Part shown: positions 1 through 64,000 of the stretch, one piece after another | Position numbering within the stretch: position 1 is the first letter of the stretch | Layout of the letters: each line of letters begins with the position of its first letter | Assembly (NCBI GenBank): GCA_030141605.1 | Contig: JAQGDQ010000083.1 | Span: forward strand, 310,001 to 374,000 | Direction: 5' to 3' | Source of the DNA: Tubiluchus corallicola | Lineage: Eukaryota > Priapulida > Priapulimorpha > Priapulimorphida > Tubiluchidae | DNA: 64,000 nucleotides | Made by a program: the position numbers and the translations under genes | The notes under the pieces: model-generated | Database searches by the model: none | Seen by the model: the letters and a program-made list of their open reading frames with translations, nothing else | What the model was told of the DNA's origin: nothing

Positions 1-929
1 TATAAAAACGGCCTTAAAATGTCACAATTGCGATAACAACATGTAGTTTTTGTACAAATAATAAAAATTATCATAATACTCAACGATTTTGCATTATAGC
101 TTTATTAATAAAACTGAATTACAAAAATTACGCTATTGGGCATAATTTTTATTCATTTTTACAGTGTACTCCAATCTTAATGTCATTTTGCTCGCTTTAG
201 AATGTGCATAATTCAAAATCAATTTTATGCAAAAATAATAACAATACTATTAACAAGGATAACAACAACGGTATGCAAAAGATGCATTCTGTCTTAACAA
301 TAAACGACAAAACATCAACAACAAAGTGAACGTTGCTATAACAACATAACATTAATTTCATGCACAAAAATTCTTTTTATTTAAATTTTGAACTTACGCG
401 TAATTTAAATTGTATTAGGAATTATAAACTGAAATCATTATAATCAATAAGTTAACGATGCCCAAATTTTGGCACGAATATACAGATAATAATGTTGAGA
501 AAATCACTTGTTTTTAAAATCAGTTTGAGGAATAAAGTAATCGAAACAGAACCAGCTAATGAAGGAAAAAAACCAGATTATAGCTCTGTAGCTTTGGCCT
601 AAATCAACTACTAGCAACATAAATACTATCACTAAAACATACTGTAAATAAAGCTATAGAACTACACTAAAGCTTCTACTAGTAACTTTGGAAAAAATAT
701 ACTTTTGCCGGCAGTAGCAGGTCTAGTTGTTTTGGGCATAAGCAGCAAGAGTACCGAGCACCAAAGTCTTAAACGAAAGGCTAAGGAAGTTCTGCTCAGC
801 TACAAAACAAGTGTTTCCTTTTAAAAAAAATATTACCTCAAGTAATAAAACCTGATCGATGATGTTCAAAAAGGCAGAAATGAAATTATCAGTTTTCCGC
901 TGTTGCAATTCGGTTGCTGCTTTAGTCAA
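1..929. other. AT-rich DNA downstream of chitinase, no gene seen
   Basis: Very AT-rich sequence with no coding-like frame. The short frames present have no recognisable motif or splice context. It probably includes the 3' UTR of the chitinase gene at its right end. Confidence 0.6.
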
Positions 930-940
930 TTACATTTATT
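930..940 (-). terminator. Probable polyadenylation signal of the chitinase gene
   Basis: A minus-strand AATAAA (plus-strand tttatt) lies about 145 nt past the chitinase stop codon. No transcript evidence is available from sequence alone. Confidence 0.5.
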
Positions 941-1080
941 TCCAATGATCTAGGTAATAAAAAGATACTGCTAAGCATTACTAGGACACTATTCCTCCCA
1001 CTTTTGAAAAGGGATTAAACATGGTCACAGGTAAACAGCAAGGACTGGCACACAAAAACAAATTAGTCTACTGCTACATA

Positions 1081-4000
1081 TCACGACTCTTCTCCACATT
1101 TACATATTACGGATGTATCAACATTTTCCTTATCATCACACATGTATTTGAATGGATGAAAGACTGTTCCCTCCGGGCAGTTCATTGGAACACGCATTTC
1201 ATTGGGTGTGTTCTGCCACAGACATAGATAGTACTTGCGACAGTTTATTGGATTTGCCATTACCATGTGCGAATGTCCGGAGCAAGAGGGACCTGGTCCT
1301 TTCACCTCACATTGCGTACTTTCTGTAGCCATTCCCACAGCGCCGTTTCTTCCAGAAGCAGATGAACCGGAATCCGAAAGTTTTGTTTCCTCCAATTCTG
1401 GATTATATGGCCTCTGCTCTTCCTGGGCAACTACTGGGCCAAGGCTTTCGCCCCCATGAGTATTACTGGGATATGTCTCGTGTCCAACAGTACCAGGTAA
1501 TTCATAATCGTTGTAAGTATTACGTGGATATTGTTCATAGGATTGATTTGTAGGATACCCTTCATAAGAATAAGCTGTATGGTGTGGAAATGGAATACCA
1601 ACTGTGGAAACATGTGATGGATACGTATCATAGTGGCCTGGATAGCTTTCATATGCATCGTGTCCATGTTCAGGGTATGTTTCATGAGGATGCACTTCAT
1701 AGTGTCCATGTTCAGGGTACGTTTCATGAGGATGCACTTCATAGTGTCCATGTTCAGGGTACGTTTCATGAGGATGCACTTCATAGTGTCCATGTTCAGG
1801 GTACGTTTCATGAGGATGCACTTCATAGTGTCCATGTTCAGGGTACGTTTCATGAGGATGCACTTCATAGTGTCCATATTCAGGGTACGTTTCATGAGGA
1901 TGCACTTCATAGTGTCCATATTCAGGATACGTTTCATGAGGATGCACTTCATAGTGTCCATGTTCAGGGTACGTTTCATGAGGATGCACTTCATAGTGTC
2001 CATGTTCAGGATACGTTTCATGAGGATGCACTTCATAGTGTCCATGTTCAGGATACTCTTCATGAGGATGCACTTCATAGTGTCCATGTTCAGGATACGT
2101 TTCATGAGGATGCACTTCATAGTGTCCATGTTCAGGATACTCTTCATGAGGATATAATTCATTAGGATGAACTTCATAGTGTCCATGTTCAGGGTACGTT
2201 TCATGAGGATGCACTTCATAGTGTCCATGTTCAGGGTATGTTTCATGAGGATGCACTTCATAGTGTCCATGTTCAGGGTATGTTTCATGAGGAAGCACTT
2301 CATAATGTCCATGTTCAGGGTATGTTTCATGAGGATGCACTTCATAGTGTCCATGTTCAGGGTATGTTTCATGAGGAAGCACTTCATAATGTCCATGTTC
2401 AGGGTATGTTTCATGAGGATGCACTTCATAATGTCCATGTTCAGGGTATGTTTCATGAGGATGCACTTCATAATGTCCATGTTCAGGGTATGTTTCACGA
2501 GGATGCACTTCATAATGTCCATGTTCAGGGTATGTTTCACGAGGATGCACTTCATAGTGTCCATGTTCAGGGTATGTTTCATGAGGATGCACTTCATAGT
2601 GTCCATGTTCAGGGTATGTTTCATGAGGAAGCACTTCATAGTGTCCATGTTCAGGGTACGCTTCATGAGGATGCACTTCATAGTGTCCATGTTCAGGGTA
2701 TGTTTCATGAGGAAGCACTTCATAATGTCCATGTTCAGGGTATGTTTCATGAGGATGCACTTCATAATGTCCATGTTCAGGGTATGTTTCATGAGGATGC
2801 ACTTCATAATGTCCATGTTCAGGGTATGTTTCACGAGGATGCACTTCATAATGTCCATGTTCAGGGTATGTTTCACGAGGATGCACTTCATAGTGTCCAT
2901 GTTCAGGGTATGTTTCATGAGGATGCACTTCATAGTGTCCATGTTCAGGGTATGTTTCATGAGGAAGCACTTCATAGTGTCCATGTTCAGGGTATGTTTC
3001 ATGAGGAAGCACTTCATAATGTCCATGTTCAGGGTATGTTTCACGAGGATGCACTTCATAATGTCCATGTTCAGGGTATGTTTCATGAGGATGCACTTCA
3101 TAGTGTCCATGTTCAGGGTATGTTTCACGAGGATGCACTTCATAATGTCCATGTTCAGGGTATGTTTCATGAGGATGCACTTCATAATGTCCATGTTCAG
3201 GGTATGTTTCACGAGGATGCACTTCATAATGTCCATGTTCAGGGTATGTTTCACGAGGATGCACTTCATAATGTCCATGTTCAGGGTATGTTTCACGAGG
3301 ATGCCCTTCATAATGTCCATGTTCAGGATATGTTTCACGAGGATGCCCTTCATAATGTCCATGTTCAGGGTATGTTTCACGAGGATGCCCTTCATAATGT
3401 CCATGTTCAGCATACAGTTCATCAGGGTGTGTTTCATAACCATAACTTTCATAAGGATGAACTTCATAGAGTTCAGACCCAGGGTAAGTATCGTAATAAT
3501 TGCTTTTTTCATAAGGGTACGCATGCGGCTCGTTTACTGGATATATTTCAGAACTTTCACGAGGATGTACTTCGAAATCATCATACTGTCCATGTGCTGA
3601 ATATGCACCGTAATTCTCATGTGTTTGATGAGGGTGCACGTCATACTGCTCCGGCAGATATATTACATAATTGTGAGCGTCATAAGGATAGCTGTTGCTA
3701 GGGTAGACTTCATATGCATCTCTGTGTGGATATGTTTCGTAATTGTACGTTTCGTGGGGAATCATTTCGTGTTCTTGATATGGTATGTAACTTCCTTGTG
3801 TTTGATGAGGATACGCATCGTGATAATTCCCGTGCCGTGAATATGATGACTCCACTCTGCGACTGCGACTGTGCCCATGGTAGGCATGGTGCTCATCATA
3901 TCCATGAACAGGGTGTTGTCCTTCTTGCTGATGGGATACATGTTGTACGTAGTGTCGCCGATGTTGCACAGTATGACGCCTGTACGTCTCACCGTGATGT

Positions 4001-7000
4001 GATGTTGCATAATGTGGTTCTACTGCACCCGTTTCATACTTGTGCGGCAACTGCTGTAAAACATTTGAAGATTTTGTGTGGATTACATAGGTCACCTGTG
4101 TCACTTCCAGCAATTCTGTTTTTATTGTGGTCAACAGAGGATTCCTTCCATGATTACAATGACCTTTAAAATCATCAAAACCTAATGCCCAGACCATAAC
4201 GCCTCCAAGGTGATTGTCGATCACATACTTGACCTACAAACAAAAACTAGTTAGACGAACCCTATTGTCAGTCAGGGAAAAATGAGGCCCGTTGATAACA
4301 TGCAAATGCGTTGCAAAAATTACAAAAGTTGGTGATCAGTAACCAGTTGAATGCTAACTGTGGTCAACAATACGTACAAAAAAATTAGTGAAAGTTTGGT
4401 GATGGAAGTTCTAGAACTTGTCCAAATATACTGCAAAGGATTGTTACCTTTTCACTAATACTCCTTGAATCCTCGTAGCCAATCCATTGGTCATTTTTGT
4501 AAGCAAATGGAACAAGCTGATCTTCAACCCAAAAGCTTTCATAGCTTGGCATCACTTCAGAACACACCTACAAAAGATTTAAGTAATGCAAGTCATTAAA
4601 ATTAATAGAAATAAACCACAATTTTTATTTATTTGCAAATGTGACAAATGCCGCACATTGGTACCATTAAAATGTTTGTGAATTTTCCGAAACAGATTTG
4701 CGAATCTTTATAATCTGCAAATTTTGTCGTAATTTATTCATTTATTATGAGTGAAGACGTAGATCTGTAAGTCATTCAAAAAATATTCGCAAGAAGCATT
4801 ATCAGTTGTTCAGTTGGCTAAATCTATCACTTAAGCAGTAATAAGATTGGTGTTTACCAATCCACAAGAAGCCGAAAATCTTAATAAGAATAAGCTCAAG
4901 CAAAGTTTTGTGGGCACAAACCTCGTAGTACGGCATCATTCCTTCCTGTTGATACATGTGTCCAGCCTTGCCACTTCCTACAATAGGTGCATTTAACATG
5001 TGGTCAGATGGGTCTTGGAGAGTGTAAGTCTGTCCAAAAAGAGGAATTCCCAGCAGCAATTTCTTTGGATCCGTTCCATGGTTTATCCAATATTGGACGA
5101 TGAATTCCTTAAAAAAAAGCAACGATAATAGGATTTAGGTTATCTAAGTACACTAAAAACTAAGGAACGCTATATGGCATGGAAGATTATTAAATTATCT
5201 AAGTACACTAAAAACTAAGGAACGCTATATGGCATGGAAGATTATTAGATTGTCTAAGTACACTAAAAACTAAGGAACGTTATATGGCATGGAAGATTAT
5301 TAGATTATCTAAATACACTAAAAACTAAGGAACACTACATGGCATGGAAGATTATTAGATTATCTAAGTACACTAAAAACTAAGCAACACTACATGGCAT
5401 GGAAGATTAATAGATTATCTAAGTACACTAAAAACTAAGGAACACTACATGGCATGGAAGATTATTAGATTATCTAAGTACACTAAAAACTAAAGAACAT
5501 TATATGGCATGGAAGATTATTAGATTATCTAAGTACGCTAAAAACTAAGGAACATTACATGGCATGGAAGATTATTAGATTATCTAAGTACACTAAAAAC
5601 TAAGGAACATTACATGGCATGGAAGATTATTAGATTATCTAAGTACACTAAAAACTAAGGAACGCTATATGACATGAAAGATTACTAGGTTATTTAAGTA
5701 CCCTAAAAACTAAGGAACACTACATGGCATGGAAGATTATTAGGTTATCTAAGTACACTAAAAACTAAGGAACATTATATGGCATGGAAGATTATTAGAT
5801 TATCTAAGTACACTAAAAACTAAGGAACACTACATGGCATGGAAGATTATTAGGTTATCCAAGTACACTAAAAACTAAGGAACACTACATGGCATGGAAG
5901 ATTATTAGGTTATCCAAGTACCCTAAAAACCAAGGAACACTATATGGCATGGAAGATTACTAGGTTATCTAAGGAAAACGATCATACCGCATCTTCATAG
6001 CTATTAGTCTCAAAAGTGCTTCCGTGATTTTCCAATAATTTATCCCTTTCACACACATGACACAAAAATGCTGCCCTTGCTTGTGTGTGATTTTCCAAGT
6101 TGTCTTACACTTAACTGAAATTACTAAAAACAAAGATATTTCAAAGGCGACCTCTTCACTTACAATATTCGCAGTTTTGTCCACATCGTAGGAGTGAGGA
6201 TGCAAAGGACTTCCATGACCAGCGTGTTTGTTCCATATTCCATTAAGGTGATAAGTCATCATTGGTAAATAATCACTAAACCTGCATTTAGAAATCAAGA
6301 ATATTATGAGAAGCTTTTTCTCTTTGAGCACAAATAACCAGAGATGTTTTTTACACAAGGCGCTTTGCAAGGATTAATGGTAGTAGATGATAGATTTCAA
6401 GGACAATTTTGAGGTTAGTCACTTGACCTGCAGGGCGGTTATCTTCTACATAATAATTTATCATTCACTGATAATTCAACTTTTAAATAGCGTTATTAGT
6501 ACCAATTATTTTCATCAAAAATAAGAAACGTATTTATAAACGCACGAAGAGATTTTCGGGATGTCGTAACCCAAATCTATCCAGTATTTAGCGCCCGGTA
6601 TCGTGGTGGCCAAGATTAGTTGATTGTTGCCGGAAAACTTGGCTTCCATCGTAAAGATCTTGTGAAGCTCCTAAAAATTAAACACACAATTGTACATAAA
6701 TTTAAAATTGACACAGAGATATTGGGTAAGAAGAGTCCTCACTTTGCATTAATTTGTTCAAGCCAAAACTACACCATATAGACACGAAGAACCGACGGTC
6801 AACTAGCAGAACTAACAACCTGCTTTAAAATGCTTGAAAAGATGAATTTCAAGAGCAAAGCAGTTAGAGTGTTATAGCCTGTCAAATACTACTAATATTT
6901 TTATATCAATACCTCTAAGAGCAGTGGTAAATTGTCTCTATCTGAAGGATGTCCACCTCTTCGTTCGTAGCCCGGAAACTCCCAGTCGACATTTAGTCCA

Positions 7001-9483
7001 TCGAAACCATATTGTCTCAGGAAATGAAGTACAGAATTAACAAAGGTAAGACGTGAGTTGAGAGACCACGCCATATTGCTGAAACGCTGTGAACCTTCTG
7101 CCCAACCGCCTACTGCTAGCAGTACCTTCAGATCTGGATTTTGGTTTTTTAGGGCCAGGATTCTCTGAAACAATTCTAAAAAAGAATTTTATTAAATGCT
7201 TCGACAGAAACAGTTAGTGCAAACGGATTTTTTAGTTAGGTATTACTGCAAATAGCAATTTAAAGCCCAACCAGCGTCTTAAACAATGCAATAACGATGT
7301 TTTAAAAAACGTTTAGCTCAAAATTTGGTTTAACAATGAATGCGACACATCATTTTTGTGACATGGGTTAAAGTGCATAAATGGCCTCTTGAAATTCTGA
7401 CAAAATATAAAATTTGTGGAAAGTTACTTCAATACTCATTGCTTCATTAGGTTTTTTCCTTGTACCACAGCTTTGAATGCACTTTTACTTGATCAGGTCT
7501 TTGTTCAGTTTGTTGCTTTCTTGCACCGTGTACCTTGGTTATTGTTAAGTAGGTCTTTACCAGGGATTTTTCAATGTGTTTTATATCGTCAATTTTTATG
7601 TGCTTTATCATTTAACAAAAAAGTTGGAAAAACGCAACAAAATTAAAGCAAAATTAAATCAATTTTTTTTATTTGCCATTGAAATAACTAAAACTGAACC
7701 TCATTTGGGTTTGTTAAGCTAAGAAGTGAGGAGAAGAGCATGTCAGAATGATTGATTTATGATTGATCCATTCATTGTACTATTTATTTCAGCATAAAAG
7801 CCACAAAAACATACAATTAAAATTTACCTAGACTAAAACTAGAAGTGCTAAAAAATACTATATGCAGAAAGTGAGTAAAAGCATTTAAAATTAGAGCTAC
7901 GAGCTTCAAAGTTACGAAATTACGCGAGTTACCATTTCAGGAACAGAAGACATGTCTCGGGGTGAGTCTGGAAAGTTCACGATCCTACTCTGTAGAATTT
8001 TCAAACCATACCTGTTTTTGTTATCGCATTGTTGCTATCATTACGTATATAGTTTAATGTTTTGTGTTGCAAATCAGCCAAATAAAAAATTATTGAATTG
8101 AATTGAATTGTGTCCAATGTGATAATTAGCCAGAAAAGAAAGTCATCAATGATACCACAGGCTGGGGAGTTAAGCACAGGGTGCGCTGCGTTCGTGTGCT
8201 AGGCGTAAAATATGAGTGGTGCATTCGGGGCTACGATAAGCTGAAACCATTTAACAAGCAGAGCCATCAAGATGTTGCAGACCTCATTTTATTTCTTCCC
8301 TTTGGCTGTAGATTAAATTAGTTACTAGATCTATATCTAAATGCGATTAAGTGTGAAGTCGAGATTTCGTACCGCTTCTCTAAGAAAAGAACCAAAAAAC
8401 CATGATTTTTATCATATTGTCAATTTAGTAGGTTTGTGAACAGATTGTAAAACTAGTAAAATGATTATACTTATTTACTTCTATTTATAAACCTTTTTTC
8501 GTGAATGAATATTCGACTGGTGATCTTCAAGTAATTTTAACACTTTGCGTGCAATCTGAAAAGTATTTCGGGAGTGTATAAAATAGACCTGACGTTTTTT
8601 GGTATTTCTACCCACAGTACCTGTTTAAACTCAAAACCCACTACCCAGTGTCCACGACTTCAGTCCCTAAACCTCGATACCTTTTTACCTCAGCTTGCAA
8701 TCTCAATAGCCAGAACGACAATGTTGTGTATTCGTTTAATAGTCACGTCGTACTGTCTCTCTTCAAACACTTAGGCAAATACAGTGGCTGCGTAGCCTGA
8801 TAGGTAAAACGTCCGAGCTCCGTACAGGAGGTTGCGTGTTCGATACGAAAGACAGTCATATAAAAAAATTAAAAAATGCTACGTGTAGTTGCCCTGTGTG
8901 ACTAATCTCTGTTATGTAGTTGTAATTCGTAATTTATCGTGGGCAATAAAAAATCTCATTGCAGCTTTGTTTGTCTGTTCTACTTAAAGCTGAATCATCA
9001 TCGTTGTCGTCGTCGCCATAATCATCATCATCATCGCAATGAGCACAGAAATTTCTTTGGATGGTAAACAATAACACCATATTGGCAAAAGCACTTTGCA
9101 ACAAGCAACTTACCTAAATCTGACTCTGACTTGGCCGTCAGCTCATTATCCAATATTGTGGCGTATCCAAACACGATGTGCGTGCAAGTTGAGGGGTCGA
9201 TGTCTTCTGGTAAGAACGTGGCTGGCGCGGGACGTCGAGCTGCCTCCCCCGGGTAAAAGCAGAACCGCACGTAGGAATCGTAGTCATGAAGATGACTTGG
9301 AACTTCTGGAAAGTAATTAAATAAAATAATTAGCTAATTAGTTATAAGTTTAAATTCGAGATTATCAGTTATTGGTAAAGTGAACACAATATATTTGAAC
9401 CAGAAACCTTTGGAATTCAAACCAATGACTAGACAACACAGACACGTGTGAACGCGGGCGTTCTTAATTCAATCCCATGAGTA

Positions 9484-9529
<46 letters not shown>

Positions 9530-10708
9530 TTTATTAGTTTATCACCATTTTTAAAATAGCAAAATACATAACTAACAGATTTATAAATCTATACAACATA
9601 CAATAATACAACATTACAAAGTGCAAAAGTAATTATTGATTAGTGGTGAAAGGGTGGCGAAAGAACTATAAGTCATCGAGGTCAGCCACCCTCTCAGAAT
9701 TGTTACTAATATAATTAATTAGTTAATGCGCATGTATCAGATAATAAAAAATTATCAGATTTTGCATTTAAGACGAATGAAAATTGAACGTTATACGAAT
9801 GTGTTAGTTTATAATAAAATAATGTTCAATAATGGGAAAGAAGAGACACACGTGCCTATCTTTTAATAATAATTTAACCTTTACGTATTTAAAATTAATA
9901 TTATGAGGACCTAGAGTCAAAGGAAGAAAAAAAATTAATTTTCCGCTTGAAGCTAGCAAAAGTGGATAAACATGTATGTTTAGTTATGAAAAAAAAGAGT
10001 TGAAAGAAAAGTATCTTAAAATTCTTTAGGATTAGCGTTCATTATTGCATAATATTAGGTCACCAACCAAGGGAACTGTTAGTTTACTTACACTTAACTG
10101 TTTACTGTAATTACTAATTACCTAACCATAATATGGTGTTTTGGATAATTAGTCTTTGATTGTAGTGTGAAAACAAAGAATTTAACAAACGATTGCGGTT
10201 TATGCTCACCAACAGATAGCTGTTAATCGTAGATGGAAGGAATCGCAATGGATTGTTAAATTCTGATTAACACATTTAAAACATAGTAACATCGCTAATT
10301 TGGCTACTAAACAATGGTGTTTCATTAACGGCACAGGCACGGAAACAAAGGTTCATATCAATAACATTTGATTTACTTTTATCAAAATCCCACACAAACC
10401 GTAAATGAAAAAAAGAATTTGCCAAAAATTGCGCCAGCGTTAATTAAGATTCTCCAGACATTTGCTGTCAAAATTTCATGTTGAAAAAAACCAATCAAAC
10501 AATCAGTGAAACAACTGCTGAACTTATAGAGATACAGATATGTTCATTTTCTTAATGTCTTACACCTAATAATGGCGAAATAATTTAACTAACCGACGTC
10601 AAACTGTATTTAAAATGTGAAACCAAATTAATACTTACCTGGCTGAGTTTCAGTAGATGATAGTCCTGCCAGTAATACCAATACCAGGCAAACACCTATC
10701 CCCTGCAT
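1081..10708 (-). CDS. Secreted GH18 chitinase with His/Tyr-rich repeat region and CBM14 domain, 8 coding exons, complete
   Basis: Coding exons read on the minus strand: 10708-10639, 9305-9114, 7175-6913, 6670-6546, 6281-6164, 5107-4922, 4567-4448, 4233-1081. All have AG/GT borders, and the 4227 nt total keeps one frame (1408 aa). Residues 1-19 are a signal peptide (MQGIGVCLVLVLLAGLSS). Residues ~35-390 form a GH18 barrel: RFCFYPG start, LLAVGGW (~106-112), the catalytic stretch FDGLNVDWEFPG (D146, N149, D151, E153), PMMTYHLNG, LLGIPLFGQTY, and the closing MVWALGFDDF. The acid Glu is present; the second Asp of DxxDxDxE is Asn. Residues ~395-1220 are rich in His, Tyr and Glu; residues ~1335-1405 are a cysteine-patterned CBM14 (peritrophin-A) domain. 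The family hydrolyses beta-1,4 chitin outside the cell. An acceptor lies just before the ATG, so a 5' UTR intron is likely. The length is about three times that of ordinary acidic chitinases because of the last exon. Confidence 0.93.
1655..3420 (-). repeat. 42-bp coding minisatellite (14-aa repeat) inside chitinase last exon
   Basis: About 42 tandem copies of a 42-bp unit encode HPHETYPEHGHYEV with few variants: HPRE, LPHE, EGHP, EEYPEHG, EYGHY. The unit length is a multiple of three, so several other frames also stay open across it; those are not genes. The variants recur in blocks of eight units (about 336 bp), seen in the spacing of the LPHE-encoding 'gaagcac' copies near 2291, 2628 and 2963, and again 2375 and 2711. 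The peptide carries four His, two Tyr and three Glu per 14 residues, which would suit metal binding or tyrosine cross-linking in a chitin matrix; that role is inferred. Confidence 0.95.
5139..5972. repeat. 55-bp intronic minisatellite, about 15 copies
   Basis: A 55-bp unit containing 'aagtacactaaaaactaagg' and 'ggcatggaagattatta' repeats from 5141 with regular 55-nt spacing (5141, 5196 and onward), with point differences between copies. It fills the intron between chitinase exons 5107-4922 and 6281-6164, starting a few tens of bases beyond the acceptor at 5108-5109. Confidence 0.95.
8000..8112 (+). mobile_element. Probable LINE 3' tail
   Basis: The stretch ends 'aataaaaaattattgaattgaattgaattg': a polyadenylation-like hexamer followed by a short pentamer array, the usual 3' finish of jockey/CR1-type LINEs. 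No reverse-transcriptase frame remains next to it, so the call rests on the tail alone. Confidence 0.4.
8784..8957 (+). mobile_element. tRNA-derived SINE
   Basis: The head looks like a tRNA: box A-like 'tggctgcgtagcctgata' about 45 nt ahead of a box B-like 'gtgttcgatacg'. An unrelated body follows, ending near 'gggcaataaaaaatc'. The order and spacing fit an RNA polymerase III promoter of a SINE rather than a working tRNA, because no cloverleaf closes. Confidence 0.6.
9306..10638. other. Chitinase intron 1, with an interspersed repeat
   Basis: A 1.3-kb intron separating the signal-peptide exon from the start of the GH18 domain. It contains the AAGC microsatellite and repeat at 9480-9705. The remainder is AT-rich with no coding frame. 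Confidence 0.6.
9480..9705 (-). mobile_element. Interspersed repeat with AAGC/AAGT microsatellite end; second copy at 57203-57385
   Basis: Read on the minus strand the segment ends in AATAAAC followed by a CTTG/CTTA array, like a LINE 3' end. The same body recurs at 57203-57385: both have 'ttatcacc' next to the array and, about 130 nt on, 'ggtgaaagggtggcgaa' followed by a 'cagccaccc' or 'caaccaccc' motif. Two related copies in one orientation point to a retroelement family whose coding part is absent here. Confidence 0.6.
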
Positions 10709-10840
10709 ACTGCAAAAATAATCGAGTATTTTCATGATCGTTAGTTATCAATCATTAGTAGAAAAAAATTGTAATGCAAGCAAAAATTATTCTATATAAT
10801 TCCGTGTTATAAATTAAAGTAAAATATATAAAGTATAATA

Positions 10841-11080
10841 TAAAGTAAAAACCGGACCCAATCTTAAACTGTAGGTCAAAACAATCTACTCGTTAAAATA
10901 TTGAAAGGAAACATACTATATAAAGTAAAACCGGACCCAATCTTAAACTGTAGGTCAAAACAATCTACTCTTTAAAATATTGAAAGGAAACATACTATAT
11001 AAAGTAAAACCGGACCCAATCTTAAACTGTAGGTCAAAACAATCTACTCTTTAAAATATTAAAAGGACACATACTATTTT
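10841..11080. repeat. 79-80-bp tandem repeat, three copies; a diverged fourth at 11924-12020
   Basis: Each unit contains 'aaagtaaaaccggacccaat', then 'cttaaactgtaggtcaaaac' and 'gaaaggaaacatact'. Starts are at 10841, 10921 and 11000. The copy at 11924 shares the same downstream sequence 'tttcaaaaatgacttac' as the end of the array, so the duplication included flanking DNA and a possible minus-strand splice donor (gtaagtca). Confidence 0.85.
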
Positions 11081-12970
11081 TTTTCAAAAATGACTTACAT
11101 GAAAGAATGCTTAGCGCAATTTATCCCAAAATAGTTTAGCAAGCACAAAAGAATGGGACACACTCCAACAACAAGAGTAAAATTCACAGTTTAGTGGGAA
11201 AATAATCTGAGAATTAGTGCACTTGTATTGCTGATGATTTTACTCGTCGTTTGTAAAACTTCGAAACTTAAAATTTCGATGTTTAAGTTGGCGAAATAGC
11301 GTTTAGGAAATAAACCGGTAATACATTGTAGTTATAGTTCTGTCGGAATAGGCACGTAACTCGTATACACAGATTTATTTTTGTGGGAAAACCAAATTAA
11401 AACGTAAAAATGTTTTTCTTGCTAAGCATTTTACAATCACTGCACAGTCCCGAAAAGAAAATGAAAATGAGACTTCGGGTCTAGGCAGAAAAACGTCACA
11501 AACAGTGAAAATATAACCACCCTTTTTCATATCCCATAAAAACCCTTCTCCGTTTCTAGGAAAAAACTATCCACAGACCAAGATGTTGGGTCAAATAAAT
11601 TTTTCCGACAAAATTAAAACAATGACAGAACATGAATGATGGAACAAAGATACAGTAAATTAAATTTTGATACTAAAGCCCAGAGACAGGAAATTTGAAA
11701 ATAGATGGGATACAGCCTGGATTTTGTCTCCCTATTTCCCTATTTCCAATGATTAAAGCAGCCCAAAGTTCATTCTTTTTGTTTGGTAAACTAATTTCAG
11801 CATTTCCACTGTTAGACCTCTTACACTGGAGTGAATCTAACAATTAACATCAATTTTGATCCTGAAATTTCTGTGGAAAATTAATGACTTAATTGAGTAA
11901 CTAGAATCAAGATTATTATTATTAAAGTAAAACCAGGCCTAATCTTAAACTGTAGGTCAAAACAATCTACTCTTTAAAATATTGAAAGGAAACATACTCT
12001 TTTTTTCAAAAATGACTTACGTGAAATAATTAATACCCCAGAAATACAATTTCACGTTCGCGCCACTAGTTCTTCGCTGTTACATGCATTTCGCCATTCG
12101 TTAGCTAGACGGGCACTAGCGCCTGCATTTCAGAAACGCAATGCACAAAAAACAGGTGCTGTGCCTCTCTGTTCAGATGCGTTAGTTTGCGACGAACTAC
12201 AAACATTCGACAGCTCATGCGTGAGCACAGCACTTATTCTGAAATTTGAATTTTTATATTAAAACTTGCCTTGCTTTGATACAACACACTGAATACCACT
12301 GTACTTTTCAAACAGTTCAAACAAGCTAGTGGAGTATTTTTGCCTTTGAAAATTATGTTAATTGGTGATGTCATCAATAGGTGGGCTAGCCCGCCGTTAA
12401 TTAAATTTTTAATCTATTATTTAATTATGAGAACTACTTTTGCGGTATTAATTGTGTTAAAATGTATCCCTTTTATCGGACTTGAAATGGGCTGGTATAT
12501 AAAAAAATCACCCTGTCTTCCTTTAAGGATGGAAAAAACCAACAATTGATGAAATTTTGATGCCAAACATGAAAGACAGTTAGATAAACACGAGTATTTT
12601 AGCTAGCAGCAAAACTAGCAATGAACAGCAATCATCAAAATAGCAATAAAGGAAAACATAAGCGATGAACGGACTGTTTAGCATATATACTAAGTGCCTT
12701 TCTGGCTTTTTCCTTAGAGAAATTAAGTATAGCACCGTCTATCAATGATAACTCACTGTATCAAATCAAAGAACGAAAAATGCTTGAACTGGCAGTGTCT
12801 CTCTTCGGTAGGACATTTTTACATACAACGATATAATGCGCTAAGATACTTAATTTATAAGTTTTTGTAGTTACATTACACTACAGACGCGAACAGCTAG
12901 TAGTTTCACAAGTGTGAATCTTTTCAATGGCTTCTATAATTTAACGAGCAGGGTGGGCTCTAGGTAGTCT
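11081..12970. other. DNA upstream of the chitinase gene, no gene seen
   Basis: No supportable coding region. Minus-strand GTAAGT donors at about 11093-11098 and 12016-12021 could end 5' UTR exons of the chitinase transcript, whose coding exon begins right after an acceptor at 10710-10711. The region 12050-12210 is less AT-rich than its surroundings. A promoter cannot be fixed from sequence. Confidence 0.4.
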
Positions 12971-13296
12971 GAGTGTGCATATCACGTTTAATTTTAAATT
13001 ACAGAGGCAAAAATCACTTGGACTAGTACAGCAGTATTTATTTATTAATTTATAAAACAGGTATATTTAAACTCTTAGTGAATTATTTTTGATGTCTGTT
13101 CGAAACATTAACGCAATTACGTACTTAAGACCTAAGCTAATTGCATGAGAGAAATTTAAAATACATACATAAACCATGTGGTGTACAGTAATATCAAATT
13201 GAAGTATCGTCTTTTTATTCAGATCTAAGGGGTCATGGCTAACACAATTTTCCTTAGTAGGCCTTAGGGAAAATTAGTTTTAGCGCCCCCTCTTCA

Positions 13297-13624
13297 ACGG
13301 TCAACCCCTTCCACGGTCCACACAGCACCCGCAAAATTGAATTTTTCTTGTATAATATTATAGTAAAGTATAATGCTACCTGTGCGTTAGGCTTATGCAT
13401 GTGTGATAGATCTACAGTTTGTGCTGTGTTGACGGAATTTGAACAACGGTCAACCCCTTCCACCCCGGTTCACACAGCATCAGCAAATTTGAATTTTTCT
13501 TGTATGATATTATAATAAAGTATAATGGTACCTGTGTGTTAGACTTATGCATGTGTGATAGTGAACTAATTAAGTGTGGTCAATTACCTATCTACAGCTT
13601 GTATTGTGTTGACTAAATTTGAAA
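13297..13624. repeat. Tandem duplication of a 150-180-bp segment
   Basis: 'cggtcaaccccttccac' occurs at about 13299 and 13448. Each copy is followed by the same order of blocks: a cacagca motif, 'gaatttttcttgta', 'tatgcatgtgtgatag' and a 'tgtgttgac' motif. The second copy carries an extra insertion of about 25 nt. Confidence 0.85.
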
Positions 13625-14199
13625 CTGACTTTATAACCCTATTACAGGAGCAATCAAATTTCTGTGATTTCAGCTCTTCTTGTTTAGATTTTCCCTCAGC
13701 TATTCGTCAGGAAATCCTTGAAACTTTAACTTCTTTCTTCGTGTACATCCATTTCACTAGCTTCATCTGCTTCATAACTCTGGTTTTGTTGCAAATGCTT
13801 CACTGGCGAATCTTTCTGCTGTTCATTGTCGCCACCCGCCACCCGTCACCCGCTAGCTTTCTTGCTTTTCATTTCCTGTATAATTCCGCTCCTAAACACT
13901 TCGACTCTTGTAAGTTTATTTGGCATAATTAGACAAATGCTATAGAAAGAAGTGTTTATTAACGTAAGGGTCATTACAATAAGCACTTACGTAGCGAGGC
14001 TGCTCGATGCATAGAATAGAAAATGCTTGCAAAATCACGCGCAAGAAATGTCTGAGTGGAATGATGTAATCTTAGAAATACAAATAAAACTAAACTAGAA
14101 AGTGTTTTGCTGTAGGAATTAACTTCCTAGCATCGATGAATTATCCATTTCGACAGAAAGATTATGGTTCGTTTCGTTTGATTAGTGTTGCGCACTTAA

Positions 14200-14850
14200 A
14201 GAATTACACATACGCTATGTTGTTACTTAAGCTATGTTATTACACATACACAATGTTATTACTTAATCTATGTTATTACACATACACAATGTTATTACTT
14301 AATCTATGTTATTACACATACACAATGTTATTACTTAAGCTATATTATTACACATACACAATGTTATTACTTAAACTATATTATTACACATACACAATGT
14401 TATTACTTAAGCTATGTTATTACACATACGCTATGTTATTACTTAAGCTATATTATTACACATACACAATGTTATTACTTAAGCTATGTTATTACACATA
14501 CGCTATGTTATTACTTAAGCTATATTATTACACATACACAATGTTATTACTTAAGCTATGTTATTACACATACACAATGTTATTACTTAAGCTATATTAT
14601 TACACATACACAATGTTATTACTTAAGCTATGTTATTACACATACACAATGTTATTACTTAAGCTATATTACTACACATACACAATGCTATTACTTAATC
14701 TATGTTACACATACACAATGTTATTACTTAAGCTATGGTATTACACATACACAATTTTATTACTTAAGCTATGTTATTACACATACACAATGTTATTACT
14801 TAAGCTATGTTATTACACATACGCTATGTTATTACTTAAGCTAAACTTCA
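14200..14850. repeat. 36-bp minisatellite, about 18 copies
   Basis: The unit is built from 'ttacacatacacaatg' and 'ttattacttaagctat'. It stays open in one frame because 36 is a multiple of three. The predicted peptide is hydrophobic and Tyr-rich (YYTYTMLLLKLC); it is taken as a by-product of the repeat, not a gene. Confidence 0.95.
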
Positions 14851-15654
14851 AAATGAAATAATTACTTCCAGAATTTGACGCCAACCAAAATTTGGTGCCC
14901 TGCGCAACTGCCTGGTTTGCATTAATGGGAGAGACAGCCCTGTTAAGGAGAGTTATCATGGCCGACGTCGGCGGGTTTGTGTGTTTTGGCGGCCGTGTGT
15001 CATTGGTTTAACACAGTTAGCTTAGTGACCACTTGGTCGTGAGTGCCAAGTGTTTATTCTAAATTGAAAATCTGAATAAAAAGACGATAATTAAATTTGA
15101 TATTACTGTATTCCCTATGGTTTATGTATGCAGTGGCATCGTCTAAAAATTTCTCTCTTACAATTAGTTTAGGCCTTAAGTACGTAACTGCGTTAATGTT
15201 TTGAATATAATTGACTAAAGTTTAAATATACCTCTTTTATAAATTAACGAATAAAAACTGCTGTACTAGTCTAAGTGATGTTTGCCTCAATAACCTAAAA
15301 TTAAACGTGACATGCACACTAAAAACGTTTTTGTCAGATGGCAAATAAAAAACGTTTTTTAAAGTTGTTCTACAATGCACGTTAACTAGAGAAATGGTAG
15401 GTTATCGTTAATGCTAGGTGAGAATCCACTAACATTTAGGTGTAAAACTTAGTTCACTTCTAAAATACACGTAATCTTAATTTCTTGAAATACACTGAGA
15501 CTACAGTAGCTATAATGCAATGAATATATAATTTCATGAAAACTTTTTTTATAAGTGTGAACACGATCAACAAATTTTCCAAAAATTTACAAACTACAAA
15601 ATTCTGTAAATGAAAATTGGGAGAAATTAATTTACAAAATGTTTAATTCTTACC

Positions 15655-15840
15655 TGGTATTGGTGGCCTATTCGTCGTGCTGATACGTCACAAGAAATCT
15701 GTATCATACACGTGTAACCTTGCAAAACCCAACACGTTGAATAACTCTCTGATCTTATGGAACTGTTTGAAGCCATACTGTCGGCCAGCATATTCTGAAT
15801 AGGGAAGGGTTGCTTCAAACACAAACGCGCGATTTCATGA
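15655..15840 (-). other. Possible untranslated or unknown exon with a GTAAGA donor
   Basis: A minus-strand open stretch ends at a good donor (CCAG|GTAAGAATT). Joining it directly to the chitinase signal-peptide exon would not keep frame, so it could only be a leader exon for that gene. Nothing in the peptide is recognisable. Confidence 0.2.
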
Positions 15841-16124
15841 AACATCTACAGAATTTGACTGAACTGGCTTTGTGAAAGACAATTCAAAAAGACAGAAGAA
15901 AAAGTCCTGAGGATCCAGACAGAAGACGAAATTTTAATGTTAGGTTTGACCAAGTCATTGTGAGCTTTCGAAAAAATTATTCTGTAACAAGCGGATAGTT
16001 TTGCAGTATTGTAGTCGCATGATCTATTAGTTCATCTCAGCAGTACTTGTGAATTATATCACTCTATTGACTATTCCAGTTAGTGAATTTTGTTAAATTC
16101 AACGGCTCTTGGTTGAAAGATTTT

Positions 16125-16195
16125 GGACATACACACGCACGCACGTACGCACGCACACACACAGCTCTTGGTTGAAAGATTTTGGACACACGCAT

Positions 16196-16245
<50 letters not shown>
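16125..16245. repeat. CA/GCAC microsatellite with a duplicated unit
   Basis: 'ggctcttggttgaaagattttgg' or a close match occurs twice (about 16103 and 16162), each followed by an ACGC/CACA array. It is a simple-sequence tract with a 60-bp duplication; frames across it are artefacts. Confidence 0.9.
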
Positions 16246-16246
<1 letters not shown>

Positions 16247-16382
16247 CATAACACTGGTGATTTTCCCACAAGTGTATTTGAAATGGTCGCCAGTTCTAAA
16301 AGATCGGAACCGCCATTGACAAGGATGATCTCCTCATTGTTAAAACTTCGATTTCTGCATTGGAATGAAGGGCAAAAAGGGG

Positions 16383-16668
16383 CTATAAGTATCGATGAGT
16401 CCCACGAGATCCACCTCTTGGAGACAGGCCTTTGAGGTTATACAGATATGAGGAATACAGCTTCTGCAGATGACGGAAAACTGTGAGATTTGATTTCCAA
16501 GGAAATCTAAAGTTTTCAAGAATATCCGTTAGCTTGGAATGCTCTACCAATGATAATATTTTTCTGCGTGCTTTGTCAACTTCGCTTTCCAGTCTATACC
16601 AGGTAATAGTGGAACTCTTCAAATGGACTGTGTATGCACAAGTTATCAGTGAAACCTCCTGCTATAAA
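16383..16668 (-). CDS. Orphan coding-like exon, unknown product
   Basis: A minus-strand frame of about 95 codons begins at an acceptor-like site (tttatag|CAG) and ends at a stop at 16383. Its peptide has ordinary soluble-protein composition (for example WYRLESEVDKARRKILSLV). I recognise no family. It lies beyond the polyadenylation signal of the RhoGEF gene in the same orientation, so it could be a last exon of an alternative transcript, a gene fragment, or chance. Confidence 0.25.
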
Positions 16669-16990
16669 ATTGTTTCCCTTTCAACTTACAAGAATACTTT
16701 TGTTCTGGAAATGTACTCATATTTCCACTCCTATTGTAACTCTTTCCCTGAGTAGCTAATGGCCTTGTTTGAGACAATTTGTATCTAAAAATAAACGAAG
16801 TTAGCCGAACACTACATTTAGTAAACGGAGAGCGAAGAGTTCCCAATTAGTGCCAATAGTGCTAATCATCTTAGAAAGGTTCTTTTAATGCTTTTGCATG
16901 TGCAATATTGATTATAATATCGCTAGTTTGAACAATAAGTTAAAAAGGAAAAAAGCCAATTAAAAGCTACTGTTTTACTGAACAATAAAA

Positions 16991-16996
16991 TTTATT
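16991..16996 (-). terminator. Probable polyadenylation signal of the RhoGEF gene
   Basis: Minus-strand AATAAA (plus-strand tttatt) lies about 45 nt past the stop codon at 17040. Confidence 0.6.
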
Positions 16997-17039
16997 TACA
17001 TATCTCATCACAGACAGTTTACATCAAAAATTAATCTGT

Positions 17040-31142
<14,103 letters not shown>

Positions 31143-31601
31143 CTATAAAAAGAAAACAACTATTTGGAAATCACCGCGAGAATAACCATTATAATAACAA
31201 AAATTACTTTCCCCTGGTGTACCTGTTTTGGTTTATTTTTTACAAAAAAAAATCCAAAACAAACGGACAGTGATAGTTTGGTGTTCGAATCTCAAGAATT
31301 CTGTAACCTGGATGTTTTGTACATATTATCCCAATCAACGTTAGGATTTTTAGAACTAAGCCTTATATTAAAAAGCTATAATCAAGTCACAAAAACAGGT
31401 CGATGGGTTTTATTACAATTTCCTACTGTCACCTATAGTTGAAGGCCACAATTTGCGTCACATGCTTTAAACATTGCCAGTCTGTGACAAATGCAGTAAA
31501 AGAGATAATTTCAATAATTATTGTCAAGTACTGGTTCTACCAGGTCGTGAAGGTCTTACAGGACTTTTGGACAACTTTAACTTTCCCAGGTATTTCGGCC
31601 T
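31143..31601. other. DNA between RhoGEF exon and palindrome, nothing seen
   Basis: About 460 bp without recognisable gene or repeat. If the RhoGEF has further 5' exons beyond the palindrome, this is intron. Confidence 0.4.
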
Positions 31602-31954
31602 CAGTAGTATAGATGTTTTGCCTCTGGCCGATTTCCCCACCCCCCCTTTGGCTGCCCGGGGGGGTGGGGAAAAACACCCCTAAAAAAGTGCGAAAATCCG
31701 CGAAAACCCCTAAAAAAGTGTGAAAACCCGTGTGAAAGTGCGCACGTGACCGAAATCGACGAAAAAGCGCGAAAAACAAAGAAAAACGAAGAAAAGGCGT
31801 GTGAAACGAGGTAAAAATTTTGCAGTTTTTCCCTCCCGCATGGCTTCATTTGGATCGAATGACCTTGAACTCTAGGTCACGTGACCAAAGTTCATTGACC
31901 CCTGGATGGCTTCTTTTTTTGACACCCCATTTTAAACCGCGCAAAACCGCGCGA

Positions 31955-32040
31955 AAGCATGTGAAAGTGTGTGAAAGCGCGTGAAAGTGTGTGAAAGTGC
32001 GCGAAAGCGTGTGAAAGTGTGTGAAACGAGGTAAAAAGCG
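31955..32040. repeat. 10-bp tandem array in left arm
   Basis: About nine units of the form GTGAAAGTGT / GTGAAAGCGC, one per DNA helical turn. The mirrored array is at 35930-36020. Confidence 0.9.
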
Positions 32041-32404
32041 CCTCAAACGAAGAAAAAGGGAGAAGTGGAGTTCCCGCCGAGGACTAATTAGTGCTAATTG
32101 GCGCTAATTGGCGAGCCCCTGCCACCCCTCCGCCGCGTGCAAACGTCCGTCCCGGGGGTCGGGGACACCCCCCCTGCAACCCACCCCTCCGTCACGTGGA
32201 ATCGTCCATTGCAGGCAATGAGGGAAATCTTCCCCCCCCCCACTCGCGCAGTGCCGGCCCTTTTCCGCGACCACTTCTCTCTCTCGGGTGCCCTCCCTTT
32301 TCCGCGACCACTTCTCTCGCGGGTTTAGATGTGTGTGTGTGTGTGTGTGTGTGGAGATTTATTTCAAACGCCAAAGTTCGATAAATGCATTTTCACAAAT
32401 CTTT

Positions 32405-32410
32405 TTTATT
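32405..32410 (-). terminator. Polyadenylation signal, left arm
   Basis: Minus-strand AATAAA, mirror of 35516-35521, about 150 nt past the TBP-like stop at 32559. Confidence 0.55.
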
Positions 32411-32558
32411 GATGGATTACAAAAAATTTTTTTTACATTTTTTTATGCAAAATACATACGTGCTAAAACTAGATTATTATTATTATTATGGTGACGTGAT
32501 AGTTCTACATTTTACGTTTTTTTCGCAAATTACACAAATTATGCAAATTACAGTAAAA

Positions 32559-33170
32559 CTACACTAATGACGACGAGCGAGTACATGGATTGTCGTCGTC
32601 GTCGTCGATGTGATACAGACAAACGTTATTGTTGTTAAAAACGAATTCGTTAAATTTGCGGAAAACGTGAGAGAAATCCTCGACCTTTGTCCCGCCCATC
32701 ATTATTATGCTTCCGGTGTGAAAAATGTTCAGAGTAATTTGCTCGCATTTGCAAGTTAGTTTGGGAAATAGTTCCACTTCGTAAAACACTTCTCTAAAAG
32801 AATGCGTCGAAGGACGAACGAGTTCTTCGTACAGTGCACCCAGTTTCAATCTGCAGCGAATTTTGGCTCTGGCGGTGATGGTGCGAATTGCGATCCCGTC
32901 GGCGGGCGTCAGTCCGAGACCTTTCGAGAGTTCTTCGATCGCATTGCGTAGTACTTTTTCCTCCGAAAAACCGTTGGCCACCACGGAGCCGGAGGCAAAA
33001 ATCATCAGCGTCCCGCCCAGTCGCTTTAGCAGAAGCATTTGCGGTTTTCTTTCGTAGCGTCTTCCGCCCGTTCTCCGCCGGAGTTCGTTCAGATCGAAGC
33101 GCTGCGAGAACGAAGCCGTGGCGACGATGTTGACCGTTTGGACTGACACGTTAGAACATAGTTGGCAATC
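32559..33170 (-). CDS. TATA-binding-protein-like protein, left arm copy
   Basis: The frame is open from 33560 to a stop at 32559, but the recognisable domain starts at about 33155. It has the two-repeat TBP saddle. Repeat 1 opens TVNIVATASFSQRFDLNEL and contains MIFASGSVVANGFSEEKVL. Repeat 2 opens IRTITARAKIRCRLKLGALY, then FYEVELFPKLTCKC and IFHTGSIIMMGGTKVEDF. These match the TBP pattern of VNIV, IF.SGK.V.TGA, YEPELFP and IF.SGK.V.TGAK. The first clear ATG lies inside repeat 1, so the true start is unknown: an acceptor-like CTAACGTGTCAG just ahead, or a shift from the overlapping upstream ORF, could supply it. TBP binds the TATA box to start transcription; here it may serve the element's own promoters (inferred). 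Confidence 0.85.
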   Translation of the reverse strand, partial: DCQLCSNVSVQTVNIVATASFSQRFDLNELRRRTGGRRYERKPQMLLLKRLGGTLMIFASGSVVANGFSEEKVLRNAIEELSKGLGLTPADGIAIRTITARAKIRCRLKLGALYEELVRPSTHSFREVFYEVELFPKLTCKCEQITLNIFHTGSIIMMGGTKVEDFSHVFRKFNEFVFNNNNVCLYHIDDDDDNPCTRSSSLV

Positions 33171-33601
33171 GTTTCGGACGCCCGAACCGCTCTGCCTCGT
33201 CCGTTGCTCTGCCAACGTATGGCGGGCGGCGGGTGGTCGCTTTCCAGATCCTCTACGCGTATGACCACGCGATTTTTGGGGAGATGTTTTTTGACGAAAT
33301 CGTACATCTCTGCTCCCTTGACGTAGGTGATCCTGCCTCTGGTGGTCTGTCGTAGAATGTTTTCCAATTCTGCGTACTCGATCATTCCCTCCTCCCACGA
33401 GATGCCGTGTATGTGTCTGATTAGGTAGTTGTAGGTGGATCGCTTGTGCTGGGGAACACGATTCCAGGGGTGGGGCGGTTTGAAGGTGTAGTTGTGATAT
33501 ATGCCGGTCTCTATTTCGCGAATTACCAAATTTTTGACCAGGTATTCTTCTTTTCCGCACTGGAAGGCATCTACGGTGAGAACTATGCTCGATTCAGACA
33601 T
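33089..33601 (-). CDS. Unknown 170-aa protein, left arm copy
   Basis: ATG at 33601 to stop at 33089. Visible motifs: MSESSIVLTVDAFQCGKEEYL, YHNYTFKPPHPWN, HGISWEEGMIEY, YVKGAEMYDFVKKHLP. A pattern of this kind (short N-terminal strand, FKPP..W, HGI.W..G, YVKG.E) is one I associate with uncharacterised proteins in invertebrate genomes; I cannot name a family. Its ATG overlaps the stop of the preceding basic ORF (ATGTCTGA), and its 3' end overlaps the TBP-like frame by about 80 nt. The last ~25 residues may be read-through of TBP-coding sequence rather than functional protein. Confidence 0.75.
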   Translation of the reverse strand: MSESSIVLTVDAFQCGKEEYLVKNLVIREIETGIYHNYTFKPPHPWNRVPQHKRSTYNYLIRHIHGISWEEGMIEYAELENILRQTTRGRITYVKGAEMYDFVKKHLPKNRVVIRVEDLESDHPPPAIRWQSNGRGRAVRASETIANYVLTCQSKRSTSSPRLRSRSASI

Positions 33602-33800
33602 CTGTGACGATGGGGGGTCCTTCTACGCCGTCGGCAACGAGTTTTCCTTCGATGACGATTTGCTTGTGATTGTTCACAAATTCCAGAGACTTGATTTTTT
33701 CGAAGGTGTATTTTTTTATGACCTTGTTGGGGGCACTCTTGCGTGCGTTGGCGCGCTTGCCGCCCCGCGTCCCCGCTTGTTGTTGTTGCTTGCGAGGAAC
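33594..33800 (-). CDS. Small basic protein, left arm copy (C-terminal part)
   Basis: The shared arm part encodes a Lys/Arg-rich stretch (GTRGGKRANARKSAPNKVIKK) and then FEKIKSLEFVNN and KQIVIEGKLVADG, ending at a stop overlapping the next ATG. On this side the frame stays open into the unique centre with no ATG close by, so its N-terminus is undecided. Confidence 0.55.
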   Translation of the reverse strand, partial: VPRKQQQQAGTRGGKRANARKSAPNKVIKKYTFEKIKSLEFVNNHKQIVIEGKLVADGVEGPPIVTDV

Positions 33801-33890
33801 TGGACAAACTGGACGGAAAGAAGTCTGCCAGACACGGACGTCGGCACCTCCGCCCCTCCGTGTAAAAGCAGACGCGAGAGAGGGACACGA

Positions 33891-34058
33891 ATGGACATCT
33901 TTCGAGAGGAGGAGGAGGAAGAGGAGAAAGATGATGATAAAGAAGAAGACAAACTCGTAATTTCCGCGACGCCCCCTCCATCGCCGCCGATGGTGCTCAC
34001 CCCCACTGCCCCCAAAAAACCTAGAAATCTGAAAGAATGGCTCATCAAAAATGCCTAG
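33891..34058 (+). CDS. Acidic 55-aa ORF in the unique centre of the palindrome
   Basis: ATG at 33891 to TAG at 34056-34058. The peptide begins MDIFREEEEEEEKDDDKEED and ends KPRNLKEWLIKNA with a Pro-rich middle. It lies in the only non-palindromic part. It may be an upstream exon for the basic protein that follows, which has an acceptor-like site at 34108-34109. Unrecognised. Confidence 0.4.
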   Translation: MDIFREEEEEEEKDDDKEEDKLVISATPPPSPPMVLTPTAPKKPRNLKEWLIKNA

Positions 34059-34109
34059 TTGTCGTTAGCGAACAACAATACTATAACTATTGTTCTTCTT
34101 CTCTTGCAG

Positions 34110-34340
34110 GATTTCAAACAACCTCTAACCACCGTTCCTCGCAAGCAACAACAACAAGCGGGGACGCGGGGCGGCAAGCGCGCCAACGCACGCAAGAGTG
34201 CCCCCAACAAGGTCATAAAAAAATACACCTTCGAAAAAATCAAGTCTCTGGAATTTGTGAACAATCACAAGCAAATCGTCATCGAAGGAAAACTCGTTGC
34301 CGACGGCGTAGAAGGACCCCCCATCGTCACAGATGTCTGA
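34110..34340 (+). CDS. Small basic protein, right arm copy
   Basis: Open frame from an acceptor-like site (tgttcttcttctcttgcag|GAT) to a TGA at 34338-34340, 76 residues: DFKQPLTTVPRKQQQQ, a Lys/Arg-rich stretch, then FEKIKSLEFVNN and KQIVIEGKLVADG. No in-frame ATG precedes it, which supports splicing from the acidic ORF or another leader. It overlaps the next ATG by eight nt. The basic N-terminus suggests nucleic-acid binding (inferred). Confidence 0.5.
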   Translation, partial: DFKQPLTTVPRKQQQQAGTRGGKRANARKSAPNKVIKKYTFEKIKSLEFVNNHKQIVIEGKLVADGVEGPPIVTDV

Positions 34341-34837
34341 ATCGAGCATAGTTCTCACCGTAGATGCCTTCCAGTGCGGAAAAGAAGAATACCTGGTCAA
34401 AAATTTGGTAATTCGCGAAATAGAGACCGGCATATATCACAACTACACCTTCAAACCGCCCCACCCCTGGAATCGCGTTCCCCAGCACAAGCGATCCACC
34501 TACAACTACCTAANNNNNNNNNNNNNNNNNNNNNNNNNNNNNNNNNNNNNNNNNNNNNNNNNNNNNNNNNNNNNNNNNNNNNNNNNNNNNNNNNNNCACC
34601 TACGTCAAGGGAGCAGAGATGTACGATTTCGTCAAAAAACATCTCCCCAAAAATCGCGTGGTCATACGCGTAGAGGATCTGGAAAGCGAGCACCCGCCGC
34701 CCGCCATACGTTGGCAGAGCAACGGACGAGGCAGAGCGGTTCGGGCGTCCGAAACGATTGCCAACTACGTTCTAACGTGTCAGTCCAAACGGTCAACATT
34801 GTCGCCACTGCTTCGTTCTCGCAGCGCTTCGATCTGA
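34333..34837 (+). CDS. Unknown 170-aa protein, right arm copy, broken by an assembly gap
   Basis: Same protein as on the left arm, ATG at 34333, stop at 34837. The run of 83 Ns (34514-34596) replaces what is 91 nt in the left arm (33330-33420), so the written sequence falsely joins this ATG to the TBP frame. After the gap the original frame resumes with MYDFVKKHLPKN. One visible change from the left copy is Glu for Asp before HPPPAIRW. Confidence 0.7.
34514..34596. other. Assembly gap (83 N)
   Basis: All N. The mirrored left-arm interval is 91 nt long, so the stated gap length is probably 8 nt too short. Confidence 0.98.
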
Positions 34838-35367
34838 ACGAACTCCGGCGGAGAACGGGCGGAAGACGCTACGAAAGGAAACCGCAAATGCTTCTGCTAA
34901 AGCGACTGGGCGGGACGGTGATGATTTTTGCCTCCGGCTCCGTGGTGGCCAACGGTTTTTCGGAGGAAAAAGTACTACGCAATGCGATCGAAGAACTCTC
35001 GAAAGGTCTCGGACTGACGCCCGCCGACGGGATCGCAATTCGCACCATCACCGCCAGAGCCAAAATTCGCTGCAGATTGAAACTGGGTGCACTGTACGAA
35101 GAACTCGTTCGTCCTTCGACGCATTCTTTTAGAGAAGTGTTTTACGAAGTGGAACTATTTCCCAAACTAACTTGCAAATGCGAGCAAATTACTCTGAACA
35201 TTTTTCACACCGGAAGCATAATAATGATGGGCGGGACAAAGGTCGAGGATTTCTCTCGCGTTTTCCGCAAATTTAACGAATTCGTTTTTAACAACAATAA
35301 CGTTTGTCTGTATCACATCGACGACGACGACGACAATCCATGTACTCGCTCGTCGTCATTAGTGTAG
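34775..35367 (+). CDS. TATA-binding-protein-like protein, right arm copy
   Basis: Same two-repeat TBP-like domain as on the left arm, ending at a stop at 35367. Few residues differ (VMIF for LMIF, SRVFRKF for SHVFRKF). Both copies are intact, which argues for recent duplication, gene conversion between arms, or selection. The C-terminus ends in an Asp run followed by NPCTRSSSLV. Confidence 0.85.
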
Positions 35368-35515
35368 TTTTACTGTAATTTGCATAATTTGTGTAATTTG
35401 CGAAAAAAACGTAAAATGTAGAACTATCACGTCACCATAATAATAATAATAATCTAGTTTTAGCACGTATGTATTTTGCATAAAAAAATGTAAAAAAAAT
35501 TTTTTGTAATCCATC

Positions 35516-35521
35516 AATAAA
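35516..35521 (+). terminator. Polyadenylation signal, right arm
   Basis: AATAAA about 150 nt past the TBP-like stop; the mirror is at 32405-32410 on the minus strand. The presence in both arms supports RNA polymerase II transcripts leaving the centre in both directions. Confidence 0.55.
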
Positions 35522-35579
35522 AAAGATTTGTGAAAATGCATTTATCGAACTTTGGCATTTGAAATAAATCTCCACGCGC

Positions 35580-35617
<38 letters not shown>

Positions 35618-35929
35618 CTAAACCCGCGAGAGAAGTGGTCGCGGAAAAGGGAGGGCACCCGAGAGAGAGAAGTGGTCGCGGAAAAGGGCCGGCACTGCGC
35701 GAGTGGCAGGAAAAAGATTTCCCTCATTGCCTGCAGTGGACGATTCCACGCGACGGAGGGGTGGGTTGCAGGGGGGGGTGTCCCCGACCCCCGGGACGGA
35801 CGTTTGCACGCGGCGGAGGGGTGGCAGGGGCTCCCCAATTAGCGCCAATTAGCGCCAATTAGCACTAATTAGTCCTCGGCGGGAACTCCACTTCTCCCTT
35901 TTTCTTCGTTTGAGGCGCTTTTTACCTCG

Positions 35930-36020
35930 TTTCACACACTTTCACACGCTTTCACACGCTTTCACGCGCTTTCACGCGCTTTCACACACTTTCACGTGCT
36001 TTCGCGCGGTTTCACGCGGT
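35930..36020. repeat. 10-bp tandem array in right arm
   Basis: TTCACACGCT-type units, mirror of 31955-32040 with small differences in the order of variants. Close by are three spaced copies of 'taattagcgcc' or 'taattagcac' (35838-35870), again mirrored on the left (32085-32112). Confidence 0.9.
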
Positions 36021-36362
36021 TTAAAATGGGGCGTCAAAAAAAGAAGCCATCCAGGGGCCAGGGGTCAATGAACTTTGGTCACGTGACCTAGAGTTCAAGG
36101 TCATTCGATCCAAATGAAGCCATGCGGGAGGGGAAAAACTGCAAAATTTTTCCCTCGTTTCACATACCTTTTCTTTGTTTTTCTTTGTTTTTCGCGCTTT
36201 TTCGTCGATTTTGGTCACGTGCGCACTTTCACACGGGTTTTCACACTTTTTTAGGGGTTTTCCCGGATTTTCGCACTTTTTAGGGGTGTTTTTGTCCCCA
36301 CCCCACCGGGCAGCCAAAGTGGGCGTGGCCTATCGGCCAGAGGTGTAACATCTATACTACTG

Positions 36363-37105
36363 TGCAAAACATGGTTTTCCTATTCGTGTTTTTGGCGACT
36401 TGAAATATTACAGACAAGATAACTACATTTACACAAATTTGTAATTATACAAGGTACGTTGTTACAAGCTGTTAGAGTACAAGCTAGATTGTATGTGTCT
36501 TCAACGTACTTAATGAAAATGTTTGTCTTTAGTGTACGCAAGTTACTCAAGAAGAAGAAGAAGAACAACAACAACAACAAGATAGAGCATGATAATGAGA
36601 AAAGAAGATCATAAAGGAAGGCGTCCCGAGGAATTGGACGGACTGATTCTGTCTTAGCTAGAATACTTTGATAATTTTATTTCATCTCACAATTAATTTT
36701 ATCATTAATTTTGCATTAGTGTATTAGTTTTTAACCAGTTACTAGTAATCTGTGTATTCATCCTCTAGGCATTATTGTATCAACATTTACATCAGCAACA
36801 GATTTGCTGATTTTAAAATTTACAAGAGGTGGACATCACCGAGTTCACAAAATGCTATTATTTTATTTCGCTCACCAGCCGCAGTAAGTTTCACTTAGAA
36901 AGTAAGATTTAAACACCGAGTTTGTTTTCGTTGTCGTTTGACGCCAATAATAGAAGAAAAGGCTGTTTTAAAGTGAATCGCAAAAAACTTCCCACACAAA
37001 GTTACTATTAATTATTACCCACACACAATAATACTTGGCATTATGCTTACCTGTTTAAAACAGTTATGTAATTAAATTCTTAATAATTTAAAATGTTCCC
37101 GCCAC
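36363..37105. other. DNA right of palindrome, nothing seen
   Basis: About 740 bp with a short GAA/CAA run at 36550-36580 and no supportable gene. Confidence 0.5.
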
Positions 37106-37592
37106 CAGGGCCTATTTCAGCTTAAGCGAGGCCCTGGGAAGTGGGGCGTGTGAGGCCCCCTCGGGGGGGGGGGGCGCCACCATGGCTGAAAATATTTGAA
37201 CTGCTAGAAAGTCGGAGAAGCATTTTCGAAGAGAAAATATGGAGTTATACAGTTGTCAAAGGCAAGAACAATTGAAAGAAAAACTGCTTTCTTCTCAAGA
37301 CCAGTCCTTAATATTTGTCAAATAGTCAAATCAAAAACAACAGACAACATCTTTACAATATGTAATACCGTACTCTCACTTCCGGACAAGCTGGTGTTAG
37401 AAATTCCAAAATCGAAAACAGCTGAACATCGGCACTTAGCCTCACAAGGCAAACGGCGCGCGTGCGGCAAGAGAGAGAGAGGAGGCAGTATGCTCGCATA
37501 GAGCAAGAAATGTTACCTCGGCACGAGGCCCCCTGGAGGGTGAGGCCCCGGGGTAATATCCCCACTTACCCCCCCCTCTGAAATAGGGCCTG
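37106..37592. mobile_element. hAT-type MITE, family 1, copy B
   Basis: Begins CAGGGCCTATTTCAG and ends CTGAAATAGGGCCTG, flanked by CCCGCCAC (37098-37105) and CCCGCCGC (37593-37600), 7 of 8 matching. The body shares the GC-rich ends and the 'ggcgcgcgtgcggcaagaga' block with copy A at 22164-22578 but is about 70 bp longer. Confidence 0.9.
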
Positions 37593-40500
37593 CCCGCCGC
37601 CTGGTAAAACGGCACTCCCTCGCCATCCTTGTGTAGACCACTAACGTACCCAAAACGCATTATTGATGTTAACTGACAAATATAAAGTAATTTAAGCATT
37701 TTCCTAATTAGCGAAGAGAAATGCTCTGATTATTTTTCAAACCTTATGCAATTTTATTTAGACTTGTTACAAATGACTTAACGTCAAAATAACTGCACCT
37801 AATGGTCATTTATATTTTCAATTTTTATCCAGCGTTTCTGTTAACGCAAGTTTTGTGCGCAATAAGATAGTATGTAAGTGATATAAAATTTCAAGATGTA
37901 TATTACCAAGCTCAAGATATATTACTGAGCAAACTCTGTACTTACTTAATTCCTCATAATATCTGAATTTATAATTTGTCAGCAAATGAACGCGTTTATC
38001 TGCTTCTTCATGACAATCAACACTTAAATATAACTGCTAATATTCAAGTATTTAAGCTTGTACAGAAATTTATATTTCTACCAAAGCGCTTCTAACTATT
38101 GTATTAGTTTGCATTGTTTACAAAGTAATATTAATGTCATCTCAATATTATGCTATGTACGCATCTATACTGCTAGTAGTAACGCTTTAATGCTTCTACT
38201 GCTTGTTTATTGTCTGCACTCTTCAAAGTGTTAGGCTCTATTGGCAAAAACGTTTAACAAATATCAATGTGTTTGTTCAAACCATGTTGTAATTTCTGTT
38301 TTCAATAAAACTGCGTTTCAACTGAATTTTCAAGGCGAATTTTTAAAGTTTTCAGATTTGGTGTAACAAGATTCTCAACCGTACCCGCAAAGCTAAACTG
38401 TTTTACTGTAACCCTCTAGTGATGGTTGGCTTTCACAGAAAGTATATAAGTGGTCATCTTCAAGTTGCGGTTCATTCCTCCAGGAACAAGCACGATCTAG
38501 GCATTATTTGGCAAATAAATATTTTATGTAATCTAATTTGTAAATCGAGTTAGTTTGCATACGTAAGACATCGAAATCCATGCACAAAACCGTATGTGTA
38601 TGTGAAAGGCTAAAACAAATCTAGAAACGAACTTTGAGTAAAAAATTTTCCCTTGCTTAAATGGTGTTTATAATATATATGTAGCATCTGGATGCAGATG
38701 TGTTTTCATTAAATTAATAGGAGTAGCTGCAGAATAAGAACAACGCATACGCAGGTTTCATAAATTGGTGTGAAAACAGCATAAAACGATTTTATCTATT
38801 GCGCAGCCCCAAAATGCATCGGCATCCGGATACTACATAAACGCCACTTTATTTGGCAATAAATCATTCACGATTGGTCCACATGTAAGTTTTTAAATAA
38901 CAGCTGCACGCAGATCAGAAAGAACTATAATTTTTATTATGATGACGATCGATGTATTTTTGCCATACGGCTTGTGAAATAAGCTTAGATTAAAACTACA
39001 TTAGGACAATAGCTTCTTACCTTCTCCGTTCAATGTAAAGAAGACTAGACAGATATAAGTTTTAGGCATAAACATTTTTAAGTTACAGTGGTTAACTCTT
39101 AGTCTAGTATGTTCCTCGCTATTGTGCCTTATGACTTGGTACTTTTGTGTATAAGTCACATAATGAAGCGAAAGAGAGTTGAAAATTGGTGACAGGTTGC
39201 TACACAATCTCTTGAACGTCAACCCTAAAGAAAGGGTTTCCATAGCGCCGGGCCGGTTAACAATGTGCACTTCCCATTTGAATAGATGCGCAAATTCACG
39301 TCAGTGAATTCAATAGAAAACTTTTCTTGCTAGTGACTTTTGTCAATTGCCAAAGAGCCTACTCATAAATTTTTCAAATCTTCAACATTAGTAATGAATG
39401 GAAGTTCTCTACTTCGCTTTGATTAGACTAGTGACGACTTTTGTCACTGCTGTGAATGCTCAAAGAGAGTAATGCCAGTTGTGCCTGTAATTATTGTACT
39501 TCAACAAATGGTTCCCAAGTTAGAGTTAGAAACGTACCATAGAAGAGTTGCTTTAGGGTCATCGCAGTGTTACTACAGGGTCATTACAGCAAATTTTGAT
39601 AAAAAGAAGAACATCACGTTTGCTGTATTGTCGTCAGCTTTATCAAAAACTCTTTGTAATCCGACATCGTCTTTTCTGCCACATTTTTCGGAATTAGATA
39701 AATCGAGCAGAATATCCAAGTGATTATGATGTATGCTTCACGATTGAAGTTGAGCAATGTCAAGCCTGGTCGGTAACAGCTTGGGTAAACTGTGCTAGGG
39801 TGGTTTCATTTGTCACATTACCACCAACTCACTGGCTGCTTGTTAAGGTAGAGTGAGTAGTATAAGCATTCGAATTTAGCTACCACCTCAGCCTGTTCAC
39901 CATCTCATTTTGTTAGAAAATTGTTTTATTTCAGATTCTATTTCAGTGTTGCACCCCAAACACTTACACTGAAGCTGTACAGAGCCCCACACTATTTGTG
40001 AATGCCAAATATGTTGCTTAAGTTATCAAAGCCCTGTCTGCCTGCTCATGTTGTAGCTTATGGAAAAACCGTTGTAGCCGGAATCGCTATGGAAAAACGC
40101 ATCATACTTAAGATATTCTTAAAGAGTTAGCCTAGAAAAGTATAGCTCAGGGCAACAACAACTATTTTTAAAATAGTACGTCTCATTGTACGTCTCATTT
40201 ATAATACCGTAAGAAAGCCATTAGTAATTAATCTATTCCGGTTTTAACTTTGAAAAAATATCAACTCACTGGGATTAATGTTAAAGCTGAATAATAAAAT
40301 TATTTTCTATGGGTTATTTCAGATAAAACAACTCAATAAAAAACTTTACATTTATGCCACAACCTTTATATTTTTCAAATACAATGCAACAATCAAATAT
40401 GTAAAAACTGATTGTAATACTTTTGTAAATATAACATGAGTCAGTATAAAAACAATATCATCATCAACAATAAGAAACAATATACTATGAAAGGTAGCAT

Positions 40501-40681
40501 AAATTAAAGGGCGACAAACAATTTTGCTATTTTCTAGGAAACAGTTTACATCAGTTACAAAACAATTAACAGGTAAGGCAGTTGGTCACATCAGAGTAGC
40601 TAAAGAACAATTGGCATTAAAATCCAATCAATAAGGAAACAACAAAGCAATAGTTACAGGTATGAAGGTGTAAGCAATACA
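37593..40681. other. Intergenic or intronic DNA, one weak exon candidate
   Basis: No recognised gene. On the minus strand an open stretch from about 39270 ends at a good donor at 39020-39021 (GAGAAG|GTAAGAAG); its phase does not join directly to the first visible RhoGEF exon. A plus-strand TATATAAG occurs at 38443-38450 without a supportable downstream gene. Confidence 0.3.
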
Positions 40682-43600
40682 TTATATTTTTAGCATGTTT
40701 ATCTCATTAACTATAACGGTTTGTGCAGATTCATCGATGCAGTCGCTTTCGGGTAGCACGCCTTTAGCTTTCATCTTCTGTTGTTCTTCATGTCGTTTCT
40801 TTCTCTCGTGTTTAGCTTGTTCTTTTCTCTGCTTGTTTGATGGCTGCAAAATCAAAATTCATCATGAGTGTAAAATTATACCATTTAATCATATCAACAT
40901 CAGCAACAGGTAACTTGGTCTATTAGATGCATTGTAAACAGAAAAATTATATCACAATCACAACTACAAATATGGTATCATGGGACTAACACTGGTCATT
41001 ATTTTTTGGTTTGATTTTTAAATAAAAGTGGCTAGAACGATGTATTTTAACACTATCTATTGAAATTAAGACAAAAAGCAGATATTTTGGCAGTCCTTGC
41101 TGCCATTTTCAATGTACAATGTGGGAAACTTTTGACAAGTAACTAATACCAACAGTATCAGAATGCAAAAGCTTTTGTTACTCATCAAAATACGTTGAGT
41201 GGGAGACCAACTGATGACTGAATAATATTCATGAATTAATAACGATTCTTTCACTAGCAACTCACATTGATTTCACGTGGCAGTCAGAATGGAAAAGTCA
41301 GATGACGCAGTGGTACTTGCACTGAGCAAGAGAGGTACGATATGAAAGTGACGATAGCGGAACATATAAGTGTATCCAGAAGGACTGACAGAAAATTGTC
41401 ACTACCACCTCAATAAGCCATCTGCAATTATTGCCAAAGTGGTCATGGATGTTCCTCATCTGACTTCACCGTTCTGATAGGCACTTGCAATCAATAATTG
41501 CTTGCTAGTTAAAGAGTCGTTATTGATTCGTAACCCAATGTTGAATATTACTCAGTCATCAGTTGGTCTCCTGCTCTGAGTACTTCGATGAGTAACAAAA
41601 TCTTTTGAATTTGTTTCTGTAACTGAAGGTATCACTTGATTGTCAAAGATTTCTCACTGGCAGCAGGCTCTGCTAAAACAGGGTCTGTTTTAAGTCTAAA
41701 TTTCAACAGGTGATGCTAAAATGTATCTTTCAAGTCATTTTATTTATTCTGGGAATAAAATTCCTAAGAAATGATTCAATATTTTAATTTAGGATTTTAT
41801 GCGGCACAAACCTTGCTGCGTGACAACAACTTTGGGCGGACACTGCTAGCTGCACTAGCCCGGCTCGAGTGAGAACCATAGCCAGAACTGATCCTGCTTG
41901 TTGACTCCATGTCTGCAAATCCATTTTGATTTAAGCAGACATCCTGGCTGCATATCCCGCTGTCGTTTGTCTGGTATGATGCTAATGATGTGACATCAGT
42001 GGCTGCAAATGTGTAAACAGTACCAATTATTTACAGTCCTGATTATGATATAAAAATCAAAACTAATATTACATGACAAATTGTAATTTACATCCTTGAA
42101 GTCAGGACCATCATTTAATCTGGTGCAGTGAAAGTTGTAATCCAGTATTTAATTGCAGGACTTTCACGTCTTGATGTCTGTGGTGACACTGATAACCTTC
42201 TAAGAGCCACTGAACCAATAAAGGTACCTTAGCCACATTCTGAATACATCCTCCTCCTCTCTCTATCATGTAATAAAACAGCCACAACCAGAATGGCAAA
42301 TGAAGCCATCCGGAGCTGGTGTGGAATTAAAGTGATTGTGAACACTTCAAGGTAAGCATTGAAGCTTGACCGTTCAGCTATTTGTCCTGCCTTGACATAG
42401 TAGAAACAAAACTAAAAACCCTGCCTACCAACTAACAAATAATGAACACATCAAACACACAACAAGCAAACAGACAATCATTAGAGACTCAGTAATACTG
42501 TACTATAAAAAACCCTATACGAAACTATTTAGTTTTCTTACCAGTTTCGCTAACTGCTGAAACAGGACTGGATATTATACCCCTATCACTAACTGGAGAT
42601 GTCGGTGAGGAAGGCAAAGACAGTTCTTTCAACTGCAGGACATGCGATATTGTTGCATCGACATCAAATTCCATGTCAACTAAGATACTTTCTATTGTTG
42701 CTTGGTCCTGTGAAAAGATTTAAAGCAAACCTAATGCAGGTAAAAAATTCAGTTACAAGAATCCCTTCATTACGAGAAGGGGGATATCGGCCATTGAAAC
42801 GGTTCACTGGGCAAGACATTTTAAGTGCTTTAGAATCCAACACCGTGGACACATGGTAACCAAACAGCCACCTAAGAATGCTATCAGGAAAAGAAATTGT
42901 CATATTTATATTACAATTTGCTTACTTGATGTACGCAAAAAATAAATTAGTTTACTACGAGCTAAACACTTAACCATTTAATGAAGATTCTTAAGCAGTG
43001 GCAGCTCGTGTATACGTACTCCCTCTATTTTCACTCGATCTTATTGATAACATTCAATATAATAAGTCTTTTTTCTTTAGTTCTTTCTTTATACTTGTAC
43101 GGAACCAGAGCATGTGAGGGTAGTACTGCATGCTTTAAGGCCCAGCACAGTGCGCCCAAGCAACGTGGTGTTTGGCTGTTGTGTGCATGAGGCCATGCGC
43201 ACATGTCTGAGCTCAGGTAGAGAAAGTACTGTCGCTCACACAGTTTGTTGTGAGTTGTCACGTGCTTACCGTGAACGGATTTAGCTTCAATTGCAACAAT
43301 ATAGGCTATTAGTAAGCAAAAATATTTTTTTGTTTAGGATTTGTCAAGTTTATGTATAAACTTTTGTATGTTTGTTTGTTTAAAATTACAACATTAAAAT
43401 TATATTATGTTTGTTTTGTTTTAAACAGTATTAATACAATGGCTAAAAATTTTCTGAAGCAGCACCCTCACTACTTTTAGCTACGAGCCGCCACTGTTCT
43501 TAAGTGACTTAAACAACACTCAAAATAAAAAAATAGGTTGTTGTGTCCCCAATGCAATAGACATACCTCGTAATCTGTTTCTTGCATAACATACTGAGCA

Positions 43601-46600
43601 ATATCAGCAACGCCACGCACTGCCTTCGCTACTCCATTTGCATCAGGATAAATAGTGTGTCCATTTGGCATTTCCCCATCGACTCCATCTATCACAGTTT
43701 GGCTGTTGGTAGCATTTGCACTGATGCTAGGAAGGGATCGACTCTTGGATAGTTTTGTTTCCATTTCTTTCTTATCCGGTCTTCTTTTGTGACGCTCTTT
43801 CTCTTTTGTGCGAGTAGATTCTGCTGCCTAAAATCCAACAGCAAAAAACAAACAATAATGACAGAAATCAAAAACACGAATCAAAGATTAACAGTGAAGA
43901 AGTTCAAAGAATGTAACTAGTAACTTCTGTCAAACAAAAAACAGTTTGTTTTTCTTTACGTGGTAAAACTATGGGTAGGCAATAAAAAAGATTAAAAAAA
44001 CACTACGTATATCAAATATCTAAAAACATTTTAGAAACATAATAAACATTGATATCAGTGTTTTTTTATAAACTTACAAAATGCATAAAATTTTTAATGC
44101 AACAAGGCTATATGCTTTCAAAGGTACATAAAAAGCACAGATAAATGAAAAGAAAACATGACATTTTTAGTACAAATTTTGAAGCGTTTTGACACTTTAT
44201 ATTGATCATGGATTAGAGATGTGGATTAAGTTACTGTTACTTGTCTCTCAACTTTTCAGCATCAACCAAATGAGCAAGTTTTACAAGTCTGCTAACTGGT
44301 TGCAAAGTTATTAGCAAAGGACACAAAGACGAATTTTGGAAAATTTTTGCAAGCATCACTTGGATTTGCAACTTTGGCCAAGAGTAAAAGTACAGTGGTA
44401 ATTTGCAGCATTGTCAGTGATATACAATGCTGTGTTACTGACAAGACTATTGCTCGTAGCTATCAGGCTATAAAAATACTGTAAGCTGCATTGGTATGGA
44501 CTCAGGCTTATCATTACACTGAGCTCAGAAAGTTTTACCAAGTTCTGGTGAAATTGCAAAGTTATTCACAGTTGTTCACTAGTCATAGTAATGTTTAGTT
44601 TGTATATTTTACATTCGATCAGCTCTTATCAAATGGTAAGAGAATTGTCTGTTTTCATTCCAGAGACAGAGAAACTAATTCCTCATAAATTCCTGATTAA
44701 CATCCATTTGTGAAATACTTGAAGTACAATACACATTTGAAATATACATTTGCAAGATTAGCAGCGATGGTTAGTTATTGATCACGGAGTTGGTAACTAA
44801 TTACAGTGCTAAGGAGATGTTCTGATGTCATTAAATTGAGCAACATAGGAACAACATTCAGATACATGGTAATTCCTGAAAAGTGGTCAGTAGCAAAAAA
44901 AGTTAAAAGGCCCAAAACCTCAAAATCCCTGACACATGGGTCTAATGACCCGGTCCAGGGCTTTCTTATGGTTATGCAAAAACAGGCCACTTGGCTTCGT
45001 ACTTAGTGAATGACAAAAACTTTTCACTAAAAAAAATAGAATCGGTTGTAAAAGCAGGAATAGGTAATAAACTAGAAACAAATGATTCTGTGCTTCATCG
45101 CCCTTGACATTAACTTATCTGCACTTATCACTGTTAAAGTTAACCCTTTCACTATGGAAAGCGGCACACTGCGCCTATGTTTTTCATGCAAGGAACGGAA
45201 GGCAGCATAAGCGCAGTCACCCACGTCTGTTTATTTCACTGCTACGGCCATGCAGACCATTGTAGAAAAGTTTAACAGCTATGGAACTGGGGTTGCTTCA
45301 CAACAAGTAATGCCAACCAGCCAATCAGCATCTGAAGCCAGGTGCATTCCACAATACAGCACTGTGTGGTATGTTCCCATGCAAAATCACTTGTAGATCG
45401 TTGACGAAACATATGTTTAGTTGATTCAGCATTCTGATAAATGATTGCATATTATTTTTGGATTATTATTGTCTTTTGTGAAAACTGGTTTCTGAATATA
45501 AGTACATGCTTATTTATGAGGGTGTGTACGTGCATGTGTGCGTGAGTGCATGTAAATGTGCCCGTATGTGCGTGCATGTGTAGAAATAAAACTAATATTT
45601 AATATTAGTACTTAATAGGGAACAACTATTTGTTTATTTACAAGATTCTGTTTTAGTAACACACCACAAGAAGTTATTATCAAATGTACAAAAGTTAATG
45701 TGGCCCAGTTAAAAAGCAACTACATAGTGAAAGGGTTAAGTGTAAGTAGTACTAACCACAAGACGTATATTAGCAGGCATTTCAGTCATATCTCCTAGAC
45801 GTCGTACACTTGAGTAGTGGTCACCGTTGTGATAAGAGATATGAAGTTCTCTAACTGCAGCTTTATCTGAACCGTGAATCTGAATACACAAAATCAAAAT
45901 TAACAAACCAGACTCTGAAAATATCAGCAAAGCTTTACATTACTTAAAATGATACATATGTAGTAATGCCGATTGAATGCCTGGTTCAGTAGACATTATT
46001 GCTAGCATGAGTAACATCGTATATGCCCTTGTGCAAATTAATTGAACCAATGCATAAGAATGAATTAAAATGCACTTTCTCTCTTATAATTCAAAAGACT
46101 TTCATTTTAATCACTGTCATAATTTTCGTTACATAATATGGCCTCGTGATTCTTCATCAGTTTCTCAAATCGTTTCAGCTTTGAAACCACCAAATTTTGG
46201 CAGTTTCCAGAAATCTGAGCATCATGGTACCACATCTGGATGATGGCATCCATCAGCTTCTATCTGGTGGTATAGACGGTCTGTCGCAGGCACAACTTGA
46301 CAGTCAACTACAAGTTCTCAATTGAGTTTAAATCCAAAGAGTTGCTGTGTCAGTAAACTTTAATGTTCTAGTTTTTCAAGATTTCGGCGACTTCCCACAT
46401 GGAACATGAGGGAACCCCCTTTTGCATCCCCTGTATCCTTCTGTTTGACAGAATCCCAATATACTGCTGCGATCGCATCATACCAGTAACAATATGCAAA
46501 TTAGGCCAATTCATGTCAAAAATACTGTTTGGGGGATTTCATAACATGCAAGTCAGATAACAGGAGGGAAAAATGCGATAAAATCTGTCAGTGATCCAGT

Positions 46601-49600
46601 TAATTTGCACAAGGGTGTAACTGCAAAAGGCAATCCTCACATGCAGCTTTGCAGCACTGTAGAAGCCTCGCAAAATGAAAAGTGTAAAGTATTTAGCTGC
46701 ATAAAAAGCAAACAGGCGGAAAATTGCCTAGAGTGCCAACATTTTTGAGGTGCCAAATTCTAGAAGTAATTCTTTAATTAATTTTGAAATTTAGCCTAAG
46801 TAATAACATGTTGTGTGTGTAATTCTTTAAGTGCACAACACTAATAAAATGAAACAGACTAGTTGCATTATTTTCCTGACGTATGATTCTTGGATGCTGG
46901 CAAGTGTCTTCCTGCAGAAAAACACTTTTTAGTTTTGCTTTATCAAGTTATCTAAGATTACACCACTTCACCTAGCACCCAAGACGTACTAGCATCTTAA
47001 ATTAAACTTCAAACTCAATCAACACAAGCTGTAATTGACTACACTTCATTAGAGCCCTATAATATATTATACACTATAATGCGGTACCACTGTAATTTAT
47101 TATAATATGGTTCAAGAAAAATTCAATATTGGGAGTGGGGTATGGTCCGTGAGGGGAAGGAGTTGGTCATTAAGGAGGCGGCGCGAAAAAAAAATTTGGC
47201 TAAGGCATCAGATAACCAAGAGCCGGCCCTGATGTATGAAGCTAAAATTTTGAAGGGATTGATAAATTAGATATTAAAGCCACTAATGCATTTACCTTCC
47301 AACAAGGCAAGTTGAGCTGATGAATTACCACGGTGAGACAATGATTTCGTGCAAAAGCCACTATTGCATCATTTCCAGCATAGACTCCGGGTTTTTTAAG
47401 ATTAGCAACTGTAAGAAACAATTGTAATTTATATTAAACCATTTCTTGAAACCACTCATGTTTGTTTCATAGTTTCCACCTTGCTTAGCAATTATAACAG
47501 CAAAAGTACATTCATCAAATATATTTTGCCATGTTAGACTTCCTAGTGAAATATAAGAAATACTTAAAAGTGCATCATTGGCTGTATATGTATCTGTTTG
47601 TAAAGGAAATTTAGATAAAATATGTTTGGCTGAGAAAGTGTACAGGCAACATGTTTTTTCCAAGGAAATGATTTATGACAGTGAATGCTGAGTAGTTGGT
47701 ATCAGAAAATATGGCACTATGATCAGTTAATCAGAAATACTATATAAGGATTTAAAGAAAGCTGGTTTAGCTCTCTGTGTAAGTACTGTTAAGTTTTGGA
47801 ATCACTTTCAATACCAACTGACTATCAGTGCATTGCAGGTAACAGTAAAACATTCAGGGCACATGGTTAGTAACCTACAACATCCTGTACTTGTAATAGT
47901 CTCCTAGACGTGGCAGCACTGTATAACATGTGCATTTACATAATAAATATGTCAACACTCACACCACACTTAACCAATCCAGAACCTGGTAGCTATTGTA
48001 CTTGTAATAGCCTCCTAGAGGTGGTAGCACTGTATAACATGTGCTTGTACATAATAAATATGTCAACATTCACACCACACTTAACCAATCCAGAACCCGG
48101 TAGCTATTGTACTTGTAATAGCCTCCTAGAGGTGGTAGCACTGTATAACATGTGCTTGTACATAATAAATATGTCAACATTCACACCACACTTAACCAAT
48201 CCAGAACCTGGTAGCTATTGTACTTGTAATAGCCTCCTAGAGGTGGTAGCACTGTATAACATGTGCTTGTACATAATAAATATGTCAACACTCACACCAC
48301 ACTTAACCAATCCAGAACCTGGTAGCTATTATACTTGTAATAGCCTCCTAGAGGTGGCAGCACTGTATAACATGTGCTTGTACATAATAAATATGTCAAC
48401 ACTCACACCACACTTAACCAATCCAGAACCCGGTAGCTATTGCACTTGTAATAGCCTCATAGAGGTAGCAGCACTGTATAGCACGTGCTTGTACATAATA
48501 AATATGTCAACACTCACACCACACTTAACCAATCCAGAGCTTGGTAGCTATTGTACTTATAATAGCCTCCTAGAGGTGGCAGCACTGTATAACATGTGCT
48601 TGTACATAATAAATATGTCAACACTCACACCACACTTAAGCAATTTCGAGGCAGGTAGCTATATGGAAGGGTGACAGCTGGGACGTTCTACGATATGGCT
48701 AATACAACTCAGTCAGCTCAGTGTTTTGCAGGATTGGTTGACGATTAGGTAGATTGCAGTCTGAACCTATTAACTTACATGAAGTAAGTAATGTCAGGCA
48801 GGGCTGGGTTATTGTGGCTTGCAAAGCGCACAACTGTGCTTTAAAAAAATAGAAAGATGAACTTGTAGCTCAGCAAAAATGTGTTTTTAAAAGAGAAAAG
48901 ATACTGACAATGCATAAAGTCCACATAAACAAATGAAGTTACTGAACTGATGCAGCAGATTGCTTTGCTTTACACACACGTCAGATGATAGTTGTAGTTA
49001 AAACACGTTGTTGTAGTACACTTAATCTTTGTCCTACAGCAACTTAGTGAGCACACAATGAAATTGTGAAAAGGCTTATTAACAGAGTGATAATGAAATT
49101 TGAAAATGCTGATATGTGACATTTTGACTAAGATGAGGTACATTCAGAAGCAGTGTGTTTAACCCTCACCGTATCTGTCAAAATGTTCCTCTATAAATGG
49201 CTCAAAGTCTTTTCTGTGTGATGCAATGTAATCAGCAGTTTCCAGCCGATGTCTCATGTGGTGCCGGTGATGTCCTTCATATTGATCTGCCAAGGACCGG
49301 AAGAGGCAATTCCTGAAAAAATACATACTCTTATCTCAAGTAGCCTAGATTTCAATGACCATTTTTAAAAACATAATTATGTTTATCTGAAGTAACTAAG
49401 ATTTTGATTGCCCCTAAGAAAAGTTTGAGGAAATTCTTTTCATATCACACCAGTATTGCTTTAGCAAGATTACACACATATATTCTTAATTTTTTTCTTT
49501 TTTATTTACATTTATCCTATCATTGTGGAAACTTAATATCCAAAAAGCTAAATGGTGCTTAAAATATTGTGCAATTGGAATTGGACCTCAATTTAGGTGG

Positions 49601-52600
49601 TTGCTCTTCAATTGTAAGTACAGGTGGAATGATATTCTATTTCACAAATGTGAATAACATTGTAGGATTAATTTTGCTCTGATGGAACACGTAACACATT
49701 ATATGGGCTACACTTAATAAGTTTATACTGTGCAGAAGATGGGCACTAAGGCAGCAGAACTCACAGCACCTGGAGTCTGCCGAAAGTGTTCTGTTTTTTA
49801 GGATTATGATATTCCACACATTACAGAAACAGCTAAGCAACCTCTGATTAAGTGCCAAATTAAATAAGTGGAAGGCAGTTCATAAAAGCAAAATTAAATC
49901 AGATAAATTTATCAGCAGTAACATGACAAACTGGCTGCCCAAACAAAACATTTAATTGCTGGCATTCAAATAATCATGGAAGGTATTTTTGCAACTAATA
50001 AACAAGTTACTTAATTTGGCTAACCCAGAGGCAACATGTCAATATTTTGTTACTAACTTATGGCTCACAAGTTTCATTTTCTAACAATAATCTGTTGGGA
50101 ATAAGCAATAACTGTTGACCCTGGGAACTAAATCACTTTGGGGCAGAATTCTTTTAAGTACGTAGCTTAAAGACCAGCAAGGTCACTTACAAGTGGCAGA
50201 TTATTGTTGCTGAACAATCAATTTTCAATGAAAAACTGGCTGCAAAAGTTGCATGCATTGCAAAAAACGTCATTTGACACAACTGCAGTTGTAAATAAAA
50301 TGATATCTGATGAAAAGTTGGTGAATTATATGGCTTCTATGTTAATATCACTGTCCTGCTTTGACTAATACTAACCAAGGGTGGTTGCTAGTCCCTGCTA
50401 CCCTCTGACCAACCATAAATGCTTTCATACTGTCGTGTCTGATGCATTTACCGCCTCAGCCCATAAAGCAGTGACATGTTTTGGTACCACGTACTTACCC
50501 ACTTGTCTTGACATAAACTCAAACTCCATAATTTAGTATTCTGTTTTGATATAGGATTGATGACAACACGTTTAACTATCACTGATAGCAGACTGTAACT
50601 AAATTCCATTCTATCATTGTCTACAATCTCAAACACGCTGGCGATGAACGTCGCTTATTCTGGCATCCTGGGAATCCCTTTACCACAACACTTATATGTT
50701 GAACTCTGCTTTCGTATGGGTCAAGTCATTAGTGCTTTTAAACCCCCTGGATTTTTTAGTATATCACCATCAACAACATTCACATTAAAGGACTTAAATC
50801 TTTGTCTTCTTTTTGCAGAATTTTTCCTTGCCATCCCAACTTGATAAAGAAATCCAAAATCACATTTGCAGGTCATCTAGCATCTTTGCTCAAGTACCAG
50901 TCAGAGTTACCAAGGTGTGTACTTTGAAATTTCAGAGGCTTTTTTACAAATGTGATGCACTCAATGAATGTTCACCACTCTCAAGGCAACATGAAATGCT
51001 TTGCACAATGCCAATAACAAATTTGATTTTTGAAAATATCACAATGACATGTGAGGATCGACTGCCTACCAGTATCTGCGTGGTTAGTCACAAGGTAGCC
51101 AACGAACTATGGGTCAAAAATACTTGAAGGACAATCCAAATTCTATAAAAAACATGGCATTTTTCATACTCCTGGAAATATTCAGAAATTGATCATCGAA
51201 GATGACAATCCATTAACTGATCACAGAACTTGACAATCCATCAGCTGATCACAGAAGTTGACAATCCATCAGCTGATCACAGATGTTGACAATTCATCAA
51301 CTGATAACAGAAGTTGACAATACATCAACTGATCACAGATGTTGACAATTCATCAACTGATAACAGAAGTTGACAATCCATCAGCTGATCACAGAAGTTG
51401 ACAATCCATCAACTGATCACAGAAGTTGACAATCCATCAACTGATCACAGAAGTTGACAATCCATCAACTGATCACAGAAGTTGACAATCCATCAGCTGA
51501 TCACAGAAGTTGACAACGCATCAACTGATCACAGAAGTTGACAATCCATCAACTGATCACAGAAGTTGACAATCCATCAGCTGATCACAGAAGTTGACAA
51601 CGCATCAACGGATCACAGAAGTTGACAATCCATCAGCTGATCATAGAAGATGATAATCCATCAACTGATTATAGAATATGACAATCCAACAGCTGATCAC
51701 AGAAGTTGACAATCCATCAACTGATCACAGAAGATGACAATTAATCAACTGACTATAAAAGATGACAATCCATCAGCCCACTGAAGATGCTGACGTGTAT
51801 GCTTTGAAAGGCACTAGTGAGTTTTTTACTGTGGGCCTCTTCCACAAGAAGGTCTTGCCTGTCTGAACAGAGCGAGCTATAACATGTAAACTCATACTAG
51901 AAGGACAGGACGCTGTCAGCTGCTAGACAGATTCAAGCACGAGAAACATTAAAATTTACGTAGCTTTGATGCTAACAAGTGGCTACTTAGCTAGTTTGCG
52001 TTTTTGGGTTTTTGTATGTGATACGTATGTGTTGTATAAAAGTTGCAAGTATTTCTAGTGAACCAGACATTAGAGTCCTATAAAAGAAGTTCAACACCTA
52101 GCCAATAATAGGAAAGAAATATAGTGCCAAATAAAAAGAATTGGACAAACAGAAAAAATGTTTTTAGGTTTCAGCCCACCCTTTGCATTTAGCATACACA
52201 GACTACACATTTACATATTTCTAAATCATGTCTAAGTATGCACATGTACAACAGCAAAAAACACGTTCATTTGTTGAAAAACCTAAACAGACATTCTTCA
52301 AACAACTAGAGGTAGGCAATAAAACCCAACAAATAGAAAGCTTCTATTGTTCAACTAAAACACTGACCATCAATCAAACCATTGAGCCACGTGAAAGTGT
52401 TACATGCAGAAAGTTAAAAAGCCATAATTTAGTGTACTATTGTTAATTTTTAAAACACTTCTCAGTAGAAAACAACATGCACAAGACAAGAGCTGTGGAC
52501 CACAGTAACTAATGGATAAACAGATCAACTTTCAATAGTACACTTCACTGTGCTAAACGTTTGTATGTCATTTAATTACCTAGGTAGAAAATTAAGTGCT

Positions 52601-53191
52601 TTGATGTGTATTTTCTGAACTATTGATAAAAAAGACCAAAATGTGACTGATTACTAAAAAAGAAAAAAATTATAAAACAGAAATAAATGAATGAGTTGGT
52701 CAAAACACAATAATTTTTGATTTGGTACATTATTTCCAAAATTTAAATATAACTATGACTTCGTCAGTAAGTACAATACATCCACACCATAAATCATTCT
52801 TCTAATTGAAATTCGGTACTTTCAATGCTTAAATACAATGAGATAGCAATTATTTGGCATATTCAAAACATGCTGAAAAATAGATTTACATGCAACTTGA
52901 ACTCGCCAGAGTACTTCCTGGAGCTTAAGTCTCTAGATAACGATCTGTCTTTTTCTTTCTTGCTTGAGTGGCCACGTGAAATCTTTGTAAGCAATTATTT
53001 ACTGAGGGCGATGCCACCAAGTAGGTGTAAAACAACATAGTTAAAAGTGAATCTCTGATTTGTTTTACGATGGCCAAATAACTTTAATCAGAAAATAAAA
53101 TATCCCATTTTTCTAATTAATTAATGATTTTAAAACATCAATTTATTATCCGAATATAAAAAGTTTTTACTCAGAAACAAATAGCTACGAA

Positions 53192-53222
<31 letters not shown>

Positions 53223-56200
53223 GTTACTTACATACAAACATAAAATGCACACCTTTACGTTTGAGTATACCAAATCCTTTTGGTACGACACATGAATTAA
53301 TGTTGAGTATATACGGTAATTTTTATGCACAATTAGCTAAACTGTATAGCAACATGGCAAGTAAATATTGAATTCGTGCAAACAAATGTGATGAATTTTT
53401 AAACAAATTTTAAGAAACATGCTGTTGACATAATTCTTTGCAGGCACAGTCTTTCACATTTACCCAACATAAAAACAAATGTTGCATTAAAACAACCAAA
53501 ATGGTGAACTGGCACATATTTTAACAACACACCTCCAGAGCCTCACAGCAATACACTGCCAGAGCCCCACAAAACTATGTTACCTGCAGGGTGTTATGAC
53601 AGTGATGAATCACGATGATACAAATGAATCATTATTTTTTACTGATGTTCACTAGAAGTACATTGTAAGTAATTAAATGACTAAAGTATTGCCCAGGCAG
53701 GATCGCACACTAAGTTAGAAAAAATCACAGATAAAAAAGAGAAAAACTTGGAAAAATACTACGACAGGCAAAATTGGCTCACTATTAAATAATTGCAATA
53801 AAAACCGATGTTTTACTAATTGACAAAATATTTCCAGGCACAATAACCAAAAAGATTAAACTAACTCCATACTAGATCAGGGTTCCACAAAATTTTAAAA
53901 TAAATTTCCATGACCAATTATTGATTTTCCATAACCAGATAAGCAGAAATTGCAGTTCAAGTGTACATATTCAGACATTTTTGTGTACTGATGTTCATAC
54001 AATACTGATATATAATATGTCAGCCAATCATTTTTGGAACAGAAATCGAAACTGGGAACCTGCCATAGCAAAAATTTAATTTGAACTCGAACCGCTGAAA
54101 AATATGTTTGGAAAAATATCAGTTCGCGGTGATAAATTCTACAACCCTTTCCAGTATGCCTGAATTTTTGCCCCATTTTCATCATTTCTCTGACAATTTT
54201 AGATTGTTTATTTCATATCAACACAAACACAAAGTTAATACATTAATATAAAAAAACAAAGTTTTCAATAATTCAATGGCTGACAAACACTAAGATATAT
54301 AAGAAAATTTTGAAAAAAAGAACAGCTACCCACTTAAATGATTTGTGTTGCAGGGTATTAAAGAAGCCAAGCTTGTGAAAAGTAATAAGCCAAGAAAGGA
54401 TTTAAACAAGCAAGGATGAAAATGAATGATGATGGGTGAAAGTTGACGACATGATGATATAAAAATAAAGAGACAATTATACAAAATCAGTAATGTGAAA
54501 TAACAATAAGAAGAGACATTTGTTGAAGATTAAATGGTAAATCAAAAGTGCAGAAACAATCTTGCGAAAGCTGACATCAAACGAACAATCAAAAGTGCAT
54601 AAGTTGACCATTTGGTTATGTCTAAAATTAGTTATACATACATATTGAAGAATTGGATTTTTACAGATTTTTAAACATATTTTTGATATTAACATAGTGT
54701 TTTGTAGTTATATCTAGCACGTTCCAGAGTTTAGGACTTTGAAAGGTAATAGAATGTTTAGCGATCTTGGGCTCTGCAGAATGGGATGCTATACGTATTA
54801 AAACAAGTGTTATAAACTTTTTGTGCTAGATTTATTGGATTAGCAAAATCCTTAATTTTAGATCTCTATCTTTTATAAACAAGAACTGTAAAATAAAATT
54901 ATAATTTATAATTAATAAAGTAATGACATATTCAGGACATTTATTCACAAACAGACAGGTATTACGGAAAATAGTTATCAAGTGTAACATCACCTGTTAT
55001 ATGTTAGTTTCTTGTTGGTCAAACAATTTTAGTGAAGGAGTGAACACACAAATATCTAACTTTACCTAAACCATTTTCATGTGAGGAAAGGAAAATTGTA
55101 ATTGTGCGGAATGTGCTGGGTTTTATTAGTACAGTATTTATAAATAAGTGAATAAACCTCAATAACGTTTTACAACATTTACTTCAAACTTTGAAATATT
55201 TACAAGGTTTTGGCTAATTTGGTAATAATTTCTCCCATTCAAGGACTGTAGTCCACATAAAACTTTAATAAGTGTTATTTGGATTAAAAATTTAGTCTCA
55301 GTATAGCTATTGACATAGAAAAAGGAGAGTAATTAAACTAAAATCAATTGTACTTGATCGTAATTCAAAGTACAGACATGCGCAGTTTTTAACGAGGTTC
55401 GGCATCACTTAGGCTAAGGTCCAGCACGAAAAGGCAGGTCAGACTTGATTGCTGTATGACCAGATTGTGGAACATTATCAAGGACAATTCTCTAAGACAC
55501 AGAATAAGCCCTTTTACAGTTTTGCTACAGACACGCCAGTTGTTGTAAGTCGAAGGTTAAGTGAATCCAAGCAATGCATCCTAACTACAACCGTGGCATG
55601 ACATGTGGGTAAAGCAAAACTGTTTGCCGCATCAGTTCAGTCATTTCAGTTGTTTTGCATGGACATTTACTCAGTCTGTTTATAAGCAGGATTTGCTAGC
55701 AGGATCTTGCTTGGGAACAAGAAAAAATGAACTAGCTAAGGTTCTAGCTAGCTGTTAAACTGCTACTATTACAATAGCAAGGGCTGCGAGCCATTGTCAA
55801 ATGTACACAAATGGATTGTCTGGTTCACTTAACCTTTGACTTTTTCACAATCATCATCAATCATTGGAACTGTGAAAAGGATTAATGGCACAGGTGTGTT
55901 AGACACATTAGGGTGAATATACATCATTTTCCTTCAATAAAGTGCACAGCAAGGACATAACAGCAGAGCTTAGTACTAGAAACTAGGTATAGTATAGTAT
56001 AGTATAGATCCATCGAATTATAATATCTTGCATACTGTTCATTTTGGAGTTTGTTCTTCAAATTCTTTGATAATTGTATTAAAAACAAAAATGAACCTAT
56101 TACAAAAAGAACGAAACTCCCACCAAAATTTTAGTACGCTTCATGAAACTGTCTAATATGCCCGATGAAGATGATACTTTCATTTTGTTTCTGTTTTTAC

Positions 56201-58178
56201 AAGTCAAGAGGAATTAGTGTTATTAAAAAGTAGTAGGATAGGACATGAAGAAAGTGAGTAACTACTAATAAAGGGGACTATGAAGACACAAAAAAAATTG
56301 TGACTAAATAATTTATGATACAAACGGCCAGAATACTGAAAACTCAAACAAGCGTTTAACCCAGCAAGTGTTAAAAGAAATGGATGGTCAAACATGCTAG
56401 GATATTTTATGGCCAAATTGGAAAAAATACAAACAGGTTTGCAGACATTTACGGTAGGCTAACCGGACCTGAAAACTGGTCATTATATCTTCAATGCAAC
56501 CTTGCCCAAAGCTCAGATTTGTCAAGTCAATTTAAAGTTGAAGGAGAATAGTCACTAGCGGGATGTCCCAAAGGCATCTTTATTAATAATCAGTGTACCG
56601 GTTAGCCTTCTCAAGGTTGCAAGCATTTATACCCCAAAATATCAAATTATATGGAACAGTACAATATTTTTCGTAGCAATTTTGGGAAATGCTAAAAGAT
56701 AGCAAACTGATACACTAATTACAGTTTATATCCAAGCAATAACCCCAAGTGAAATCTTATCACACAAATTCCAGCTAAAGACGTTCGCAATTCCAAACTT
56801 AATCTTCGAACTTATGGCTACATAATCACATAATCACACTAGTTATAGGCTGTACACTTACAAATGCAATGAGCTTAAGAAATCTATTTTTACAAACAAG
56901 CTCTTTTACTGACAACAACTTGTCATTTGTTAAAGTTATTATTTCACAAAATCACCAAAGTTCTTACTTCAAGAGTAGACCACTGTTGTGTAGATAGGTA
57001 ATGTTTAGTGGTGACCTTTTAAACCGGTAAAATGAACATCGACAGAAACCAGAGTTGTCAAAAAAGCTTGCTGGAATGTACTAACTGCAGTTACGACATT
57101 GGTGCTCTTTTACACGCATGTAGATGTGTGTAATGATGATGATAATAATAGTAATGATAATAATTTATTTCATCTTGGTATATAGTTGCTCTATTTATGC
57201 CAAAAGTAAGTAAGTATCTTTATTTTATCACCTTTTTTACAAGAAAAACACAGAGCATGAAACGATAATATGATACAAAGTGACAAGATTATTAAATGAA
57301 TAAATTATCTGAGTTAATGATAATCAAGTGATTGGTGAAAGGGTGGCGAAAAACTAAAAGTTACCAAAGTCAACCACCCCCGAAAACAAATCAAAAATTA
57401 AGACGATGAGTTTTAAAATTCATAAACGAGAAAAGAAAAATGCAAGTCAACATCTGTCACAATAATTTCTCAAAACAGGCAGGCAGAGAGCACCACAGAA
57501 GCAACTCTGGGGGGCACATTATCACCGGCGCCGGTAGGTGGACGCACTGGCGCATGTGCGCACCACAGAATTTCTAAACGACATGTAACATCTTCTCATG
57601 ACATTACGTTAGGTGAGCATGTAAATGCTTTCTTGGAAATTTGGACAGCAGAGGATACATCGATAAAAGAAACATTATCTAGGGCTTAAGTAATGGGTCA
57701 TCTGCATTGCACTGTATTACAAACTTGTTATTAAGGCATATGACTACTACAATTGAATACAATGAATATTACCTTGGCAAATGTAGATAAAATATATTTA
57801 TTAAGGCAATTTTTCATGTTTGAGGAAGCCCATGTACTAGAATTTAGATCTCATTTGAGGTCTCCAAAATGTACTTAAATGCAGAAAAATCCTTTGATGG
57901 CTTACAGTGCTCCCCCAAACCCCCTAGCTGCTTGTGTTTTAAATTTGTTAAACTCTGGCAGCACCCATGCACAACACCTACCCATCTCCAGGAATGTCAC
58001 GCAAGCAGAGACCTATCACAGCAAGTTGATGAGCAAATATGGCAAAATTATCGTCGTCAGGAATGAATTTAGCGGCTCTTTCTCGTCGGTAAGCATTCTT
58101 AGCTATTCGTTCATCACGTTTTCTCACTATCTGTACCTGCCTATGGAAAAGATTTTCTCTTGTTCGATTGCTTGACAT
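40682..58178 (-). CDS. OTUD3: OTUD3-like deubiquitinase, 8 exons, complete
   Basis: Exons on the minus strand: 58178-57982, 49312-49170, 47408-47296, 45879-45757, 43827-43567, 42707-42542, 42002-41812, 40843-40682. Phases join to 1356 nt (451 aa). Residues ~45-180 are an OTU cysteine-protease domain: [20 protein letters not shown] holds the Asp65/Cys68 pair, and [19 protein letters not shown] supplies the likely catalytic His172. The linking stretch [20 protein letters not shown] is also typical. Residues ~265-310 look like a UBA-type helical module ([19 protein letters not shown]). A Ser-rich linker and a Lys/Arg/Glu-rich tail ([20 protein letters not shown]) follow, as in vertebrate OTUD3. 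The enzyme removes ubiquitin from target proteins. I chose the ATG at 58178 because an acceptor-like site precedes it; the frame is open a little further upstream. Confidence 0.94.
41090..41690. mobile_element. Foldback element with ~180-bp inverted arms
   Basis: About 41090-41270 matches the reverse complement of about 41490-41690. Shared blocks include 'gagaccaactgatgactga', 'ttttgttactcatc' and 'ggcag...ctgctgcc'. It lies in the last OTUD3 intron. No coding frame or clear target duplication. Confidence 0.7.
42996..43496. mobile_element. hAT-type MITE, family 3
   Basis: Begins CAGTGGCAGCTCGTGTA and ends TAGCTACGAGCCGCCACTG, with a perfect 8-bp duplication TTCTTAAG (42988-42995 and 43497-43504). 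It is 501 bp long, without transposase, and ends 70 bp from the donor side of OTUD3 exon 43827-43567. Confidence 0.92.
43828..45139. other. OTUD3 intron, no clear element in this part
   Basis: About 1.3 kb of AT-rich intron. Short protein-like frames at 44356-44559 and 44775-44990 have no firm family match. Confidence 0.4.
45144..45735. mobile_element. piggyBac-type MITE
   Basis: Terminal inverted repeats CCCTTTCACTATG and CATAGTGAAAGGG are perfect and bounded on both sides by TTAA (45140-45143, 45736-45739), the piggyBac target. It is 592 bp, with no transposase. It ends about 15 bp short of the donor of OTUD3 exon 45879-45757. Confidence 0.9.
46130..46520 (-). pseudogene. Tc1/mariner transposase relic
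   Basis: The minus-strand translation reads [10 protein letters not shown], the decayed form of the Tc1 signature SPDLNPIENLW, followed by a helix with [10 protein letters not shown] and a closing [16 protein letters not shown]. In-frame stops interrupt it. It lies in an OTUD3 intron. Confidence 0.78.
47885..48660. repeat. 111-bp minisatellite, about 7 copies
   Basis: A 111-bp unit containing 'tcaacactcacaccacactt' and 'acttgtaatagcctcctaga'. It stays open in one frame because 111 is a multiple of three; the encoded peptide is taken as a by-product. It lies in the OTUD3 intron between exons 49312-49170 and 47408-47296. Confidence 0.95.
51180..51770. repeat. 28-bp minisatellite, about 20 copies
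   Basis: The unit has the form 'ctgatcacagaagttgacaa' plus 'tccatcaa'. Copies differ at a few positions and decay at both ends. Confidence 0.95.
54640..54900 (-). pseudogene. LINE reverse-transcriptase C-terminal relic
   Basis: The minus strand reads [18 protein letters not shown] then NIKNMFKNL and a stop, matching the end of jockey/CR1-type ORF2 proteins (SI.FQGPKLWNSLP ... FK..L). Upstream sequence is decayed. Confidence 0.78.
55548..55850. mobile_element. Possible MITE with ~19-bp inverted ends
   Basis: 'gtcgaaggttaagtgaatcc' at about 55549 is matched in reverse complement by 'ggttcacttaacctttgac' near 55829. No target duplication was seen. Confidence 0.4.
57203..57385 (-). mobile_element. 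Second copy of the repeat at 9480-9705
   Basis: Shares the AAGT start, 'ttattttatcacc', the 'ggtgaaagggtggcgaa' block and the following 'caaccaccc' with the copy at 9480-9705, in the same orientation. Confidence 0.6.
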
Positions 58179-61100
58179 GTGTGCTAACCTGCAGTACAAA
58201 AGATATAAGATTTCTATAGTCAATTTTATCAATGTACGTAACTTTTAAACGATTTAGCATGTACCCAATAATTTACAAAAATAACATTTTTTAATAATTT
58301 TGATGCTCGGCATTATATATCAGAAATCGCTACAAAGTTATACCAAAGACTTAGGCAATTTAGTTTATTACTCATTTATTTTAACTTTTATAGTTGTCCA
58401 AAAATTGGATGACTATTTTCCTTGTTCTATATTCTCAAATAAAAAAACTAGATCTCCTTAACATCAATGGTATGTGTCTAGCAAGACTTATGAACATTGC
58501 AAAAAAAAGAAATTTTAGTTGTCATCGCATCAGTTGTTTATAGCATTATTTTATTATTAATTACTTGACAAATTTCCAAATTAAGCCAAGAATGCAGAGA
58601 GATGTCACGTTTCCGTTTACAAGCTCAGGACTGCAAAGTACATTCTATCAGATTAATATTATTGTGACAGTAACCTTAGAAAGCATTACTTATAGGAAAT
58701 TATGTAATAAATGTTTTGCAAGCAAAGTATTATAATTCACATAATAATAAAAAATATATAAAAATATAATCAGTGGCTATAATTTACATAAATTATCAGT
58801 ACATAATATATAAATACAGTCAGCTGTATCCATATATTATGTACTGATGAATTATGTAAATTATAGTAACTGACTACATTTTTGTATATATCACTGTAAA
58901 AGTGTGGATACTAGAGCAAAATAACTAGCAAGTTATCGATAATCTTGCAAGATACAATAAAGTGATATCACACCATTGCAATATATATATATTTTTACAA
59001 GCATTTTAAATGAAAACTGTGAGACTAATCCTAAGTGTCTACATCACTCAATAAGCACTTAAGCATATAAAATCTACTAGTGCAAAATGTGACCTTATAT
59101 ATGTCAATTCACAGCTAAATAACAAACAAACATGCACAAAAAGCTGCAATAATGTAGAACTTTTACCTTAGACATATATCAAGAACAAAAAGTTAATTGT
59201 ACCTGTAAGAACTGAGGGTAAAATTAGCTGAGGGAAAAACAATGTAAAGATGTGCACAGCTGGTAATCTTCTAGTCAAGCAACACAATTACTAATGCTTA
59301 GGAATTAAGGCTTGTGTAAAAGTAGAGCATGGCTGTCATGGGAGAATGGTTCCTAATAAAATTTACTAGTCACTGAACCATGTCGAGGGGCTCTGGAAGT
59401 ATGATTGCGGTAGTGTCTAAGCTACTTGTTAAAGAAATTATGATGCTTTATCTGACTTCTACCAGTGCCAAAATTCCTAATAACAGATAACAGTGCCACA
59501 ACACGACATACTTTTAATGTAGTTTTTCTTCACTGAAATTATCTTTTTCCTGTCTATTTTTTATAACAAATTAGAACTTTTGAAACTTTAACAGTAATAA
59601 CAGCAATAAAAGTATTGCATGCAAGTACAATCAAAAAACAGATCACTGATAAATGAACAAAAACTACCAAAGCTGGAGATACATATATTTGTAGTGTTAT
59701 TACTTTTATAGATGTACATGTGTATGAGTACATACAGAAATTTAATTTACATATCTCCTTTTAACTCTAAGTTTTTAAGACAAAGTTCAAGCAGGCCTAA
59801 GAGGTGTGTAAAAGACATCTGCATTTGAGCAATAAACAGCCTCCTGAAAAATCTTCGTTTAGACATTTTAACATAGAATGGCTAAAGTCTGCTGTCGATT
59901 ATAGTAAGCTCTTAATAATCATCACAAATGTTATCAGTTTGACTAGCAAAAAATGTCAGACTTACAAATAATATCATGTACATTGAATAAAATTATGGTT
60001 TACAAATCAAAATGCTTATAGTATAATGCTAACAGTGTAGCCCAGCTGTGAGAGGTCTTGATTCATAGACATTGCTTTCACGTTATTCAATATTATGTTA
60101 ACTACAAAGTTTAGTAAAACATACATTGGAATTACTGAAAGTTTTCAATGCTAACACCAATCTTTTCCCAAAACTGGAAGAGTTATTTGGTTTACACTAC
60201 TGATACTAGACAGACTATTTTTTTGTAATTAGGACTAGAATCTCCAATGACAACCGAGTAAATAATAAAAAAATTTACAATATTACTTTCGAGATTGTTG
60301 TTTAATTACTGAATCAACAAACAACTTTCAAGATTGTTGTTTAATGATTGAATCAACAAACAACTTATTGAAAAAAAATGATGAATTGGATGGGAAACTA
60401 CTATGATAGAATTAATGTAATATACAAATTAATGTAAATGATATTTCATTTCTTTAGTCCTTTACTCATTGCCTGTCCATTTTCAGGGTCATTGAGTAAT
60501 GGTAAGTGGAAACACTGCAAACATTGATGTACACTAATTTTCAACACTTGGTCCTCGCTTGTTTTAAACTAAAAAACCACCAAGCTATGCTTTTACTGGA
60601 AGTAGATGGCTTTAAATTTTTAGCAGACAGTTTTGCACTATCTTTGCACCCTATTTGCTGCAAGAAACCACAGCATGAAGACTGCCAGTATCGCTTGTGC
60701 TACAGGTAGCGATACTTTCAAAAATTTCTGAAACTTTCAACAGAAATCCTTAAAATTCTTTAAAAAAATTAAGAATATTCAGGTAAATAAACAGTTACGT
60801 ATATTTTTTCATACCAACTCCAATTTTTTTGCAATCGTCAGTTTTACACATGTACAGAAAAATAGAAATACAAACAGAACAATAAGCGACAAACATTTTT
60901 TTCCGGATCCAGTACATCACTAGTGTTTTTACACTCTGAATAAACTATTCAGTTGTTAGTTTTAATTGAAACAGAAGTTTTGTCAAAGCTTTGAGCTATG
61001 CTAACAAAAGCTGAGAGCCTCTACAAACATACTGCCCAATGAAACGTAAGAATACTAACACTAGCAATTGGTTGAAAGTAATCTAATCATTATTACCAAT

Positions 61101-62600
61101 AATATACAGAAGATTACATAGATATCCTATGTTACACCATATCAGTAAATTGATAAAAATTAGAGTAATCTTATAGAGATCAATTCTTGACATACTAGAG
61201 CAAAACTATGAGTAAACAATCTGTCGCTCAGTACAGAAAATGGTAGTAAAGTAATCAGATCAGAGAAACAGTCTTTCCTAGCTGAATGAATGACACATTG
61301 TTATTAATATATGCTACTCTCCAACAGATAACAAACAACAGAAACAGATACATAAGGTATATTAGCACATGAAGGGAGATAATAGTGTTTTATGCGAGAA
61401 ACTATTTAAAGCTGCATCACTATAATCTATCCGCGGTCATTTTAAGAAACTGTTCAAACCTTCGCAAGAACTAATTGCAACAGCACACTGCAAATGTATA
61501 CCTAGTAAACCCACAAATAAGCGAGTTTAAACGTACAGCTTGCTTGCGAAGTCCAAGACACCTAACCATAACACGGTTATTGACGGTCTCTCCTCAACAA
61601 TTTGCGAAATTATGGCAGATTTGATGCGTCAAATGTTTCACTGAATCCCAAAAACCCACAACACGGAAGAATTGGCTTAACAGCTACGTATATTACAAGC
61701 ATATATCTTTTTTAAAAAAATAATTTAGTGCTAGATTACTTACTGAACTACTGGACATGAATAAAATTTGTCCAAATACCAAAACAGAAATGTTTAATAT
61801 TAATAATAGCTATAGCAAATCCGGTTCCGACAACTGCCATATTCTAGTTACTGTATGATATATCGCCGAGGTGACGCATCGAATTTACAGGTTAACTCTG
61901 CACTCTGCTCGTGCAGTTGACTAACCTCTTAACTGAAAGGTACACAGTTGTTGAGGGGTTTTAATTTAAAATTAGTTGTGTTTTGTTTATGGGTCGTGAT
62001 GTCGAAATTATGTGGAAGGTAATATCATTGTGTTCCAAGCAAATGGAGTACTTATATGGAGAACATTTATTGAAGAAGAAAAAGAAGAAGACGACCACGA
62101 TACATATAATCACATGAAGACATTCACTTCAAGAATAAGATGGCTAACTTAAAACCATTAAGAATGACATCTTAGTGTTCTAACATCATAACCCCTTCTT
62201 ACAAACTACTGCATACAAGAACATCATACGAGATATATTCCAACTATTATTGCTATTAAATTATCAAATGTTTAATTTAATCTGCACAAACATTCTGTTT
62301 ACAGCTCGTACTGATTATAACTAACAACTAATACCTTTTATGCACATATATTGTATAAGACAACACGTTGCAAAGTGTTCTCTAATAAATCTGGGATTCA
62401 CGCAACTCAAACTCCTTTTACAATGCGATATTCACAGCTCTCTGCCTTGGCCGCAACTCACCATGTCTAAACGCTCGACGCCCAGAACGCAACTCCTCGT
62501 GTGTGTGCTCTGGAAATGATCTACGTCATGATATACGCCAAAACATTAGGTAAACAGAATCTTACATATTTACAGCGATTGCAAGAACTCAACACAATAT
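58179..62600. other. Upstream of OTUD3, no gene recognised
   Basis: AT-rich DNA. It holds a hairpin at 58773-58870 and a 41-bp duplication at about 60292-60365. No frame has a recognisable motif. The OTUD3 promoter and any 5' UTR exon must lie here but cannot be placed. Confidence 0.5.
58773..58870. repeat. Hairpin with ~38-bp arms
   Basis: 58773-58810 pairs with 58833-58870 with about five mismatches (core 'ctataatttacataa' against 'ttatgtaaattatag'); the loop is about 22 nt. Confidence 0.75.
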
Positions 62601-64000
62601 CATTGAGAGAGAAGTCTACATGCTGACAATATCAACCTCAGTCTCGATGATTTCTTCCTTTGGGTTACTTTAAGCCATACACCATGAGGAAACTATAAAC
62701 TTTTCAGCGAACGTGCTTGACTTAAGCTTCTCCAAAGAAGTTTATTCACCAGAGAAATTTTTACTCTAGCCTTATCGGTGCCAGTTTTACTAATAGTACT
62801 TTCCGTCACCATCTTAAAAACGTAAATTTTGAACGCTTTGAAATTCAGAAGTCTGTCGCAGTAATTCTGCTTCCTTCCCTCAGGATCAAAGAGGTTGTTC
62901 CCAACGTAAGTTTTTGCATTGATGAGAAAACCGGTCCCTGATGTCAACATAAGCCGTAAACATGTTAAGCAAGTCAGCGATTAGGTCATGGAATCGACTT
63001 CCAAAAAACGTGATAGATTCAGAGAACATATTGGCATTAAGTAGATTTAAAAGAGCAAAGACAGTGGCGCGCTCAGTGCCAACTATGGGCTAGCCACACT
63101 AAAACATTCAATGGTATAGATTTAATGGTATCTATTACCAAGCTAGCCAACGTATTAGACAATTATTGATATCATTTCATTGACTGGAACCCAATCGGAG
63201 GAGGCAATATATTAGCTGGCTTTTTTAAAACTGTCAATGTTGCCAAGTAACTCATTCTTTTCTGTGGTGCTATGTCACAGCATTCTAAGATGTACTTATA
63301 GGTCCTAAACAGAATAAAGATGGTAAATCACGATGATGACGACGACGACGACGATGATGATGATTATGATGATGATGATGATGATGACGACGATGATGAT
63401 GATGATAAATATACACTTTTAGCGTAGTTTACAAAAAATGATGACATGAATTCCTATTGCATTTTCAATAAGAATTAAAATGGCTTCCATTGTCTAAAAA
63501 TAAAAACTTGATCACTTTTACAATTAACATCCATAAAGACTCTAGCATGGTTGAATAAAAGAGAATAAATTTCACATACGGGCACACTTAGTCTACAAAT
63601 GATTGATACAGCTTCCAGGATTTTCTGTTTGCATTTCGCTTTTTCTTCAAGTCTGGTTACATCTGGCATGGATGAGCAAACGTATCATCGCTTTCTGCGA
63701 GTATCTTTACAGCTGATTTTTTGTTAATGTAGCCCTTTCTTTCTTTCTTTATTTTTTTCCTTCCTTCTTTTTTTCTTTCTTTTTTCCATACTTTCTTTTT
63801 CCTTTCTTTCTAACCGCCTTAAATTCATTTCTTTGTTTTTATCTTTTCATGGCTCAGTTTTGAAAACTTAAAACATAAAAAGTTTGGTCAACGAGACCAG
63901 CGACAACAACACAGGCTTACTTTATTACGATCAAACTTTCAAGCGTTTCCTATAGTGCAAAGTGCATTCCGTTTGTGTAACTTTACCTCACAAATCAAAC
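62601..64000. other. Right edge, two weak coding-like frames
   Basis: Minus-strand frames at 62693-62950 and 63475-63669 look protein-like in composition. The second, MPDVTRLEEKAKCKQKILEA, meets a strong donor (CCC|GTATGTGA) after about 30 residues, so it might be a first coding exon. Neither is recognised. A (GAT/GAC)n tract lies at 63330-63410 and a pyrimidine-rich run at 63735-63815. Confidence 0.25.

Follow-up and report, generated by a model that had tools for sequence, protein, structure and literature searches.

Polintons, or Mavericks, which are virus-like DNA transposons, are a known class of animal element, and the animal adintoviruses are their close kin (Polintoviricetes). Homologues of the TATA-binding protein (TBP) are known from large DNA viruses, and snap-back or symmetric defective genomes are known from protein-primed viruses such as adenovirus. 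As excerpted, two descriptions of the Polinton/Maverick class give a size of 15-20 kb (PMC4028283), gene lists without a TBP (PMC4028283, PMC8097293), and an (AGT)2 end motif for vertebrate Mavericks (PMC8097293). Excerpts on viral TBPs place the gene in 59% of mirusvirus genomes (PMC10132985) and in mirusvirus-like elements (PMC10675990), with others concerning phycodnaviruses (PMC4602308) and a megavirus (PMC11464507). A pair of inverted arms in the genome of the priapulid Tubiluchus corallicola can be set beside these systems: it very probably represents the terminal part of a Polinton/Maverick that is multi-copy in this genome and carries a terminal TBP gene, its palindromic form being most likely a product of assembly.

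The arms are present in the assembled sequence at positions 31602-36362 of the window, the whole 64,000-nucleotide stretch that was analyzed. They had been described as near-identical and richer in GC than their flanks, and both observations held: arm-to-arm complementarity was 99% over a block of 1000 nt, 100% over a block of 380 nt, and 86-100% in the other blocks of the main register, and GC content was 46.7-53.0% in the four 1-kb bins spanning 32001-36000 versus 26.9-45.1% in the remaining 60 bins. The further claim, that each arm carries the same intact set of open reading frames (ORFs), applied to the left arm, with its complete 170-aa ORF and open TBP frame, but not to the right, where the 170-aa frame is interrupted because 83 N lie within that arm; one gene set is thus complete in the window. 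No Rfam family matched at gathering score within the window. The features are as follows.

31603..32421, plus strand: terminal inverted repeat of the Polinton end, in the re-used contig, starting AGTAGTATAGATG
32559..33173, minus strand: TBP-like coding frame (P0003, 204 aa) with two PF00352 stretches
33089..33601, minus strand: 170-aa ORF (P0002), overlapping the TBP frame, no relatives found
33602..33800, minus strand: part of the left copy of the basic ORF that lies upstream of the 170-aa frame, truncated by the fold-back (a sequence reading)
33801..34133, plus strand: fold-back centre, inner Polinton sequence inverted, containing the C-terminal part of a 311-aa gene (55 aa from 33891) and a putative splice acceptor
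34134..34513, plus strand: inner part of the second arm, on the same contig, which ends at 34513; these 380 nt are 100% complementary to 33421-33800
34514..34596, no strand: 83 N, the join of two contigs
34597..35367, plus strand: second copy, from the other contig, with the end of the 170-aa frame and the TBP-like frame, its TBP part open
35505..36361, minus strand: terminal inverted repeat of the second copy

The identity of the TBP-like protein, proposed in the preliminary description together with a TBP saddle, was borne out by profile, sequence, and structure comparisons. PF00352 matched in two stretches (E 4.8e-22; 78.1 bits versus a cut-off of 22.9 bits), and a sequence search of the PDB matched 35 solved sequences (best E 1e-9). 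The predicted structure, of moderate confidence (mean pLDDT 58.9, compared with 31-37 for the other four models), returned 44 PDB matches at E <= 0.001 in Foldseek, every one a TBP chain or a TBP-containing complex, with TM scores to the query of 0.53-0.65. Structural matches were also obtained to the TBP of Heterosigma akashiwo virus and to a B263R homologue of abalone asfa-like virus, so that the protein shares with the viral TBPs (the ASFV B263R family and those of giant algal viruses and mirusviruses) a TBP-like fold in a virus or virus-like element; theirs reside in large DNA viruses, whereas the element here belongs to a class sized at 15-20 kb in the excerpted source (PMC4028283). Cellular TBPs likewise have two repeats and the matching fold, yet the element protein differs from them in its low identity (18-25% to the 44 structures), in its acidic C-terminal tail, and in the loss of the Phe in the KRF motif of the first repeat. 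In alignment to solved TBPs, Phe was kept at the other three of four positions that we take to be the DNA-intercalating phenylalanines of TBP.

The first ATG of the frame lies inside the first TBP repeat; therefore, translation probably starts upstream, by way of splicing or a -1 frameshift. Synonymous changes were enriched in a selection test of 19 rows, which included both window arms and the two arms of another locus (L010) and counted one changed base in the re-used contig once (pooled p 0.005; wrong frames 0.77 and 0.995), the changes being not independent because the copies are related; the TBP part by itself gave p 0.065. A scan of viral contigs with the protein found no relative. Chance ORFs are ruled out by the TBP profile and fold. 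Animals possess TBP and TBP-related factors of their own, from which the gene might have been recently captured or domesticated, but this origin is highly improbable: Foldseek identity to the human structures is 19-20%, copies whose flanks differ have the gene in one constant position next to the terminal repeat, and a relative 59% identical occurs in another sample. Recent host-gene capture was rejected on the identity to human TBP and the constant place. Judged by profile and predicted fold, the TBP-like gene is genuine, and it looks to be a real TBP relative located at the outer end of an animal Polinton.

At the element end, the TBP-like gene, the 170-aa gene, the basic ORF, and the 311-aa gene are all oriented outward, in the direction of the terminal repeat. 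The 170-aa protein had no relative in Pfam, a search of 5.8 billion proteins, viral contigs, or PHROGs; the PDB gave one chance match (E 0.37), and the predicted structure had a mean pLDDT of 38.

A search for other copies, which the preliminary description had proposed, located the same end in three further contigs (C1626, C2033, and C2003), with Polinton-type genes inward of it. In C1626, a AGTAGTATAG-like terminal repeat, the TBP gene, and the 170-aa ORF lead without any N into a chromodomain integrase and ATPase-like, protease-like, capsid-position, and PolB-like ORFs, the contig stopping ~12.6 kb into the element; in C2033 and C2003, the TBP end is linked to parts of this gene set. The integrase matched both PF00665 (E 1.8e-17) and Chromo PF00385 (E 8.4e-6) above cut-off and had 1230 relatives, the best at 76% identity among the 120 listed. 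For the ATPase, protease, capsid, and PolB assignments, Pfam matches were weak or absent. The ATPase-like ORF has a Walker A motif by eye and matched AAA_14 (E 0.0074) and FtsK (E 0.0089) below cut-off, and the sole Pfam match of the protease-like ORF, to Peptidase_C5 (E 0.0067), also fell below cut-off, with nothing meaningful in the PDB. Candidate capsid genes, which are ORFs in the expected places, were assigned by position; for the long ORF that precedes the protease-like one, Pfam matched nothing in the C-terminal part. The PolB-like fragment at the end of C1626 bears SDTDS- and NSLFGK-type motifs, presumably those of PolB; it had no Pfam match, and the PDB gave only two designed proteins (E 0.003). 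Viral-contig scans with the integrase, the ATPase-like ORF, a 265-aa ORF, and the PolB-like fragment found no relative.

The element thus resembles Polintons/Mavericks in its chromodomain RVE integrase, in having, within a single stretch of C1626, ATPase-like, protease-like, capsid-position, and PolB-like ORFs, and in terminal inverted repeats that start with an (AGT)2-type motif; the ends begin AGTAG[TG]ATAG in 25 distinct flanks. It differs in having the TBP-like gene, the 170-aa orphan, and the 311-aa gene at one end, and in repeats of ~0.7-0.86 kb that are rich in short GC-rich repeats. A self-contained palindromic transposon was rejected, since the same end enters Polinton-type genes in C1626 and parts of them in C2033 and C2003; by the same continuation, the earlier idea of a compact element made of the two arms fails.

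How two such ends came to face each other is most likely a matter of genome assembly. Up to position 34513, the window consists of the terminal portion of a single 344,513-bp contig, which the assembly places 13 times. This re-used contig recurred at 99.97-100% identity over 3.5-5.1 kb at 15 loci in 12 other contigs; its copy spans 344,513 bp to the contig end in all nine contigs where it comes last and ends at 344,513 in the other three, and one contig (C2228) is itself 344,513 bp long. A comparison of terminal repeats, in which 40 of 99 candidates were scored, again gave these 13 places, at 100%. The second window arm is the sequence of another contig, joined across N and ending in a second copy of the element, and the arm facing the re-used contig is not the same in the other contigs (blocks of 89-99%). 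The 344.5-kb contig would thus end inside an element copy with a short fold-back, and the assembly would set it against another contig ending in another copy; the two ends face each other in the window because of that placement. The preliminary suggestion that the arms are inverted ends, joined together, of a larger virus-like genome was right as to the ends, which are those of a Polinton/Maverick, but their joining is best explained by assembly because one contig is used 13 times and an N gap lies at the join. An assembly fold-back, named beforehand as a finding that would tell against the palindrome, is for the same two reasons probably what the window largely contains. The palindrome is poor evidence for a palindromic element.

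An unlikely alternative is a real snap-back (copy-back) defective Polinton, in which the polymerase changed templates where it met a short inverted match during protein-primed replication, and the resulting folded molecule became integrated. Nine bases (GCGAGGAAC) are shared at the 33800/33801 fold-back, and GTTTGTCT at a second one, in L033, so that junctions at 8-9 shared bases recall adenovirus-type snap-back genomes, as seen here in assembled sequence alone; in L010, on C354, ~105 nt of unrelated sequence separates two facing arms, and no N is present. However, the window's own contig holds just 380 nt of the second arm, the rest lying across the N in an assembly that uses the contig 13 times. 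The fold-back was seen in the window and in 16 of 29 loci, all 16 of which belong either to the contig of the window itself or to the re-used one. The left and right flanking 6-mers of the window differ, and the L010 arrangement itself occurs twice in the assembly (C354 and C2254).

Two other loci (L022 and L030), each in a single contig, are ~3.1-kb derivatives with both facing terminal repeats around one gene set and with their own flanks; they are internal-deletion forms or possible joins. They would suit a self-contained element of 3.1 kb, consisting of the TBP and 170-aa genes between two terminal repeats and moved in trans by full Polintons. That reading is nonetheless quite improbable: the internal junctions of the two differ, a pattern that separate deletions would give and a single mobile family would not; the L022 junction string occurs in one of 29 loci; and a 6-bp target duplication is absent from both loci, the two in which one contig contains both complete ends. 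Among the flanks of the ends compared, which included no full-length copy with both ends, there was no complementary 6-mer pair. The small element of its own offered in the preliminary description likewise found no support in the window.

For the joined Polinton ends preferred here, the TBP-like protein suggests a role by analogy. It would bind promoter DNA as TBP does, would recruit the host's RNA polymerase machinery to genes of the element, and might compete with host TBP; no RNA polymerase was recognized among the element ORFs seen. In an excerpted account of an algal virus, its TBP and TFIIB likely act with host RNA polymerase (PMC12085832). The TBP of the element probably steers host RNA polymerase to promoters of the element itself. 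We see an even chance that a broader model is correct, in which an animal Polinton/Maverick lineage maintains its own TBP and an orphan partner as a promoter-recognition factor that redirects host polymerase, and replication leaves deletion or snap-back derivatives keeping exactly the terminal TBP module.

That no animal transposon family of this build is known, as first stated, does not stand for the class, which is that of Mavericks, but what appears to be new here is a TBP gene in a Maverick. Among the matches listed in a full-text literature search, with subscription papers and Repbase outside its scope, there was no report pairing Polinton, Maverick, or adintovirus with TBP, and the excerpted part of PMC11071308 contains neither TATA nor TBP. 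For assemblies, the locus illustrates that the ends of multi-copy elements can cause one contig to be re-used many times and so create convincing palindromes. For the elements, a Polinton with its own TBP would extend the uptake of a promoter-recognition factor to this lineage as well, and would offer a small, testable system in which to study how viruses take over transcription initiation. Because kinship between Polintons and many eukaryotic DNA viruses is under discussion, the origin of viral TBPs is a question that trees could address.

The terminal repeat, TATA-binding-protein (TBP)-like frame and 170-aa ORF that make up one arm in the window form the end of a larger element, proposed to be a Polinton/Maverick. 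On contig C1626 the three continue, with no N, into the following:

311-aa ORF, after the 170-aa ORF
387-aa ORF, in which a Walker A motif was picked out by eye, and with a Pfam FtsK match below the cut-off (E 0.0089)
ORFs of 137 aa and 265 aa, after the 387-aa ORF
364-aa integrase with a chromodomain, both Pfam matches above the cut-off (rve E 1.8e-17; Chromo E 8.4e-6)
ORFs of 260 aa and 130 aa, after the integrase
long ORF, a candidate major capsid protein by position only
205-aa ORF, Pfam Peptidase_C5 match below the cut-off (E 0.0067)
PolB-like fragment, at the contig end on the other strand

The published Polinton set comprises an integrase, a packaging ATPase, a cysteine protease, capsid proteins and a protein-primed PolB (PMC4028283, PMC8097293). 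Pfam matches were absent both for the C-terminal part of the capsid candidate and for the PolB-like fragment of C1626; the integrase had 1230 relatives, the best at 76% identity. The copy on contig C2033 begins in the same way but is more diverged and has lost a large internal part. On C2003 the TBP frame is joined to the region of the 137-aa ORF, behind which come the 265-aa ORF and integrase, with a short filler at the junction in place of shared bases. Immediately next to the element end on C2003 (locus L040, 1125-1982) lies a reverse-transcriptase-like ORF (RVT_1 E 0.0043, below the cut-off). The terminal repeats are of two types (AGTAGTATAG... and AGTAGGATAG...), each found beside TBP, and locus L022 has one of each (at 1686 and 4799).

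The preliminary description had claimed a two-repeat TBP, and this was borne out: the left-arm TBP part matches PF00352 over two stretches (E 4.8e-22), and its predicted model (pLDDT 58.9, versus 31-37 for the other four models) reached E <= 0.001 against 44 PDB chains, which are TBPs or belong to TBP complexes and share 18-25% identity with it. Hits to viral models that carry a name include giant-virus TBPs and a B263R homologue of abalone asfa-like virus. Alignment with a solved TBP showed three of the four intercalating phenylalanines kept. A single relative among 163 candidates reached E <= 0.001; it lies on a 1.9-kb contig of other origin and is 59% identical across 143 aligned residues. 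In 23 of 26 copies a single open frame holds both TBP halves (by text markers, with the re-used contig described below entered once); the exceptions are one L010 arm, L019 (its variable copy) and L024, where a 7-nt insertion merges the 170-aa and TBP frames and the TBP frame is cut further on. Across 19 rows, the 170-aa part showed 22 changes, 11 of them synonymous (p 0.018), and the TBP part 44, of which 18 were synonymous (p 0.065); pooled, synonymous changes were enriched at p 0.005. Wrong-frame readings gave 10 of 44 at p 0.77 and 2 of 22 at p 0.995. Because the ATG inside the first repeat is preceded by none in frame, the start of TBP translation is likely spliced or frameshifted. At L027 (188-1123, minus strand), the 311-aa neighbor of the TBP module gave a PC4 coactivator match below the cut-off (E 0.057), a very weak resemblance that is a lead only.

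The near-identical inverted arms described earlier are present, with 99% complementarity over 1000 nt, 100% over 380 nt, and 86-100% in the other main-register blocks. Of the two gene sets described as intact, that of the left arm stands, with a 170-aa ORF overlapped by an open frame in another (-1) frame that contains the TBP part; the right arm has no visible complete 170-aa ORF because of the following:

34514-34596, 83 N, in the right arm

Outside the two ends in the window, the 6-mers are unlike (GGCCTC versus GTGCAA). The stretch ending at 34513, flank included, recurs at 99.97-100% identity over 3.5-5.1 kb at 15 loci on 12 other contigs of the assembly (343.5 Mb, 2344 contigs; window C457:310001-374000). 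Measured to the contig end, it spans 344,513 bp in all nine contigs that have it as their last part, and in the remaining three (C457, C628 and C2254) its end lies at 344,513; the full length of contig C2228 is also 344,513 bp. Base-by-base comparison covered the retrieved stretches of the 344 kb. A terminal-repeat search returned the same 13 places at 100% (among the 40 of 99 candidates scored). The join in the window is the 83-N gap, and the facing arm elsewhere varies by place (89-99% blocks). An assembly join is the best explanation of the window palindrome. Window positions 1-34513 (C457:1-344513) belong to a 344,513-bp contig placed 13 times, a false duplication of about 4.1 Mb that would inflate counts of the genes on it.

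At the contig end, 33421-33800 and 34134-34513 form a true inverted repeat with a 333-nt spacer. Relative to locus L025, the left arm departs from the normal order at 33800 into inverted inner sequence, passing through nine shared bases, GCGAGGAAC. This junction occurs in the window and 16 of 29 loci compared, and every carrier is either the re-used contig or the contig of the window itself; the fold-back is a candidate structure in the animal's DNA. The strongest candidate for a palindromic copy that is real is L010 (contig C354, 3681-3790), where two facing arms flank about 105 nt of unrelated sequence with no N; the assembly contains this arrangement on both C354 and C2254.

Shorter derivatives were also present. 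L022 (C47) and L030 (C229) measure about 3.1 kb each and contain a single gene set together with both terminal repeats, and L033 (C197, also L002) has a fold-back that leads into a terminal repeat cut short; by eye, against L025 and the arms, the L022, L030 and L033 junctions share 8, 10 and 8 nt. Vertebrate Mavericks are described with (AGT)2 ends and 6-bp duplications (PMC4028283, PMC8097293). A 6-bp target duplication was not found at L022 or L030, which may therefore be deletions or joined ends. At L030 (270-362) the element end adjoins a long ACT tandem repeat, like the element's own AGT/ACT terminal motif.

An animal host had been presumed, and a peritrophin-A domain and a glycosyl hydrolase 18 fragment in the window, as well as a P450 beside another element copy, agree with this without proving it. 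Sequence elsewhere in the window included the following:

1081-4233, minus strand, 1050-aa frame, mostly YPEHGHYEVHPHET-like repeats, with a C-terminal peritrophin-A chitin-binding domain (CBM_14 E 9.4e-9)
4802-5134, minus strand, glycosyl hydrolase 18 (chitinase-type) fragment (E 1.1e-7), adjoining the peritrophin-like frame
14094-14861 and 47874-48674, plus strand, long tandem-repeat frames that look like minisatellite DNA, not genes

The Polinton/Maverick class and the TBP fold are already known, and a 2024 survey reports viral TBPs in three, then four more, families of large double-stranded DNA viruses (PMC11410667). Full-text searches that paired the element class with TBP, in a library made up largely of papers outside subscription, returned none that describes a TBP within a Polinton or Maverick. 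As to role, the TBP-like protein could alternatively compete with the host TBP. The likeliest role is that it would recognize the promoters of the Polinton's own genes together with the host polymerase, for which the algal virus CpV-BQ1 offers a precedent, in that its TBP and TFIIB are described as probably acting with host RNA polymerase (PMC12085832).
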